Source: Verrucomicrobiota bacterium (GTDB taxonomy: Bacteria > Verrucomicrobiota > Verrucomicrobiia > Limisphaerales > PALSA-1396). Taken from it: 64,000 bases of DNA. Under the pieces are notes generated by a model. It was not told the origin of the DNA. It made no database searches and saw nothing but the letters and a program-made list of their open reading frames with translations. Position 1 is the first letter of the stretch, and each line of letters opens with the position of its first letter. This document shows positions 1 through 64,000 of the stretch, one piece after another. The stretch spans positions 1 through 64,000 of the forward strand of contig JACQFP010000029.1 of NCBI GenBank assembly GCA_016200005.1, in the 5' to 3' direction. The position numbers and the translations under genes were made by a program.

Positions 1-352
1 TGCCGCCACGTTTCTGCGCTTGGGATTTGTCGCGTTCGTTGCTGAGAAAATTCTCAAGGCAGGTGAGCAGGAACGTGCGGACCCGGCCTTTGGCCGGGTG
101 GACCGTTTGCAGACCGTCGCGCGAAAGTAAATCCGCAAAAAATCCCTGAGTGAGGTCTTTTGCATCGGCAGGACTGCGTCCGCGCCGCCGGATGAAGGTG
201 TAGAGTGGAGGCCAGTAGGTTGCGCAGAGTTGCTCCAAAGCTTGCTTTGCGTCGGGCGACCGCCGGTTCGCAGCGTCCAAGACCATGGTCCAGTGCGTGA
301 GATCGAACCGAGCCTCCGTGGCGACAGGTGTTGTCTGACTTCCTTCAGACAT
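1..352 (-). CDS. ECF-type RNA polymerase sigma factor, truncated by window edge
   Basis: Reading the minus strand from an ATG at 352 gives 117 residues open to the window edge (MSEGSQTTPVATEARFDL...). The visible part holds the planctomycete/verrucomicrobial ECF pattern: an N-terminal 'LTHWTMVLDA', then 'YWPPLYTFIRRRGRSPADA' and 'LTQGFFADLL' of sigma region 2, and 'VRTFLLTCLENFLSNERDK' just before the edge. Region 4 lies outside the window, so length and any C-terminal extension are unknown. The gene is divergent from the mqnD-like gene, with 120 bp between the starts. The family directs core polymerase to a small set of promoters; the regulon cannot be inferred here. Confidence 0.85.
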   Translation of the reverse strand, partial: MSEGSQTTPVATEARFDLTHWTMVLDAANRRSPDAKQALEQLCATYWPPLYTFIRRRGRSPADAKDLTQGFFADLLSRDGLQTVHPAKGRVRTFLLTCLENFLSNERDKSQAQKRGG

Positions 353-472
353 GCTGATTCCTTTCGTCTGGATTTAACCTTAATTGAATGGTCAATGCAA
401 GCCGCCATTGACGTGGTTTTCAGTGAAAAGGAACTAACTTGCTTAAGCGCCGTTGGACTTTAGTTTCCGTGC

Positions 473-1324
473 ATGTCGCAACGAACTCTGACCCTCGGCC
501 ACTCGCCCGACCCCGATGACGCGTTTATGTTTTACGGGTTGGCGAAGGGCTTCATCCCGACGCGCGGCTTCAAGTTTGAGCACATTCTGCAGGATATCCA
601 GACGCCCAACGAGCGGGCCACGCGTGGTGAATTGGACATCTCGGCCATCAGCATTCATTCCTACGCGTACGTCAGCGACCAGTATGCTTTGCTGCCGAGC
701 GGTGCGAGCATGGGCGATGGTTACGGGCCAATGCTTGTAGCGAAGCAGAAGTTCTCCAAAAACGAAGTTGCCCGCAAAAAAATCGTAGTACCGGGCACGA
801 TGACCAGCGCTTTTCTCGCTTTGCAACTTTGGCTCGGCAAGAGCGCGAAAGAGATTGATTACGTCGTCGTGCCGTTCGACCAGATATTTCAAGCTGTCCG
901 CTCGGGCGCGGCGGAGGTGGGATTGATCATTCACGAAGGACAACTCACCTATCGCAACGAAGGTTTGCAGGTTTGTGAAGACCTTGGTGTCTGGTGGGGA
1001 CGCGAGAATGACGGACTGCCGTTACCTTTGGGCGGTAACGTGATTCACAAACGGTTCGAGCCGACGGTCCGCAAAACAATTTCTGGGATTCTGACCGCGA
1101 GCATACAATACAGCCTCGATCATCGTGCGGCTGCGGTGGAGCACGCGCTGCAATACGCCCGCGACATGGGGCGCGACCTCGCGGACCAGTTTGTGGAGAT
1201 GTATGTGAATCACTGGACGCTGGATTACGGCGAGAAAGGGCGCGAATCCATCCGCCGATTGTTGGGGCTTGCTTTTGAACGAGGGCTGATTCCGCACCGG
1301 CAGGAGTTGGAGTTTGTTGTGTGA
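473..1324 (+). CDS. mqnD: MqnD-like menaquinone biosynthesis protein (futalosine pathway)
   Basis: A 283-residue protein with a periplasmic-binding-protein-like fold sequence: N-terminal 'LGHSPDPDDAFMFYGL', then 'RGELDISAISIHSYAYV' and 'LLPSGASMGDGYGPMLV', which match the MqnA/MqnD family at the expected size. MqnD turns cyclic dehypoxanthine futalosine into 1,4-dihydroxy-6-naphthoate in the cytoplasm. MqnA shares the fold, so MqnD rather than MqnA is a judgement from the 'SPDPDDAF' start, which resembles the MqnD 'SPCPNDTF' motif. No other mqn gene is adjacent. The quinone product fits the Rieske/cytochrome b complex encoded at 16.1-18.5 kb. No good Shine-Dalgarno precedes the ATG. Confidence 0.75.
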   Translation: MSQRTLTLGHSPDPDDAFMFYGLAKGFIPTRGFKFEHILQDIQTPNERATRGELDISAISIHSYAYVSDQYALLPSGASMGDGYGPMLVAKQKFSKNEVARKKIVVPGTMTSAFLALQLWLGKSAKEIDYVVVPFDQIFQAVRSGAAEVGLIIHEGQLTYRNEGLQVCEDLGVWWGRENDGLPLPLGGNVIHKRFEPTVRKTISGILTASIQYSLDHRAAAVEHALQYARDMGRDLADQFVEMYVNHWTLDYGEKGRESIRRLLGLAFERGLIPHRQELEFVV

Positions 1325-1418
1325 TGGCGCTCGCGCTTGGCGACAATAAAATGATTTATTAAAGGGCTTTACACCTTCCTCTCAAAAAATTAGACTCACC
1401 ACCCTATATTAACGAGAA

Positions 1419-1691
1419 ATGGAAATTGGAACTATGGAAGCTAAAGTGAATACGATTGAAGACGTGCGATTGCACGAACGAGACACCGGTTCGGCCGATG
1501 TCCAGATTGCTTTGTTGACACAGCGCATCAATCACCTGACCGAGCATCTGCAAAAGAACATCAAAGATCACAGCTCGCGTCGCGGTCTGTTGGTGATGGT
1601 GAGCCAGCGTCGCCGGTTGCTTGATTATTTGCACAACACGGACACCAATCGCTACCTGGCGATCACCAAGAAGCTCAAGCTTCGTAAATAG
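1419..1691 (+). CDS. rpsO: 30S ribosomal protein S15
   Basis: The protein has 90 residues, the normal S15 length (about 89), and contains the family core '[16 protein letters not shown]', '[23 protein letters not shown]' and the C-terminal '[12 protein letters not shown]'. S15 binds 16S rRNA helices 20-22 and nucleates assembly of the 30S platform. A second in-frame ATG at 1434 would give 85 residues and cannot be excluded. The gene precedes pnp by 223 bp, the conserved rpsO-pnp order. The 95-bp upstream gap contains an AT-rich hairpin (AATAAA-atga-TTTATT, 1346-1361), and no convincing promoter was found. Confidence 0.95.
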
Positions 1692-1844
1692 TTTTCTGTG
1701 GAGGCGCAGGCGGATGCCATTCATCCGCCGGTCCGCAGTCGGAGTGCCTCCCACCCCTGATTTAGTTGAACTGCCAATCGCGCCCGGTTCAATTATGATT
1801 CCTAAACAATTGCGCGTATGAAAATCCCATTGCTCCCGGGTAAT

Positions 1845-1880
1845 TTCAACGAGCCCCGAATCAGTTCGGGGCTCCTTGAA
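1845..1880 (+). promoter_or_regulatory. Strong RNA hairpin in the pnp leader
   Basis: GAGCCCCGAA (1851-1860) pairs perfectly with TTCGGGGCTC (1865-1874) around a TCAG loop. After one C/C mismatch the stem continues with TTCAA/TTGAA, giving about 15 base pairs. No T-run follows, so it is not a classical intrinsic terminator. It lies 34 bp before the pnp ATG. Its position matches the E. coli pnp leader stem, which RNase III cuts during PNPase autoregulation; the same role here is an inference. Confidence 0.6.
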
Positions 1881-1914
1881 GTTCCTCGGAGCCAATGGGT
1901 GTAGAAAGAAAGTT

Positions 1915-4062
1915 ATGTCAGAAAAAATCATTGCCCCATTGGGCGATAAGCAAATCATTATTGAATCCGGCAAAATTGCCAAACAAGCCGACGGGGCCGT
2001 CGTCATCCAAATGGGCGAAACCATCGTCATGGTGGCCGCCGTGGCCGCCACCAAAGCCAAACCCGGCCAGGATTTCTTTCCGCTCACGGTGGATTACCGC
2101 GAAAAGGCCGCCGCCGCGGGCAAATTTCCCGGCGGTTACTTCAAACGCGAAGGCCGTCCGACTGAAAAGGAAATTCTCACCTGCCGTTTGATCGATCGGC
2201 CCATCCGTCCGCTCTTTCCCAAGGGCTGGTATAATGAGGTGCAGGTGCAAAGCATCGTGTTGAGCGCTGATGGTGAGAATGATCCCGACATGCTCAGTCT
2301 GCTTGGCGCTTCGGCAGCTTTGATGGTCAGCGACATTCCGTGGGACGGACCGTTGGGCGCGGTGCGTGTCGGTCGGATCAACGGCAAGTTTGTGGCAAAT
2401 CCTACGCACGCGCAAATGGCTGAAAGTGATCTCGACCTCGTTTACGTCGGCACCAGCGCGGACATCGTGATGTATGAAGGGTCGGCCAGGGAAATAACCG
2501 AAGCCGACTTTAACGCGGCGTTGGAATTTGCCCGGGAAAGTTGCCAGCCGCTCATCGACGCCCAAAGGGAGTTGGCTACTAAAGCGGGCAAGCCAAAGCG
2601 CGCCATCACGCTCAACATCGTTCCCGAGGAAATCCTTAAGGAAGCCAAAGCCTTGGCCGGGGATCGCGTCGTCGCGGCGCTGCTCACGCCTGGAAAACTC
2701 GCGCGCGAATCTGCCGTCAGCGCAATTTTCGAGGAGGTTGGAAAAAAACTGGTGGAGAAATTCGGCGAAGAGAAAGTGACCGAGTTCGTCATCAAAGACG
2801 CCTCGTACTACATCCAGAAGGAAGCCGTTCGCGGTCTCATCCTCAACAGCGGCAAGCGGCTGGATGGTCGCGCGTTTGATGTGGTTCGTCCCATTTCCGG
2901 CGAAGTCGGCATTTTGCCGCGCGCCCACGGCTCGGCGCTGTTCACGCGCGGCGAAACGCAGACCGTCACGCTGGCCACGCTGGGCACGAGCGAAGACGCG
3001 CAGGAGTTTGACTCTTATACCGGTGGCGAAACCGAGAAAAAATTCATCCTGCACTACAACTTCCCGAATTTTTCCGTCGGAGAGACTGGACGCATCAGCG
3101 GTCCGGGCCGTCGCGAAATCGGCCACGGCGCGTTGGCGGAACGTTCCATCGAGCCGATGCTGCCGTTGAAGGATTATCCGTATGCGATCCGTGTCACCAG
3201 CGAGATCATGGAGTCCAACGGTTCCACGTCGATGGCTTCCGTGTGCGGCGGCACGCTGGCGCTCATGGACGCCGGCGTTCCGATGACGCGACCTGTGGCT
3301 GGCATCAGCATCGGGATTTGCACTCAGCTTGATGATCAGGACAAACTTTCCCGTTACCAGTTGCTCACCGACATCATCGGTTGGGAAGACGCGTTCTGCG
3401 ACATGGACTGCAAAATTGCCGGCACGTCGAAAGGCATCACCGGATTTCAGCTCGATCTCAAACTGCGCGGCATTCCGCACAAAGTGATGGCGGAGGCTGT
3501 GGAGCGGGCAAGAGTGGCGCGCCTCTTTATCCTGGGCGAGATGGCCAAGACTCTGGCCGAGCCGCGCAAGGAAATGAGCAAGTACGCGCCGCGTATCGTC
3601 ACGGTGAAGATCAACCCGGAGAAGATTGGCGCGTTGATCGGGCCGGGTGGCAAAAACATCAAGCGGCTGGTGGAGGAGTCCGGTTGCGAAATCAACATTG
3701 AGGACGACGGCACCGTCAATATCTACTCCGTCTCGGAAGAGGGAATGAAGATTGCCCGCGACGCAATTGAAGGCATGACTGCCGAAGCCGAGATTGGGAA
3801 AATCTATCGTGGCAAAGTCGTCACGATAAAGGAATTTGGCGCGTTCGTTGAATTTCTGCCCGGCAGGGACGGCCTGTGTCACATCAGCGAGCTGGCCAAC
3901 TTCCGCGTCAAGCAGACCGAGGACATCGTCAAATTGGGCGACGAAATCTGGGTCAAGTGTCTCGGTGTGGACGAAAAAGGCCGGGTGAAACTTTCCCGCA
4001 GAGCTGCCATGGCCGAACGCGATCAGGAAATGGCTGACAAGAAACAGCCCCCGGAAAACTGA
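1915..4062 (+). CDS. pnp: Polyribonucleotide nucleotidyltransferase (PNPase)
   Basis: A 715-residue protein with the full PNPase layout: first RNase PH domain (about 10-140), helical linker, second RNase PH domain (about 320-540, with '[18 protein letters not shown]' and '[16 protein letters not shown]'), a KH domain carrying 'IGPGGKNIK' near 575, and an S1 domain from about 628 ('[20 protein letters not shown]'). It degrades RNA 3' to 5' with phosphate and can add tails. I chose the ATG at 1915 ([10 protein letters not shown]...) because an upstream in-frame TTG at 1876 lies inside the leader hairpin and only adds 13 non-conserved residues. It is probably co-transcribed with rpsO. Confidence 0.96.
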
Positions 4063-4093
4063 ATCACAGTCGGCCCAACATCGAAGAGTCAAG

Positions 4094-4141
4094 GCCGTCG
4101 GGTTGCAGCGCTTTCGCAGCCCGCCGGCTGAAGTTTCTTTT
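4094..4141 (+). terminator. Probable intrinsic terminator after pnp
   Basis: The arms 4094-4106 and 4116-4128 (GCCGtCGGGTTGC with GCAGCCCGcCGGC) form a 12-pair stem with one mismatch and one G-U around a 9-nt loop. A T-rich stretch (tgaagtttctttt) follows. The stem begins 32 bp after the pnp stop codon. Confidence 0.55.
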
Positions 4142-4282
4142 CATGATGTCGTCGATTGATGTTTGCCGCATTCTCCTGTTTGCCACTTTGCTGCTGACCT
4201 GCCCGGCATCCGACTAATTAGCCACGCCGCGAATGTTGTTGAGGAGAAGCGGTAACTGGAGCACATCCTGAACGGTGCCACG

Positions 4283-4714
4283 TCAACCCTTGGGAGCCTG
4301 ATCACGAAATTTCTTGGAGCACTCCGGGCAAATGCCGTGTGAAGTCTGCCCGCCGGTTTTGCGCGTAAAATGTTCCTCAAGCGAAAGCCATTGATTGTCG
4401 TGCTCGATCTTCCGACACCAGGCACAGACGTGGAGAAAACTTTCCAAGTAGCTGAGCCGGGAAACGACCAGGTAAATCTTATAGGCTGAAAGCATCCACA
4501 GTAGGATGATGACGGCGGTCGAAATGACCGTTTGGTTGATGTCTTGGTCCTGCTGACGTAATCCAAACCAATGATGCGTCAAGTCGAACAACGCATTACA
4601 CCATGTCAGGACGATGATGATGAGGAAACCCAGACTCTGCCAAAAAATGGCTTTCTGCCAGTATAGCGTTTGTTTGGGTGGCGGAGATTTGAATGGTTCG
4701 TTGGTCGTTTGCAT
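4283..4714 (-). CDS. Two-TM membrane protein with C-terminal CxxC...HGICPxC zinc motif
   Basis: This 143-residue protein has two hydrophobic segments (about 23-45 and 62-84) followed by a cytosolic-type tail with Cys97-x2-Cys100 ('CAWCRKI') and Cys129-x2-Cys132 ('SHGICPEC'). That tail is a small motif often found at the ends of bacterial PAS/GAF sensor and response-regulator proteins, where it likely binds zinc. Here it stands without a sensor or kinase domain, attached only to the membrane hairpin. The gene is isolated on the minus strand between pnp and an exported-protein gene. Function is unknown; a membrane-tethered signalling adaptor is only a guess. Confidence 0.7.
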   Translation of the reverse strand: MQTTNEPFKSPPPKQTLYWQKAIFWQSLGFLIIIVLTWCNALFDLTHHWFGLRQQDQDINQTVISTAVIILLWMLSAYKIYLVVSRLSYLESFLHVCAWCRKIEHDNQWLSLEEHFTRKTGGQTSHGICPECSKKFRDQAPKG

Positions 4715-4908
4715 CGGTTGAAGGTATTTTTCTTTGAACGCTAAATGGGCTGATGAACCACGACAATCTTAAAATGCCCGCCGCCTTTGCATTCACAAGG
4801 ATGACCGACTGGAGCAGAAAGCTACGACAGTTGGGACTTCCAAACTCTGATGAATCTGCTATCCTTGACCATCGTTAAGCCAAAGAAGAAACGACCGAGA
4901 GATTTGAG

Positions 4909-5820
4909 ATGAAAATTAACCGTAATCTTCGCTGGGCTTTTCTTTCGCAGTTCGTTTTCGTCGTACTCTTCGCCGCGCAGTTGTACGCGCCTGTAGTTGG
5001 TGACTTCCATGTGCGGTACGCAGTCGGACTTACGTTGGCGTGTAACCCGCTTGATCGGTTTCCACCGGGTGTAAACAATGCCGTTCCAGTTCCGCTGAAT
5101 GGAGTGTCGATTTTCGCGATCCGACCAGAGGGCTTTGTCGCCGACAACTATCTCGGGGGATGGACTGACCCAGATTTGCCACTGCCTCCCGGAGATGCTT
5201 GGTTCTTAAGAAACCCATTGACTCTGTTTACAAACGAGTTTTTTGGGGCGGTCCATGATGGGACGAATCAATTGTCGGTGGGTTGGAATGTATGTGGCGC
5301 AATCGCTCCTTATGATGGTCTTCTCAGCACCGATCACGGGTGCCCGGTTGTGTCCAATGACGTGGTTTACATTTTCAATAGTACGAACCAAGCTTACGAA
5401 GCATACACTTTCACCACAAACTGGCAGCCTTTCGAGCCTTCAATAGCAGTAGCACAAGGGTTTTGGATCCAAAAGTCTTTCCCGGCGGAGTGGACGGAAT
5501 TGGTGTTACCACCAGGCAACCAAATATCGCATTCGCTGACGACGATTTCTTCCACAGTCGGCCAGATCAATTTTTTCACTTATAACCCTTTGAATGGTGG
5601 ACTTGGCCGTGTATTCGATCTCGGAGGTTCCGTTCCAGCCGGGACAAACTACTTTGGGCAGTTGTACGCGAGTCTCATCAATCAGGAATCATCGCTTAAC
5701 CCAATTGGTCTCCCGATTCATTTGCTTGGCGGAACTTGGGCGGGCTATATTCGAGGGAGCAGCGTAAACGTTCCTGATACAGTCGGTGGAGATACCGTTT
5801 ACCTACAACTTCGCGTATAG
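4909..5820 (+). CDS. Exported verrucomicrobial protein, N-terminal part, ended by an in-frame TAG
   Basis: This 303-residue ORF begins with a signal peptide (MKINRNLRWAFLSQFVFVVLFAAQLYA, hydrophobic about 10-26). Its body has two loosely similar units that read like the secreted repeats of Verrucomicrobiota: 'WFLRNPLTLFTNEFFGAV..GTNQLSVGWNVCGAIAPYDG' and 'YTFTTNWQPFEPSIAVAQGFWIQKS'. It stops at TAG 5818-5820 directly after 'DTVYLQLRV'. The same reading frame stays open after the stop for another 134 codons that complete a familiar C-terminal module, so the gene is probably interrupted. The molecular role is unknown; extracellular or surface display is likely. Confidence 0.75.
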   Translation: MKINRNLRWAFLSQFVFVVLFAAQLYAPVVGDFHVRYAVGLTLACNPLDRFPPGVNNAVPVPLNGVSIFAIRPEGFVADNYLGGWTDPDLPLPPGDAWFLRNPLTLFTNEFFGAVHDGTNQLSVGWNVCGAIAPYDGLLSTDHGCPVVSNDVVYIFNSTNQAYEAYTFTTNWQPFEPSIAVAQGFWIQKSFPAEWTELVLPPGNQISHSLTTISSTVGQINFFTYNPLNGGLGRVFDLGGSVPAGTNYFGQLYASLINQESSLNPIGLPIHLLGGTWAGYIRGSSVNVPDTVGGDTVYLQLRV

Positions 5821-6222
5821 GAATGGTCTTTAGCTGACTCTTTCGAATCCGCGAGCAGGATCGGCGCGGTGCGAGGCAAGTCCGCAGTGTTTACGGCTCA
5901 AGCCGGTGCCACAATAGTCGATGGCCACCCGGGTCTGCCGCCGGCACGAACGGATGCTTTCCCGTCATTTTCAGTCCAGGCATTAGCTCCGGAAGGCACG
6001 CTTGTCGCTACCGGCATCAGCCTGAGCAATGGCGTTCCAGTGATCGCTTATTTGGGAGCGGCTGGTCAGACTTATGTCATCGAGTCAGCAACAAACCTTG
6101 CTTCGCCCGTGTGGATTCCCGTTGGCACGAACGTCGCCGGCACCAACGCGACTTTCGAGGTGATCGATTCAACGTCAATCCTAACACTGGAGAGATTCTA
6201 CCGAGGCAGGTCAGCTAATTGA
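5821..6222 (+). pseudogene. In-frame C-terminal remainder of the exported protein (after the TAG)
   Basis: This stretch is in the same frame as the preceding ORF and has no stop until TGA at 6220-6222. It starts EWSLADSFESASRIGAVRG and ends in a verrucomicrobial C-terminal module ('AAGQTYVIESATNLASPVWIPVG', 'LERFYRGRSAN'). Related proteins, as I remember them, run 'LRVWD...SFE.A...G..GKS.VF' without a break, so the TAG probably replaces a Trp codon (TGG). No ATG is available; the first alternative start is GTG at 5869. It could be a true nonsense mutation, a sequencing or assembly error, or readthrough. Confidence 0.65.
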
Positions 6223-6259
6223 GCCTCTTCGACTTGGGGAGAGAAGCATCGAACCAAGT

Positions 6260-8935
6260 TCAATGTCGCCGTAAAATCAACCGATGCTCTATCCGCCGGG
6301 TCTGGTGATATTCCAACGGCGGCAGATCGGTGAGTGTCGGCGATTCCGTTTCGTTCAAAATGTCTTTGGCCAGCTTTTGCAATTCGCGCCAGCGCGGCCA
6401 GTCTAATTCCGGCGCGTGGGAAATCTGTCGGAGCAGGCTGCGCCATTCGATGATGATGCGGTCGATGTCGCCCGCGCCCAGCAGTTCCGTCACCCATCCG
6501 CTTTTACTCGCGGGGTTCTTGTGTACCGACGCCACCACCATTTCCGCGCCCGAACCGTATTTTGGTGGCACGCCGTTTTCCAGATAGCCCGGAATCGATT
6601 GCAGTCCGAAGCGTTCCTGACAAACCATCGCCAGCCGCCCGCCCCAGCGATTTTCGTCGCCGCAGAAACGGAAGCCGGCGTCGAGATTGGCCAGGTCGTA
6701 AATCAACTCGGCCAACGGATACTTTTCATCTTCCAAAGCGGCGGCCACGGCCAGACCGTCGCCTTGCGCAAAAAAACTCGCCACTTGACCGCGTTGCGTC
6801 GGCGCACCGTCAGCCTCGACCAAACTAAGCCGCCGCCAGAGTAACGCCACGCCCGTCGACGTGGGAAGCTCACGGCAAATCGGCACGAGCGAACAGCGGG
6901 CGCAATCTGCAGGCAACACTTCGCGCTCGATCGGTTTCCAGAGCGCGACACCGTGCGAATCCACCGGCACGCGCATTGTCAGTTCGGCGAGACTGACTTG
7001 GGCCACGATTTTGTGTGGATGGTTGGTGAAGCGGACAACGGGAGTTTTTTGCTGGGCGAGTTTCTTTTCCACCAGTGGAACGATCTTTTCGTTCCAGACC
7101 GCGCGTGGCGCCTGGCGTCCCGACCAGTTGGTCAAGCGGCGAATCCACTTGGCGAGAATGACGCGGTCATGGCCCAACCGGTCGGCCACGGTGATGGCGC
7201 GACCGTAGATTTTGCCCCCCTCGTTCTCAGATAAAACAAAGAGCGTGCCGGTGCCAATTTTGTCGAGCGCCGCGGGGATTTGAAGTGCGGGAATCAACCG
7301 TGTTTCGTGAGGCGCGTGTTGCGTGTTGCGTGTTGCATCAAGTATTGCTCCCTCGTCCGACTGGTGTTTGAGGGAAGACGCAAGACGTAGCACATCTGCG
7401 CTGACGAATATTTCTCGCAATGGCTTCTCCACCGGCGTCGGGTAAACCTCCCACTCGCCCCGGCTGTTGAGCATCTCTCGGACGCGCTGGCGGACGTGAC
7501 GGGCGCGTTCGGCGTCGGTTTTCAAGCCACAGGGTGTGTCGGGATGTTTCAACGATTGTTCGACGCCGAGAAAAATTGGTTTGGTGGTGAACAGGCGTTC
7601 CTGCACCCGCACGGCTTCCGCGAACGGCTCCCGTCCTTGTTGCGCGGCGATGGCCATCAAGCCGAGCAACGCACTCCAATCCACCGCGCCGCTGCGCGAC
7701 AGATGGCAGGGACGGGCGTCCAACAAGCGAATTTGGTTGGCGGTGACCAGCACGAAACCGATTTCGTCGATGCCGCGTCGTCCGGCGCGACCGAACATCT
7801 GCAAAATTTCGTCCGCCTTGAGCGGCTGTTCCAAATTATCTCGGCGATAGGAATCGCCGGCCAAGGCCACGCTGCGAAGAGAGAAATTAATTCCCGCGGC
7901 CAGTCCCATGGTCGCCACGACGACGCGGAGTTGACCAGCCTTGGCCAGCGGCTCGATGACGCCGGCCCGCGCGGCGTAGCTCAATCCACTGTGATGATAA
8001 GCAATGCGGCTCTTCAACATTTTGGCCAGATGATCGCCGACGAGGAGCTTTTGTTCGGCGCTGAGTTGAAGCGGATTGGGCGTCGGCAATATGCGGGCGA
8101 GTTCGGCAGCCATTGATTCAGCAGACTGCCGGCGTGGAGCAAAAATCAAAATTGGCCCCAAATCATCTGCGAGCGACTTCGCCACGAAGCGCGGCCAATA
8201 GCCGCGGATTTCAGTCGGGACACGGTAATTCAAATCGTTCGCATTGACTTCTTCGAGCGGAACAGGTCGGTGATCGTTGCGAATCAAGACGGCGTCGCGT
8301 CCCAGGCGGCGCAACCATTTCACCACGTCTTGCGGATTACCGACGCTGCCGCTCAAGAGCAGAAGCTGCGTTTGCGGAGGCGACAAAGCCAGGGCCAGTT
8401 CATAATTCAAGCCGCGGTCGGCGTCGCTGATCATTTGATATTCATCCACCACCAACAACGCCGGACCATCGCCTTGAATCAAGCGGTTTTTCTGCGTTTC
8501 CAATGTGGCGACAAGAACGGGCGCATTGAGGTTTTCGGCAAGGTCGCCGGTGGCGATGCCCACGTCCCAACCGCGCGCGCGCCATTCGGCGAGTTTGTCG
8601 TTGGCCAGCGCGCGCGTGGGCACAGTGTAAATGGCCTGGCCGTGATTCTTGCCCTGATTGGACCAGAGTTCAAAAATAAGTGTTTTACCCGCGCCGGTCG
8701 GTGCTTGAACCACGACGTCCTTGACTGCGCGCAAGGCCGTCACCGCTTCCTGTTGCCAGAGGTCAGGCACGGTGACCTGATTGAAGGCGGTTTGCTCCGT
8801 GAGTTGTTCAGCGAACGTCTGCACGTCGCCAAGATAGTCGAAGAAACCAAATGTGAAACGAGGATTTTGCTGACCGAGGGAAAAATACAGAATTCTGAAA
8901 CTTTTTTGCCGACGACTGTGTCCTTGGGGTAACAT
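6260..8935 (-). CDS. Ski2-like DEAD/DEAH-box (DEYQ) helicase
   Basis: An 891-residue superfamily 2 helicase. Walker A 'APTGAGKT' lies near residues 78-85, followed by 'TVPTRALANDKLAEW' (Ia), 'LLVVDEYQMISD' (motif II, DEYQ instead of DEAD), 'LLLSGSV' (III), 'AYHHSGLSYAARAGVIE' (V region) and 'ILQMFGRAGRRGID' (VI). The C-terminal half is specific to this family and includes a short cysteine cluster 'CARCSLVPIC' near residue 675. It is likely an ATP-dependent RNA or DNA unwinding enzyme. ATG 8935 was chosen over the longer TTG at 8962, which would overlap the start codon of the divergent sigma gene. Codons near 7316-7337 are a heptameric repeat (see repeats). Confidence 0.8.
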   Translation of the reverse strand: MLPQGHSRRQKSFRILYFSLGQQNPRFTFGFFDYLGDVQTFAEQLTEQTAFNQVTVPDLWQQEAVTALRAVKDVVVQAPTGAGKTLIFELWSNQGKNHGQAIYTVPTRALANDKLAEWRARGWDVGIATGDLAENLNAPVLVATLETQKNRLIQGDGPALLVVDEYQMISDADRGLNYELALALSPPQTQLLLLSGSVGNPQDVVKWLRRLGRDAVLIRNDHRPVPLEEVNANDLNYRVPTEIRGYWPRFVAKSLADDLGPILIFAPRRQSAESMAAELARILPTPNPLQLSAEQKLLVGDHLAKMLKSRIAYHHSGLSYAARAGVIEPLAKAGQLRVVVATMGLAAGINFSLRSVALAGDSYRRDNLEQPLKADEILQMFGRAGRRGIDEIGFVLVTANQIRLLDARPCHLSRSGAVDWSALLGLMAIAAQQGREPFAEAVRVQERLFTTKPIFLGVEQSLKHPDTPCGLKTDAERARHVRQRVREMLNSRGEWEVYPTPVEKPLREIFVSADVLRLASSLKHQSDEGAILDATRNTQHAPHETRLIPALQIPAALDKIGTGTLFVLSENEGGKIYGRAITVADRLGHDRVILAKWIRRLTNWSGRQAPRAVWNEKIVPLVEKKLAQQKTPVVRFTNHPHKIVAQVSLAELTMRVPVDSHGVALWKPIEREVLPADCARCSLVPICRELPTSTGVALLWRRLSLVEADGAPTQRGQVASFFAQGDGLAVAAALEDEKYPLAELIYDLANLDAGFRFCGDENRWGGRLAMVCQERFGLQSIPGYLENGVPPKYGSGAEMVVASVHKNPASKSGWVTELLGAGDIDRIIIEWRSLLRQISHAPELDWPRWRELQKLAKDILNETESPTLTDLPPLEYHQTRRIEHRLILRRH
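7316..7340. repeat. Heptamer tract, unit GCGTGTT, inside the helicase gene
   Basis: Three GCGTGTT units follow each other with period 7. On the coding strand they read as 'RNTQHA', in a low-complexity stretch (ATRNTQHAPHETR) between two conserved helicase regions. Confidence 0.7.
8896..8923 (+). promoter_or_regulatory. Weak candidate ECF-type promoter for the downstream sigma gene
   Basis: TGAAACT (8896-8902) resembles an ECF -35 'GAAC' element and GTGTCC (8918-8923) an ECF -10 'GTC' element, with about 15 bp between. Transcription would start near 8930, ahead of the palindrome and the ATG at 8962. It lies within the first codons of the divergent helicase. The match is short and could be chance. 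Confidence 0.25.
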
Positions 8936-8937
8936 GG

Positions 8938-8955
8938 CCCTGAACCTGTTCAGGG
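8938..8955. promoter_or_regulatory. Perfect 8+8 palindrome between divergent helicase and sigma genes
   Basis: CCCTGAAC and GTTCAGGG are perfect inverted copies separated by CT. The palindrome occupies nearly all of the 26 bp between the helicase ATG (8935) and the sigma ATG (8962). It could be an operator for both genes or an RNA hairpin close to the sigma ribosome binding site. Confidence 0.5.
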
Positions 8956-8961
8956 AAGACA

Positions 8962-9570
8962 ATGACAGAACCGGAAGATTTTGAGGTGTTCATGAAGAAC
9001 TACCAGAACATGGTTTATACGACCGCGGTCCGCATGCTTGGCAACGAGGCTGATGCGGAGGACATCTCGCAGGAGGTTTTTCTCAAGGCCTGCGAGCGCT
9101 ATGAGGAACTTTCGCGCAGCCACCGAGCCGGCGGCTGGCTCAAGACTGTGACGAAGAACCTTTGTTTGAATCATCTGTCGCGTTACCGCTCCCGCTGGCG
9201 TTTTTTTTCGGAGATGTTTCACGAGGAAACAGGCGAGGATTATTCCGCTACTTTGGCCGCGCCCGAGGTTCACGAGAAAAACATGGCCGAGACTGAACAG
9301 CGTGAAACCTTGGAGACTGCCTTAAAGAAACTGCCCGCCGATCAGCGCGTACCTTTGGTGCTCTACCATTTTGAAGACATGAGTTACGAAGAAATCGCGC
9401 GGCAAATTGGCATATCGCTGAGCAAGGTCAAGATCGACATTCATCGCGGGCGCGAGGCGCTGCGACAGAAATTGAAGTTAAAACCGATAGGCGATTTCAT
9501 GACGGGCAGCGCGCAAATGATGGCGGACCGATCGGCTGCCGAAGTCAACCGTCCGGCTCAATCGAACTGA
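8962..9570 (+). CDS. ECF sigma-70 family RNA polymerase sigma factor
   Basis: A 202-residue ECF sigma factor. Region 2 spans about 8-75 ('NYQNMVYTTAVRMLGNEADAEDISQEVFLKA' then 'GGWLKTVTKNLCLNHL'). Region 4 spans about 110-165 ('LPADQRVPLVLYHFEDMSYEEIARQIGISLSKVKIDIHRGREAL'). A short tail of about 30 residues follows. It is followed after 7 bp by a small membrane protein that may be its anti-sigma factor and after that by a bactofilin-RDD membrane protein, so the three look like one envelope-stress style operon. The start ATG sits 6 bp after a perfect palindrome that ends in GGG (possible Shine-Dalgarno GGGAAG). Confidence 0.9.
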   Translation: MTEPEDFEVFMKNYQNMVYTTAVRMLGNEADAEDISQEVFLKACERYEELSRSHRAGGWLKTVTKNLCLNHLSRYRSRWRFFSEMFHEETGEDYSATLAAPEVHEKNMAETEQRETLETALKKLPADQRVPLVLYHFEDMSYEEIARQIGISLSKVKIDIHRGREALRQKLKLKPIGDFMTGSAQMMADRSAAEVNRPAQSN

Positions 9571-9577
9571 TTAATTC

Positions 9578-10036
9578 ATGGAAAGGGATTTTGAAAAACA
9601 GTTGGAGGAACTGATCCATCGGGAACTGCGCAAGCTGCCCGACCTGCCGGCCCCGGACACGTTGATTTCGCGTGTCCGGTCGGCCATCGCCGCCCAGGAC
9701 CGCCAGCCGTGGTGGCAGCGGCCGTTGCTGACCTGGCCGTTGGCGATGCGGCTGGGTTTTGTGGCATTGCTTCTGGGTGCTTTGGGAGCGGCTGGCTTTT
9801 ACGGTGCGGAGATTTCGCAAGGCGCAAGTGTTGTCTTTCAAAATGTCGAGCAGATCATCGCGTCGTTCACACCGTTGTGGGAGCGCCTGAGCGCGTTGGC
9901 GAACGCTGTGTTAATTCTGAGCCGAGCGATCAGCGCCCATTTTCTGATTTACGGGGCGGTGTTGTTGGGACTGATGTATCTGACCTGCGCCGGCTTCGGG
10001 ACACTCTTTTACCGGCTAACTTTCGCCAAACGTTAA
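9578..10036 (+). CDS. Small membrane protein, putative anti-sigma factor
   Basis: This 152-residue protein has a charged N-terminal cytosolic segment (about 1-45, 'KQLEELIHRELRKLPDLPAPDTLISRV') and two hydrophobic segments ('AMRLGFVALLLGALGAAGFYG', about 55-76, and 'FLIYGAVLLGLMYLTCAGFG', about 121-142). The size, the location directly behind an ECF sigma gene (7 bp gap) and the cytosolic N-terminus linked to membrane helices fit an anti-sigma factor. There is no HxxxCxxC zinc motif, so assignment rests on context. The final stop is 7 bp before the next gene. Confidence 0.6.
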   Translation: MERDFEKQLEELIHRELRKLPDLPAPDTLISRVRSAIAAQDRQPWWQRPLLTWPLAMRLGFVALLLGALGAAGFYGAEISQGASVVFQNVEQIIASFTPLWERLSALANAVLILSRAISAHFLIYGAVLLGLMYLTCAGFGTLFYRLTFAKR

Positions 10037-10043
10037 GCAAAAT

Positions 10044-11591
10044 ATGAAACTAGAATCCGCCATTCTAAATGTGTCACTCGTTCTGACGCTGACATTACAG
10101 GCAGCGTGGGGTTTGGATGCGCCACAACCCCCAGCCGACGTGGTTCAACCTGAGCTTGGCCTGATTTCCCGCGCCGACAAGGAAGTGGGTACCAACGCGT
10201 CAGCGGAAACGGAGGAGGAGTCGAACCAAAAGGAATTCAGGGATATTGTGAAGGTGGGAGGCGATGTGGTGCTCAAAGCGGATCAGACCAGCAAGGATGT
10301 CGTGGTGGTGCGCGGCTCCGCCACCATCGACGGAACAATTGAGGGAGATTTGGTCGTGGTCCTCGGCGCGGCAACGGTCAACGGCACAATCAAGGGAGAC
10401 ATGGTCGTGGTGCTTGGTTCTGCAAAATTGGGGCCGAAGGCGGAGGTCAAGCGCGGTGCAACAATCGTGGGCGGAAAACTGGATGCTGATCCCGAAGCGA
10501 AGATTGGCGGGCAACGGGTGGAGATCACTGCTGCGAAGGTGCCGGGACTCGGGCCGTTGACGGATTGGTTCAAGCACGGCTTTTTTTTGGCGCGACCTTT
10601 GCCGCCGCAAGTCGGTTGGGTTTGGATTGTCGCGATCGTGATGTTTCTGATCAACTTGCTGCTTTGCGTGATGTTTCCTCGTCCCATTCAAGCGTGCATT
10701 GACCGTGTGGAGAAAAATCCCATCGGTTCATTCTTCAGCGGGATTCTGGCGCTGATTCTGTTCAGCCCGTTGGCAATTTTGCTGGTGGCGACCGGAGTGG
10801 GCATTGTGATCATCCCGTTTTTGGTTTGCGCGTTGGTGGTGGCGTATTTATTTGGAAAGGTCGCAGTGTATCGGTACGCCGGTCTGCAAATCGTGCGGCC
10901 GATGAGTTCCGCTGTGGCCCAATCGGCGCTGTTGACACTGGTCGCGGGCACAGTGATTTTCTATCTGCTTTATATGGTGCCGGTAATCGGATTTGTCGTG
11001 TGGGGCGTGGCGGGTGTTTGGGGACTCGGGGCAGTGTTGCTGGCGGCGATTGGAAGTTTTAGGAGGGAAAGGACAAGTCCTGCTTCCGGCGCGTCCAACA
11101 GCGGAACAGCGCCGGCTTTCGCGATGCCGCTGGCCGGAAGTAATCCGCCGCCGATTTCTGCGGAGCCCACCGTACCACTTGCAGGAAGCAACCCTCCCAT
11201 CATCACGACCGAGAGTACGCTGCCGCGCGTCGGTTTCTGGTTGCGCTTTCTGGCGAGCGTCCTGGATTTGCTCTTGATCGGGACAATTTCCGCGTGGATG
11301 CACCTGCCGCGATGGTTTCTTATTCTGTTTGGAATTTATCACCTTGCAATGTGGACATGGAAAGGAACCACCATCGGCGGGATCGTGCTGGGAATTAAAG
11401 TTGTCCGCGTTGATGGTCGTCCACTCGGTTTTGCCGTGGCGTTGATCCGATGCCTTGCCAGTGTGTTTTCGGCTATGGCGCTGTTTGTCGGATTCTTCTG
11501 GGCGGGGTGGAGTCGCGAGAAGCAATCATGGCACGATAAGATTGCCGGCACCATCGTGGTCAAAGTGCCCAAAGCCATGTCGCTGGTCTGA
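10044..11591 (+). CDS. Bactofilin-like polymer-forming domain fused to RDD membrane domain
   Basis: A 515-residue protein starting with a signal peptide (about 1-23). Residues about 70-150 form a regular short-period beta repeat ('DVVVVRGSATIDGTIEGDLVVVLGAATVNGTIKGDMVVVLGSA'), typical of bactofilin or polymer-forming cytoskeletal modules. A cluster of hydrophobic helices follows (about 190-340), then a Pro/Ser-rich linker with two 'PLAGSNPP' copies, then an RDD domain from about 390 ('PRVGFWLRFLASVLDLLLIG', ending 'KQSWHDKIAGTIVV'). It is the third gene of the sigma operon, so it may be an envelope component whose synthesis the sigma factor controls. The stop codon abuts the stop codon of the convergent methyltransferase with no base between. 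Confidence 0.75.
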   Translation: MKLESAILNVSLVLTLTLQAAWGLDAPQPPADVVQPELGLISRADKEVGTNASAETEEESNQKEFRDIVKVGGDVVLKADQTSKDVVVVRGSATIDGTIEGDLVVVLGAATVNGTIKGDMVVVLGSAKLGPKAEVKRGATIVGGKLDADPEAKIGGQRVEITAAKVPGLGPLTDWFKHGFFLARPLPPQVGWVWIVAIVMFLINLLLCVMFPRPIQACIDRVEKNPIGSFFSGILALILFSPLAILLVATGVGIVIIPFLVCALVVAYLFGKVAVYRYAGLQIVRPMSSAVAQSALLTLVAGTVIFYLLYMVPVIGFVVWGVAGVWGLGAVLLAAIGSFRRERTSPASGASNSGTAPAFAMPLAGSNPPPISAEPTVPLAGSNPPIITTESTLPRVGFWLRFLASVLDLLLIGTISAWMHLPRWFLILFGIYHLAMWTWKGTTIGGIVLGIKVVRVDGRPLGFAVALIRCLASVFSAMALFVGFFWAGWSREKQSWHDKIAGTIVVKVPKAMSLV

Positions 11592-12404
11592 TCATTTTGT
11601 GGCGATCAAAGTCAGGCGCTGCCACCACCAGACAATCTTCCCGTCTTCCTCAGCCAATCGAAATAACTCACGGGCTGACTGCGGTGCAGCGGCGACCAAG
11701 GACCGAACCTGCTCGCGGTTTTCCGTCGGAGTGGCGGCAGTGTCGAAATACCAATTGAGGTCGGGCTGTTTGAACGGTCTCAAGATCGCCTGCGTCACTT
11801 TCAAACCGTTCGCTTCGCAGATTTGAATCCAGGCGCGTGGAGTCAGCAGCCGATGATGGCTTGGGTCGCGAAGTTTTTCCACGTCGTGCAGCCAGGCTTC
11901 GGCTCCGGGTTGATCGTCGGCCACGCTGCCGTCGATCAATAACAGATGGCCCGGCGATTTGAGCACGCGTGCGGTTTCCCTGACGAACGATTCCGGGGAG
12001 CTGAAGTGATGGGCGGCGACACGGCAGGTGACCAGATCGAAACTGGCGTAGGAGTAGGGAAATTGTTCGGCGGGGTGTGTTCGGGTTTGCACTTTCAAGT
12101 TGCGCCGGGTCGCCGCTTCCGATGCGCGCGCCAGCATGGCGGGCGAAATATCGGCCAGCGTGACGTGATGGCCGAGGCTGGCGAGATACAAGCCAGTATG
12201 GCCGGCGCCGGTCGCGACATCGAGTACGTGCGAAGCGGGAGCTAATGCGATGGTTGAAATTGCCGCGCGCACATCATCGACGTTTTCGAGGATGTGACCC
12301 TGGGCGTAACAATGGCTTTGTCTGGAGAATTGTGATTGGGCGGCCTGTTGAATTTCGTCGAGTGTCGGGCCGGTGCGTCCGTTTGCTGGAAGGCGCTTGG
12401 ACAT
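11592..12404 (-). CDS. Class I SAM-dependent methyltransferase (UbiE-like)
   Basis: This 270-residue protein has the class I methyltransferase pattern: motif I 'VLDVATGAGHTGLYLA' near residues 60-75, 'VTLADISPAMLARA' (motif post I), 'FDLVTCRVAAHHFSSPESFVRETARVLKSPGHLLLIDG' (motifs II-III). It resembles the UbiE/Coq5 and small-molecule methyltransferase group; the substrate cannot be read from the sequence. A menaquinone or ubiquinone C-methyltransferase role is possible because a polyprenyl synthase gene lies divergently next to it, but this is only context. The 3' end meets the RDD gene stop to stop. Confidence 0.85.
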   Translation of the reverse strand: MSKRLPANGRTGPTLDEIQQAAQSQFSRQSHCYAQGHILENVDDVRAAISTIALAPASHVLDVATGAGHTGLYLASLGHHVTLADISPAMLARASEAATRRNLKVQTRTHPAEQFPYSYASFDLVTCRVAAHHFSSPESFVRETARVLKSPGHLLLIDGSVADDQPGAEAWLHDVEKLRDPSHHRLLTPRAWIQICEANGLKVTQAILRPFKQPDLNWYFDTAATPTENREQVRSLVAAAPQSARELFRLAEEDGKIVWWWQRLTLIATK

Positions 12405-12495
12405 AGTTGAGTAATGTTTCGACTAGTTTGATTACCTCGAGATCGAGTGATTCGCCAGTCGAAAGGCAAAAAGGATCCCCGGCGAAGATAACGGT

Positions 12496-12524
12496 TTGAC
12501 TTGCGCAAAGCTCAACCGTAGGGT
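12496..12524 (+). promoter_or_regulatory. Possible sigma-70 promoter for the polyprenyl synthase gene
   Basis: TTGACT (12496-12501) and TAGGGT (12519-12524) are separated by 17 bp. The -35 box is good and the -10 box weak. The predicted start would be near 12531, almost at the ATG (12533), so the transcript would be nearly leaderless or the real start codon lies further in. Confidence 0.3.
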
Positions 12525-12532
12525 GTTGGCGC

Positions 12533-13624
12533 ATGCTCGCTGCTGAAACCAGAACCCCGACAGCGGCGGTCGGGGCGGCCACCAACTTAAATCCAGAACC
12601 TCCGGCCCGGAATCTGCGCCCCGGTGTGGCTCCAGTTGCCTGGAAGCAGATTGTGGAGCCGTTGGAGCCATTTCTTCAAGCCGTGGCCAAACGTCTGGAA
12701 AAGCAGATCGAGGAATTTGAGCCCGCCATCGCGCCGTATGCAGAATACGCGTTGACGGGGCAGGGGAAGCAATTGCGGCCGGCGTTGGTGGCGTTGAGCG
12801 CGGGCGCGACGGGCGAAATCAACGACACTCACATCACCGTGGCGGTCATCATCGAGATGGTGCATCTGGCGACGCTGGTGCATGACGACGTGATGGACGA
12901 GGCGGAAATCCGGCGGGGACGACTGACCTTGGCGGCGAATTGGGGGAACGAAATCGCAGTGTTGTTCGGCGATTGTCTGTTCGCCCACGCGCTGAAGCTG
13001 GCGGCCAGTTTTCCCACACCCGAAATCTGCCGGGCGGTGGCGATGGCGACCAACACGGTTTGTTCCGGTGAGATATTGCAGACGCAACAGCGGCGAAACT
13101 TCCAATTTTCACGCAAGGAATATTTCAAGGTGTTGGAAATGAAGACGGCGGAACTGTTTGCGCTCTCGTGTGATTTGGGGGCGTGCCTTAGTCGGTTCCC
13201 GGGTGCTCGAAGGAACGCATTGCGCCGGTTTGGATTGGCATTGGGCACGGCGTATCAAGTGTATGACGATTGCCTGGATTTGTACGGTTCGGAAGCGGTG
13301 GTCGGCAAATCGCTTGGCACCGACCTGGCGAAAGGGAAATTGACGTTGCCTTTGCTATTGCTTTGGGAACGCGCGGATCGGCTCGAGCGCGAAGAGTTGC
13401 AGGAGTTGATCCAACAATGGGAATCAAAATCTTTTCCACGGATTCTCGAATTGCTGAACAAACATGAGACGCGCAATGGTTCCTTGGAGGTCATTCGGCA
13501 TCATTTGGAAAAGGCGCGGCAGACTTTGAGCGCGCTGCCCGGGTCGGAAAGTCGGACTGGCTTGATCGGCCTGACTGAATATCTGGCACGGCAGGCGGAA
13601 ATTTTGGGGGCTAACGGCCTATGA
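12533..13624 (+). CDS. ispB: Polyprenyl (trans-isoprenyl) diphosphate synthase
   Basis: A 363-residue IspA/IspB-type prenyltransferase. It has the first Asp-rich motif in short form 'LVHDDVMDEAEIRRG', the 'GKQLRPALVALSAGA' region before it, and the second motif 'QVYDDCLDLYGSEAVVGKSLGTDLAKGKLTLPLL'. It condenses isopentenyl diphosphate with an allylic primer to make the quinone side chain (or another long prenyl chain). Residues 7-16 (RTPTAAVGAATN) are encoded by a CCCCGAC-type palindrome, so the N-terminus is repeat-derived. The first conserved residues begin at about 35. The stop overlaps the next gene by 4 bp (ATGA). Confidence 0.9.
   Translation: MLAAETRTPTAAVGAATNLNPEPPARNLRPGVAPVAWKQIVEPLEPFLQAVAKRLEKQIEEFEPAIAPYAEYALTGQGKQLRPALVALSAGATGEINDTHITVAVIIEMVHLATLVHDDVMDEAEIRRGRLTLAANWGNEIAVLFGDCLFAHALKLAASFPTPEICRAVAMATNTVCSGEILQTQQRRNFQFSRKEYFKVLEMKTAELFALSCDLGACLSRFPGARRNALRRFGLALGTAYQVYDDCLDLYGSEAVVGKSLGTDLAKGKLTLPLLLLWERADRLEREELQELIQQWESKSFPRILELLNKHETRNGSLEVIRHHLEKARQTLSALPGSESRTGLIGLTEYLARQAEILGANGL
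12555..12575. repeat. CCCCGACA..GTCGGGG palindrome inside ispB
   Basis: CCCCGAC (12555-12561) and GTCGGGG (12569-12575) are perfect inverted copies around 7 bp. The element reads as TPTAAVGA in the prenyl synthase, the same frame as the TPTAGVGA copies in the CheR gene. Confidence 0.75.
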
Positions 13625-14274
13625 TTATGACCGACCGCGTACCCCGTAAGGCAACAACGGGCTCGTCAGCCAAAGAGCCTGCGGCGGCTTCATCTGCCGA
13701 TAAACAGCCCGATGAATCCGCCCTGGTGCAACGCGCCCGCAAAGGAGATTTGTCCGCCTACGACGGTCTGGTCCGGCGCTACCAGGAGCGCATTTATGCC
13801 ACGCTCTACAACATGACTTCCAATCACGAGGATGCCAATGATCTAGTGCAGGAGGCGTTCATCAAGGCTTTTCAGGCGCTGAAGTCCTTCAAAGGCGGCT
13901 CGAGTTTCTACACCTGGATTTACCGGATTGCCGTCAATCGAACCATCAACTTCCTGAAGCAACGGAAGAATCGGACGCATTTAAGCTTGAACGATCTGGA
14001 TTTTAATGCCGAACATGATCCCGATCTCGTGGCGCTGGTTTCGGACAAGACACCGCGTCGCGAGGTGCAACTCAGTGAGTTGCAGGAAAAATTGAACGCG
14101 GCCATGCAGAAACTGTCAGAAGATCACAGATTGGTTGTGACGTTGCATGATATTCAAGGTCTCTCGCATGAGGAAATTGGTGAAATTATGGACTGCAACA
14201 TCGGCACGGTACGGTCGCGGCTGTTCTACGCGCGCCAGCAATTGCAAGGTTACTTATCCGAATATTTGAAGTGA
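13621..14274 (+). CDS. ECF sigma factor (RpoE/SigW-like)
   Basis: A 217-residue ECF sigma factor: a variable 35-residue N-terminus, region 2 ('LVRRYQERIYATLYNMTSNHEDANDLVQEAFIKAFQAL', 'YTWIYRIAVNRTINFLKQRK'), and region 4 ('LSEDHRLVVTLHDIQGLSHEEIGEIMDCNIGTVRSRLFYARQQL'). Its ATG overlaps the prenyl synthase stop (ATGATTATGA), and a second ATG lies at 13627. The downstream membrane protein overlaps its stop by 4 bp, so the three genes form one translationally coupled unit. Adjacency to a prenyl synthase gene hints at control of envelope lipid-carrier or quinone supply, but no target promoter is visible. Confidence 0.9.
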   Translation: MIMTDRVPRKATTGSSAKEPAAASSADKQPDESALVQRARKGDLSAYDGLVRRYQERIYATLYNMTSNHEDANDLVQEAFIKAFQALKSFKGGSSFYTWIYRIAVNRTINFLKQRKNRTHLSLNDLDFNAEHDPDLVALVSDKTPRREVQLSELQEKLNAAMQKLSEDHRLVVTLHDIQGLSHEEIGEIMDCNIGTVRSRLFYARQQLQGYLSEYLK

Positions 14275-14747
14275 ATATGAACTCCGCTCCTGAAGACTTT
14301 GGTCAGTTGCGTCGCTTGTTGGTGTTGAAGCGATATGAACAACCGCCACCCCGTTATTTTAACGAGTTGCCACGGAGAGTGCTTTCCCGATTGGAGGCGG
14401 CCCAATCCGCGGAATCGGTTTCCTGGCTGGAGCGGTTGATGCAGATTTTTGAGTTGAAACCCATTCTGACCGGGGCGTTCGGGATCACCGCGTTCGGCTT
14501 GTTGCTCATCGGTTTGGTGTCCTTTGAGCGACCTGAGAACGCGACGACGACGATGAATCCAATCGTGGCCGAAGGTTCAAGAGTCCCGGCGACACCTTCG
14601 GATGGTGGAGTAAATCAATTTGCGACCGCAACTGCCGAGTCGGGATCCAGCGTTGACCCGGCGATCAGTACCCAACCGTCCAGCGCGATGTTCCCGGGCT
14701 ACCGTTTGAATGTGCAGTCCATTTCGTTCAATCCGAGCGGCAACTGA
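14271..14747 (+). CDS. Single-pass membrane protein, putative anti-sigma partner
   Basis: This 158-residue protein has a cytosolic N-terminus of about 60 residues ('PPPRYFNELPRRVLSRLEAAQ'), one hydrophobic helix at about 68-85 ('ILTGAFGITAFGLLLIGLVSF') and a Ser/Thr-rich outer tail. The GTG start at 14271 overlaps the sigma stop; ATG at 14277 is the alternative. The topology and coupling to the ECF gene suggest an anti-sigma factor, but there is no zinc or known anti-sigma motif. Confidence 0.6.
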   Translation: MNMNSAPEDFGQLRRLLVLKRYEQPPPRYFNELPRRVLSRLEAAQSAESVSWLERLMQIFELKPILTGAFGITAFGLLLIGLVSFERPENATTTMNPIVAEGSRVPATPSDGGVNQFATATAESGSSVDPAISTQPSSAMFPGYRLNVQSISFNPSGN

Positions 14748-14749
14748 AC

Positions 14750-14784
14750 AAGTGCGGAGTGGTGAGTGCGGAGTCCGCACTTTT
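14750..14784. terminator. Bidirectional hairpin at the convergent gene ends (heptamer GTGCGGA family)
   Basis: AAGTGCGGA (14750-14758) pairs with TCCGCACTT (14774-14782); a second copy AGTGCGGA (14765-14772) can pair with the same arm. The two copies are 14 bp apart (agtgcgg-agtggtg-agtgcgg, period 7). A short T-run follows on the plus strand. It lies just after the plus-strand stop and overlaps the last codons of the minus-strand CvpA gene. Confidence 0.5.
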
Positions 14785-16006
14785 AGATTTCCCGTTCAAA
14801 AACCAGCGCGACGCCCATACCACTTATCGTCAATTTGTCGCCGTCAACAACTGCTTCCAGTGATTCAGGAATTCCTTTACCGGGAAAACTCAACTTGTAT
14901 TTGGTGTTGCCGCCTTCCCAAGTTCCTTGGATCGATTGCGACTGGCCGGTGACGGCAACTCCCGGTTTGGGTTGCACCGCTCCTTTGAAAATTGCCTGTT
15001 TGTCCGCCGCCGCCAGGAAACTCGTTTGACTGAGCTGGGCCGTCATCAACTTCTTCTGTCGCAACAATTCTCCCGAACCGATGTTGGGCTTGGTTTCTTT
15101 CAGGTGAATCAATGTGTCGTTCAGATCAAACCGCCAGCGCCCCAGGATTTTTTCGTTGTCGAACTTTGGCGATTTCTCCGTTTCCAGGTAGGTCCGCAAG
15201 TCCTTGAGGTTGGGCGCGGCCAGCGACCAAATCTCCTGCACAAGGTCGAGGTTGTTCAAGATGGATTGCATGATCGGATAGTTCACCAGCTCCATGACCG
15301 TGACTTGGGAAGAAGCCCGCAGGTTGGCGAATTTCTCGTCCTTGGCCATTTCCTGAAATTCAGGCCGTTCCCCCAACGCCACAAAAACCGGGTAACGGGC
15401 CAGCCGTCGGTCAGCCAGTGGATTGTGGTAAATGACGCCGACCACATCTGCGGAGTCGTAATAGGTTGCCGGCATCGGATCGATGGCGGCCACGGCTTTG
15501 GCGAGGCCGGTGGTTTGCAAATCCTTGCCGGCCTTGTTTAATATTCTGACCTGCACCGGGCCGGGGTTTTCAGTCGTGACCATCTGAACGGTCAAATAAC
15601 TAAACGAGTGGATGACGAACGAGATCAGAAGAAGGTAAATCGCGCCGTTGACCAAGCCAAGGCAAAGCCCCACGCGATGGTTCAATCGCTCCCACAGCGC
15701 GCCTTTCAAATCGCCTTCCTTGTATTTGTAATGCACGTCCACTTTGCGATGCAGGACCATGCCGGCAATTTTGAAGATAATCAGGACTACCAAGAAAATG
15801 ATGAAAGGCGACAACAACCAGGCCCAGAGGGGATTCTTGAGACCCACGAGCGGAAATATCGGTTTCAACAACCGCGCCAGCGGCCCAGCCAGCATCGTTC
15901 CCAACAAGAGTCCCACCAATGAAAACGCCACGCGGATGGCACCCTGATGAAAGCCAACCGCGCCGAGCGCGCCCAGCAGCAATAGAGCAAGAATCCAGAT
16001 TGTCAT
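14783..16006 (-). CDS. CvpA family membrane protein with C-terminal extension
   Basis: A 407-residue protein. The first 150 residues carry four hydrophobic helices in the CvpA pattern ('TIWILALLLLGALGAVGFHQGAIRVAFSLVGLLLGTMLAG', 'LWAWLLSPFIIFLVVLIIFKIAGMVL', 'GLCLGLVNGAIYLLLISFVIHSF'). The remaining 250 residues are soluble and end in a small beta domain ('IQGTWEGGNTKYKLSFPGKGIPESLEAVVDGDKLTISG') that looks like a lipocalin or 'TWEG' type module. CvpA proteins are inner-membrane proteins linked to colicin V export and envelope homeostasis. ATG 16006 was preferred to GTG 16012. The upstream 126 bp is shared with the divergent Rieske gene. Confidence 0.75.
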   Translation of the reverse strand: MTIWILALLLLGALGAVGFHQGAIRVAFSLVGLLLGTMLAGPLARLLKPIFPLVGLKNPLWAWLLSPFIIFLVVLIIFKIAGMVLHRKVDVHYKYKEGDLKGALWERLNHRVGLCLGLVNGAIYLLLISFVIHSFSYLTVQMVTTENPGPVQVRILNKAGKDLQTTGLAKAVAAIDPMPATYYDSADVVGVIYHNPLADRRLARYPVFVALGERPEFQEMAKDEKFANLRASSQVTVMELVNYPIMQSILNNLDLVQEIWSLAAPNLKDLRTYLETEKSPKFDNEKILGRWRFDLNDTLIHLKETKPNIGSGELLRQKKLMTAQLSQTSFLAAADKQAIFKGAVQPKPGVAVTGQSQSIQGTWEGGNTKYKLSFPGKGIPESLEAVVDGDKLTISGMGVALVFEREI

Positions 16007-16138
16007 GCGCACAGACTAGAATTGGTTTGGCGCAAAAGCACGCAGAAAATGATGATGCGAATGATCCCAAAGGACGATTCACGTTTGCATTTGTTGCGAT
16101 TTTCAGGAACATGGATGCAAACTAGACAGTCACAATCA

Positions 16139-16696
16139 ATGGAAGCCATGCACGCACCAGATTCGACGCAACAACCCGACCGGCGCGGGTTTTTCAAAAG
16201 AGCTTTTGCGACGGTTATTGGGATCGTGATTGGTTTGGTCCCCATCGCGTCAGGGTTGACCGTGTTTTTCGACCCGCTACGCAGGAAATCATCCACCAGC
16301 GGCGCCATTCGCGTGACGACCCTGGAAGCACTGCCCATCGACGGCGTACCCCGCAAATTTCCCGTGGTCGCCAGCCGGGTTGATGCGTGGAATACGTTTA
16401 CCGAGGTACCCATCGGCGCCGTGTATCTTCGTCGCACGGGTGAAAGGACCCTACAGGCGTTCAACGTCGTGTGTCCTCACGCTGGCTGCTTTGTGGATTT
16501 CCTGCCGGAGCGCGGTTCCTTCCGTTGTCCCTGTCACGAGAGCACGTTCACAGCAGATGGCAAAATTGACAATCCCGACAGCCCCGCGCAACGCGGGTTG
16601 GACAGCTTGAAGGTGGAGATTCGAGGCAATAAAGAGGTCTGGGTGGAATTCCAAAACTTTCAGGCCGGTCATGCAGAGAAGTTACCCATTGCATGA
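16139..16696 (+). CDS. qcrA: Rieske [2Fe-2S] protein of a menaquinol:cytochrome c reductase
   Basis: A 185-residue protein with a Tat-like N-terminus ('RRGFFKRAFATVIGIVIGLVPIASG') that acts as the membrane anchor, and a C-terminal Rieske domain with both cluster-binding boxes, 'CPHAGC' and 'CPCHEST'. It moves electrons from quinol at the Qo site to cytochrome c. The longer frame to 16022 is open but adds unrelated residues, so I chose ATG 16139; ATG 16148 has a closer GGAAG and is also possible. The stop overlaps the cytochrome b ATG by 4 bp. Confidence 0.9.
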   Translation: MEAMHAPDSTQQPDRRGFFKRAFATVIGIVIGLVPIASGLTVFFDPLRRKSSTSGAIRVTTLEALPIDGVPRKFPVVASRVDAWNTFTEVPIGAVYLRRTGERTLQAFNVVCPHAGCFVDFLPERGSFRCPCHESTFTADGKIDNPDSPAQRGLDSLKVEIRGNKEVWVEFQNFQAGHAEKLPIA

Positions 16697-18501
16697 AAGC
16701 GCTTCTGGACTGGCTCGACCAGCGCACCGGTTACCGGCAAATCACCCGCGAAGCCCTTTACGAGAATATTCCGGGCGGCTCGCGCTGGCGTTATGTTTGG
16801 GGTAGCACGCTGACCTTCACCCTCGCCGTGCAATTCATCACCGGGATTTTTCTTTGGATGGCCTACAGTCCCAGTTCGCAGACGGCCTGGGAAAGTGTCT
16901 ATTACATCCAGGACGAAATGGTTGGGGGCTGGTTGCTGCGCGGCATTCACCATTACACCGCACAGGCGATGACCGTGTTGCTGGTGTTGCACCTCATGCA
17001 AGTGGTGATCGACGGCGCCTACCGGGCGCCACGCGAGATCAATTTCTGGTTCGGACTGATCCTGCTGCAACTGGTGCTTGCGCTCTCACTCACCGGTTAT
17101 TTGTTACCTTGGGACCAGAAAGGTTATTGGGCGACGAAAGTGGCGACTAACATCGTCAGCATTGTTCCCTACATCGGCCCAAGTCTGCAGAAGGTGATCA
17201 TCGGCGGGGCAGATTACGGGCATCACACGTTGACGCGGTTCTTTGCGTTGCACGCCGGGGTGTTGCCTGGATCGATCGTCGCGCTCTTGGCCGGACACAT
17301 TTATTTGTTCCGGCGACACGGCATCACGGCCAAAGAACCGAAGCGAAGACCCGACGCCGCATTCTGGCCGGATCAAGTGCTCAAAGACGCGATCGCCTGT
17401 CTGGCAGTGCTGGCGGCGGTGCTGTTCCTCATCGTGCGTCAGCGTTTGTTTTCCAGCCACGCGCCGCTGGGCGCGGAACTGGCGGCGCCGGCGGATCCGT
17501 CGGAGGCGTATTCGGCCGCGCGACCGGAATGGTATTTCCTTTTTCTATTTCAATTCCTGAAACTGAAATGGTTTGCGGGGACGCGGGAAATCTGGGGCGC
17601 CATCATCATCCCCGGCCTGATCATGGGAATCGTTTTCCTCATGCCATTCATCGGCCGTTGGAAACTGGGTCATCGCTTCAATCTCGGACTGCTTTGGATG
17701 CTGATCGGAGGCGCGGGATGGTTGACCTATCTGGCGCTGGCGGACGACGCGAAGAACCCCGAGTATCAACTCGCCGTCAAGGACGCCGAGCGCGCAGCGG
17801 CGCGCGTCAAGGTGCTGGCCAAATCGTCCGCGGGCATCCCGGCAGAGGGCGCGGTCACACTGTTGCGCAACGATCAACTGACCCAGGGGCCCAAGATCTT
17901 CGCCGCCAAATGCGCCAGTTGTCATCGCTACGAAGGTCACGATGGCTCCGGTAAAATACCGAAGGACCCGCAATCCGCCTCCGATTTGAAAGGTTTTGCA
18001 ACGCGCGAATGGCTGGCCGGTTTGCTGGACCCCGAACAGGTCGCCAGCACGAACCATTTCGGCGCGACCAAATTTGCCGACGGCAAGATGGTCAAATTCG
18101 TGAAGAAAGACGTGGCCAAATATTCCCCGGCACAAAAAGAGAAATTGAAGAAAGTCATTGCCGCGCTTTCCGCCGAAGCCCAGCTGAAATCCCAGATTGT
18201 CATTGATCAACGGGACGCCGCGTTGATCGAGGAGGGTCGCCTGCTGCTTCAAACCGAAACCCGCTGCACCGATTGCCACGAGTTCCAGAAAAAGGACGAA
18301 GATGCCACCGCCCCCATCCTCACTGGTTACGGTTCACGCAAGTGGCTCATCAATTTCATCACGAATCCCGCGCATCCCAGTTTCTACGGTGAACGGAATG
18401 ACCGGATGCCCGCTTTTGGCGCCAAGCAGATTCTTGATTTGCCGTCCATTGGTCTGGTGGCGGACTGGCTGCGTGGCCAATGGCCCGAGCCGACCAAGTG
18501 A
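16693..18501 (+). CDS. qcrB: Cytochrome b fused to diheme cytochrome c (bc complex)
   Basis: A 602-residue fusion. Residues about 1-370 are cytochrome b. The helix B pair 'GIHHYTAQAMTVLLVLHLMQ' and the helix D pair 'LHAGVLPGSIVALLAGHIY' have b6-like His spacing (14 and 15), and the Qo-site 'ARPEWYFLF' (PEWY) is present. After a linker of about 35 residues come two c-type heme sites, 'CASCH' near 407 and 'CTDCH' near 525. The product would be the membrane core of a menaquinol oxidising complex with its own two c hemes outside. It is coupled to the Rieske gene. Cytochrome c maturation genes (ResB, CcsA) lie at 49.2-52.5 kb. The two heme sites lie about 118 residues apart, which suggests two separate cytochrome domains. 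Confidence 0.9.
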   Translation: MKALLDWLDQRTGYRQITREALYENIPGGSRWRYVWGSTLTFTLAVQFITGIFLWMAYSPSSQTAWESVYYIQDEMVGGWLLRGIHHYTAQAMTVLLVLHLMQVVIDGAYRAPREINFWFGLILLQLVLALSLTGYLLPWDQKGYWATKVATNIVSIVPYIGPSLQKVIIGGADYGHHTLTRFFALHAGVLPGSIVALLAGHIYLFRRHGITAKEPKRRPDAAFWPDQVLKDAIACLAVLAAVLFLIVRQRLFSSHAPLGAELAAPADPSEAYSAARPEWYFLFLFQFLKLKWFAGTREIWGAIIIPGLIMGIVFLMPFIGRWKLGHRFNLGLLWMLIGGAGWLTYLALADDAKNPEYQLAVKDAERAAARVKVLAKSSAGIPAEGAVTLLRNDQLTQGPKIFAAKCASCHRYEGHDGSGKIPKDPQSASDLKGFATREWLAGLLDPEQVASTNHFGATKFADGKMVKFVKKDVAKYSPAQKEKLKKVIAALSAEAQLKSQIVIDQRDAALIEEGRLLLQTETRCTDCHEFQKKDEDATAPILTGYGSRKWLINFITNPAHPSFYGERNDRMPAFGAKQILDLPSIGLVADWLRGQWPEPTK

Positions 18502-18519
18502 GACGGGCTCAAGCTGATT

Positions 18520-19146
18520 ATGCTCGATACTGATTTGATTCCCGCGCGCGAAAAAAAAACCCGCCGTCTCATGGTGGTGTTGCACGGTTTGGGCGACAGC
18601 ATGGACGGCTACCGCTGGCTGCCGGACGCGATGAATCTTCGGTGGCTCAACTATCTGCTCGTCAACGCGCCGGACCAATACTACGGCGGCTATTCCTGGT
18701 ATGATTTTGCCGGCGACAAAGGCGCTGGGATTCGGCGGAGCCGGAAACTGTTGTTCGACTTGTTGGAGGCGCAACGCAAGAACGGGTTTCCAATCGATCA
18801 AACGGTGCTGTTCGGTTTTTCGCAGGGCTGTTTGATGATTCTTGATGTCGGATTGCGTTATCCTCACCGTTTTGCGGGACTCGTCGGCATCAGCGGCTAC
18901 GTTTTCGAGCCGGAGCAATTGATCGCGGAGCTTACCCCGGTGGCGTTGCAACAACGGTTGCTGGTCACGCACGGCACGCAAGATCCGCTCATTCCTTTCG
19001 CCGAAGTTCGCGAGCAAATCAATTTGCTCAAAGCCGCCGGCTTGAACATCTCCTGGCACGAGTTTATGAAAACCCACACCATCGCGGGCGAAGCTGAACT
19101 CGAGATCATCCGCGATTTTGTGGGCGCCAGTTTTTCACGGGGCTGA
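18520..19146 (+). CDS. Alpha/beta-hydrolase, phospholipase/carboxylesterase family
   Basis: A 208-residue serine hydrolase of the acyl-protein thioesterase/carboxylesterase group. The nucleophile elbow 'GFSQG' lies near residue 108, 'THGTQDPLIP' supplies the Asp, and 'KTHTIAG' the His. The N-terminal 'VVLHGLGDSMDGY' forms the oxyanion strand region. No signal peptide, so it acts in the cytoplasm on an ester or thioester substrate that cannot be named. It lies 18 bp behind the cytochrome b/c gene and may be co-transcribed with it. Confidence 0.85.
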   Translation: MLDTDLIPAREKKTRRLMVVLHGLGDSMDGYRWLPDAMNLRWLNYLLVNAPDQYYGGYSWYDFAGDKGAGIRRSRKLLFDLLEAQRKNGFPIDQTVLFGFSQGCLMILDVGLRYPHRFAGLVGISGYVFEPEQLIAELTPVALQQRLLVTHGTQDPLIPFAEVREQINLLKAAGLNISWHEFMKTHTIAGEAELEIIRDFVGASFSRG

Positions 19147-19159
19147 CCCGTGTCGATGG

Positions 19160-19369
19160 TCAGGCGTGGGTTTGGCGCTGCGGCTCGGCGAACCAAATCT
19201 GCTCTGGCCGGCATGGCGGGGCTGGTTGCCAGTCCAGCGCGTGATCGACGACGCGCCGCATCTGATTAAACCACCACTGTGCGCGGCTCAGTTGACGCGG
19301 GGCCTGCAGATGCACTTGAAATCCGCACGCCTTGTCCAAACCAAGTTCCATTTGTTCTTGAGTTATCAT
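19160..19369 (-). CDS. Small conserved protein with QWWFNQMRRVVDHALDWQPAP motif
   Basis: A 69-residue ORF starting at ATG 19369 (MITQEQMELGLDKACGF). An AAAGG Shine-Dalgarno lies 6 bp before that ATG. The longer upstream extension overlaps a CCCCGAC palindrome and is unlikely to be coding. The protein contains 'SRAQWWFNQMRRVVDHALDW' and 'QPAPPCRPEQIWF', which I recall as a recurrent small protein in Verrucomicrobiota, but I cannot check. No function is known. It is convergent with the hydrolase gene (13 bp apart) and downstream of the chemosensory operon on the same strand. Confidence 0.55.
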   Translation of the reverse strand: MITQEQMELGLDKACGFQVHLQAPRQLSRAQWWFNQMRRVVDHALDWQPAPPCRPEQIWFAEPQRQTHA

Positions 19370-19387
19370 CAATTGCCTTTCGGTTGA

Positions 19388-19406
19388 CCCCGACTCTGGG
19401 TCGGAG
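19388..19406. repeat. CCCCGACTC.. palindrome copy between small ORF and kinase gene
   Basis: CCCCGACTC...GGTCGGAG is an imperfect copy of the CCCCGACTC/GAGTCGGGG palindrome. It lies just ahead of the small ORF at 19160-19369, within the 196 bp that separate it from the kinase stop. Confidence 0.55.
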
Positions 19407-19565
19407 TTGATTTGCGCATGATGGTAACCGGCGGGGTGGGACAAAAACCGTCCAAGCCAAAAGATTATTGGCGGCAAAAAGGACTCCAAATGCTGACACC
19501 CAAATGGGGTGCCGGGTGACGCTTCCGGCTCGGGGTCTGACTTGGCGCTTCCAGTTCGGAGAGCT

Positions 19566-22358
19566 TCAACTGATTTGCTCTCTGAGGGAAATGAGTTCCG
19601 CCTTGGTTTGTTTGAAGGTCACTTCCAGTTCGCGCAACTGCGTATCCGCGCCTTCAACGTTGTTCGAGTAACCCATTTGTTCGAGCTTCAGGCAGATCTC
19701 CACCAGTTTCTTGGCGCCAAGGTTGAGACTCATGCTGCGAAGGGCGTGGGCGTGAAAGGCCATCTTGGGCGGGTCGTTGAGGAAATGCGTGATCTGGGAG
19801 ATGCGCTGGGGTGCGCTTTCGAGGAAAAGCTCGACCAATTCCTTGAGCATGGTGACTCCGCCGGCAGGGGGAGTGCGATGCAGTTCGGCGATGATCGACG
19901 GGTCCAACAGATGATCCGCATCGGTGGATCGGTTGGCTATGAAGAACGCGGTGTCCGATGATTGCGTCTCGCCGGACCGCAGGCCGCTCAAGGCCGAAAG
20001 CCTGGTTGGTCCCCAGCGTTCGAGCGCGGCCTGCAATTCGGCGATCCGCACCGGTTTGGAAATATAATCATCCATTCCAGCGGCGAGGCATTTCTCCCGG
20101 TCGCCCAGCAGGGCATTGCCGGTCATGGCGATGATGCGCGGGCGTTGGTCCGGCGGCCAGCGTTGGCAAATCTGGCGGGCGGCTTCCAGGCCATCCATCT
20201 CGGGCATCTGCACGTCCATGAAAATCACATCGAAGGCCGGTCCGCCTTCCGTCTTCGGCCCGCCGGGCTGTAGGCCCATATCGCTCCGGGCCGGCAGTCC
20301 TCCACACTTCTCCAGGACTTCCCGACCGTTGTTGGCAACTTCGGCCCGGTAGCCGAGTTTTTGCAGGACGCTGAGGCCGACTTTCTGGTTGATCGGATTG
20401 TCATCGGCCAGCAACAAACGCAACGGGAGTCGCGTGGCGAAGGTGGTGTCGAGGGTTGGCGCGGCGGGGGCTTTCTTCTCCTTCTGCCACTGGAGGTTCA
20501 AGGCGCGGTACATCGAGTCGAGCAATTGTTCGGGCCGGATGGGTTTATGAATCAAGACCGCGACGCCTGCGCGGGCCAGGCGGGGGTCATCGCTGCGGAG
20601 GCGGACGGAGGAGAGCAGCGTAATGGGCAGAGGTGAGCTTGGGAAAGCAGAAAGCGGAGATGTCTGCACTTCCTCGTTTCTGCTTTCGGCTTTCGGCTTT
20701 CTGTTTTGTATTTGCTGTTTTTCCCATTGGCGAATTTCCTCGGCCAGGGTCAGGCCGTCCGTTTCCGGGAGTTGCAGGTCCAAAATCGCCACATCAAACG
20801 CCCCGGCTTTCGGTGTCGGGGGGTGGTTGAGCAGGGCGAGAGTTTCGGCGCGGGTGGCAGCGGTTTCGGGCATCATGCCCCACTGCTTGGCGCGGTGGGT
20901 CAGGATCTGGCGGTTGGTCGCGTTGTGGGCCACGATCAGCAACCGTTTGCCCGTCAGCAAGGGTTGCGGGTCCTGCCAACTGGGCGGCGCGGTGGCCAGC
21001 GCGGTTTTGGCCTGAATGACAAAATGAAACGCTGCTCCTTTGCCGGCGTCGCTTTCCACCCAGATGTTTCCGCCCATCAATTCGGTCAGCCGTTTGCAGA
21101 TGGCCAGTCCCAATCCGGTGCCGCCGAATTGGCGGGTGGTGGAAGCGTCCACTTGTTGGAAGGACTTGAAGAGGCGGTTTTGTTTGTTCAGCGGAATGCC
21201 CACGCCCGTGTCCCGCACCGTAAAATGCAGATGCCACAATTCAGGATGACGAATGAAATCGGTATCCGTCGGTTTTGCCACGCCCGGAGCTGCGGCCTCC
21301 GAGGCCGCGGTGCGCAAGCCATGCGAGGCCACTTTCACCTCGACGACCACCTCGCCCTGCTGGGTGAATTTGACGCCATTGCTGATCAAATTGACCAGGA
21401 TCTGGCGCAGGCGCGTGACATCGCTCACCAGGATTTGCGGGATGGCATCGTCCACGATGTAAGCGAGGTTCAACTCCTTCTCCGCCGCCTTGGGCGCCAA
21501 CAGTTCGAGCGCCTCCTCGATGCAGGTGTGCAACTCAAAGGGATGACTCTCCAGATCGAGTTTGCCCGATTCAATCTTCGACAGGTCCAGAATGTCGTTG
21601 ATGATCGTCAACAATGCATCCGCGCTGCTGCGGGTGGCCTCCACGTAATCGCGCTGCTCAGTCGTCAGCTCCGTATCCAGCAGCAAGGCCGTCATCCCGA
21701 TCACGCCATTCATCGGCGTGCGAATCTCATGACTCATGTTCGCCAGAAACTCCGACTTGGCCAACGTCGTCTCCTCCAATTTCTGATTGGCCGCGATCAA
21801 CGCCGCATTACTCTCCACCAACTGCTGCTGACTCTCCCGCAACGCCCGGTACGCCTCATCCCGCTGCATCTGGTTGAGATACGCCCGTGAATGATAGCGG
21901 ATGCGCGCGATCAATTCGATCTTGTCCGGCAGCTTCACCAGATAATCATTGGCGCCCGCCGCAAACGCCTGACTCTTGACCTGCGGATTCTCATTGGTGC
22001 TCAACACAATGATGGGAATATCCTGCGTCGCCGGACTGGACCGATACTGGCTGACCAACGTCAACCCATCAATCGCCGGCATCACCAGATCCTGCAGAAT
22101 CACCGTGGGCTTGATCTGATTGGCCAGCAGAATCGCCTCGGCCGGATCGGCGCAATAATGAAAATCAATGTCCGGCTGATGCGACAACGCCCGCCGGATC
22201 GCCTCGCACACCATCGCCTGATCATCCACCAGCAACACCATGGCGTGATATTCTGGCGGATGGACCGGCCGGGAAGGTTGAGAGTGCTTAGTTGAGAGTT
22301 GAGAGTCCGAACTCTCAACTCTCAACTCCGAACTCTCAACTCTCTTCGGGTTGGCCAT
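19566..22358 (-). CDS. WspR-type receiver fused to hybrid histidine kinase (REC-HisKA-HATPase-REC-REC-Hpt)
   Basis: A 930-residue protein. Residues 41-160 are a receiver with the WspR-like text '[18 protein letters not shown]', phospho-acceptor Asp90 and '[31 protein letters not shown]'. A coiled coil, a HisKA box ('[16 protein letters not shown]', His210) and a HATPase with 'DTGVGIP' and 'GGTGLGLAI' follow. Two further receivers come next. The first has 'VAHNATNR' where the acidic pair should be, the second is intact ('[11 protein letters not shown]', '[13 protein letters not shown]'). A C-terminal Hpt contains '[19 protein letters not shown]'. The gene sits where wspR (GGDEF) stands in Pseudomonas wsp. 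Residues 1-34 and several loops are repeat-derived; ATG 22241 is an alternative start. Confidence 0.85.
20235..20305. repeat. Palindromic GC-rich insert inside the third receiver
   Basis: The stretch contains GCCCG-c-CGGGC and GGCCGG arms and reads as '[22 protein letters not shown]', about 20 residues inserted just before '[15 protein letters not shown]', where receivers normally have only a few residues. Confidence 0.45.
20642..20708. repeat. Heptamer tract, unit GCTTTCG, in the second receiver
   Basis: The run gctttcg-gctttcg-gctttct and scattered AAAGC units (20642-20656) are tandem copies of period 7. They encode '[18 protein letters not shown]' between 'IRQWEK' and 'PITLLSS' of the degenerate receiver, a stretch absent from usual receivers. 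Confidence 0.65.
21292..21308. repeat. GCGGCCTC-c-GAGGCCGC palindrome in the HATPase domain
   Basis: A perfect 8+8 palindrome with one central base. It encodes part of '[16 protein letters not shown]' which lengthens the loop between 'VVVEVKVAS' and '[13 protein letters not shown]' of the kinase ATP-binding domain. Confidence 0.6.
22278..22346. repeat. Heptamer tract, unit TTGAGAG, forming a 16-bp perfect hairpin at the kinase start
   Basis: GTTGAGAGTTGAGAGT (22291-22306) and ACTCTCAACTCTCAAC (22311-22326) are perfect inverted copies around CCGA, and further units lie on each side. The tract encodes about 22 of the first 28 residues of the hybrid kinase ([20 protein letters not shown]). Confidence 0.85.
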
Positions 22359-22361
22359 GTT

Positions 22362-22442
22362 GGTCTAAAGTCTAAAGGCTGACTGAACAAAAGTCTACCC
22401 CGACTCGGAGTCGGGGCGGACTACGGACTACGGACTACGGAC
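22362..22442. repeat. Intergenic heptamers CTAAAGT and CTACGGA around a CCCCGACTC-g-GAGTCGGGG palindrome
   Basis: The 62-bp gap between the CheB stop and the kinase start is built almost only of repeats: ctaaagt-ctaaagg at 22364-22377, a perfect 9+9 palindrome at 22398-22416, and three ctacgga units from 22420 to 22440. The last tract also supplies the final codons and stop of CheB (SVVRSP*). Confidence 0.85.
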
Positions 22443-23536
22443 GGCTTGATTAGTCTCTCAAGTTGAGGGCCGATTTTGTCCAGGGGTAAAATGTCCGTCG
22501 CCGCCTGCAACTCCGCCGCCGCCTTGGGCATCCCATAGACCGCGCTGCTGGCCCGATCCTGCGCGATGGTGTGATGGCCGGAGTCGTGCAACGCCTTCAA
22601 ACCCGCGGCGCCATCGCGGCCCATGCCCGTTAACAGAACCCCCACCACCGCACCGGGCCACAACCGATCCACACTCCGAAAAAAGACATCCACCGACGGC
22701 CGGTAGGAAATTCCCCGTGGGTGGGCACTGTAACCCAGCCGGTCGGGGCTGACCAATATTAAATGGTCTTCGTTCCCCTGTGTCCCCACACCGGCTGTCA
22801 GGGCACGGGGCGAGCCGGCCAGGAGAACCGTGCCGGGCGTGGGTTGATCTCCCGCCTGCGCCAGCCGCACCGGCAAGGCGGTTTGAAAATCCAACCAGCT
22901 CGCCAGTCCCGGCGCGAATTGGGCGTCCACATGTTGCACGATCACAATGGCGGCGGGAAAATTGGCGGGCAAATGTGCCAGCAGGGTGGCCAGCGCGGCG
23001 GGGCCGCCGGCTGAAGCGCCAATCGCCACTAACGAACGGGTTGAGGGTTGGGAGGTGATAGTTGACCCCGACTCGCCCCGACCTTTCGGCCGGTCGGGGT
23101 CAACCCTCAACTTGGAACTCTCAACGGTTCGCTTGCCGTCATTGCCGATCAAGCGGTTGATGGTGTCGATCTTCCCCAATAGCGCCGTTGAGCCGGACGG
23201 AATGCTCGCACTGTCCAACGTCGGCGTGTTGACGGCGTCCAATGCCCCGGCACCCATGGCTTCAAACACCTTGGATGAATTGTGGTTCACGTTGGCGGTG
23301 ACCACGACAATGGCGCAGGGCGTGTTGGCCATGATGCGGCGCGTGGCCTCCACGCCGTCCATCTGCGGCATGATCAAATCCATCAGCACCAGGTCGGGCG
23401 TGTCTTTGGCGCAACGTTCCACCGCTTCGGCACCATCCCGCGCGATCCAGGCCAACTCATGCCCCGGCGCCTTGAGCAGCACCCGCCGCATGGCTTCGAC
23501 GGCCATCAGCATGTCGTTGACGATCGCAATTCTCAT
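22421..23536 (-). CDS. cheB: CheB-type chemoreceptor glutamate methylesterase (WspF-like)
   Basis: A 371-residue protein with an N-terminal receiver (Asp53 in 'VLMDLIMPQMDG'), a linker and a C-terminal methylesterase domain with catalytic Ser175 in 'GASAGGP', His202 in 'VQHVDAQF' and Asp308 in 'GMGRDG'. It removes methyl groups from the receptor encoded upstream, providing adaptation opposite to CheR. The linker (138-168, 'VESSKLRVDPDRPKGRGESGS') and the last residues (SVVRSP) are encoded by repeats. Gene order places it between CheA and the kinase, as wspF lies in Pseudomonas. The start ATG is 28 bp after the CheA stop. Confidence 0.93.
   Translation of the reverse strand: MRIAIVNDMLMAVEAMRRVLLKAPGHELAWIARDGAEAVERCAKDTPDLVLMDLIMPQMDGVEATRRIMANTPCAIVVVTANVNHNSSKVFEAMGAGALDAVNTPTLDSASIPSGSTALLGKIDTINRLIGNDGKRTVESSKLRVDPDRPKGRGESGSTITSQPSTRSLVAIGASAGGPAALATLLAHLPANFPAAIVIVQHVDAQFAPGLASWLDFQTALPVRLAQAGDQPTPGTVLLAGSPRALTAGVGTQGNEDHLILVSPDRLGYSAHPRGISYRPSVDVFFRSVDRLWPGAVVGVLLTGMGRDGAAGLKALHDSGHHTIAQDRASSAVYGMPKAAAELQAATDILPLDKIGPQLERLIKPSVVRSP
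23041..23122. repeat. Nested palindromes in the CheB linker
   Basis: TTGAGGGTTG (23041-23050) and CAACCCTCAA (23101-23110) are perfect inverted arms. Inside lie GTTGACCCCGAC/GTCGGGGTCAAC and CCCCGACC/GGTCGGGG. A further ACTCTCAAC heptamer unit follows to 23126. The whole block lies between the receiver and esterase domains. Confidence 0.8.
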
Positions 23537-23564
23537 AGTTACGTTTCGCGCTCTCCCCGTTCCG

Positions 23565-26066
23565 CTACACCGCTCCTCGCTGGCCGACTCCTACCGAGGG
23601 GGGTGGAGGGGGGAGAGGGCCACTATCGTCCGGTTCGCCAATCAAGTCCACCACCGCCTGCAACAGCGTTTCGTCGTGAAAACTTCCCTTGGTCAGATAA
23701 TAATCGGCACCGGCTTCCAGTCCGCGCAAGCGGTCCTCCTCCCGGTCCTTGTAAGACACGATCATCACGGGCAGGGAACTCAGGTGCGCGTCCTTTTTGA
23801 TGAGTGTCACCAGCTCGATGCCGTCCAGGCGCGGCATATCCACGTCTGTTATGACCAGGTCGTAATGGCCCGTCCGCACCGCGTTCCAACCGTCCATGCC
23901 ATCCACCGCCACTTCGGCGAGGTAGCCCCGACCCGTGAGTAATTTGCGTTCCAGTTCCCGCACGGTCAAGGAATCGTCCACCGCCAGGATGCGTTTGCGC
24001 TGTTTGGCGGTGGTGTCGATGGCGCTGCGATTCACCTTGTCCAATCGTCCGCCGGAAACCAGCTTGTCGATGGAACGTACCAGGTCTTCGACGTCCACGA
24101 TCAACACCGGCGAGCCGTCTTCCATGAGCGCGGCGGCGCTGATGTCTTTGACCTTGCCCAGGCGCGGGTCCAGGGTCTGCACCACCAGTTCGCGCTCGCC
24201 CAGAAAGTCATCCACAACCAGACCATAACGAGTCGCGCGGTCGCCCAGCACAACGACGGGCAAATGATCGCCCGATGGTTTATGGTCGCCGCAATCCAAT
24301 ACTTGACGGGCGGCGAGCAGTCCAATGTGTTGTTCACCGAACAAGAAATGATGGCGACCCTCAAGGGATTCGATCTTGTCCAGCGGCAGTTTCATGGTGC
24401 GCGTGATCTGTGCGAGCGGAATGGCGTATGGCTCGCCCGCCACCTCCACCAGCAACGTGCGGATGACCGAGAGCGTGATGGGGAGCTGCAGTTGAAAGCG
24501 CGTGCCCTTGCCGCGCTGGGAATTGACGCGGATGGTGCCGCGCACGCTCTTGACCATGTTGAGCACCACGTCAAGTCCCACGCCCCGCCCGGAGATTTCC
24601 GTCACCGTCTGTTTCAGGGTAAAGCCGGGCAGAAAGAGGAATTCGTACAGCTCGGCTTCACTCAACTTTTCCGCGACCTCGCGGGTCGTCAGATTTTTCT
24701 GCACAACGGCCTGGCGGAGTTGCTCCGGGTCAATGCCCGCGCCATCGTCCGCAATGATGATCAAGAGCATGCCGGCGCTGTGCCGGGCCTCCAGCCGGAC
24801 GGTGCCCGTGGGTGGTTTTCCCGTTTGCCGTCGCTCCTGCGGCGGTTCGCAGCCATGATCCACGGCGTTGCGCAACAGATGGGCCAACGGCGCTTCCAAT
24901 TTTTCCAGGATGTCGCGGTCCACCTGCGTGCTCTCGCCCAGGATTTCCAGTTGCACCTCCTTGCCCAGTGAACGGACCAAATCGCGGACCATCCGCGGGT
25001 AGCGCGCGACCGCGTCCCCAAACGGACGCATCCGGCATTTGAGCACTTCGAGATACAACCGGTGCGAGAGATTCGCGGAGCGGCGATCGTAGATTTCCAG
25101 GTCAGCCAACCGGTCGGTCAACCCCATCCGACATTCGGTCACCCGACTGAACACATCGTTCAACTGCGCCTCCAAGTTCGGGAGGCGGAAGGCGGAGTGC
25201 GGAATTCCGGTCTCCGCACTGCGAACTCCGCACTGGATTGCCTCGCGCAAACTGTCCAGGGATTTGGCCAGGTCCGATTGTTGGCGCTTGAGCCGTAGCA
25301 TCGCCTCGGCAAAGGGATGAAGCCAGCGTGAGCCGACCAATGATTCGCCGGCCAGACCCAGCAGACGGTTCAGGTTTTCCGCCGTCAACCGCAACACGCG
25401 GTTCGGCGAGTCAGTTGACCCGGACAGCTCAGTCGGGGTTGCGGGTGGTGCCGTTAGTTGAGAGTTCGGACTATCAACTTCCACCCCGTGGAGTAATGGC
25501 GGCGACTCCACGGGGCGAGACTCTCCACTCTCAACTGTCCGCTCAACTTTCAACTTTGAACCTGCAACCCCGACAGGGCTGTCGGGGTCAACGGTCTGCT
25601 CGGAACGCTGAACTTGCGGAGCGGCGGCGGAGAATTCGTTGACCTGGCTCGCCGTCATTACCCGCGTCAAGGTCTCGAGAAAGTCGTTGATCTCCGTGGC
25701 ATGATCCGTCTCCCAGCCGGCCAGTTCTGTTTCGGAGCGTTTGGAGATGTAGAGCAGCAGATCCACCCCCCGAAACAGCACATCAATCTCCTCTTGCCTC
25801 AGTTTTAGGTTGCCCTTTTGTGCGGCGACAAAACAATCTTCCATGGCGTGGGCCACGCGCACGGCGACATTCAGGTTCACGATTCGCGCCGCGCCCTTCA
25901 ATGAGTGCGCGGCGCGCATCAACGCTTCAAGCTGGTGCGACGCTCCCGGGTCGCGTTCCAGTTCGAGCAGGCCGCTGTTTAGAACGGCGGTTTGATTTTC
26001 GGCCTCCACGCGGAAAAGCTCCAGCATGGAAAGGCTGCTCAAATCGTCCATGTTCTGCTTGTTCAC
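23565..26066 (-). CDS. cheA: CheA-type histidine kinase with C-terminal receiver (WspE-like)
   Basis: An 833-residue hybrid CheA. The Hpt domain has His54 ('RAAHSLKGAARIV'). A repeat-rich linker (about 150-220) follows, then the dimerisation and ATPase domains ('HLLRNAVDHGCEPP', 'DDGAGIDPEQL', 'GRGVGLDVV'), a CheW-like P5 domain (about 525-665), and a receiver ('ILAVDDSLTVRELERKLL', 'LVITDVDMPRLDG'). It takes signals from the MCP through CheW proteins and phosphorylates CheB and the downstream response protein. There is no separate CheY. GTG 26066 overlaps the WspD-like stop (GTGA); ATG 26051 is an alternative. The repeat 'QCGVRSAETGIPHSAF' interrupts the dimerisation hairpin. Confidence 0.93.
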   Translation of the reverse strand: MNKQNMDDLSSLSMLELFRVEAENQTAVLNSGLLELERDPGASHQLEALMRAAHSLKGAARIVNLNVAVRVAHAMEDCFVAAQKGNLKLRQEEIDVLFRGVDLLLYISKRSETELAGWETDHATEINDFLETLTRVMTASQVNEFSAAAPQVQRSEQTVDPDSPVGVAGSKLKVERTVESGESRPVESPPLLHGVEVDSPNSQLTAPPATPTELSGSTDSPNRVLRLTAENLNRLLGLAGESLVGSRWLHPFAEAMLRLKRQQSDLAKSLDSLREAIQCGVRSAETGIPHSAFRLPNLEAQLNDVFSRVTECRMGLTDRLADLEIYDRRSANLSHRLYLEVLKCRMRPFGDAVARYPRMVRDLVRSLGKEVQLEILGESTQVDRDILEKLEAPLAHLLRNAVDHGCEPPQERRQTGKPPTGTVRLEARHSAGMLLIIIADDGAGIDPEQLRQAVVQKNLTTREVAEKLSEAELYEFLFLPGFTLKQTVTEISGRGVGLDVVLNMVKSVRGTIRVNSQRGKGTRFQLQLPITLSVIRTLLVEVAGEPYAIPLAQITRTMKLPLDKIESLEGRHHFLFGEQHIGLLAARQVLDCGDHKPSGDHLPVVVLGDRATRYGLVVDDFLGERELVVQTLDPRLGKVKDISAAALMEDGSPVLIVDVEDLVRSIDKLVSGGRLDKVNRSAIDTTAKQRKRILAVDDSLTVRELERKLLTGRGYLAEVAVDGMDGWNAVRTGHYDLVITDVDMPRLDGIELVTLIKKDAHLSSLPVMIVSYKDREEDRLRGLEAGADYYLTKGSFHDETLLQAVVDLIGEPDDSGPLPPPPPSVGVGQRGAV
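25192..25236. repeat. GTGCGGA-family repeat inside the CheA dimerisation region
   Basis: Units cggagtgcgg and ctccgcact-gcgaactccgcact lie in inverted orientation around an AATTCC centre. They encode 'QCGVRSAETGIPHSAF' between 'LDSLREAI' and 'LEAQLNDVFSRV' of CheA, where related proteins continue one helix. Confidence 0.6.
25455..25590. repeat. Mosaic of palindromes and TTGAGAG units in the CheA linker
   Basis: Contained here: GTTGAGAGTTCGGACTATCAAC (about 25457-25478), CCCCGTGGAGT (25484-25494) with ACTCCACGGGG (25505-25515), several CTCTCAAC units, and CCCCGACAG-gg-CTGTCGGGG (25568-25587). All of it is coding and gives 'DPDSPVGVAGSKLKVERTV' and 'ESRPVESPPLLHGVEVDS'. Confidence 0.8.
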
Positions 26067-26878
26067 GTGAGACTCCGGTTCAGCGTGTAAAACAACAGTT
26101 CCTCGTCCAGACAGCCGACGGATTTGTTGCGCCAGGTTAGTATGCCGCGGCTGTAATTGGCCGCGTTTTTGGCCAGTGTGGCGGGCACTTCCGTCAACTC
26201 TTCGGGACGATACCTTTGGATGCCCTGCACTTCATCAACCGGAAAGACCAGCCGGCTGTTGTTCCACTGTGCCACTAGCAGGCGGGAAACCGAAAAGGCT
26301 TCACCCTCTGGAGCAAGGCCGGCGACTCCTCGGGGTGAAGGCTCAAGGCTGCGCCGATTCCGAGTCGGGGTAGATTTCAAACTTTGGCCTTTAGCATTAG
26401 CGGAGTCCAGCCCCAACAGCCGCCCCACTGAAACGCAAATCAACAGTTCACCCCGGATGTTCGTCAGACCCAAAACGATGCCCTGCCGCCGATGGGGCAG
26501 CGAGTGGATGCTCCGGTGCTCCACCACTTCCAGAAAAACCTGCGCGGGCAGCGCCAGCCATTCCGCGCCGATCCGGAAAATCACCACTGAAACGCCCCGA
26601 CTCCGAGTCGGGGCACTCCCAATTCCACACTCCGCTTTTGAATAGCGTTCCGTCCATTCGCGTCGATATCGGGCGGGTAATTCCCGATCCAGCAAACGCG
26701 TGCCCGCCGCCGAATAGACCGGACAGTTTCGACAGTGCACAAATTTCTCCAGTTCAGCGCAAGAACTGTCGCCATTCACACCGATTTTGTCCCAGCAGTC
26801 GCTAATGAGTTGACCCCGACACCGGCTGTCGGGGTCGACTCTCAACTCTCCACTATCAACTTGCCGCCCACTTTTCAT
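26063..26878 (-). CDS. CheW-like adaptor with Cys-rich N-terminus (WspD-like)
   Basis: A 271-residue adaptor. The N-terminal part reads 'DCWDKIGVNGDSSCAELEKFVHCRNCPVYSAAGTRLLDRELP', the Cys-rich text I know from WspD, with Cys residues that may bind metal. A CheW domain follows from about residue 95 ('SVVIFRIGAEWLALPAQVFLEVVEHRSIHSLPHR...VLGLTNIRGELLICVSVGRLLGL'). It bridges the receptor and CheA at the membrane. The first 24 residues come from repeats (RVDPDSRCRGQL), and an insert 'PSPRGVAGLAPEGEAF' near 180-195 comes from a CCCYGNGGAGT palindrome. The start overlaps the CheR stop and the stop overlaps the CheA start, each by 4 bp. Confidence 0.88.
   Translation of the reverse strand: MKSGRQVDSGELRVDPDSRCRGQLISDCWDKIGVNGDSSCAELEKFVHCRNCPVYSAAGTRLLDRELPARYRREWTERYSKAECGIGSAPTRSRGVSVVIFRIGAEWLALPAQVFLEVVEHRSIHSLPHRRQGIVLGLTNIRGELLICVSVGRLLGLDSANAKGQSLKSTPTRNRRSLEPSPRGVAGLAPEGEAFSVSRLLVAQWNNSRLVFPVDEVQGIQRYRPEELTEVPATLAKNAANYSRGILTWRNKSVGCLDEELLFYTLNRSLT
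26299..26340. repeat. TTCACCC..GGGTGAA palindrome in the WspD-like gene
   Basis: CTTCACCC (26299-26306) and GGGTGAAG (26333-26340) are inverted arms; GGAG and CTCC nest inside. It belongs to the same family as the elements at 25484-25515 (CheA) and 27495-27533 (CheR). Its product 'PSPRGVAGLAPEGE' matches 'PSPRGVGGFTPQGE' of CheR, showing a shared element in the same frame. Confidence 0.75.
26595..26613. repeat. CCCCGACTC-c-GAGTCGGGG palindrome in the WspD-like gene
   Basis: A perfect 9+9 palindrome around one C. It encodes 'APTRSRG' between the Cys-rich N-terminus and the CheW domain. A half copy (ccgagtcgggg) lies at 26360-26370. Confidence 0.8.
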
Positions 26879-26900
26879 ACTTTAGCCTTTAGACTTCTTT
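26814..26900. repeat. Palindrome and heptamers at the WspD-like start
   Basis: CCCCGACA..TGTCGGGG at 26814-26834 is followed by CTCTCAAC units (26840-26860) and by actttag-cctttag-actt (26879-26894). The tracts encode the first 24 residues of the WspD-like protein and the last residues of CheR (SLKAKV*). Confidence 0.8.
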
Positions 26901-28512
26901 GCGCGCGTTTGTGCAGAAGCCGGGCGCCATGGGCGTCGCCATTTTTTCCCGACAGCGTGGCCATTTGCACCAAGGTTTCATAATGGTTCGGCTCCAGATA
27001 AAGCGCCTTGCGGTAGTATTCCACCGCGTCATCCAGTTGGAGGTTGGCCCCGACACCGGCTGTCGGGGTCAACTTGTCACTGGCAACCGCTTCCGAAATA
27101 AGTCCCAACAAATAGTAAGCCTCTGCTAGTTGAGAGGACAGTTGACCCCGACTCAGAGTGCGGGGTTGAGAGTCTTTCGTTGAGAGTTGAGAGTCCTCTC
27201 CGAGCTGTAGGTCAGTTTGGCGCCGAGCCGGAGGCGAACCCTCAACTCTCAACACTAAACTCTCAACTAGCTTCTCGCATATCCGGGCGGCTTCCGCCAG
27301 TCGGCCTCCGTTGGCCAACCGGGCCGCCTCCGTCAGTTGACCCCGACTCAGAGTGCGGGAGTTGACCCCGACACCGGCTGTCGGGGTCGACTTAGAACTC
27401 TCAACTTGCTTGCTTTTGGCAACCGGCTTCCGCCCCGACAGCGGCTGTCGGGGTTGACCCCGACTCAGAGTGCGGGGTTGAGAACGGAGAGTCTCGCCCT
27501 GAGGAGTAAAGCCGCCTACTCCACGGGGTGAAGGTTGAGCGTTTTTACTCTCAACTCTCAACTTGGAACTCTCAACTGCTTTACGACAGGCCGCCGCCAT
27601 CGGGATCCGGGCGGAGGTGAATAGCGGCGACGGTTGAGAGTTCGGACTATCAACTTTCAACTCTCCACTCTCAACTGGCCTGATGACCAACGGCAGTTCC
27701 ACCGGGCAGACAAATAGCACGCCGGTTGGCTGGAGCAGGCGTTCGAGCTTTTGCAGAACTTTTCCCTGCGTGGGGCGATCGAAGTAGATCAATAGGTTCC
27801 GGCAGAAGATGTAGTCATAGTGGTGGCGTTGGTTCAGCGGGCCCTCGGCGTGCTCTGCCAGGACGTTGCCTCGGTGGAAGCGGACTTGATCGCGCACGGT
27901 TTGACTCAGCAGATAGCTGTCCTCGTGGGGTCGAAAGTGGCGGTCGCGGTAGTCGCCCCGACACCGGCTGTCGGGGCGAAAGGAGTTTTTGCGATAGACG
28001 GCGCGGCGGGCGGTTTCGAGCGCGTGGGTGCTGATGTCCACGGCGTCGATTTGAAATCGCTCGGCGGGCAGGCCGGCGTCCAACAGCGCCATGGCCATGG
28101 AGTAGGGTTCTTCGCCGGTGGAGCAGGGCAGGCTTAGGAGACGAAGAACTGGTTGAGAGTCTTTAGTTGATAGTCGAGAGTCCGAACTATCAACTCTCAA
28201 CTGACAACTATCAACCCCGCACTCTGAGTCGGGGTCAACTGTGTTCGCGGGCAGCCATTCGCTGCGCACGAGGCGGACGAGGGCGGTGAAGGATTCTTGG
28301 TCGCGGAAGAACCAGGTTTCCTTCACGACGACGGCTTCGACCAGGGCGGTCAGTTCGGCGGGGGTTTCTTGCAGGTATTTAGTGTAATCCTCCAGCTTGG
28401 TCAGTTGGTGGTGCTGCATGCGCAGACGGACGGTCTGGCTGATGGAGGTGGACCCGATGGATTCGGCGTCCAGCCCGATGGTGCGCTTCAGTAGATTTTC
28501 AATTTGATGCAT
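26875..28512 (-). CDS. cheR: CheR-type methyltransferase with TPRs, invaded by repeats (WspC-like)
   Basis: A 545-residue receptor methyltransferase. The all-helical N-terminal domain starts at MHQIENLLKRTIGLD. The SAM site is 'LLSLPCSTGEEPYSMAMALLDAG', with 'YDYIFCRNLLIYFDRPTQ' further on. The C-terminal part holds TPR helices ('QLTEAARLANGGRLAEAARICEKLV', 'QLAEAYYLLGLISEAV', 'DDAVEYYRKALYLEPNHYETLVQMATL'). It methylates the receptor with S-adenosylmethionine; TPRs are usual in WspC. ATG 28512 was preferred because residues before it in the longer frame overlap the CheW gene and are not conserved. Repeat inserts total well over 150 residues and fall in the linker, in the catalytic domain and inside the TPR hairpins. 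Confidence 0.9.
   Translation of the reverse strand: MHQIENLLKRTIGLDAESIGSTSISQTVRLRMQHHQLTKLEDYTKYLQETPAELTALVEAVVVKETWFFRDQESFTALVRLVRSEWLPANTVDPDSECGVDSCQLRVDSSDSRLSTKDSQPVLRLLSLPCSTGEEPYSMAMALLDAGLPAERFQIDAVDISTHALETARRAVYRKNSFRPDSRCRGDYRDRHFRPHEDSYLLSQTVRDQVRFHRGNVLAEHAEGPLNQRHHYDYIFCRNLLIYFDRPTQGKVLQKLERLLQPTGVLFVCPVELPLVIRPVESGELKVDSPNSQPSPLFTSARIPMAAACRKAVESSKLRVESKNAQPSPRGVGGFTPQGETLRSQPRTLSRGQPRQPLSGRKPVAKSKQVESSKSTPTAGVGVNSRTLSRGQLTEAARLANGGRLAEAARICEKLVESLVLRVEGSPPARRQTDLQLGEDSQLSTKDSQPRTLSRGQLSSQLAEAYYLLGLISEAVASDKLTPTAGVGANLQLDDAVEYYRKALYLEPNHYETLVQMATLSGKNGDAHGARLLHKRAQRSLKAKV
27048..27068. repeat. CCCCGACA..TGTCGGGG palindrome inside a CheR TPR
   Basis: Perfect 8-bp arms around 5 bp. 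On the coding strand it gives 'LTPTAGVGAN', which separates 'ISEAVASDK' from 'DDAVEYYRKAL' in a TPR hairpin. Confidence 0.8.
27146..27268. repeat. Palindrome plus inverted TTGAGAG heptamers in the CheR TPR region
   Basis: CCCCGACTCAGAGTGCGGGG (27146-27165) is followed by GTTGAGAGTTGAGAG (27179-27193) and, inverted, CTCAACTCTCAAC (27241-27253) and CTCTCAAC (27260-27267). They encode 'VESLVLRVEGSPPARRQ' and 'EDSQLSTKDSQPRTLSRGQ', inserted between two TPR helices. Confidence 0.8.
27341..27533. repeat. Cluster of five palindromes in the CheR linker
   Basis: Four CCCCGAC elements occur at 27341-27359, 27366-27386, 27433-27453 and 27458-27477. The fifth element, CGCCCTGAGGAGT..ACTCCACGGGGTG, lies at 27495-27533. 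The coding strand reads 'PSPRGVGGFTPQGE', 'RTLSRGQPRQPLSG', 'STPTAGVGVNSRTLSRGQ'. Confidence 0.85.
27541..27682. repeat. TTGAGAG/CTCTCAA heptamer units in the CheR linker
   Basis: Runs of ACTCTCAACTCTCAAC (27548-27563), GGAACTCTCAACT, GTTGAGAGTTCGGACTATCAAC (27632-27653) and CTCTCCACTCTCAAC lie in both orientations. The protein text is 'VESGELKVDSPNSQPS' and 'VESSKLRVESKNAQ'. Confidence 0.75.
27956..27976. repeat. CCCCGACA..TGTCGGGG palindrome inside the CheR catalytic domain
   Basis: Perfect 8-bp arms. The coding strand gives 'RPDSRCRGDYR' between 'RRAVYRKNSF' and 'RHFRPHEDSYLLSQTVRD', inside the SAM domain. Confidence 0.8.
28151..28234. repeat. TTGAGAG units and palindrome in the CheR catalytic domain
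   Basis: GTTGAGAGT, GTTGATAGTCGAGAGTC, CTATCAACTCTCAAC and CAACTATCAAC are followed by CCCCGCACTCTGAGTCGGGG (28215-28234). The product 'VDPDSECGVDSCQLRVDSSDSRLSTKDSQ' lies between 'RSEWLPANT' and the SAM motif 'SLPCSTGEE'. Confidence 0.8.
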
Positions 28513-28523
28513 CAGCGTGGGTT

Positions 28524-29009
28524 TCAAGTTGGAAGCGGCGCTGCCGCCGCGGGTGAAATGGTTTCTGAAAAGAGCAGGTCGCGGACTTTTTCGGACAGGA
28601 GGCGTTGTTCGTGCACCCACTGGATGACGCCCTGGCCATCCATGAGCACCGGCCCCAGGTAGGGCGCGGCGCCGAGTTGCACGCCGGAATCCACAAAGTC
28701 TTTGCTGTCGCGGCGCAGCATTTCGGTGGCACGCTCGGCGATCAGACCAAGCAGAAGATTCTTCCCGGCGTGGTCGGAGTACTTCACCACGATGATGCGG
28801 GTGCTCAATCGTTCGCGGGCGGGTTGATCAACGGCCAACTCGCTCAGATCCACCGCCGGCACCGGGCGGCCGCGATAGTTGAACAGTCCGGCCACACCCT
28901 TGGGTGCGTGCGGAATTTTTTTCAACTCCAGCAACGGCAACACCTCAACCACCCGGCTGGCGTCCAGCACGTAACGGTCATTGCCCAGTTGAAACAAGAG
29001 AAACAACAC
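28524..29009 (-). CDS. cheW: CheW-like coupling protein (WspB-like)
   Basis: A 161-residue single-domain CheW protein: 'MLFLLFQLGNDRYVLDASRVVEVLPLLELKKIPHAPKGVAGLFNYRGRPVPAVDL' covers the first beta subdomain with the conserved 'GLFNYRG', and the rest forms the second subdomain ('LLLGLIAERATEMLR'). It physically links the MCP to CheA in the receptor array. It lies 7 bp downstream of the MCP gene and 11 bp upstream of the CheR start. Unlike the genes around it, it contains no obvious repeat insert, as expected if such inserts are not tolerated in a compact domain. Confidence 0.92.
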   Translation of the reverse strand: MLFLLFQLGNDRYVLDASRVVEVLPLLELKKIPHAPKGVAGLFNYRGRPVPAVDLSELAVDQPARERLSTRIIVVKYSDHAGKNLLLGLIAERATEMLRRDSKDFVDSGVQLGAAPYLGPVLMDGQGVIQWVHEQRLLSEKVRDLLFSETISPAAAAPLPT

Positions 29010-29016
29010 GGCGTTC

Positions 29017-30612
29017 CTAACCTCCCAATTTGAAGCGCGTCACGCTGTTTTGCAAGCCGCGGGCGGCTTCAGTCAACTGTTCATTCGCCAGGTTCGATTG
29101 CCGCAAGGAATCCGCGGTTTGGTGCGCGGCTTCGCTCAATTGTGTCAGAGTTTCGCTGATCTGCTGGGCGCCGGTGGCCTGTGATTGCATACCTTCGTTC
29201 ACGGTTTGAAAGCGCGGCGTCAACGTCTGAACCTGGTGAATGATCTGTTCCAACTGCGCGCTGACCTGGCGGATGCCTTCGACGCCCCGGCGCACCTCCT
29301 CGGAGAACTTGTCCATCCCCATGACTCCGGCGGAAACGGCGGATTGCATCTCCTTGACCATCTTTTCGATGTCGTAAGTGGCCACAGCCGTCTGGTCCGC
29401 CAAGCGGCGGATTTCCATCGCCACCACGGCAAAACCGAGGCCGTACTCACCGGCTTTCTCGGCTTCGATGGCGGCGTTCAGGGAGAGCAGATTGGTCTGG
29501 TCAGCCACCTTGGTGATGGTGGTGACGACGGAATTGATGTTGCTGGTCTTTTCGTTGACGACCGCCAGTTTTGACGTGATGGAACTGGAGGCTTCCATGA
29601 TCTGCTTCATAGTCGCTTCCATTTGCGAGATGGCGGTCTGGCCGCTACCGGCGAGGCTCGCGGTTTCCTCCGCCACTTCGTTGACCTCGTTCATGGTCTT
29701 GACCAGTTCCTTGGTGGTCGCAGAAATTTCCTTGGACGTGGCGCCAATCTCCGCGGTGGTGGCAGCAATTTCATTGGCGGTGCTCTGTTGTTGCTTGGCC
29801 GTGGCCACAATTTCAGTGGCCGTAATGTTGACCTGAATGCCAGACCGTTGCACCTGGCCGACCAGGCCTGACAGATCGTCCGCCAGACGATTCAGTCCGT
29901 CAGCCACGACTCCAAATTCGTCCCGCCGCTTCATCCCGATCCGTTGGGAGAAATCCCCGCTGCGCATCCGATCCAATGCTGCGACCAATTGGGACAGGGG
30001 TTGGTTGATGGCTTTGGACTGGTAGCGGCTGACGACAAAACTCACGATCAAGAGGATCATCAAAACAGTGATTTCCACCAAAGTCATTGCTTGAAACTTT
30101 TTGGAATCAACCACGTCCGTTTTCTGCAACTGGTCGTAAAACTCCTTGATCAAATCATCCTGCTGCTTGATCAACGACACGTAATTCTTCTGGTAGAAAT
30201 TGACTGCCTCCGTTGTGTTGGTTTCGAGAAGCGAAAGCAGGTCACTCTTGGGCTTTGAATTGGTTTTTAGAGCGAAGTTGCGGAGAGATCTGAGTGCGAC
30301 ATACAGATTGGATTTTTCGTCAATCAGCGTGTCCAGCTTTGCGAGGTCGGTGAACAATTCCTTGTCGGACTCCTGGAGCCGCCTTTTATCCACGTCGCTT
30401 TTCGGGTCCAAAATCAGAATCCGCAACGAATCGCTCGTTTGCAGCAGGTCTTGGCGGACCCGATCCGCCGCCGCAGACCGCTGAATGGCCTGAAGCGCGG
30501 CCGACGATCGCAGTTTCTCCACCCCAAACACCAGGCCAACGCCAATCAACAACAGCAGGATAAGCGCCGCCGACGATGTGTAAAGATGTTGGCCGATGGT
30601 CAATCTTTTCAT
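29017..30612 (-). CDS. Methyl-accepting chemotaxis protein (WspA-like)
   Basis: A 531-residue receptor with TM1 (about 12-32), a periplasmic helical sensor domain of about 140 residues, TM2 (about 172-195), HAMP (about 196-250) and a signalling coiled coil. The hairpin tip reads '[42 protein letters not shown]', followed by '[29 protein letters not shown]', text I associate with WspA. It has no C-terminal CheR-binding pentapeptide (ends RFKLGG). It is the first gene of the seven-gene operon. It likely senses a surface- or envelope-related cue; the ligand is unknown. No repeat inserts were seen. Confidence 0.93.
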
Positions 30613-30999
30613 TGCGTGATTTGGGGGTTAATGACGTGTAAAGTCTGATCGACAAGTCTTGCAATAACAGGCTTGGAAAGACTCATTGCGGCGCCCGTTT
30701 CGATGCGTCTTCATGGCAAGAAATCGATCCGCATAGTTTTGTCCACATTGATCTCTGATGACACACAAGTATGACATTTGCCTCCCGAACACAAGACTAA
30801 GATGGACGGAGGAAATGCCATAGGTCGCCTTGACAAGAAGCCCCCCGGCCATGTGGATTTCTCGCTTTGAATTGACCTATGGGCGCGCATCGCTTCAGGT
30901 CGTCTGCGGACCATCTGACGGCAGGCGGTGCGGAATCGTTGAGGATCAACGTGCCAGTTGTTCGGAGGCAGACACGCTCCAACGCGAGCTCCAACGCGC
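30613..30999. other. 387-bp gap upstream of the chemosensory operon
   Basis: This gap between the MCP start and the transaldolase stop should hold the operon promoter. I see no convincing -35/-10 pair on the minus strand and no gene with family support. A 74-codon minus-strand ORF (30628-30852) ends in 'CYCKTCRSDF' but has no other support. Confidence 0.4.
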
Positions 31000-32007
31000 T
31001 TACAACCGCTCCGCAATGTATTTCTCCAGCTTCACCGTATCGGCGGCGAAGTTACGGATGCCTTCGGCGGTTTTTTCCGTCGCCATCGCGTCCTCGTTCA
31101 GCAGCCAGCGGAATTTATTCTCATCGAGCGTGAGTTTTTCAATCTTGCTCTCCCTTGCCATCGAAGGGCTGAGTTTCCGTTCGACCGGTACGGTGCTGCC
31201 TTTCAACTCCGCTAAAAGATTCGGACTGATGGTCAGGAGATCACAGCCGGCCAGTTCCACAATCTCGCCGACGTTGCGGAAGCTTGCGCCCATGACCTCC
31301 GTCGAATAACCAAACTTCTTGTAGTAGGCATAAATCTCCTTGACGGACTTGACACCGGGATCGTCCACGGGTGCGAAATCCTTCCCCGTGCTCTTCTTGT
31401 ACCAATCCAAGATTCGTCCTACGAACGGCGAGATCAATCGCGCCTTGGCCTCGGCGCACGCGACGGCTTGCGGCAGTGAAAACAACAGCGTCATGTTGCA
31501 GTTGATGCCTTCCTTCTGCAAAATCTCTGCTGCGCGAATGCCTTCCCACGTTGAAGCGATCTTGATCAGGATTCTTTCCTTGGCGATGCCGTTCTGCTTG
31601 TAGAGCGAAATGAAAGAACGCGCCTTGTTCACCAGCCCTTCCGTATCGAACGACAGGCTCGCGTCCGTTTCGGTGGAAACGCGGCCGGGAATGATCTTCA
31701 AAATCTCCAGCCCGAACAAGACCAACAGATAATCGAGCGTCTGACTGATCATCTGCTTTCTGCTCGCGCCCCGACATCCGATGTCGGGGTTGTCGGCCAG
31801 CGCTTTTTCCACCAGCGACTTGTATTCCGGCATCTGCGCGGCCTTAAGAATCAGCGTAGGATTGGTCGTGGCATCCTGCGGCGCAAATTCCTTGAAGGCG
31901 TCAAAATCTCCGGTGTCAGCGACGACCTTGGTGAATTTCTTGAGTTGCTCAAGCTGGTTGACGGCTTGGCGAGTCTCGACTTTTATCGGTTCAGCAATTG
32001 CGCTCAT
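31000..32007 (-). CDS. tal: Transaldolase
   Basis: A 335-residue class I aldolase of the TalB type: '[26 protein letters not shown]' with catalytic Asp31, the Schiff-base Lys149 in '[20 protein letters not shown]', '[21 protein letters not shown]', '[14 protein letters not shown]' and '[11 protein letters not shown]'. It transfers dihydroxyacetone units between sugar phosphates in the pentose phosphate pathway, in the cytoplasm. Loop residues 72-81 ([10 protein letters not shown]) come from a CCCCGAC palindrome. ATG 32007 gives the usual N-terminus. The gene is upstream of the chemosensory operon on the same strand but 387 bp away, so probably separate. Confidence 0.96.
31769..31789. repeat. 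CCCCGACAT..ATGTCGGGG palindrome inside tal
   Basis: CCCCGACAT (31769-31777) and ATGTCGGGG (31781-31789) are perfect arms around CCG. The coding strand reads '[10 protein letters not shown]', in a surface loop between '[12 protein letters not shown]' and '[16 protein letters not shown]'. Confidence 0.8.
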
Positions 32008-32107
32008 AAATAAACTGGGTTGAGATTTCCCTGGCCAAGATGCCGCAACAGCTAAACCAATGCAAACTTACTTTGCTATTGTATCGATTAGGCGACGCTC
32101 GTAGGGG

Positions 32108-32139
32108 AACAAGGGACGTTCTTTTGCCTGTCCCTTGTT
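32108..32139. repeat. 10-bp perfect inverted repeat in the tal/lipase divergent region
   Basis: AACAAGGGAC (32108-32117) and GTCCCTTGTT (32130-32139) flank 12 bp. It lies between the transaldolase start (32007) and the lipase start (32224), so it could be a leader hairpin, an operator or a dispersed repeat. Confidence 0.45.
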
Positions 32140-32223
32140 GTAGTGGATGGAATGCTTCCCGTCTTCTTTACGACGTTTTGAAAAATTCTCGTTTCTCCGT
32201 TGAAAACAGATCATATTGCGGGC

Positions 32224-33750
32224 ATGGGGAAACTGACCGCCATCGTGGAAGTTGTCGCCTTGCTCCTCGCGCCTGTCGCATTCACTCGCGGAGCAGGAGT
32301 CACCATCCTCACGCACGGCTTCAACGGAAATGTGACTGATTGGATCATTCCAATTGCGCAACAAATAACCAATTACGATTCCTTCCCAGGGTTCAACTCC
32401 AGTTGTTATCAAATCACCGTGGACGCCGACTTCTTCCACAACTTTTCCGTGACGCAATCCAGAATTGGCGGCGTCAACCCAACCAATTCCGATTCCGGCG
32501 AAATCCTCATCAAACTCGATTGGTCGTCGCTTTCCGTTGATCCTTCCTTTTCAACGTCAGACATCGCAGACAATGTTGTCCCCAAGCTCTTGATTACGAA
32601 TTTCATTCCCGAGCTAGGCGGCCGCGCGCTGGTTGAATTCCCCATCCACCTGATTGGTCATAGTCGCGGCGGCCCTTTGGTTACGCAGTTGTCAAAACTC
32701 CTCGGCAACAAGGGAGTCTGGGTCGATCACATCACCACGTTGGATCCGCATCCCGTTTCGCAGTATGGCGACCCGGACGTTCATGTGTTCGCCAATGTTT
32801 TTTTTGCGGACAATTACTGGCAGACGAACGCGGACGGTTCGTGTCCGAATGGACAATCGGTTGATGGCGCCTACAACCGGTACTTGATGAATTTACAGAA
32901 TGGATACGACTGCAACCACAGCGACGTTCACTTTTGGTATCACGGGACGATCGATTGGCAGGATACACCGATCACGGTCGATGGGGCGACAATCACCAGC
33001 GCCGAGCGTGGTGTTTGGTGGACCAGTTATGAATCGCAAGGGCGCAACGCGGGATTCTATTACAGCCTGATCGGCGGAGGCAACCGACTCAGCACGAACG
33101 AGCCGGCCGGCAGCGGGAACGGGCGAACCCAAGATGGTCTGAATCAGATGTGGAACTTTGGGGTCGGAACTTCGAGCAACCGAACCGCTCTGGCATCAAA
33201 CAATGCCACCTGGCCAAACCTCATCAAATTCGACTTTGAAACCGTTCGCACGGTTATCCAAGGCGACAATATTTCGCTGAGATACTTTTTTCAATTCGGT
33301 CAATCTGCTTCGGATACTGCGACCGTCCAAGTCCACCTTGACGATGACGCCAATCCTTATGACAGAGATCTCGGTCAAGTTTTCCAGGTGACTGAATCGG
33401 GCACAGGCACAAATGCTGTCGGGCAGCATCAATTCGCTTTCAATACCACGAACACATCGCCGGGGAGTTATTACGTTTATGCGAAAATCAGCGACGGCAT
33501 TCACACGCGCTACCTGTATGCTCCTGGGAAATTGATTATCGAACCACCGATGGCCCTCGGAATAGTTAAGATTGGCAATGAGGTGATCATAACCTGGCCG
33601 ACCAATGCGGTTGGGTTCCTTCTCGAGAGCACGACCAATCTCCTTAACGCCTGGTCAACTAATTCGCCACCACCCGTTATCATCAATAGTCAGAATACCG
33701 TCACAAATACTGTCGGCGGTGGGAATGTGTTCTATCGGCTGAAGAAATAG
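32224..33750 (+). CDS. Exported lipase-like alpha/beta-hydrolase with verrucomicrobial C-terminal module
   Basis: A 508-residue protein starting MGKLTAIVEVVALLLAPVAF (signal peptide). The hydrolase domain begins 'VTILTHGFNGNVTDWI' (oxyanion strand) and has the nucleophile elbow 'HLIGHSRGGPLV', with 'ITTLDPHPV' after it as likely Asp region and 'HFWYHGTIDW' as a possible His. The C-terminal 75 residues ('VKIGNEVIITWPTNAVGFLLESTTNL...NVFYRLKK') match the module seen in other exported proteins here. It is likely secreted and acts on a lipid or ester. ATG 32224 was chosen; a TTG at 32200 would put 8 charged residues before the signal. Confidence 0.75.
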   Translation: MGKLTAIVEVVALLLAPVAFTRGAGVTILTHGFNGNVTDWIIPIAQQITNYDSFPGFNSSCYQITVDADFFHNFSVTQSRIGGVNPTNSDSGEILIKLDWSSLSVDPSFSTSDIADNVVPKLLITNFIPELGGRALVEFPIHLIGHSRGGPLVTQLSKLLGNKGVWVDHITTLDPHPVSQYGDPDVHVFANVFFADNYWQTNADGSCPNGQSVDGAYNRYLMNLQNGYDCNHSDVHFWYHGTIDWQDTPITVDGATITSAERGVWWTSYESQGRNAGFYYSLIGGGNRLSTNEPAGSGNGRTQDGLNQMWNFGVGTSSNRTALASNNATWPNLIKFDFETVRTVIQGDNISLRYFFQFGQSASDTATVQVHLDDDANPYDRDLGQVFQVTESGTGTNAVGQHQFAFNTTNTSPGSYYVYAKISDGIHTRYLYAPGKLIIEPPMALGIVKIGNEVIITWPTNAVGFLLESTTNLLNAWSTNSPPPVIINSQNTVTNTVGGGNVFYRLKK

Positions 33751-33831
33751 GGTATCATAATCGAGATCCGGCGTGCCATGACGCGCGCTCGGCATAATTC
33801 GCGGCGACACAATTCAAGATCCGTGCGGGCT

Positions 33832-36800
33832 CTACTGCTGTTGCAGCCGGAAAAATCTCGTGGTGCTCGAGACCGGAAGCGTGACGGAAAGTTGGTTGCC
33901 GCTCGGCACCGCGGCGTTGGTCACGACCGCCCAGTTCGGTGGCGATAGTTGCGGAGTCGTTTGCAGCGTGAAGTTGGTTGCTGAAGCCGGCCAGGAAAGT
34001 ATGACCGTGATGGCGCCGGATCGCTGAATGTTGAGCGTCGGCGCAGGGATAAAATTGATCCCAATCTCCCACATTCCCCGACCGAATGTGCCCGCGGCCA
34101 GCACACCCAGATCGATGTTCATTTCGAGGTCGATCACGAGCGCGTTCGGCAGTCCGGCGCCGAACCGGCTCCAGCTCGTTCCTGAATCCGCCGAGACGTA
34201 CACGCCGTTGTAGTTTCCGATGAACACCTTCGGCGGATTGAATCGGGAATCAAGCTGAATGGTGTAAACCGGCAGATCGGGCAGATTGCCGCTGAGGTTG
34301 GACCAGTTTTGGCCGCCGTTGATCGACCTGAAGACGTGTCCATTTCCCATTCTGGCACGAACGGCATAAATGATCTCGCTGTTCGCCGGATCAACGAGCA
34401 AGTCCTGAATATTATCGGCGACGCCGGGAACATCGCGCTGCGTCCAATTGAACCCATCATCAATGCTCGCGAAAATATGCCCGCCGGCGGAGGCGTAAAT
34501 CGTGTTCGCATCTGTCTTGGCGATGGCGATGCTGTCGATGACTGCGTCCGTGTTCCAACCATAGAAAAACGGAATGGTCACCAGCGCCCAGGAGTCGCCG
34601 CGATCAAGCGATTCGTAAATGCTGTCCGTCCCAAACAACAGCCGCGCAGGATTGGATGGATCGAGCATGTAAGGCGGATAAAAGTTCGATGTGTCCGGAT
34701 AAAACCCCGCCGTCTTCGGAGCCCACGTGACGCCACCGTCGTCGGACCGCTCGAGCGACAGACCGAAGTAGGTGTGATAGACGACGTACGGATTGCCCGG
34801 ATCGACGCGAACAAAACCGCCATCGCCGCCGCGAATGGGATTCCAGCGGGACGTGCCATCGAATTTCACCGTGCCGTTGTCCTGCAAGCCGCCGTAGGCA
34901 AGGTCAAGGTTGGTTGGATGAAGCGCGATGCCGATGAGCTGAAGCGTGCCGAGATTCGCATTCAGATCCGTCCAGCGGATGTTGCCGGGAACGGAATTGT
35001 CCAACCGCCAAAGCCCGCCGTCGTCGCCGAGCAACAATCGATTATTTGGATCAAACGTCATGGCTTGGGCATCGCCATGAATGCTGTTGCCGTCCGCGCC
35101 GATGGATATGTCCGTCCAGTTCAAACCGCCATTGGTGCTGAGGAGGAAGCCATTCGTGTTCGGGCCGAAGCGGGCAACGCCGCCCGCGTAAACGATGTTC
35201 CCGTTGGTGGGAGAAACCGCGAGCGCAGAGCAGAAAAATCCTTGCGGATAAAGATAATTCGGCGTGCCGGTCAACTCCGTCCAGGTCGTTCCGCCATCGG
35301 TCGTCTTCATCATTTTGTAAAGGCCGGTCGTAAACGGAAAGTTTTGGAAGGTGCCGAAGTTCCCATGGATGAGGGGGGCGACAATGGCAGCGTAAAGTGT
35401 CAGCGGAGTGCTTTTGGCAATCGCGAGCTTGATGTCTCCAAGGTTCGTCCCCATCGGGAAATTGCCGGCAACCGTCCACAAAGCGCCGCCGTTGACGGTT
35501 TTGTAAACGCTGTTGGCGGGCGCGCCTGCGGCATTGCCGACCGCGGCATACAGGATTTGCGAATCGGACGGGTCAATGAGCAGATCGGAAAACGCGTTTG
35601 TGCCGGGCAAACTTGCAGTTGTGTTCGACCAATTTGTCCCGCCGTCAATAGATTTCCAGATGTCGGCATTGCCGCTCAAGCCATTGAGTTCACCTGGCGC
35701 GACGGCGACATAAACCGTGTTCGGATCGGTTGGATGCACGACGATTTTGGTCATCGTGTGTCGGTCGAACTGTGAAGTGCCGAGCAACGTCCAGGCAGCG
35801 CCGCCATCCGTGGATTTGAGCAGGCCGCGGCCGAAGAGGAAAAACGCGAAGGGCGGCGTCCCGTAGCCGGTGGATTCGCCGGTGCCGGCGTAGATGATAT
35901 TCGGATTGCTGGGCGCGAGGGCGACTGCTCCCATCATCAACGTTGCCTGGCCGTCCGTCAGCGGCGTCCAACTCGCCCCGCCGTTGGTGGTCTTCCAAAC
36001 ACCGCCGCTGGCCGCCGCAATGTAAATAATGTTCGTGTCTGTTGGATGTGCGGCCACGCCGGTGATTCGTCCGCTGACCGGCTGACACGTCGGCGCTTGC
36101 CCGCTGGCGACAGGCGCGGGGCCGACTGATGACCAGGTAGAACCGGAAAGCGTTCGCGTTGCCGGCAGGCTGTTCGCAATTTTTGCGATGAAAGCATCGG
36201 TGCCGCCACGCAGCGTCGGCAGCAGCGGATTGATCAGCGGAAAATTCGTTGAGATGGTTTGCCCCGCGAGGAAGATGTTGCTGGCGGCGTCCACCGCGAT
36301 TCCCCAGCCGACATCGTCGCCGCTGCCGCCAAGGTACGACGAGAAAGTCACCGAGCCACTGGAGTTGAGTTTAGCTACGAATGCGTCGCTGCCGCCTCCG
36401 CCGTACGCAGCCTGTAAAGGCGTGGTCAGCGGAAAATTCGTGGACGTGGTTGCGCCGGTCACATAGGCATTGCCAGCGCCGTCCACCGCAATGCCACCCA
36501 ATCCGGCCACGAGCGGAGTCACATTCTCATCGCTGTTGCCGCCAAGGTACGTAGCGTAAACGACGCTGATTGCATTCGAATCGATCATCGTGACGAAAGC
36601 GTCGTAACCGCCGCCCGACAGCGATTGATACGCGTTCGTCGTTGGGAAGTCGGTTGAAAGAGTCGTGCCGGTGACGTAAACGTTGCCGGCCAAATCAGCG
36701 GCGATGCCCGTGCCCAACTCAATGTCACTTCCTCCGAGATAAGTGGAGAAGACGAGCGCCGAACCGGTTGGATTGAATTTCGTCACGAAGGCGTCACCCG

Positions 36801-38427
36801 CGCCGCCATAAGGCAGGAGCGGATTACCCAGCGGAAAGACGGGAAAATCAAAAGATGAATCGGTAGAACCCGTAACACACGCCTCACCTGCCGAATCGAC
36901 CGCGATGCCGATGCCCTGGTCAAATCCGCTGCCACCAAGAAAAGTTGAGTAAACCATCGCCGAACCGGCGGGATTGATTTTGGTTACGAATGCGTCGCGT
37001 CCGAAAGATCCGCCGCGCGTGGATTGGAATGCATTTGTTGTCGGAAAACCCGACGACCCGGTGAAGCCGGTCACGAACGCATTGCCCGCGGCATCCACGG
37101 CGACGGCGTTGCCCTGATCGATGCCGCCGCCGCCCAAATAAGTTGAATAGACCAGCGTGCAACCCGACGGGCCGAGCTTGGCGACAAAGGCATCGCTGGT
37201 GCCGCCGGCGTTGAAGGGCTGGATGGGATTGACCGTTGGAAAATCCGACGAGGCGGTGAACCCGGTGAGATAGGCACTGCCGGCGTCGTCCACGGCAATC
37301 CCTTTGCCTTCGTCATCGCCCGTGCCGCCGAGGTAGGTGGAATAGATCACTGCTGAACCGCTTGGGTTCAGTTTGGTCACGAAAACGTCCGTCGGCCCTC
37401 GCCCGCCATTCTTGTTGAGTATCTGCAGCGAGTCCACTGCGGGAAAGTTCGTTGAAAACGTCCGCCCCGTTAAGAAGATCTCGCCGCCACTTCCGAGCGC
37501 AATCGCGTAGCCATAATCTCCATCGCTGCCGCCGAGGTACGAGGAGTAACTCAGAACCGGATCGATGACGAGGGGCAGCGCCGGATCGTGCGCGCCGACT
37601 TCGAAACCGACCAACGGAATTCCAGCCGCAGATTCCGCCGAAGTGGAATTGCGCAACACGTAACGCGCAAGGATTGACTGCCGGACGCCCTCACGCACCT
37701 GATAAGCCTGCGGCGCATGTTGGACGAGTTCGCCGCCGGCAATCTGAATATTTAGATTTCCCTGCTGATCGATCGCCAGCTTTTCAGCCCCATGAAAATC
37801 CAGCGAAATGATTTTTGGATCGTGGCCGGGCGCGATGACGAAATCGTATTCAAGTTCAGATTGGTTGCCGTAAAGGATCAAATCCACTCCCGGATAGATG
37901 CCACTGTACTTCACCTTCGCGAACGTCGGGATGTTTGTGCGCCACAATTTCGGACAATTGCCGCGCAGGTAATTCACTTTCCCTGGCAGCTCAACCAAAC
38001 CCACCATCGTGGGCGCACCATTGGCGTCAACCCAGCGCATCGAAACGGCGGTAACTTCGGAACATCCCATTAAGTCCGCCACGGGGTCCGTTGCCGTTCT
38101 CAAGCCAGGCTCTCGCGACCTCGGCAAAGCCAGCGTCATTTGAGTCGGGGAGAGCAACAGGTTGTAGCCGGGACCACGGGCGAGAAACTTCACGTCATCC
38201 GGAGTCTTGCCTTCATCGGCTTCGAAGCTCAGAGGCAAAGCGGTGAGATCCAGACCGGGCGCGAGACGCGAAGATGGCTTGCTCCCATCAAGGGCTACCC
38301 GGCCTTCGCTGCGTGGCTGCCACTCTATGGCAACGGCAGGCACAACGAGAAAAATCGCCAGCAGGCACAGTGGCTGAGTGCCGATTGGAAAAGATGCCCT
38401 TACATTCATCGAAGTGGTCACTTGCAC
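33832..38427 (-). CDS. Giant exported SBBP / BNR beta-propeller protein
   Basis: A 1,531-residue protein. An AAGGAG Shine-Dalgarno lies 9 bp before GTG 38427; ATG 38409 starts the signal peptide core (MNVRASFPIG...LLAIFLVVPAVA). About 60-290 is a conserved N-terminal domain ('VKYSGIYPGVDLILYGNQSELEYDFVIAPGHDP'). About 295-745 has at least seven SBBP repeats ('YSTYLGGTGDDEGKGIAVDDAGSAYLTGFT'). About 760-1450 has sortilin/sialidase-like Asp-box repeats ('VWKTTNGGASW', 'LLKSTDGGAAW'). The last 65 residues carry the verrucomicrobial C-terminal module ('TNFTLQTTPQLSPPNW', 'RFFRLQQQ'). It is probably on the surface or secreted and may bind glycans or proteins; no catalytic motif was seen. Confidence 0.85.
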   Translation of the reverse strand: MQVTTSMNVRASFPIGTQPLCLLAIFLVVPAVAIEWQPRSEGRVALDGSKPSSRLAPGLDLTALPLSFEADEGKTPDDVKFLARGPGYNLLLSPTQMTLALPRSREPGLRTATDPVADLMGCSEVTAVSMRWVDANGAPTMVGLVELPGKVNYLRGNCPKLWRTNIPTFAKVKYSGIYPGVDLILYGNQSELEYDFVIAPGHDPKIISLDFHGAEKLAIDQQGNLNIQIAGGELVQHAPQAYQVREGVRQSILARYVLRNSTSAESAAGIPLVGFEVGAHDPALPLVIDPVLSYSSYLGGSDGDYGYAIALGSGGEIFLTGRTFSTNFPAVDSLQILNKNGGRGPTDVFVTKLNPSGSAVIYSTYLGGTGDDEGKGIAVDDAGSAYLTGFTASSDFPTVNPIQPFNAGGTSDAFVAKLGPSGCTLVYSTYLGGGGIDQGNAVAVDAAGNAFVTGFTGSSGFPTTNAFQSTRGGSFGRDAFVTKINPAGSAMVYSTFLGGSGFDQGIGIAVDSAGEACVTGSTDSSFDFPVFPLGNPLLPYGGAGDAFVTKFNPTGSALVFSTYLGGSDIELGTGIAADLAGNVYVTGTTLSTDFPTTNAYQSLSGGGYDAFVTMIDSNAISVVYATYLGGNSDENVTPLVAGLGGIAVDGAGNAYVTGATTSTNFPLTTPLQAAYGGGGSDAFVAKLNSSGSVTFSSYLGGSGDDVGWGIAVDAASNIFLAGQTISTNFPLINPLLPTLRGGTDAFIAKIANSLPATRTLSGSTWSSVGPAPVASGQAPTCQPVSGRITGVAAHPTDTNIIYIAAASGGVWKTTNGGASWTPLTDGQATLMMGAVALAPSNPNIIYAGTGESTGYGTPPFAFFLFGRGLLKSTDGGAAWTLLGTSQFDRHTMTKIVVHPTDPNTVYVAVAPGELNGLSGNADIWKSIDGGTNWSNTTASLPGTNAFSDLLIDPSDSQILYAAVGNAAGAPANSVYKTVNGGALWTVAGNFPMGTNLGDIKLAIAKSTPLTLYAAIVAPLIHGNFGTFQNFPFTTGLYKMMKTTDGGTTWTELTGTPNYLYPQGFFCSALAVSPTNGNIVYAGGVARFGPNTNGFLLSTNGGLNWTDISIGADGNSIHGDAQAMTFDPNNRLLLGDDGGLWRLDNSVPGNIRWTDLNANLGTLQLIGIALHPTNLDLAYGGLQDNGTVKFDGTSRWNPIRGGDGGFVRVDPGNPYVVYHTYFGLSLERSDDGGVTWAPKTAGFYPDTSNFYPPYMLDPSNPARLLFGTDSIYESLDRGDSWALVTIPFFYGWNTDAVIDSIAIAKTDANTIYASAGGHIFASIDDGFNWTQRDVPGVADNIQDLLVDPANSEIIYAVRARMGNGHVFRSINGGQNWSNLSGNLPDLPVYTIQLDSRFNPPKVFIGNYNGVYVSADSGTSWSRFGAGLPNALVIDLEMNIDLGVLAAGTFGRGMWEIGINFIPAPTLNIQRSGAITVILSWPASATNFTLQTTPQLSPPNWAVVTNAAVPSGNQLSVTLPVSSTTRFFRLQQQ

Positions 38428-38564
38428 AATACAACACTCCTTGAGTCCAACTATCCTTGATGCAGGTCAAGCAAGCGCGGCATCGGATTTGTTCCGTTTG
38501 CGAACGGACGCGAATCTCAAAAACCTTTTCCCAATCCCTCGCTTCATGCTTTACTCCGCGCGCC

Positions 38565-39854
38565 ATGAAATTGCTCGTTATCGGTTCGGGCGGACGCGAA
38601 CACGCGCTGGTATGGAAACTGGCGCAGTCGCCGCACGTCACGCAGATGTGGTGTGCGTCGGGCAACGCGGGCATTGCACAGGAACGCCTCGCCAGGAATG
38701 GCGCGCTGGTCGAGGGTGTGAACATTGGTGCGGAGGATTTGCCCAAGCTGCTCGCGCTCGCGCAGGAGAAGAAGGCCGATCTCACTGTCGTCGGACCGGA
38801 CAATCCGCTCGCGCTCGGCATTGTCGATTTGTTTCAAGACAATGGACTGCGGATATGGGGACCAAACCAGAAGGCCGCACAGTTTGAGTCCTCAAAAGTG
38901 TTCTCCCAACAATTCATGGAGAAATATGGAATTCCCACGGCGGCGGCCGGAACTTTCGATGAGGCTGGTGCGGCCAAGAGTTTTGCCGCATCGCTTGGGG
39001 GACGTTGCGTGGTGAAAGCCGATGGCCTCGCGCTCGGTAAAGGCGTTTTGATTTGCGCCAGCCAGGCCGAAGCTGAGAAAGCTGTGGACGACATCATGGT
39101 CGGCAAAGCCTTTGGTGCGGCGGGCGCGCGGGTAGTGATCCAGGAATTTCTCGAAGGCGTGGAGATTTCACTGCACGCCCTGTGCGATGGGAAGACGGCA
39201 ATACTTTTTCCGACCTCACAGGATCATAAACGCGCGCTCGACGGTGACTTGGGCCTGAACACCGGCGGCATGGGCGCGTATTCACCCACGATGTTTGTGA
39301 CTGACGCACAGCTTGGCAACGCTCCGCGCAAAATCCTTGAACCGTTCCTTCGCGGCTGTGCGGCGGAGGGGATAGATTTTCGTGGAATCCTCTATCCCGG
39401 CATCATGCTCACGAAGTCTGGGCCGAAGGTTTTGGAGTTCAACGCGCGCTTCGGCGATCCGGAGACGCAGGTTTATCTGACGCGGCTGGAAAGTGATTTG
39501 GTGGAACTACTCGGCGCAAGCGTAAACGGCACGCTCGATAAGATGGACTTGAAATGGAGCGCGACGGCGAGCGTTTGCGTGGTCATGGCCAGCGGCGGTT
39601 ACCCCGGCAGCTACGCGAAGGGTAAGGTCATAACCGGCCTAGATGCAGTGAACGCGCTGCCGAACACAAAAGTTTTCCACGCCGGCACAGCAAGGGCAGG
39701 GGAGCAAATTTTGACAAGCGGCGGACGCGTGCTGGGCGTGACCGCCTGGGCGAATGATTTGCGCGCGGCACAAGCTGCCGCGTATGCCGCCGTGGAGAAA
39801 ATCCATTTCGACGGCGCGCATTTCCGCCGCGACATCGCGGCGAAAGCCTTGTAG
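38565..39854 (+). CDS. purD: Phosphoribosylamine--glycine ligase (GAR synthetase)
   Basis: A 429-residue ATP-grasp enzyme starting MKLLVIGSGGREHALVWKLAQ. It contains 'VVGPDNPLALGIVDLF', 'VVKADGLALGKGVLIC', 'GGMGAYSPTMFVT', 'LYPGIMLTKSGPKVLEFNARFGDPETQ' and ends 'FRRDIAAKAL'. It joins 5-phosphoribosylamine and glycine with ATP, the second step of purine synthesis. The ORF is open upstream to 38457, but ATG 38565 matches the family start. A long inverted repeat begins at its stop codon, and two further copies of its 3' tail lie downstream around an AbiEii-like module. Confidence 0.96.
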   Translation: MKLLVIGSGGREHALVWKLAQSPHVTQMWCASGNAGIAQERLARNGALVEGVNIGAEDLPKLLALAQEKKADLTVVGPDNPLALGIVDLFQDNGLRIWGPNQKAAQFESSKVFSQQFMEKYGIPTAAAGTFDEAGAAKSFAASLGGRCVVKADGLALGKGVLICASQAEAEKAVDDIMVGKAFGAAGARVVIQEFLEGVEISLHALCDGKTAILFPTSQDHKRALDGDLGLNTGGMGAYSPTMFVTDAQLGNAPRKILEPFLRGCAAEGIDFRGILYPGIMLTKSGPKVLEFNARFGDPETQVYLTRLESDLVELLGASVNGTLDKMDLKWSATASVCVVMASGGYPGSYAKGKVITGLDAVNALPNTKVFHAGTARAGEQILTSGGRVLGVTAWANDLRAAQAAAYAAVEKIHFDGAHFRRDIAAKAL

Positions 39855-39914
39855 CCGACGACGTCAGTCGGCGCAAACTGCCCGAGAATGGCGCGGACTG
39901 ACGTCCGCGGCTAC
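39851..39914. repeat. Long imperfect inverted repeat at the purD stop
   Basis: GTAGCCGacgacgtcagtcggcgc and its inverted partner gcgcggactgacgtccgCGGCTAC pair over about 24 bp with 3 mismatches around a 16-nt loop. It starts in the TAG stop. It could act as a transcription terminator or be a dispersed palindromic repeat. Confidence 0.6.
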
Positions 39915-39992
39915 GACCAAGAACGTTGAAGCGCGCCCGAACCCCGTCAACGATTTCTTGCCGTGATTGCCCGGCGCTCGTAAATTGCCAGG

Positions 39993-40250
39993 GTGACTGC
40001 CGAGCATGACGAGTTGCGCGAACTGCCCCCGCCCACACCGGCCCCGCCGGAATTGCGCGAGCGCGCGGCGGCCCTGGTGCGCAACCACCCGGAATGCTTT
40101 TGGTTCTGGCATCCGGAGGCGCGCGTCCGCCATCTCGAGGACGTGCGGTCCGTGGTTGAGCACCTGCGCGAATACGGCGACCGCCGCGCCTGGTGGGATG
40201 CCCAGGAATTACACCGATGCCTCTCACCCCTTTACAAAAAGACATCCTAG
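39993..40250 (+). CDS. Small partner protein of an AbiEii-like nucleotidyltransferase
   Basis: An 85-residue ORF starting at GTG 39993. The body reads 'ERAAALVRNHPECFWFWHPEARVRHLEDVRSVVEHLREYGDRRAWWDAQELHRCL'. Its 3' end overlaps the nucleotidyltransferase ORF by 34 bp, so the two are translationally coupled like a toxin-antitoxin pair. It does not resemble the usual AbiEi winged-helix antitoxin. I recall similar 'CFWFWHPEAR' proteins next to nucleotidyltransferase genes in other Verrucomicrobiota but cannot verify this. Function unknown; antitoxin or cofactor is an inference. Confidence 0.6.
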   Translation: MTAEHDELRELPPPTPAPPELRERAAALVRNHPECFWFWHPEARVRHLEDVRSVVEHLREYGDRRAWWDAQELHRCLSPLYKKTS

Positions 40251-41029
40251 CCATCCTGGCGGCGAACCGGAACGAGGAGAGTCATTTTGCCGGCGGCATT
40301 GTCTTGAACGCCGCTGACGACTCGGCCCGCTTTTCGCGCGACTTCGACATCTTCCACGAAGTGGCCGAGGAAGTGACGCGCGCCAGCAATCGCGACGTTG
40401 AAAGTCTTCGCCGCGCCGGCTTTCCGGTCGAGACGCCTTCGCGTTACGGCGAGTGGGAGAAGGAAGCCACGTTCCGCAAAGCCAGAGTGAGTCGCGGCAA
40501 TGAAACCGTGGAAATAGACTGGGCGGCGGACTCGGCGTTCCGGTTTTTCCCCGTCGAACGCGACCCGCTTCTGGGCTGGCGACTGCACCTGTTTGATGTT
40601 GCCACCAACAAGGCCCTCGCACTTTCCGCCCGCACGGAAACTCGGGATTACGTGGACATTGTGGAACTGCACCGGACGTTCCCGCTGCCGGCAATCTGTT
40701 GGGCGGCCTGTGGCAAAGACCCCGGTTTCAGCCCGCTCTCGCTGCTCAAGATGATGCGGCGTTTCGCCAAGATCAGTCCGACCGAACTCGACAAGATTAA
40801 GGCCCGCGCGCTCGATCCGCGGGCGCTGAAAATGGCATGGATCGAGATGAGCGACGCGGCGGAGGCGGAGATGATTCGCGTGGCAGATGAACGACCTGAC
40901 CTGCCCATCGGTGTAGCGTTCGTGGACGCCTTGGGAAAGCCGGGTTGGATTGGCAAGGACCCCACGCTGCGCCCGCACGCGCCGTCCGTGCGCGGCTGCT
41001 GGCCGACGGTGCATGGTTTGGACCAATAG
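40217..41029 (+). CDS. AbiEii-like nucleotidyltransferase
   Basis: A 270-residue protein (MPLTPLQKDILAILAANR...) with the AbiEii/AbiGii pattern: 'SHFAGGIVLNAADDSARFSRDFDIFHEVAEE' holds the G-G..LN and (R/S)xDxD catalytic motif, and 'LHLFDVATNKALALSARTETRDYVDIVEL' is the family signature of the second half. Related proteins add nucleotides to RNA or protein and act as toxins or as abortive-infection effectors. The start ATG 40217 lies inside the upstream small ORF. The module lies at the 3' end of purD, and an 18-bp copy of the purD terminus follows its stop codon, so it may have been inserted there. Confidence 0.7.
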   Translation: MPLTPLQKDILAILAANRNEESHFAGGIVLNAADDSARFSRDFDIFHEVAEEVTRASNRDVESLRRAGFPVETPSRYGEWEKEATFRKARVSRGNETVEIDWAADSAFRFFPVERDPLLGWRLHLFDVATNKALALSARTETRDYVDIVELHRTFPLPAICWAACGKDPGFSPLSLLKMMRRFAKISPTELDKIKARALDPRALKMAWIEMSDAAEAEMIRVADERPDLPIGVAFVDALGKPGWIGKDPTLRPHAPSVRGCWPTVHGLDQ

Positions 41030-41030
41030 T

Positions 41031-41056
41031 GCGACTTGGCGGCGAAGGCTTTGTAG
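41031..41056 (+). repeat. Copy of the purD terminus after the AbiEii gene
   Basis: The 26 bp GCGAC...TTGTAG match the end of purD (39829-39854) at 22 positions; the last 18 match at 16. It includes an equivalent of the purD codons AAKAL-stop in line with the copy. It begins two bases after the nucleotidyltransferase stop, forming an imperfect direct repeat around the module. Confidence 0.6.
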
Positions 41057-41131
41057 AAGTCGAGGTGGCGAGACTCAAACTTTCCTGACCGCGAACCACG
41101 CGAAATACGGGAAAGGTTTTTCATTCAGTTA

Positions 41132-41268
41132 GAGACTCCTCACGTCGTCTCTCACGGGTGAAAAGCGGCAGAGGGCCGCCGCAGTCCAGGACGCTGGCGC
41201 GTTTCAGGGGGAGGCCCGGTAGTCGCGAAGCGTTTTGGAGTGCGCCAGTCCTCTGGCGCTTTGGTTTC
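41132..41268. repeat. Cluster of short palindromes (probable dispersed repeat)
   Basis: The non-coding stretch holds GAGAC...GTCTC (41132-41151), GCGGC-agagg-GCCGC (about 41166-41180) and GCGCCAG-tcct-CTGGCGC (about 41252-41269). I recall similar text from intergenic regions of related genomes, so a dispersed element is likely. No ORF with support is present between 41057 and 41282. Confidence 0.45.
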
Positions 41269-41282
41269 GCGCCGGCATTGAT

Positions 41283-41378
41283 ATGCGAGCGGCGCAAGCG
41301 GCGGCTTGGGCGGCGGTGGGGAGGATTCAGTTCGACGACGTGCCGTTCCGCCGCGACATCGCGGCCAAGGCAATTTGA
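41283..41378 (+). pseudogene. Remnant of a second purD gene (3' end only)
   Basis: 32 codons read MRAAQAAAWAAVGRIQFDD followed by VPFRRDIAAKAI and stop. They match the last 31 residues of the intact purD in this window at 22 positions. Nothing before it continues the gene. The remnant is too diverged to be a recent copy of the local purD, so it is either an old duplication or the tail of a foreign purD brought in with the adjacent module. Confidence 0.7.
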
Positions 41379-41407
41379 AGTACGGGATCGACTGTCCTTG
41401 GAAAGAG

Positions 41408-42985
41408 CTAGTTGCTCTTTGGTTCAATTGCGAAGTCTTGCTGGGCTTTATCCGTTTCCCCAAGCTTTTGATAACACTGTCCGCGCAGGCGATGTGCATC
41501 GCCGTTGTTCGGATCTAGCTGAAGAGCTGCCGAATAATCCGCGATTGCTCTCGCATAGTCCCTCTTGTTGCTTTGATATATATCCCCTCGCCAAACATAG
41601 GCTTGAGCTATTGACTTGGTCTTGCCTTCTACGGAACGAGTGAAATCGAGGTCGCCTTCGATGATAACGGTCCAATCGGCGATAGCTTCGTCATAACGCA
41701 TCAATTGCTGAAATTCACCGGCGCGACTCCAGCGAGCGATCCAGTTCTTTGGGTCAATCTCCAAACATCGCGTACGATCAGCCACCGCCTTCTCGTAGCC
41801 ACCTCGTTCTTTCGGCAAGTATAATACGTAAAGATCAGCTCGGTCCATAAACGCTTCTGCCATATTCGGGTCGAGTTCAATGGCTTTGTTCAGGTTTTCC
41901 AAGGCGGCGTCATATTCGCGCTTCATTTTATTCCGATCGGCCCGAATGTAATAATCCCTTGCCGTTCCAAGTGGAGGTTGTTCTGATTTCGATTCGGTAT
42001 TTTTTGCAGTCTCTAACTGAAACTTGAGTAAGCCAATCTGGCCACGAAGTTTGGGCACTTCGCGCTTATTCTCATCTGCGATCTTCAATTCTTGTGTCAA
42101 ACCAACGACACGGTTACTGGCGGCTTCCAACTCGTTTTGCAACTGCTCGATTTGCTCGGCCAACGGCGCTTGCTGTTGCTGGAGCGTCTGGACTTGGTGG
42201 CGCAGTTGCGAGGCTTGGCGGGCTTCGTAGATCCCCGCCCCGGCTAGGACGGCAACGGTGGCAGTTACGAGAGTTTTTTGTAGTGTGGTCATGGCAATGG
42301 TTTTGGTTGCGGCAATTACTGTTGAAGTGTGGACGGCAGTTCCGGCAAGGGCGGCGGCGGTTGAAATCGTGACGGCCAATCCAACGGGGGCGGCTTGGAC
42401 GGCGTTGGCGGAGATGACGACGACGAGTCCGCTCGCGCCGGCGGTGACGCCGCGTTTGGCAAAGAATTCCCGCAGCCGTTCAACGGCGCGGCTCACGCGT
42501 TTTTGGGCGGCGTCGTCGGACGTGCCGAGAGTTGCGCCGACTTCACGGAGGGATTTGTTTTCGAAATAGCGGAGCAGGACGGCAGCGCGGTCAGTGTCGT
42601 CGAGCGCGTGCATGGCTTCGTCGAGGAGAGGTTCGATGTGTGTCCAATCTGCGGTCGTAGCGTTCATGGCATTCATCTCGGTGGCGATTTGTTCGCGCAA
42701 CTGGCGGCGGGCTTCGCGACGGACGACATCAATGGCGGTGCGGCGCGTGACTTGATAGAGCCAAGCGGTGAGGATGGTGTCGGGCGCGAGGCGACGCGCG
42801 TTGCGGGCCAGGTCGGTGAAAACGGACTGAGCGACTTCCTCAGCGAGTTGCGGGGAGCGGACCTGGCGGAGCGCGGCGGAATGGACAAGGTCGAGGTGGC
42901 GGCGGACGATTTCGGAGAAAGCATCCTCGGCGTGGTCGCGGGCATAACGCTTCAGTAATTCCAAGTCGGTTTCGGTCATCTTCAT
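41408..42985 (-). CDS. ECF sigma factor fused to membrane segment, coiled coil and TPRs
   Basis: A 525-residue protein. Residues about 10-95 are sigma region 2 ('IVRRHLDLVHSAALRQVRSPQLAEEVAQSVFTDLARNA', 'AWLYQVTRRTAIDVVRRE'), 115-180 are region 4 ('LDDTDRAAVLLRYFENKSLREVGATLGTSDDAAQKRVSRAVERLREFF'). A hydrophobic Ala/Val/Thr-rich stretch follows (about 185-250), then a coiled coil (255-330, 'QQQQAPLAEQIEQLQNELEAASNRV'), then TPRs (345-520). Such long fusions are frequent in Verrucomicrobiota and Planctomycetes. The membrane stretch suggests the sigma part may be tethered and released. Divergent from the S41 gene. Confidence 0.85.
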   Translation of the reverse strand: MKMTETDLELLKRYARDHAEDAFSEIVRRHLDLVHSAALRQVRSPQLAEEVAQSVFTDLARNARRLAPDTILTAWLYQVTRRTAIDVVRREARRQLREQIATEMNAMNATTADWTHIEPLLDEAMHALDDTDRAAVLLRYFENKSLREVGATLGTSDDAAQKRVSRAVERLREFFAKRGVTAGASGLVVVISANAVQAAPVGLAVTISTAAALAGTAVHTSTVIAATKTIAMTTLQKTLVTATVAVLAGAGIYEARQASQLRHQVQTLQQQQAPLAEQIEQLQNELEAASNRVVGLTQELKIADENKREVPKLRGQIGLLKFQLETAKNTESKSEQPPLGTARDYYIRADRNKMKREYDAALENLNKAIELDPNMAEAFMDRADLYVLYLPKERGGYEKAVADRTRCLEIDPKNWIARWSRAGEFQQLMRYDEAIADWTVIIEGDLDFTRSVEGKTKSIAQAYVWRGDIYQSNKRDYARAIADYSAALQLDPNNGDAHRLRGQCYQKLGETDKAQQDFAIEPKSN

Positions 42986-43083
42986 AACTATATCGTCGCC
43001 GCCGAACCAAATCCGACATTATTTTGCGGCTGATTTCCTCGCCGCTTTACTTTCCAGCTACTCTCACGCATTGTGACGCAGAC

Positions 43084-44169
43084 ATGACACGATTTAGTTT
43101 CAATTTATTTGCGTTAGCACTCGCGGCGCTGCTTGCCGTTGGGCCAAGCGTCCTTGGGGCGCCGACCAAAGAACCGCCAGCGTTCCAGGAAGTGTTTGAT
43201 CTGGTTCGCTCGCATCTTGAAGGTGTGAGTCAATCCGAGTTGGACCAAGCCGCGGTGGAGGGGTTGCTGTCCAAATTGCATCCGCGCGTGACGCTGGTGA
43301 CGAATGAATCGACGAACAAAACGGAAACTGATTCGCCATTCCTAAGTCAATCGCGCGTCTTCGACGACGCGTTTGCGTATCTGCGAGTGGAGCGGGTAGG
43401 GGAGGGGTTGGCGATGAAAGTGTCAGCGGCATACCATGACTTGAGCGAGACGAACAAGTTGAAAGGATTGGTTTTGGATTTGCGTTTCGCCCGTGGTGAC
43501 GATTATTCCGCCGCGACCGAAGTGGCGGATTTATTTCTGGCCAAACCGCAACCGTTGTTGGATTGGGGAAAGGGTGTGGTCGAATCGAAAGCCAAGACGG
43601 ACGCAATCAAGTTACCACTTACTATTTTAGTGAATAAACAAACTGCCGGTGCTGCTGAGGCGCTCGCGGCGGTGCTGCGCGAAACGGGCGTGGGACTGGT
43701 AATTGGCGCAAACACCGCGGGACAAGCCACTATTGGCAGGGAATTTCCCTTGAAGAACGGCCAGCGTCTGCGAATTGCCACTGCCGAAGTCAAATTGGGC
43801 AACGGAGCCATTCTGTCGTCGCAGGGGGTGAAGCCGGATATTCAGATCGCCGTGAACCCGGAGGATGAGAAAATCTATTTCGCGGACGCATACAAGGTTT
43901 TGCCCAAGCCAACCAATCTGTTGGCAAGCGCCGCTGCTGCCTTGACCAACAACACGGCTAGCGGTACCAACCGCGCGGCCCGCCGTCGCCTCACGGAAGC
44001 GGACCTGGTGCGCGAGCGCAGAGAGGAGTTGAGCCGGGATTTGGAAAGCGCGACGTCTGCCGCAAAGGAGAACGAACAAGACAAGCCGACAGTCCGCGAC
44101 CCGGCCTTGGCGCGCGCCTTGGACTTGTTAAAAGGGCTGGCCATTGTCCGTCAATTCAAGTCGTTTTGA
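43084..44169 (+). CDS. S41-family protease-like protein lacking catalytic Ser and Lys
   Basis: A 361-residue protein starting [25 protein letters not shown] (signal peptide). It has the S41 (C-terminal processing protease) core '[25 protein letters not shown]', '[39 protein letters not shown]' and '[10 protein letters not shown]'. In Prc/CtpA the serine of SASAxE (Ser430 in E. coli Prc) and a Lys 25 residues later form the catalytic dyad. Here these positions are Gly189 and Gln214. It is therefore probably a non-catalytic, exported binding protein. The last 90 residues are charged and low in complexity. ATG 43084 was preferred over 43024 because the signal peptide starts there. Confidence 0.75.
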
Positions 44170-44224
44170 TTTCGCCGTTGACGATTTTCTCCACGCCCCG
44201 CACCTTGGTATTATTGACGCGCAC

Positions 44225-46396
44225 ATGAAGACGGTCCTTTTTGTTTGCACTGGAAACGTTTGCCGCAGCCCGATGGCGGAAGGCATTTTTCGCCATGCGA
44301 TCAGGGGCCGTGGCGATTACCGGGTTTTGTCCGCGGGGTTGGGCGCGGTGAATGGTCAGCCACCGAGTCCTTATGCCGTGCAGGCGGTGGCCGAATTGGG
44401 CATCGATATTTCGCGCCTGCAAAGCACCCTGCTCACAGCCGACTTGGTGCAACAAGCGGATTACATTTTCGGCATGACGCACAGCCATGTTGAGACCATC
44501 TGTTTGCTGTATCCGCAGGCGGCGGAGAAGACGTTTTTGATGCGCGAATTTGATGAAACGTTACACGACTTCGAAAAGGACATCAGCGATCCCATTGGCG
44601 GCTCCTACGAGGTTTATACAAGTTGTCGGGACCAGATCGAGCAGGGAATCGCCTCCTTGGCGAGATTTTTGGAACAAAGCGCGGGCGCAACCCCCATCGA
44701 GCCGCCCAGACATAAATTGACGACGATTGCGATCGGTGCCGACCACGGTGGTTACGAACTGAAGGAAACGCTCAAACAACATTTGCAAAAGCGCGGCCTG
44801 GCAGTAAATGATGTGGGCACAAATTCGGTTGACGCCGCTGATTACCCGGATTACGCGCAGGCGGTGGCGCATAACGTGGTGGCCCGCCGGGCGGAGTTGG
44901 GACTGTTGATCTGCACGACGGGTGTGGGCATGAGCATCGCAGCGAACAAGGTGCCGGGCGTCCGTGCGGCGCTGGTTTTTGATGAGCACATGGCGACCGC
45001 CTCGCGTCAGCACAACAACGCCAACGTCCTTTGCCTCGGCGGCAAGACCACCCCGCCCGAACTGGCCAAAAAAATGGTCGATGCATTTCTTGACGCTCGT
45101 TTTGACGGCGGCCGCCATGAACGTCGAGTGAACAAAATGGAAACACTGAATACTGCAGCAGAATTGAAATTGAGATCGGTTGATCCTGAAATCGCGGAAG
45201 CCATCGCCCACGAACGCCGGCGTCAACAGGAGAACATCGAGCTGATCGCCAGCGAAAATTTCACCAGCCCCGCGGTGATGGAAGCGCAGGGTTCGGTGCT
45301 CACCAACAAATACGCGGAGGGTTATCCCAAGAAACGCTGGTATGGCGGCTGCGAGAACGTGGATGTGGTCGAGCAACTCGCCATCGACCGCGCGAAAAAA
45401 TTATTCGGTGCCGAACATGCCAACGTCCAGCCGCACTCCGGCAGCGGCGCGAACATGGCCGTCTATTTTGCTTTCTTGAAACCGGGCGACAAGATGCTGA
45501 CGATGGACTTGAGCCACGGCGGCCATTTGACGCACGGGAACAAGGCGAATTTTTCCGGCCGGTTTTTTGAGATCATTCATTACGGCGTCCGCAAGGAGGA
45601 TGAGCGGATTGACTACGATCAGCTCGCGCAGATGGCGGACAAACATCGACCCAAGATGATTACGGTCGGCGCCAGCGCCTATCCGCGGATCATCGACTTT
45701 GGGCGGATGGGCGAAATTGCGCGGGAAGTGGGCGCGCTGTTGTTGGCGGACATTGCGCACATTGCGGGAATGGTCGCTGCCGGTATTCATCCCAGCCCGA
45801 TCGAACACGCCGATTTTGTGACGACCACGACGCACAAGACATTGCGCGGGCCGCGGGGCGGTTTGATTCTTTGCAAGGAGAAGTATGCGAAGGAAATTGA
45901 TTCGCAAGTCTTCCCCGGCATCCAGGGCGGGCCATTGATGCATGTGATTGCGGCCAAAGCGGTTTGTTTTCAGGAAGCCTTGCAACCAGGGTTCAAAGGT
46001 TACCAGCAGCAAATCGTCAAAAATGCGCTGGCCCTTGCGGAAGGGATGAAGCGGAACAATTACCGGCTGGTCAGCGGCGGCACGGACAATCACTTGATGC
46101 TGGTGGATGTGGGTGCGCGCGGATTGACGGGCAAGGATTGCCAGATCGCCCTGGATGTGGCTGGCATCACGGTGAACAAAAACACCATCCCGTTTGAAAC
46201 GCGTTCCCCGTTTCAGGCCAGCGGCATCCGCCTGGGCACGCCCGCGGTGACGACGCGGGGGATGAAAGAGGCCGAGATGGCGGCCATCGCCGACATGATC
46301 TGCGAAGTCTTGCTGGATATTAAGAACCTTGACGCCGCGCACGAAGTGCGCCAACGTGTTCAGGAGTTGACCGCAAGATTTCCCTTGCCGTATTGA
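44225..46396 (+). CDS. glyA: Triple fusion: low-MW phosphatase, ribose-5-phosphate isomerase B, serine hydroxymethyltransferase
   Basis: A 723-residue protein in one open frame. Residues 1-150 are a low-molecular-weight phosphatase (Cys8 and Arg14 in '[10 protein letters not shown]', '[11 protein letters not shown]'). Residues about 163-300 are RpiB/LacAB ('[19 protein letters not shown]', '[15 protein letters not shown]', end '[10 protein letters not shown]'). From Met305 on it is GlyA ('[22 protein letters not shown]', PLP Lys538 in '[13 protein letters not shown]'). GlyA makes glycine and methylene-THF from serine. No stop or frameshift lies between the parts. An internal ATG at 45137 could also start a separate GlyA. 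Bacillus carries the same three families in one gene cluster (ywlE, ywlF, glyA), which supports a real fusion. Confidence 0.85.
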
Positions 46397-46555
46397 GGGA
46401 AGGGATTGACCCTGTAACGCGCTCCCGGTTGGGAACCATTCCAATTTGAACAAATCGAGCCTTTGACCATCCAAGCAAGTGTTGGCTGGCGCGGCCGTGA
46501 CGTTTTTTGAATCGCTTACCGCGAGAACCTTTAAAAATTTAACCGACATTCATTT

Positions 46556-48022
<1,467 letters not shown>

Positions 48023-48123
48023 AAGAAAGCCAATTGATCATTGCCATCCCGCGCCCTCAGCACTCCACCCATTCTTCCAAACAACAGCTTGCAGTGCCGT
48101 TTCGTTGCCAGTACAACCGTAAG

Positions 48124-49248
48124 GTGAAATTCTTGTTGCCAAGCCGAACCAACCCACGGCAGTTGTGCTGGGTGGCTTGTTTGTTCCTCGCCACTTTGTT
48201 CATGGGTTGCCGCAAGGAGGAAATCCGCGTTTACAGAGTGCCTAAAGAAAAGGCGGAAACCGTGGCGTCGGCGATTCCTCCCAGCGAGACGAGCGCGCCA
48301 CGTCTCCAATGGAAGTTGCCGGAAGGCTGGACGGAACAGGCTCCCAGCAAAATGCGCGTCGCCAGCTTTTCGATCACCGGCAAGGACGGTCAGCAAGCGG
48401 ACGTGTCCGTCATTCCCTTGTCCGGCATCAGCGGCAAGGAAGTGGAGGTTGTCAATCTTTGGCGCGACCAGGTGAAGCTACCTGCGATTGGCGAGGAAGA
48501 AGCGAAACGGGACGTTCAACAAGTCGAGATCGCGGGCGCGAAAGCTGAGCTTTATGAAATGGTGAGTCGCGAGCCTTTGCTCGCCGAAAAATCTCCGACT
48601 CGAATCCTTGTGGCCACCTGCGTCCGAGATGACACGAGCTGGTTTTTCAAAATGACGGGAGCAGACGCGCTGGTTCGCGAACAGAAGCCGGTGTTCTTGG
48701 AATTCCTCAAATCGGTTGCCTTTCACGAAGGTGGAGCGCCAGGGCAACTCGCCTCAGCGCGCCGCCCCATCAGCACCAACGTCAAGGAGGTGCCGCACGG
48801 AGCAACGGGTCCGGAGAAAACCGTGTGGAATGCGCCGGCCAACTGGCAGGAATTACCTCCAGGCCAGATGTTGCTCGCCAAATTTCTGGCTACCGGCGAT
48901 GGTGGCACCAAGGCAGAAATCACCGTCAGCGTTTTCCCCGGCGATGTCGGCGGGTTGCTGGCCAACGTCAACCGCTGGCGCAATCAGATCGGCCTGACAC
49001 CGGTCGCGCAGCCGGAGCTGGACAAACTGGTCAACGCACTTGACGCTACCATCGGCAAGGCCATGTTAGTGGATATGACTGGCACAAAATCCAACGATGG
49101 AAAAAAAGCACGTTTGATCGGCGCCATTCTCCCTCAAGGCGACCGCACCTGGTTTTACAAAATACTCGGCGACGAACTGGTTGTGGCCCGCGAGAAAGAC
49201 GCGTTCATCAAGTTCGTTCAAACCATGAAACTTCCCGATGCTCCTTAA
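48124..49248 (+). CDS. Lipoprotein with two related beta domains
   Basis: A 374-residue lipoprotein with the lipobox 'LFLATLFMGC' in an N-terminal signal. Two domains of about 130 residues share a pattern: 'WKLPEGWTEQAPSKMRVASFSI...DVSVIPLSGISGKE...NLWRDQVKLP' and 'WNAPANWQELPPGQMLLAKFLA...ITVSVFPGDVGGLLANVNRWRNQIGLT'. GTG 48124 was chosen because the lipoprotein signal follows it; the frame is open to 48019. The last 11 bp overlap the ResB gene, so it is likely translated with the cytochrome c maturation genes. A heme-delivery or redox role is possible, but no metal or heme motif is present. Confidence 0.65.
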   Translation: MKFLLPSRTNPRQLCWVACLFLATLFMGCRKEEIRVYRVPKEKAETVASAIPPSETSAPRLQWKLPEGWTEQAPSKMRVASFSITGKDGQQADVSVIPLSGISGKEVEVVNLWRDQVKLPAIGEEEAKRDVQQVEIAGAKAELYEMVSREPLLAEKSPTRILVATCVRDDTSWFFKMTGADALVREQKPVFLEFLKSVAFHEGGAPGQLASARRPISTNVKEVPHGATGPEKTVWNAPANWQELPPGQMLLAKFLATGDGGTKAEITVSVFPGDVGGLLANVNRWRNQIGLTPVAQPELDKLVNALDATIGKAMLVDMTGTKSNDGKKARLIGAILPQGDRTWFYKILGDELVVAREKDAFIKFVQTMKLPDAP

Positions 49249-50479
49249 TCGCATCCTCAAGATTTTTACGTCACTCCGGTTGACGGTTGTCTGCCTTTGC
49301 CTGGCGTTGCTGCTGGTGTTCATCGGCACGCTGGCGCAGGTGGACGAAGGATTGTATCAGGCGCAGAACCGGTATTTTCGCAGCCTGTTGATTTATTGGA
49401 CGCCGAAGGGGTCGGGTTGGAACATTCCGGTCTTTCCTGGCGGTTATCTGGTGGGCGGCGTTCTGCTGATCAATCTTCTGGCAGCGCACGCCAAACGGTT
49501 TCAGTTCACGAAGAAAAAAATTGGCATCTTCATCATTCACGCCGGGATCATCCTGCTCTTGCTCGGCCAGTTTGCCACGGACTTGTTTCAAGTCGAGAGC
49601 CACATGTGGCTCAACGAAGGTCAGTCAAAAAATTATTCCGACAGCAGTGCGGTGAGCGAACTGGCCGTGGTGGACACATCGAATCCCGATTACGATGAGG
49701 TCGTGGCCATTCCCGAATCCGTTTTGGCGCGCAAAGGGGAAATTCACCACGCGAAACTGTCGTTCACGCTACGCGTGAAAAATTATTTTCAAAACTCCGA
49801 ACCGCGATTGCGCGCGCCGATGGTGGACACCGGCCCGCCGCAGGCCACCCAAGGCATCGGCCAGCGCCTGGAATTCACGGAGTCGCCAGCCACGGTGAAA
49901 ATGGATTCGCGGAATATTCCGGCGGCCATCGTGGAAGTGGTGACCGCGCAAGGGTCACTGGGCACCTGGGTGGTCTCCAACTGGGCGGTCGAAGAAAAGC
50001 TGGTTCAATTGTTGCGCGCCAATTTTCGCCAACGGCTTGGCGATCAATTAGGCGAGCAGCTCGGGAGGCTTTTTGACACGCCGCAACAATTCACTTACCA
50101 GGGGCGAACGTATCAGATGGCCTTGCGTCCCGTGCGTTTTTACAAACCCTTCAACATTGAACTCCTTAAATTCAGCCATGACCTCTACAAAGGCACGGAG
50201 ATTCCGAAGAATTTCTCCAGCCGCATTCGCTTGCGCCGACCCGATAAAAATGAAGATCGCGAGGTGCTGATCTACATGAACAACCCATTGCGCTACGCTG
50301 GCGAAACTTTTTTTCAGGCCGGCTTCGACGACGTTGACCCGCGCGTTACGATTTTGCAGGTGGTGCGCAATCCAGGCTGGCTCACGCCCTATTTGTCCTG
50401 CGTCCTGGTGGCGCTGGGATTGATCGTTCAGTTCATGTCGCATTTGATTGGATTCGCAAAAAAACGGAGGACTGCATGA
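49238..50479 (+). CDS. resB: ResB-like cytochrome c biogenesis protein
   Basis: A 413-residue ResB/Ccs1 family protein. It starts 'MLLNRILKIFTSLRLTVVCLCLALLLVFIGTLAQVDEGLYQAQNRYF', the family N-terminal helix, with further helices near 60-82 and 95-115, a periplasmic domain of about 250 residues ('ESHMWLNEGQSKNY', 'DREVLIYMNNPLRYAGETFFQAGFD'), and a final helix near 385-405 ('LTPYLSCVLVALGLIVQFMSHL'). With CcsA it forms the system II heme export and attachment machine. The ATG overlaps the lipoprotein end, and the stop overlaps the CcsA ATG by 4 bp. Confidence 0.88.
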   Translation: MLLNRILKIFTSLRLTVVCLCLALLLVFIGTLAQVDEGLYQAQNRYFRSLLIYWTPKGSGWNIPVFPGGYLVGGVLLINLLAAHAKRFQFTKKKIGIFIIHAGIILLLLGQFATDLFQVESHMWLNEGQSKNYSDSSAVSELAVVDTSNPDYDEVVAIPESVLARKGEIHHAKLSFTLRVKNYFQNSEPRLRAPMVDTGPPQATQGIGQRLEFTESPATVKMDSRNIPAAIVEVVTAQGSLGTWVVSNWAVEEKLVQLLRANFRQRLGDQLGEQLGRLFDTPQQFTYQGRTYQMALRPVRFYKPFNIELLKFSHDLYKGTEIPKNFSSRIRLRRPDKNEDREVLIYMNNPLRYAGETFFQAGFDDVDPRVTILQVVRNPGWLTPYLSCVLVALGLIVQFMSHLIGFAKKRRTA

Positions 50480-52473
50480 AAAGTTTATACAAAATATTGC
50501 CCTGGCTGTTTGTCGCTTTGTTCGCCACCGAGATCGTCGCGGTGTTCTTGCCGAAGAAAGACAGTGAATTTCATGTGCGCGAGTTTGGTCGATTGCCGGT
50601 GTTGCTGAACGGCCGCATCCAGCCGTTCGACTCGGTGGCCCGCAATTCTCTTCTGCAAATCCGCAGCACCGGGGACTTGCCGCTCGAAATCGTACCGTCG
50701 TGGAAATTCTGGCATCATCCCAAGAAACTCAAAGCCACCGAGTGGTTGCTCGAAGTGATGCTGCGTCCCGAGCAGGCGGACGAACGACCGATTTTCCTCA
50801 TTCATCACCCCGACTTGATTGGCGAACTGAAGCTGGGCGACAAAGGCCTCGAGAAATCCGGCCTGCGCTATTACACCTTCAATGAGATTAGACCGGTCAT
50901 GCGGGAGATTGGTGACCAGGGCGACAAGGCCAATGCCGTAAAGGCGGAACTGCAGACGCCGCTGCAAAAGCAGGTCGTGAAACTGGCCAATGCCGCCATG
51001 CTTTATCACCGCCTCAAGAACAGCCTCCAGCCGGAAGCCACGGACGATTTCGCCAAGGAGCTTTCGGATTTCCAGAACGCCATTCCCGCCGGCATCAGGG
51101 CCGCGCGCGCCAGCCAGGAAGGCAAGGAGTACGACAAGGTTGCATTGGAAAAATTGGTTGAACCGCTCGGTCAGTTTGATGCGATGGCGCGCTTCGCTTA
51201 TCCGCTCATTGTTCCGCCGTTGCATCCGGAAGTCACGCGTGACGACTGGAAGAATGCGGGTGCAGCTCTGATGGAATCAGCTCACAACGGTGAAATTCAT
51301 CCGGCGATGAAATACTTCGCCGCGATGGCGACCGCTTATCGCCATGACAAACCCGCTGATTTCAACCAGGCCATTGATAATTACAAGCAATGGCTCGCGC
51401 CGAAATTTGCGAAGGAGTTAAACAAAGGAAAGAGCGAGTTTTATTACAACGACATCAAGGCATTCCTTCATGCGATGATCATTTACATCTGCGCTTTTGT
51501 GCTAGCGGTCGTGGCTTTGCTCACCTTTGCGCTTACACCGAATTTTTCGGAGTCGTTGCGCCGCTCGGCATTTTATTTGATCATCCTCGCCGGTGCGGTG
51601 CACACTTTTGGCCTCGTGTTCCGGATGGTCCTCGAAGGCCGTCCGCCGGTGACCAACCTTTATTCCTCCGCAATCTTTATCGGTTGGGGTGCCATGTTGC
51701 TTGGGCTGGGCTTGGAACGCATCTATCGTCTTGGCATCGGCAACGTCGTCGCGTCATTCGCCGGATTTATCACGCTGATCATCGCGCACAATCTTGCGCT
51801 CGGTGGGGATACGATGGAAATGCTTCGCGCGGTGCTCGACACAAATTTCTGGCTGGCCACCCATGTCGTCGTAGTCACGCTTGGCTATGCATCAACCTTC
51901 GTCGCCGGCCTCTTGGCGATCACGTACATTTTCCTCGGTTTGTTCACGCCGATTCTCGCTCGGAATGTCAACAAAGCGGAGATCGGTAAGATTCTTGCCA
52001 AGATGGTCTATGCCATCGTTTGCTTCGCCACGTTGTTCAGTTTTGTCGGCACGGTTCTGGGCGGCATTTGGGCCGATCAATCGTGGGGACGTTTCTGGGG
52101 TTGGGACCCAAAGGAGAACGGCGCCCTCATCATTGTCCTGTGGAATGCCGCGATTTTGCACGCGCGCTGGGGCGGCATGGTGAAGGAACGCGGCCTGATG
52201 AACATGGCGGTCTTCGGCAACATAGTCACAAGCTTCTCCTGGTTCGGCGTAAACATGCTCGGCATCGGTTTGCATTCCTACGGCTTCATGGATGCGGCGT
52301 TCAAGTGGCTCATGCTGTTCGTCGCCAGCCAGGTGGTCATCATCCTCATGGGACTCTTGCCGCCGCGATACTGGGCAAGCTTTCGGTCGTCCCGCGGTGT
52401 CGCCCCCAAACCCGGCAATTTACCAACTTCACCTGCTGGCAGGAAACCGCGGCTTTCTCCGGCCGGGCGTTAA
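50476..52473 (+). CDS. ccsA: CcsA/ResC-type heme exporter of cytochrome c biogenesis, with long extra loop
   Basis: A 665-residue protein. The C-terminal 320 residues are CcsA with the heme-handling WWD box 'WGRFWGWDPKENGALIIVLWNAAILH', 'RPPVTNLYSSAIFIGWG' and several helices. Residues about 30-330 are an extra soluble domain between TM1 ('LPWLFVALFATEIVAVFLP') and TM2 ('AMIIYICAFVLAVVALL'), not seen in short CcsA proteins. The final 30 residues (ASFRSSRGVAPKPG...) are Pro/Arg-rich and probably run into non-conserved DNA. It works with ResB to attach heme to apocytochromes such as the diheme fusion at 16.7 kb. Confidence 0.9.
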   Translation: MKSLYKILPWLFVALFATEIVAVFLPKKDSEFHVREFGRLPVLLNGRIQPFDSVARNSLLQIRSTGDLPLEIVPSWKFWHHPKKLKATEWLLEVMLRPEQADERPIFLIHHPDLIGELKLGDKGLEKSGLRYYTFNEIRPVMREIGDQGDKANAVKAELQTPLQKQVVKLANAAMLYHRLKNSLQPEATDDFAKELSDFQNAIPAGIRAARASQEGKEYDKVALEKLVEPLGQFDAMARFAYPLIVPPLHPEVTRDDWKNAGAALMESAHNGEIHPAMKYFAAMATAYRHDKPADFNQAIDNYKQWLAPKFAKELNKGKSEFYYNDIKAFLHAMIIYICAFVLAVVALLTFALTPNFSESLRRSAFYLIILAGAVHTFGLVFRMVLEGRPPVTNLYSSAIFIGWGAMLLGLGLERIYRLGIGNVVASFAGFITLIIAHNLALGGDTMEMLRAVLDTNFWLATHVVVVTLGYASTFVAGLLAITYIFLGLFTPILARNVNKAEIGKILAKMVYAIVCFATLFSFVGTVLGGIWADQSWGRFWGWDPKENGALIIVLWNAAILHARWGGMVKERGLMNMAVFGNIVTSFSWFGVNMLGIGLHSYGFMDAAFKWLMLFVASQVVIILMGLLPPRYWASFRSSRGVAPKPGNLPTSPAGRKPRLSPAGR

Positions 52474-52565
52474 CATCTTCAAGCGCGGAAGCTCAAGTCC
52501 TTAAATTCTTTGACGGTTCCACGGGCTTCCCTTAGCTTTGGCCCACTGATTTTCAGTCAAATTAC

Positions 52566-55500
52566 ATGATCAAGTACATTATCAAGAAATTTGTCGGTTC
52601 GCGGAACGACCGGGAAATTAGAAAGCTTCGTCCGCTCGTGGGGCGGATCAACGAGTTTGAAGCCGCGCTGCAATCGCTTTCGGTTGACGCGTTGCAGAAG
52701 AAAACCGCCGATTGGAAGGAGCGCCTCTCGAAGATCGAAGACAACGACGAACTGGCGGTCGCACTGGACGAAATCCTGCCCGAAGCGTTTGCCGTCGTCA
52801 AAAACGCCTGCCGCCGGCTTTGTGGGCAGGAAATCATCGTTCGCGGACAACCGCTTAAATGGGACATGATCCCGTTCGACGTGCAACTCATCGGCGGCGT
52901 CGCGCTGCACAACGGCAAGATTGCAGAAATGGCCACGGGCGAAGGCAAGACGTTGGTCGCCACGATGCCGGTTTATCTTAATGCGCTCACCGGTCGGGGC
53001 GCGCACGTGGTTACGGTGAATGATTACCTAGCCGCCCGCGACAGCGAATGGATGGGCGCGGTTTACAAACTGACGGGCCTGACGGTCGGTTGTATTTTGC
53101 ACGATCAATCGCCCAACGTTCGCCGTGAGCAATACAACTGCGACATCACCTACGGCACCAACGCCGAGTTTGGTTTCGATTATTTGCGCGACAATGGCAT
53201 GGCCACGCGCGCCGAGGAGCAGGTGCAGCGCGGTCATTACTTCGCCATCGTGGACGAAGTGGACTCCATTTTGATCGACGAGGCGCGTGTCCCGCTGATT
53301 ATCAGCGGCCCGTCGGTCATCAACGCCGACAATCAATACGGCCCATACAAACCTCAGATCGAGTCGTTGGTGCATGCGCAGGAGAAATTGTGCAGTCGTT
53401 TTATTTCGGAAGCCGAGGAACTTATCAAGAAGTTACGCCCCACCGACGGCTCCAATCCTTCCAACCCCGACGCGCTGCAACGAGAGATTGGGCTGCTGCT
53501 TTACCGGGTCAAACAAGGCAGTCCGAAGTCCACTGAGTTGATGAAGCTTTTGGAAGACCCGGAGAATCTGAATCTGATGAACAAGGCGGAGTTGATGTTG
53601 CACGGCGACCAGTCCAAGAAGGATCTCTATGCGCAGAAGGAAGAACTGTTTTACGCCATCGACGAAAAGAGTCACGAAGCGGACCTGACGGAGAAGGGGC
53701 GTAATTTTCTCAGTCCCAAAGACCCGGACGCTTTCGTGCTGCCCGACCTGATCACCGCGTTCCACGAGATTGATGCCGGGCCGGAAGCCGACCTCAAGAA
53801 GCGCTTGGAAGCGAAGTCGAAGATGCAGGCGGAGTTCGAAGCCAAGGCGCAGCAGATTCATTGCATCTCGCAACTGCTCAAAGCTTACAGTCTTTATCTG
53901 AAGGACGTGCAATATGTCGTTCAGGAGAACAAGGTCATCATTGTGGACGAGAACACGGGCCGCTTGATGACCGGCCGGCGGTGGAGCGACGGATTGCATC
54001 AGGCCGTCGAGGCCAAGGAAGGCGTGGAGATCGAGCGCGAAACGCAAACGCTAGCGACCATCACCATCCAGAATTATTTCCGCCTCTACCACAAACTCGC
54101 GGGCATGACCGGCACGGCGGAAACCGAGGCCTCGGAATTTTTCGACATTTACAAGCTCGGTGTCCAAGTCATTCCAACGAACAAACCGGTGGCACGCAAG
54201 GACGCGAATGATTCAGTCTATAAGACCAAGCGCGAAAAGTTCAATGCCGTCCTCAAGGAAATTCAAGGCATTCATCAACAGGGCCGGCCCATTCTCGTCG
54301 GCACTATTTCCGTCGAAGTCAGCGAGCATTTGTCCCGCATTCTGAAGAAGGCGGGCATCATTCACTCCGTGCTGAACGCCAAATATCACCAGCAGGAAGC
54401 AGAGATCGTCGCCCGCGCCGGACAGCGCAGTTCCGTCACCATCGCCACGAACATGGCCGGGCGCGGCACGGACATCAAACTGGGTCCGGGCATTGCCGAC
54501 CTCGGCGGCCTGCACGTCATCGGCACGGAACGCCACGAGGCGCGGCGCATTGACCGGCAGTTGCGTGGACGCTGCGCGCGACAGGGCGACCCCGGCTCGT
54601 CGCACTTTTTCATTTCGCTGGAAGACGATTTGATGCGCCTGTTTGGTTCGGACAAGATCGTCAAAGTGATGGAGAAGGTCGGCTTGGAGGAAGGTCAGGA
54701 ACTGGAGCACTTCATGTTGAACCGTTCCATCGAGACGGCGCAAAAGCGCGTCGAGCAACACAATTTCCAAATTCGCAAACGCACGCTCGAGTACGACGAC
54801 GTGATGAACAAGCAGCGCGAAGTCGTTTATGGTTTCCGTAACGAAATCATCCACGGCGAGGACGTTCGTGACCGGCTGATGGACATCATGGAGGAAGTCG
54901 TCGTCCAAAAGGTCGAACAGTTCACTGCGAGCGACACCGAGGTTGGCGAATGGAACGTGCGGGGGCTGGCTGATTGGGTAAACCTCAACTTTCCGCTCGG
55001 CATGCCGGAAGGGGAAATCGTCAAGGCCGCCAACGCCGGCGGCGATGAACCGGTGGCCGGCTCGTTATACGATGGGTTGAACGCGGCGCAGTTTGCCGTC
55101 TGCCGGTTCATCTCCGAGGCCGTCCGCAAAGCCTACGAACTTAAGATCAGTTTTGAGCAAGCCGACGCGCTGAAATCCGTCGAGCGTTACACGATCCTGA
55201 CCGCCATCGACCGGCTCTGGCAGGAACATCTTTACGGCATGGACAGTCTCCGTGGCAGCATCGGCCTGCGCGCCTACGGCCAGCGCGACCCGCTCATCGA
55301 ATATAAAGCCGAAGCGTTCAAGGTGTTTGAGGAATTGATGGTCAACATCAAATCCGAAATCTGCCACAACATCTTCCGCAGCGCATCCAGCATGATGGCG
55401 TTCGAGAATTTTCTCCGCAACGTGCCACAAAAAACGATGCATGATCCGACGAGCGCCTTTGGCGAGCCGCCAAAGCCGGATGGCTCAAAGCCCAGTGATA

Positions 55501-55631
55501 TCGTGAGCGAGGCGGCGAATGAACTTGCCACAGACAAGCCAAGGCCCAAGCGCTCTGGCCCGAAAGTCGGCCGCAACGATCCTTGTCCCTGCAACAGCGG
55601 CAAGAAATACAAACATTGCTGCGGTCGGTAA
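52566..55631 (+). CDS. secA: Preprotein translocase ATPase SecA
   Basis: A 1,021-residue SecA. It has the Walker A 'MATGEGKTLVA' near residue 125, 'GTNAEFGFDYLRDN', 'VDEVDSILIDEARVPLIISG', 'MTGTAETEASEFF', 'GTISVEVSEHLSRIL', 'ATNMAGRGTDIKLGPGIADLGGLHVIGTERHEARRIDRQLRGRCARQGDPG' and the C-terminal zinc finger 'RNDPCPCNSGKKYKHCC' (SEC-C). It drives export through SecYEG. It is longer than the E. coli protein (901), partly because of an extra stretch at about 280-420 in the nucleotide-binding region. A 17-bp tandem duplication covers the stop codon. Confidence 0.97.
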   Translation: MIKYIIKKFVGSRNDREIRKLRPLVGRINEFEAALQSLSVDALQKKTADWKERLSKIEDNDELAVALDEILPEAFAVVKNACRRLCGQEIIVRGQPLKWDMIPFDVQLIGGVALHNGKIAEMATGEGKTLVATMPVYLNALTGRGAHVVTVNDYLAARDSEWMGAVYKLTGLTVGCILHDQSPNVRREQYNCDITYGTNAEFGFDYLRDNGMATRAEEQVQRGHYFAIVDEVDSILIDEARVPLIISGPSVINADNQYGPYKPQIESLVHAQEKLCSRFISEAEELIKKLRPTDGSNPSNPDALQREIGLLLYRVKQGSPKSTELMKLLEDPENLNLMNKAELMLHGDQSKKDLYAQKEELFYAIDEKSHEADLTEKGRNFLSPKDPDAFVLPDLITAFHEIDAGPEADLKKRLEAKSKMQAEFEAKAQQIHCISQLLKAYSLYLKDVQYVVQENKVIIVDENTGRLMTGRRWSDGLHQAVEAKEGVEIERETQTLATITIQNYFRLYHKLAGMTGTAETEASEFFDIYKLGVQVIPTNKPVARKDANDSVYKTKREKFNAVLKEIQGIHQQGRPILVGTISVEVSEHLSRILKKAGIIHSVLNAKYHQQEAEIVARAGQRSSVTIATNMAGRGTDIKLGPGIADLGGLHVIGTERHEARRIDRQLRGRCARQGDPGSSHFFISLEDDLMRLFGSDKIVKVMEKVGLEEGQELEHFMLNRSIETAQKRVEQHNFQIRKRTLEYDDVMNKQREVVYGFRNEIIHGEDVRDRLMDIMEEVVVQKVEQFTASDTEVGEWNVRGLADWVNLNFPLGMPEGEIVKAANAGGDEPVAGSLYDGLNAAQFAVCRFISEAVRKAYELKISFEQADALKSVERYTILTAIDRLWQEHLYGMDSLRGSIGLRAYGQRDPLIEYKAEAFKVFEELMVNIKSEICHNIFRSASSMMAFENFLRNVPQKTMHDPTSAFGEPPKPDGSKPSDIVSEAANELATDKPRPKRSGPKVGRNDPCPCNSGKKYKHCCGR

Positions 55632-55657
55632 TTAAGGACTGTCGGTAATTAAGGACT
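55624..55657 (+). repeat. 17-bp tandem duplication at the secA stop
   Basis: GTCGGTAATTAAGGACT occurs twice without gap (55624-55640 and 55641-55657). The TAA stop (55629-55631) lies in the first copy and is duplicated in the second. This is likely a simple slippage duplication. Confidence 0.9.
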
Positions 55658-55694
55658 TGCGTGTGACCGGCAGGTCTGGTTCATTCGCTTCAGA

Positions 55695-56042
55695 TTGCAA
55701 CAGGAACGAACATTTTTCCGCCTACGACCGGTTGTGAAATCAGCTTTGACTGGTTTGTTGGGGGTGTTGTTGCTGTCCGCGGGCCTGCTGGCAGGGAGTC
55801 CGTTCCATCAACAGTTGTTTCACGGAACCACCAGCGCAGACAGTCATTTCTGCGTCGTTTGCCTTTTCGCCAGTGGCCAGGTCAATGCCGCCGATGTTGC
55901 GCCGGTCTTGACAGATTTCGTCTCCGATTTTGCCGGACTTGCCCCTGCCGTCCGAATAGTCCATTTTGAATCCGCTGATTACCTGCTTGCTCCGAGTCGC
56001 GCTCCGCCTTCCTATTCTCCTTCGTTGGTTTTCTTTGGTTAG
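55695..56042 (+). CDS. Small exported protein upstream of porin and zinc-type transporter
   Basis: A 115-residue ORF with TTG start at 55695 or GTG at 55734 (VKSALTGLLGVLLLSAGLLAG, likely signal peptide). The mature part has 'FHGTTSADSHFCVVCLFASGQVNAADVAPVL', with CxxC and His residues that could bind a metal, and ends 'LLAPSRAPPSYSPS'. It resembles small exported proteins, and the metal-type residues together with a neighbouring zinc-type ABC system suggest a metal-related role, but I do not recognise the family. No RBS decides the start. A repeat-rich 63-bp gap separates it from secA. Confidence 0.5.
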   Translation: MQQERTFFRLRPVVKSALTGLLGVLLLSAGLLAGSPFHQQLFHGTTSADSHFCVVCLFASGQVNAADVAPVLTDFVSDFAGLAPAVRIVHFESADYLLAPSRAPPSYSPSLVFFG

Positions 56043-56116
56043 TCGTCGATTCATTCAAGTTCGATAATGTTTTTGGCGTGCTCGCTTGGCGCGGCCGCCC
56101 GCAACGGAGAAAGGTT

Positions 56117-57592
56117 ATGAGAATTTCAAAAATGGCAGTCTTGGCTTTGGCACTTGGCTTGGGTTCATCCATGATTCAAGCGCAGGATGCAAATCAGGTA
56201 GAGCAGTTGAAGAAACAACTGCAACTGATGCAGGACAATTTCGAAAAAGTGCAGCGCGAACAGCGGCAGCAAATCGAATCGCTGCAAAAACAACTGGACG
56301 AGTTGACCAAACGGCAAAGCGCCGAAGTTGAAAAGAAAAAGTTGGAACGGGAACTGGCCGTCGAATTGCAAAAGGGCCAAGCGACCAACGCGCCGCCGGC
56401 CGCTGCAAACCAGGTCACTGCATCATGGTCGCCGTCGCAGCCGATTACACTCGCCCGCGCGGGGTCGGCTTACATGAACATCAGCTTCGATGCATTGATG
56501 GATGCCGGCTGGTCCACAGCGCCCGACCCGTCGGCCATGCTTCAGCTTGGCGATCACGATCCCATCAACCGCGGATTTTCGTTGCGGAACGCGGAGATTG
56601 CCTTGGACGGCGCGGTGGACCCGTATTTCAAGGGCTTCGCCAACATCGTGCTCAAACTGGACAAGAACAACGAAACCTCGATCGAGTTGGAAGAAACTTA
56701 TTTGCAGTCCACCTCCCTGCCGGCCAACCTCCAACTCAAGGCGGGTCAGTTCTTCGCCGGCTTCGGACGACAAAACCCGCAGCACCCGCATCAATGGGCG
56801 TTCGTCGATCAACCGCTCATTTTGAACCGCGCGTTCGGTCCGGACGGTTTGCGCAACGTCGGCGCGCAACTGTCTTGGTTGGTGCCAACACCGTTCTACA
56901 CCGAGGCATTTCTCGGTGTCTTTGACGGGCAGGGAGGGACAGCCTTCAGCTTTCGCAACTCTGGCGAGAATGACGGCACCGGCACAGACCGTTTTCACGG
57001 TCGAGCTACTTTGGATCGCGGTTTGCGCGGGCCGGGAGATTTGTTGTTCGCGCCGCGAGTCGCATCGTCGTTTGAGTTGACCGATCAGCAGACGCTGGTG
57101 GTCGGCGCTTCGGCGGCGCTTGGGCCGAACGATACGGGCGCGCACAGTCGCACGCAAATTTACGGTGTGGACGCTTACTGGAAATGGAAGGCGGCGAATG
57201 CGGATCAGGGTTTCCCGTTTGTCGCGTGGCAAACGGAAGCGCTGATCCGCCGGTTCGACGCCGGCGCTGATCCGCTCGCGCCGACACCGCTTGCTGCGGA
57301 AACGTTGAATGACTGGGGCTTTTATTCGCAAATACTCTGGGGCTTCAAACCGCGTTGGGTCACCGGTCTGCGCGGCGACTACGTCAACGGCGACCGTGGA
57401 GCGTTTGATGCCAACGATGTTTTTCGCGGTGAGCGGACGCGGATTTCGCCGAACCTGACCTTTTATCCCAGTGAGTTTTCCAAAGTGCGGTTGCAATACA
57501 ACTATGATCACGGTCATCTATTTGGCGATGATCACTCGGTCTGGTTGCAGATGGAGTTCCTGCTCGGTGCACACGGTGCGCACAAATTTTAG
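56117..57592 (+). CDS. Outer-membrane porin-like protein with N-terminal coiled coil
   Basis: A 491-residue protein starting MRISKMAVLALALGLGSSMIQAQ (signal peptide; GGAGAAAGG Shine-Dalgarno 2-10 bp before the ATG). Residues about 25-85 form a coiled coil ('VEQLKKQLQLMQDNFEKVQREQRQQIESLQKQLDEL'). The rest is a beta-barrel-type sequence like phosphate-selective porins, e.g. 'FSLRNAEIALDGAVDPYFKGFANIVLKLD', 'AGQFFAGFGRQNPQHPHQWAFVDQP' and the C-terminal 'HSVWLQMEFLLGAHGAHKF' ending in Phe. It sits 33 bp before the zinc-type binding protein gene, so it may supply metal across the outer membrane. Confidence 0.75.
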   Translation: MRISKMAVLALALGLGSSMIQAQDANQVEQLKKQLQLMQDNFEKVQREQRQQIESLQKQLDELTKRQSAEVEKKKLERELAVELQKGQATNAPPAAANQVTASWSPSQPITLARAGSAYMNISFDALMDAGWSTAPDPSAMLQLGDHDPINRGFSLRNAEIALDGAVDPYFKGFANIVLKLDKNNETSIELEETYLQSTSLPANLQLKAGQFFAGFGRQNPQHPHQWAFVDQPLILNRAFGPDGLRNVGAQLSWLVPTPFYTEAFLGVFDGQGGTAFSFRNSGENDGTGTDRFHGRATLDRGLRGPGDLLFAPRVASSFELTDQQTLVVGASAALGPNDTGAHSRTQIYGVDAYWKWKAANADQGFPFVAWQTEALIRRFDAGADPLAPTPLAAETLNDWGFYSQILWGFKPRWVTGLRGDYVNGDRGAFDANDVFRGERTRISPNLTFYPSEFSKVRLQYNYDHGHLFGDDHSVWLQMEFLLGAHGAHKF

Positions 57593-57625
57593 AGCAAAGT
57601 GTTCCCACATTAACGTCAAACCTAT

Positions 57626-58528
57626 ATGAAGAATCTTTTCCTCAACATTTTCACTGTGACAACGCTGGCGTTTCCGGCTTACGCGAAGTTGAATGTCGTA
57701 GTCACGACGCCCGACTTGTCAGCCATCGCGAAAGAAATCGGCGGTGACAAGGTGGAAATCACGACGTTGGCGCGGCCAACGGAGGACCCACACTTTGTTG
57801 ATGCGAAGCCAAGTTTCATTGTGAAGCTCAATCGAGCCGATGTGCTGATCGAAGGCGGTGCCGAACTGGAGGTTGGCTGGCTGCCCGCTTTGCTGGAAGG
57901 TTCCCGCAATTCGAAACTTAGCGCGGGCAAGCCGGGACGCATTGCGTGCTCCGAGGGGATTTCGTTGCTTGAAGTGCCGTCCACACTCGACCGCGCGAAA
58001 GGAGACATTCACGCGGCGGGCAATCCCCATTACATGACAGATCCCGCCAACGCACGAATCGTCGCGCAACATATTTGCAATTCACTTTGTCAGGTTGATG
58101 CCGGCGATTGCGATAATTTCAAAGCGAATTTGAAAAAGTTTCAGGAGCGAATCGATGCGAAGATGATCGAATGGCAGAAGCTCCTCATACCGTACAAAGG
58201 AAGGGTCGTTGTTACGTATCACAATTCGTGGCCGTACTTCGCCAGGCGGTTTGATTTGAAAGCCGAATTGTTCCTCGAACCGAAGCCAGGAATTCCGCCG
58301 ACGCCATCGCACCTCGCAGAAGTTATCGGCAGAATGAAAGCCGAAAACGTGAAGGTCATCATCGTCCAGCCGTATCAGAACCGCAAAACAGCCGAGGCGG
58401 TGGCCGGCCACACTGGCGCGACCGTGTTGGATTTTCCGACCTTCCCGGGCAAACCAGCCGAAACTTACGAGGATTGGATGGATGGTTTGGTGAAATCCCT
58501 CGCGCAGGCGTTGGAAGGAAGCAAATGA
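57626..58528 (+). CDS. Metal (zinc/manganese) ABC transporter substrate-binding protein
   Basis: A 300-residue A-1 family binding protein with a signal peptide (MKNLFLNIFTVTTLAFPAYA). The metal site is readable: His in 'TEDPHFVDAKPSFI', His in 'AAGNPHYMTDP', His in 'VTYHNSWPYFARRF' and an acidic residue in the C-terminal half. Unlike ZnuA, there is no His-rich loop. It would bind zinc or manganese in the periplasm and deliver it to the permease gene 182 bp downstream. An ATP-binding subunit gene, usually in the same operon, is missing from this window. Confidence 0.88.
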   Translation: MKNLFLNIFTVTTLAFPAYAKLNVVVTTPDLSAIAKEIGGDKVEITTLARPTEDPHFVDAKPSFIVKLNRADVLIEGGAELEVGWLPALLEGSRNSKLSAGKPGRIACSEGISLLEVPSTLDRAKGDIHAAGNPHYMTDPANARIVAQHICNSLCQVDAGDCDNFKANLKKFQERIDAKMIEWQKLLIPYKGRVVVTYHNSWPYFARRFDLKAELFLEPKPGIPPTPSHLAEVIGRMKAENVKVIIVQPYQNRKTAEAVAGHTGATVLDFPTFPGKPAETYEDWMDGLVKSLAQALEGSK

Positions 58529-58594
58529 CCTCCGTGGTCTTCTGAATGTAAAACCAAATAGGGCTATGCACCTGACTTACGTTGGCCCATCGGA

Positions 58595-58660
58595 CACGCT
58601 AAAGCGTGAACTCCAACGCCGCGCACTGGCCGCTTCCGTTGGAGTTCAACCTTCAGGTTG
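58595..58660. repeat. Three-stem cruciform repeat between binding protein and permease
   Basis: CACGCT-aa-AGCGTG (58595-58608), AACTCCAACG/CGTTGGAGTT (58609-58618 and 58637-58646) and CAACCT-tc-AGGTTG (58647-58660) form a three-stem structure. No gene is present in the 182-bp gap. Confidence 0.6.
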
Positions 58661-58709
58661 TTCCTGTCTGCATCAAAGGGCATCGAGCGCATAGACTAAA
58701 AACCGATTT

Positions 58710-59537
58710 ATGAGCGAAGCATTCGAAATCATGAAGTGGCCGCTGGCCGCATGTTTGTTGTTGCCGGGACTGCTGGTTTATCTGGGATTGCACATCATCC
58801 GACGCGAAGTGATTTTCGTGGACCTCGCGCTCGCGCAAGTGGCCACGCTGGGAACGTGCGTGGCCATTCTGCTGCACTACGACCCGCATGACTGGCAGAG
58901 CTATGCGTTGTCGATTGGTTTTACTCTCGTGGGCGCGGCGATCTTCACGCTGACGCGGACCAAGGAGCATCATCAAGTGCCGCAGGAGGCGTTGATCGGC
59001 ATCACCTACGTCGTCGCAGCCGCCGGGGGAATTTTATTGCTGAACAACAGCCCGCACGGAAATGAGGAACTGAAACAAACCCTCGTCGGCGAATTGCTCT
59101 ACCTCCAGAATCCCGGACAAGTTCTCAAGCCGTTCGCGCTCTATGCGGCGATCGGCCTGGTGCATTTCATTTTCAGAAAACAATTCCTCGCCCTATCCTT
59201 CGAACCTCTACGCGCCGAAGTGGAAGGGTTTTCTTTTCGCGGTTGGGACTTCCTGTTTTACGCGCTGTTCGGGATCGTGGTGACGACCTTCGTGCACATT
59301 GGCGGAGTGTTGCTGGTATTCTCGTATCTGATCATTCCGGCCGTCTGCGCGAATTTTCTTGCCCGCAGACTCGGCTCGCTGCTGGCGATCAGTTGTGCGG
59401 TTTCCACGGTCAGCAGCGTGGCGGGACTTTATTGTTCCTACACGTTCAACTGGCCGATTGGCGCCGCCATTGTCTGTGTGCTGGGGGCCGCGTTGTTGCT
59501 GACCGGAGTCGTGGCCCGCTTCCGGCGCGCGAGCTGA
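58710..59537 (+). CDS. Metal ABC transporter permease (ZnuB/TroC family)
   Basis: A 275-residue ABC-3 family permease with about eight hydrophobic helices ('MKWPLAACLLLPGLLVYLGLHIIRREVIFVDLALAQVATLGT', 'PQEALIGITYVVAAAGGILLLNNSPHG', 'GIVVTTFVHIGGVLLVFSYLIIPAVCANFL'). It forms the channel for zinc or manganese uptake with the substrate-binding protein upstream. The 182-bp gap ahead of it holds the cruciform repeat and no ATPase gene. A 201-bp non-coding gap follows, with a CACATTAATGTG palindrome. Confidence 0.87.
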   Translation: MSEAFEIMKWPLAACLLLPGLLVYLGLHIIRREVIFVDLALAQVATLGTCVAILLHYDPHDWQSYALSIGFTLVGAAIFTLTRTKEHHQVPQEALIGITYVVAAAGGILLLNNSPHGNEELKQTLVGELLYLQNPGQVLKPFALYAAIGLVHFIFRKQFLALSFEPLRAEVEGFSFRGWDFLFYALFGIVVTTFVHIGGVLLVFSYLIIPAVCANFLARRLGSLLAISCAVSTVSSVAGLYCSYTFNWPIGAAIVCVLGAALLLTGVVARFRRAS

Positions 59538-59604
59538 ACAGAGCCGCCCGTCCCTTTGATAAACTGGGTCGCGAGGCCAGCCAAACCTCTCAAAATCAAG
59601 CGCG

Positions 59605-59616
59605 CACATTAATGTG
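59605..59616. promoter_or_regulatory. CACATTAATGTG palindrome upstream of the WecA-like gene
   Basis: A perfect 12-bp palindrome in the 200-bp leader of the following gene. It may be an operator. A TTGACA at 59666-59671 might be a -35 box, but no matching -10 is seen. Confidence 0.3.
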
Positions 59617-59737
59617 ATTTAGTGCTTGAAATCCGACGTGGAAACTGTAAAAGAGCAAGCAACATTTGACAGAATCGCGTTAATCGACCGAATCCTCGAT
59701 CTGATTGTTGCATCGCTGAGGTCAAAGTTGGTGTCGC

Positions 59738-61276
59738 ATGAATTTGGTGCCGATCATTGTAAGTGTTTTGTTGGGTCTGGCTGTCACCTGGCTGCTTATT
59801 CCCCTCATCTGTAAATTGTCAGCGACTTCAAGTCTGGCCGCCCGGGCAAGCACTTTTCACCACACGCACAAAACCCCGATTTCGCGACTGGGAGGGGTGG
59901 GGTTGGCGGTGGCATTTCTGGTGGTCGTGTTGGTCGCGGCGCTCTGGTTGCCGGATTCCGGCACCGACCTAAAAACCCGTCTTGTGATTGTTTTCGGTTC
60001 ACTGGCGATGTTTTTGCTGGGTCTCCGGGACGATTTGCGTCCACTGGGCGCCCGGAAGAAATTGTTGGGCCAGATCCTGATTGCCTCGATCGTCTGCGGG
60101 TCCGGCATCGAGATCGCGCAATTTCAAAACCCGTTTACCCATGTGGTGTATGATCTGGGTTGGTGGGGGTCGGTGTTCACCGTGCTCTGGCTCGTGGCGC
60201 TGACGAACATGATCAACCTGATCGATGGCATCGACGGCCTGGCGGCCGGCGTGGCGCTCATGTTGATGGGGTTGTTGGCCTACGTGGGGCTGGGTAAAGA
60301 AGTACACTTCACGGTGATGTGCGCCGCGGGCATGTTCGGTGCCCTGCTGGGTTTTCTACGTTACAACTTTCCACCGGCCAAAATCTACATGGGCGATGGC
60401 GGCGCCTACTTTCTCGGTTTTCTGATCGCCATCCTGTCCCTGGTCAATTCACACAAAGGAACGATCGTTGCGGCCCTGATCGCGCCGCTCTTTGCCCTGG
60501 CTTTGCCGATTGTAGATGTGACTCTGGCGATTACCCGTCGCGGGCTCAAAGGTCTGCCGATTTTTCGGCCAGACCACAGCCACCTCCATCATAAACTTGT
60601 CGGCTTGGGCGTGTCGCGCCGACGGGCGGTGCTGATTTTGTACGGTCTTTCGTCCGTGTTTCTCCTGCTGGCGTTCACCGCGTTTCTGTCGGAAGGACGG
60701 CTGGTGCCGATTCTGTTTGGTTTCCTGTGCCTGACGTTGCTGCTGTCGGCGGGATCGTTCAGTTTCAGCCGTGAATGGTTTGCGGTGGGTCGCGTGTTGA
60801 AGAATTCGCGCCAGTTGAGGAAGGAAAGCCAGTATGCGCTGGCGTTGGGTCATTGTCTGGAGGTGGAAGCGGAACGGGTCAGGTCAATGGAGGCCCTCTG
60901 GGCCGAGTTCGCCTACGCCGCGAGAAAACTTGGTTTTGCCGGGGTGAAATTAATTCTGCCGGACGGCGAGCGGGTGTGGCACGTGCCGGAGGTCATTCCG
61001 GAGTCCGAGCTGATGCTGCGCACGCATGAACTCAGAACCCGGAGTCCAATGACTTTGTATTTCAGTGGGAGCAAGGCCAGGATGTCGGCGCGCGTGTTTG
61101 ATTTTCTTTGCGAATTGGCGGCCGAATCCTGGCTCAAGGCGGTGGCGCGCTGGCAGGAGTTGCATGGTCGCGAGACGTGGTTGGGTTTGGACGGGCGCGG
61201 TTCCACGGCGGTGGAAACTTCGGCGGCGGTCGGGCTGGCCGCGTCAAAGATCGGGAGTGTTCCGAAATCAGCTTGA
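59738..61276 (+). CDS. WecA/MraY-like undecaprenyl-phosphate sugar-1-phosphate transferase
   Basis: A 512-residue membrane enzyme with about ten helices in the first 350 residues. Family motifs: 'LRDDLRPLGARKKLLGQ' (Asp pair), 'TNMINLIDGIDGLAAGVAL', 'AKIYMGDGGAYFLGF' and the His motif 'FRPDHSHLHHKL'. It would transfer a sugar-1-phosphate to undecaprenyl phosphate, the first step of a repeat-unit polysaccharide. The C-terminal 150 residues are soluble and not part of the core family. The neighbouring Wzc-like kinase and Wza-like export genes suggest an exopolysaccharide. The following 181 bp (to the convergent kinase stop) contain no gene. Confidence 0.87.
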   Translation: MNLVPIIVSVLLGLAVTWLLIPLICKLSATSSLAARASTFHHTHKTPISRLGGVGLAVAFLVVVLVAALWLPDSGTDLKTRLVIVFGSLAMFLLGLRDDLRPLGARKKLLGQILIASIVCGSGIEIAQFQNPFTHVVYDLGWWGSVFTVLWLVALTNMINLIDGIDGLAAGVALMLMGLLAYVGLGKEVHFTVMCAAGMFGALLGFLRYNFPPAKIYMGDGGAYFLGFLIAILSLVNSHKGTIVAALIAPLFALALPIVDVTLAITRRGLKGLPIFRPDHSHLHHKLVGLGVSRRRAVLILYGLSSVFLLLAFTAFLSEGRLVPILFGFLCLTLLLSAGSFSFSREWFAVGRVLKNSRQLRKESQYALALGHCLEVEAERVRSMEALWAEFAYAARKLGFAGVKLILPDGERVWHVPEVIPESELMLRTHELRTRSPMTLYFSGSKARMSARVFDFLCELAAESWLKAVARWQELHGRETWLGLDGRGSTAVETSAAVGLAASKIGSVPKSA

Positions 61277-61457
61277 GAGGGGATTTCGATTCCGATGACC
61301 TTGGCGACCCGTGCGGCGCGCCTCATTGACCTAGTCGGTTTCCCCGCATGCCTTCCTGAATCAAACTGCCGCACGATTCACGCGTTCGCCTCCGGATTTG
61401 TTTCAGCACGCGGCTGTTTGGATTGCCGCACGGTTTGCGGATTTTGCCAGGGCGCGT

Positions 61458-63557
61458 TCACACGCTGCGCGCCGCGTAGTAATCCTTGTAGCGATGGTAG
61501 TAGTAATAGTCGGCCGTGTGGGTCTCCACGGCGTTGAACACCAAGCCCATGACCTCCACCTCGCGCTGATACAGCAGGTCGATCGCCGCCCGGGCAATCC
61601 GGCCGGAAGTGTAATTGGCCCGGACGACGAAAATCACTCCCTCGAGATTCGGCGCCAGACTGGTCACGTCGTCCGCGGCCATGACCGGTGCGCTGTCGAG
61701 GATGACATAATCGAATTGCGCGGCCAGTTCTTGCAACAGGCGGATGGTTTCCGGCTTGAGAAACAATTCGCCCGGATTGCGGGAGCCGCCGCCGCGCGGC
61801 AAGAGCGACAAATTCGGAATCGCCGTGGGCTTGACGGCGGCCGACCAGGCGGCCTGGCCGGAAAGCACTTCTGTCAATCCCGGCGAATCCTCCAGGCCGA
61901 AATGGCGATGCTGGGCTCCTTTGCGAAGGTCGGCATCGATGAGCAGCACGCGCGAACTGGCGTGCGCCATCGTGATCGCGAGGTTGGCGGTGGTCATGGA
62001 CTTGCCGTCGCCCGGTACGGCGCTGGTCACCAGAATTGTTTTGGGCCGCTTGCCTTCCGTGGCGATGTAAAGGATCGAAGAGCGCAAATTGCGGTAGGCT
62101 TCAACGAACGGATGCCGTTCGTCGTCCTGCGACAGCAACTGGACGCCCTCCTTTTTTACCGCCGGTTTCTCCAGTGGAATCTGGCCCAGCACCGGCTCGT
62201 CAAAAAGGTCCTGCAGTTCGGTGAAGGACGTGGGCCGGTCGTCGAACCGGTCCACCACCAACAGCAGGACGATGCCCGACAACAGTCCGAGCAAACCGCC
62301 AATGACCAGTGACTTGGCGATGCTCGGTCCGCCGGGACGCGCCGCCGAGGCGCGCTCCAGGACGGCGACACTTTCCTGGTTGATGTCCTTGTCCACGCCC
62401 AGCGTTTGGATCGCCGCCAAGAGACGGTCATACAAGGTTTGCACCCGCTGCTTGTTCGCGCGGATGCGCTCGTATTCGGCCATCTTTTTGCTGACCTCCA
62501 GGGATTTGATTTCCCACTCTTTGATCTGGGCGTTGAGATTTTCGACCTGAAGGGAAATCGAGTTGCGGCGGTTTTCGAGTTGTTCGAGACTCTGTTGCTT
62601 GAAGATTTCGAGAAGCTTTTCACGCCGGGTGATGTCCTCATTCAATGCCACCATCCGCGGGTGCCTGGGCTTGAGGTACTCGGACCACTCCTGCATTTCC
62701 GCCTTCTTCAACTGGATTTCCTGCTTGGCTTTCAGATAGTCGGAGTTGAGCGGGTTGGCGGGATTGGTGGCGTCATCGCCTGCCTCGCCGGGGGTCGCCG
62801 CCGTGGTCTTCTTCTGCTGGCGTTCGAGCGTCTGATCCAGGTTGAGCATGCTCAGCAGTTGATGTTCAGTCTTCAACTGGGCCAACTGGCGGTTTAACTG
62901 CACGAGGTAGCTGCCGGCGCTGTTGCCTTGCTCCTGAAGGAAGACGACGCTGTTCGTCGCCTGAAACGCCAGCAGATCATCTTCGTACTTTTTGAGATCG
63001 CGCTCCAGTTGGACCGACTGTTCGGTGATGCCCGCCAGGGTGGTTTGCGACGTCGAGGTGCGCATTTCCTTTTTCAGGTTGATGTATTCCTCCATGCAGG
63101 CTTCGAGATAGGCGCGGGTGTACTGCGGGTCTGATCCCGTGGCCACGAGGTTGAAAATGGTGGTTTTGGGCGAGACCGAAATCTGCAGCTCAACGGGCAC
63201 GGGCACGAGTTCGGGTCGCAGCGTGCGGACCCGCTCGAAGGCGCGATTAAGCACGGTGCCGCTTTTCATCAAGGCCACCTGGGTGCCCAGAAAGTTGCTC
63301 AACTCCTCGGTGTAAACCGAGCCGACCGTGCCGGTGGGCATCTGGATTTTGATGCTGACCATCATGCGGCTGACCGAGACGAAGGCCGGGGGCAGATGCC
63401 ACTGCCAGAAGCCTGCAATCGACAGCCCGAGCACGAGCGTGATGGGCAGCACCCACCATCGTTTGCGCAGCAGACTCCGGTAACGATGCAAGTAATTGAA
63501 AAAACGTGTGGACCGGGCGGAGCGGTTCGGTGCGGCGGGAACGGCTGGGTCGTGCAT
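61458..63557 (-). CDS. Wzc-like polysaccharide chain-length and BY-type tyrosine autokinase
   Basis: A 699-residue protein: an N-terminal Wzz domain with TM near 38-57 and TM near 410-430, a long coiled-coil region (about 180-390, with a low-complexity insert 'TTAATPGEAGDDATNPANP'), and a cytosolic kinase (about 470-690). Kinase motifs are 'TSAVPGDGKSMTTANLAI' (Walker A), 'RVLLIDADLRKG' (A') and 'YVILDSAPVM' (B). The Tyr cluster at the end (DYYYYHRYKDYYAARSV) is the autophosphorylation site typical of BY-kinases. It regulates polymer length and export. It starts 6 bp after the upstream Wza-like gene. Confidence 0.92.
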   Translation of the reverse strand: MHDPAVPAAPNRSARSTRFFNYLHRYRSLLRKRWWVLPITLVLGLSIAGFWQWHLPPAFVSVSRMMVSIKIQMPTGTVGSVYTEELSNFLGTQVALMKSGTVLNRAFERVRTLRPELVPVPVELQISVSPKTTIFNLVATGSDPQYTRAYLEACMEEYINLKKEMRTSTSQTTLAGITEQSVQLERDLKKYEDDLLAFQATNSVVFLQEQGNSAGSYLVQLNRQLAQLKTEHQLLSMLNLDQTLERQQKKTTAATPGEAGDDATNPANPLNSDYLKAKQEIQLKKAEMQEWSEYLKPRHPRMVALNEDITRREKLLEIFKQQSLEQLENRRNSISLQVENLNAQIKEWEIKSLEVSKKMAEYERIRANKQRVQTLYDRLLAAIQTLGVDKDINQESVAVLERASAARPGGPSIAKSLVIGGLLGLLSGIVLLLVVDRFDDRPTSFTELQDLFDEPVLGQIPLEKPAVKKEGVQLLSQDDERHPFVEAYRNLRSSILYIATEGKRPKTILVTSAVPGDGKSMTTANLAITMAHASSRVLLIDADLRKGAQHRHFGLEDSPGLTEVLSGQAAWSAAVKPTAIPNLSLLPRGGGSRNPGELFLKPETIRLLQELAAQFDYVILDSAPVMAADDVTSLAPNLEGVIFVVRANYTSGRIARAAIDLLYQREVEVMGLVFNAVETHTADYYYYHRYKDYYAARSV

Positions 63558-63563
63558 GGCGGT

Positions 63564-64000
63564 TTAGAAATTGATCGCGCGCTGGGACACAATGATGAAA
63601 TCTTCCGGCTCCAGCACGATGTCCTGGTCGGTTTTTCCTTTTTCCAGGACCTCCACCAGGTTGACCTTGAGGGTGACATTGCCGCGGGGCGTTTTGCGAA
63701 TCACCTTTACTTCCTTCTTGTTGGCAAAGTCGCCGAAACCGCCCGCCCGCAAAATGGCCTTGCCGGCGGTGAACGTTTCATTCGCGGGAATCTCGATCGG
63801 CCCCTGGTTGCGGACCGGGCCCCAGACGTAAATCCGGCCGATGACTTTCGCCATCGCATCCAGTCCGATGATGATCGTGGCGCGTTTGTAATAGTCCTGT
63901 TCCAACAGCACCTTCATGTCGTCGGCCAGTTGCTTGCAGGTCTTGCCCTCCACGCTGACGCGTCCAATATACGGGATGTCAAGCTCCGTTGATTCCGTTA
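63564..64000 (-). CDS. Wza-like polysaccharide export protein, truncated by window edge
   Basis: The minus-strand frame is open from the window edge to TAA at 63564-63566 (145 visible residues). It reads 'ELDIPYIGRVSVEGKTCKQLADDMKVLLEQDYYKRATIIIGL', the poly_export domain, then 'GRIYVWGPVRNQGPIEIPANETFTAGKAILRAGGFGDFANKKEVKVIRK', an SLBB-type domain, and ends 'DIVLEPEDFIIVSQRAINF'. The N-terminus lies outside the window. It would form the outer-membrane exit channel for the polysaccharide made by the WecA-like and Wzc-like proteins. Confidence 0.85.
   Translation of the reverse strand, partial: TESTELDIPYIGRVSVEGKTCKQLADDMKVLLEQDYYKRATIIIGLDAMAKVIGRIYVWGPVRNQGPIEIPANETFTAGKAILRAGGFGDFANKKEVKVIRKTPRGNVTLKVNLVEVLEKGKTDQDIVLEPEDFIIVSQRAINF

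Follow-up and report, generated by a model that had tools for sequence, protein, structure and literature searches.

The best-known in-frame "protein-coding palindromes" are those of Rickettsia. In one account, which cites Ogata 2000 and 2002, the RPEs of that genus are described as small hairpin repeats that lie in frame in many unrelated genes and are apparently tolerated, with about half of the copies in genes (PMC10969869). RPEs measure about 150 bp, and those of R. conorii end in CGTC (PMC3733652). REPs, of the GTAG and CGTC super-families, are palindromes of 20-40 nt, some of which are found inside coding regions (PMC3733652). Among the simple repeats of bacteria, heptamers are the most over-represented class, and studies have tied them to polymerase slippage (PMC4679880, PMC4692102); the heptameric STRR of Nostoc, Xanthomonas (GGGNATC) and Beggiatoaceae (TAACTGA) are described as mainly intergenic and with one dominant unit (PMC4692102, PMC4679880). 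A literature search on heptads in Verrucomicrobia found nothing.

The window analysed here is a stretch of 64,000 nucleotides of contig C29 (74 kb) from the 6.54 Mb genome of a soil Verrucomicrobiota bacterium. It was compared with a sister species of the same family (G001), whose matched contig was identical to 'Limisphaerales bacterium isolate palsa_1396'. As with the RPEs, palindromic hairpins were found in frame within ORFs of proteins that appear to be functional. They differ from RPEs in being untagged units of 21-64 nt, partly made of 7-nt repeats and often nested, with several per gene, locally amplified, and in Verrucomicrobiota. Tandem 7-nt units are the over-represented class here too, but they fall into many unit families, half of the arrays are in-frame parts of genes, and inverted hairpins are formed by several. 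In contrast to REPs, most copies of the che palindrome sit in a single operon and there is no adjacent RAYT.

The cheR gene, its operon and its inserts

The cheR/wspC-like gene (26875-28512; this and the inserts, palindromes and hairpins of the operon below are on the minus strand unless stated) was assigned from ORF, Pfam, alignment and AF2 evidence to a CheR methyltransferase with a TPR part, of 545 aa. The CheR profile PF01739 matched with E 3.6e-36 (124.9 bits against a curated cut-off of 27), the TPR_1 match was weak (21.9 bits, below the 27.8 cut-off), and an NCBIfam profile search of CheR gave no equivalog above cut-off. The reading frame is uninterrupted from GTG 28620 (ATG 28512) to 26875; with that GTG as the alternative start, the gene overlaps cheW1. 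The operon contains transaldolase, MCP, CheW, CheR, CheW, CheA-REC, CheB and hybrid kinase genes, is syntenic in the sister species, and has the same gene order flanking cheR there. The order MCP-CheW-CheR-CheW-CheA-CheB corresponds to that of wspABCDEF. This CheR also resembles WspC in having a CheR domain, a linker and a TPR part; C-terminal TPR helices after the linker, as looked for in a WspC-type protein, were predicted, six of them at residues 385-544. It differs from WspC by about 126 extra residues, and the operon differs from Wsp systems in that its last gene encodes a hybrid histidine kinase instead of a GGDEF WspR.

The description of this gene, in the earlier note, as a mosaic of repeats with an open frame was borne out. 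A proportion of its nucleotides (31.6%, about 173 codons' worth, background included) fell in 13-mers that recur in the 74-kb contig, which makes that note's figure of more than 150 repeat-derived residues about right. By the same measure the neighbouring operon genes gave 4-14% and shuffled contigs 2.6-3.0%, and no gene of the operon was as rich in repeats as CheR. The gene carries at least six insertion sites, every one in frame and stop-free in the frame used. Three hairpin types make up the inserts: (a) palindromes of the form CCCCGAC-N7-GTCGGGG, often within GTTGA..TCAAC, (b) hairpins assembled from 7-nt units, whose ends are GTTGA...TCAAC, including a 64-nt form, and (c) CACCCCGTGGAGT..ACTCC hairpins. 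The palindrome CCCCGACTCAGAGTGCGGGG is related to type (a). The GTTGA arm preceded the TCAAC arm in all seven of the seven close pairs in the sample (two-sided sign test 0.016).

Insert I1 (28151-28242, codons 91-121; RNA fold z -4.1), between SEWLPAN and the SAM motif, consists of the palindrome GTTGACCCCGACTCAGAGTGCGGGGTTGA followed by the 64-nt heptad hairpin. The full hairpin, GTTGAGAGTCTTTAGTTGATAGT...ACTATCAAC, spans 28152-28215 (unstranded; nhmmer E 7e-20 as the seed sequence), and further copies lie at 22277-22340, where the hybrid kinase gene encodes its N-terminus, and at G000:C22:45639-45702. Insert I2 (27956-27976, codons 179-186), between RKNSF and RHFRPHE, is the 21-nt palindrome CCCCGACAGCCGGTGTCGGGG, read PDSRCRG, which took the place of about 12 nt of ancestral sequence for a net gain of 9 nt over the sister. 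The linker holds I3 (27632-27677, codons 279-294), a heptad hairpin read VESGELKVDSPNSQ, and I4 (27334-27579, codons 312-393), where the linker was rebuilt from heptads, a hairpin of type (c) and four palindromes. Between TPR helices lies I5 (27139-27270, codons 415-458), a nested hairpin with a palindrome (RNA fold -68.8 kcal/mol, z -6.95), and a TPR hairpin turn holds I6 (27042-27075, codons 480-491), a palindrome read TPTAGVG. Inserts were thus located at every site named earlier (the SAM motif side, RKNSF/RHFRPHE, linker and TPR). The number of open frames among six was 1 for I1, 1 for I4, 2 for I5, 3 for I3, 5 for I6 and 6 for I2, and the chance that all six inserts are read in an open frame is about 0.004, before frame-keeping lengths are required.

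Gain of the inserts and the state of CheR

The syntenic sister CheR has 419 aa, a net difference of about 126 residues, and is without any of these inserts. Alignment of CheR with the sister gene gave ten gaps of 399 nt in all, about 71% of it repeated or hairpin sequence. Also insert-free are the outgroup L066, matched over 413 aa, and 35 other orthologues in an alignment of 38 sequences (36 orthologues beyond the CheR proteins of this species and its sister). Since the sister and every aligned outgroup are without them, the inserts are lineage-specific gains, which points to invasion rather than conserved linkers in CheR. Their repeat copies are nearly identical despite strong divergence of the two species at silent sites, and the inserts therefore look young. 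Across the whole operon, 28 gaps of at least 3 residues (1,017 nt) separated the two species, with none in the MCP or first CheW genes, and 44% of gap nucleotides were repeated or hairpin sequence as against 10% of aligned nucleotides. A repeat signal is missing from some of the operon gaps, chiefly those of the hybrid kinase, and therefore not all length differences are repeat-derived.

The dN/dS (NG86) of the CheR core was 0.116, with 0.158 for the SAM part and 0.204 for the TPR part, and operon neighbours gave 0.053-0.138, values that are rough because dS is mostly near 1 or higher; at about 0.12 the core is low and within the range of its neighbours, which shows purifying selection on it over the species split. 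All invariant columns of the 38 sequences are retained. Of the core junctions in the model that has no inserts, 37% fall outside helices and strands, and all five of the five non-linker insert sites are at or beside loops (chance about 0.007, approximate since each insertion point could be placed only to within a few residues). The AF2 model of the 545-aa CheR kept all CheR and TPR elements, with pLDDT above 90 in the core and about 40-65 in the inserts (mean 78.9, against 87.1 for the sister protein). Against Salmonella CheR 1bc5_A the models scored TMt 0.82 (this CheR, E 1.7e-15) and 0.83 (sister). In the prediction the CheR and TPR folds are thus kept and the inserts appear as low-confidence loops.

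These data argue that CheR was under selection while the inserts accumulated, and the enzyme is probably still working, with the inserts as loops. Of the two readings offered earlier, tolerated loops or a decaying gene, the first is favoured by inserts that lie between secondary-structure elements and are predicted to be disordered, by the kept fold, the low dN/dS, a substitution rate that is not significantly accelerated, and frames that have stayed open despite several independent insertions. The proposal that repeats split the TPR and catalytic parts stood in so far as inserts do lie in the TPR part, but that part is not destroyed, with all six C-terminal helices still predicted.

Decay, in which the function of CheR would no longer be needed and inserts would pile up with no stop yet, is very unlikely. 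The inserts are numerous and recent, they load this gene more than any other of the operon, and a dN/dS taken across the whole species split is blind to decay begun after recent inserts. A three-way relative-rate comparison gave a slight excess of private changes in CheR here (35 against 24 in the sister), which is not significant (p=0.19), and the other operon genes were balanced. Against decay stand the retained invariant residues, the low core dN/dS, the fold kept in the AlphaFold model and the six or more separate sites that are all in frame and stop-free, though several of them offer only 1-2 open frames of six. LeuRS, GlnRS and Der, all of them presumably essential, also carry inserts of this kind.

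Repeats across the operon and the genome

Type (a) is represented in the operon by four copies of the same sequence and a fifth with one mismatch, all within 1.2 kb; the palindrome is read in three frames (PDSRCRG, TPTAGVG and PRQPLSG), and all six of its frames are stop-free. A copy of the I2 palindrome lies in cheW2 (26814-26834, read DPDSRCRG), which also holds the palindrome CCCCGACTCCGAGTCGGGG (26595-26613, read APTRSRG). Further palindromes lie in the cheA linker (25568-25587, read PDSPVG) and in the transaldolase gene (CCCCGACATCGGATGTCGGGG, 31769-31789, read PDIGCR). Palindromes can occupy the loop of heptad hairpins, as in the nested heptad hairpin with a palindrome core in the cheB inter-domain linker (23040-23125). 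The heptad-hairpin core was found at about eight places, four in the che operon and two neighbouring on contig C22, and at none in five other genomes searched. A second type (a) cluster (C70:26977-27981) lies in frame in another sensor-kinase-like gene. An Rfam search of window positions 19000-32500 gave 0 matches at gathering score.

The palindrome arm GTTGACCCCGAC had 11 of its 12 genome copies within C29:19383-28239, a region of 9 kb. Such clustering, where dispersed copies would be looked for, speaks against the palindromes being REP elements mobilised in trans by a RAYT (Y1 tyrosine transposase), an explanation that is unlikely. It draws on REPs within coding regions elsewhere, on Opitutus terrae (Verrucomicrobia), which is rich in GTAG REPs (PMC3733652), and on four Y1_Tnp genes in this genome; the stretches around those four genes hold no such palindromes or heptad hairpins. 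The flanks of 14 palindromes showed no conserved GTAG tag, nor the CGTC terminal tag of R. conorii RPEs; GTAG occurred near one of the 14 only, in CheR codons that predate the insert. The effect is like that of RPEs, but membership in the REP or RPE family is not supported by the tag test.

A genome scan covered a sample of 874 kb, 83% of it predicted coding. It contained 117 period-7 arrays (134 per Mb), 59 of them in predicted genes; set against 83% coding sequence, this proportion shows that arrays are depleted in genes, though not excluded. There were 62 strong tandem segments at period 7, with 29, 8 and 2 at its multiples 14, 21 and 28. Other periods, those not divisible by 7, gave 0-4, and the shuffles gave 0. 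The 7-nt units include AACTCTC, AACCCTC, AAATCCG, AAAGCAG and ACGCATC; a mirrored control for the heptads was uninformative because the unit ACTCTCA is mirror-symmetric. The sister sample gave 13 period-7 matches, of which four were N runs and were discounted. A 27-bp palindrome, CCCTCTCCCCATCSGATGGGGAGAGGG, had 69 copies here and 0 in the sister, was patchy in other families, and was mostly read LSPSDGER inside genes. The insertion process is genome-wide and not peculiar to CheR.

Array-bearing genes include LeuRS, GlnRS, Der, RdgB, TrpE/PabB-like, IMPase-like and two UvrA-like genes, with names other than LeuRS, GlnRS and RdgB assigned by reading the sequence. The LeuRS insert lies directly before the conserved VDLYVGGTEHAVLHL block and is missing from the best-matching solved LeuRS, 1h3n, in a comparison made with PDB LeuRS, the sister LeuRS having been found only in part. 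Der has a near-perfect array here and a degraded array (GACTCCCAACTCTCGACTTTC) at the same site in the sister, and GlnRS has, in the same place, TCACGCA-type units here and TCAAC-type units (TCAACxx) in the sister. Some insertion sites (Der, GlnRS) are therefore old and long tolerated, and the GlnRS site suggests that one heptad family may even replace another where an insertion is of long standing. Orthologues carrying the same inserts, which the earlier note had named as the case for functional linkers, are thus absent for CheR, where invasion is indicated, yet related heptads do stand at the Der and GlnRS sites of the sister.

That occupancy of the Der and GlnRS sites in a separately assembled genome makes an assembly or gene-calling artefact of this metagenome-derived genome scarcely credible. 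Short repeats are prone to mis-assembly and both genomes are drafts, but the inserts, of 21-250 nt, are in frame across many genes and contigs, and flanking gene order agrees with the sister.

Origin and meaning of the inserts

The reading that best fits these results, and that we hold to be likely, is that selfish or slippage-generated hairpin repeats entered recently and were filtered by selection to the loops and open frames of a working CheR. The short self-complementary repeats of the che/wsp-like operon are the product of repeated and recent insertion or expansion. Selection would have purged insertions that shift the frame, create stops or break helices or strands, and the survivors would be disordered surface loops on a functioning CheR. 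With the copies crowded into 9 kb and no adjoining transposase gene observed, copying appears to be local, possibly by hairpin-primed template switching or slippage in replication and with no dedicated transposase nearby. The four Y1 transposases of the genome could act in trans. A more specific version, and a doubtful one, is that the 7-nt-unit hairpin may copy itself locally and transposase-free (snap-back/template-switch), homogenising copies per operon and building flexible protein loops, including those of aminoacyl-tRNA synthetases.

It is improbable that the inserts are instead functional, whether as a contingency locus through 7-nt gain or loss, as mRNA-regulating hairpins or as adaptive linkers. 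Since 7 nt is not divisible by 3, slippage would toggle the gene between off and on; bacteria are known to have phase-variable short repeats (PMC4692102), and RNA folding found very stable mRNA hairpins (z down to -8.5). The units in CheR, however, are short and interrupted, the inserts are not conserved in the sister or outgroups, and similar inserts occur in aminoacyl-tRNA synthetases, where a switch-off would presumably be lethal.

The outcome is the same as in Rickettsia, reached with different repeats, genome-wide and in a free-living soil lineage. The insert-free sister species provides a natural "before" state, which makes it testable how much disordered insert an enzyme can bear and what copies the heptad and palindrome repeats of bacteria. 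For annotators there is a warning that odd low-complexity stretches of Limisphaerales proteins are repeat-derived.

Layout of the che/wsp-like operon

Wsp systems have the gene order MCP, CheW, CheR-TPR, CheW, CheA-REC and CheB, and the operon at window 19566-30612 shared this order. The final gene in Wsp systems is the GGDEF protein gene wspR, whereas this operon ended with a REC-HK-REC-REC-Hpt hybrid kinase, whose N-terminal receiver appeared WspR-like by eye. In cheB, a 7-nt array of ACGGACT units (window 22417-22442) made up both the C-terminus and the region of the stop codon (..PSVVRSP*).

Repeats elsewhere in the source genome

Many heptad (7-nt repeat) arrays of several families occupied the end of the contig past the window (L064, G000:C29:67600-73100). 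The GlnRS gene (L155, G000:C6:210882-212703) and its counterpart in the sister species (L206) had an identical insertion site but different heptad families, TCACGCA and TCAACxx units, respectively. The LeuRS gene (L176-L177, G000:C22:238052-241025) contained 2 in-frame heptad inserts, 1 of them immediately N-terminal to the conserved VDLYVGGTEHAVLHL block. Two adjacent UvrA-like genes (L148, G000:C6:61785-68977) held numerous in-frame SRITHHASR-type heptad inserts and in-frame LSPSDGER palindrome inserts. A sensor-kinase-like gene (L006/L007, G000:C70:26275-29481) contained 3 in-frame palindromes, reading TPTADVG, SPTAGVG and TPTAVVG.

Distribution across genomes

The palindrome CCCTCTCCCCATCSGATGGGGAGAGGG was present in 69 copies in the whole source genome, reading mostly LSPSDGER within genes, and in 0 copies in the sister species. 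Genome G104, from the same order and a different family, contained 30 exact copies of AACTCTCAACTCTC; because of this, heptad expansion is recurrent across separate lineages.
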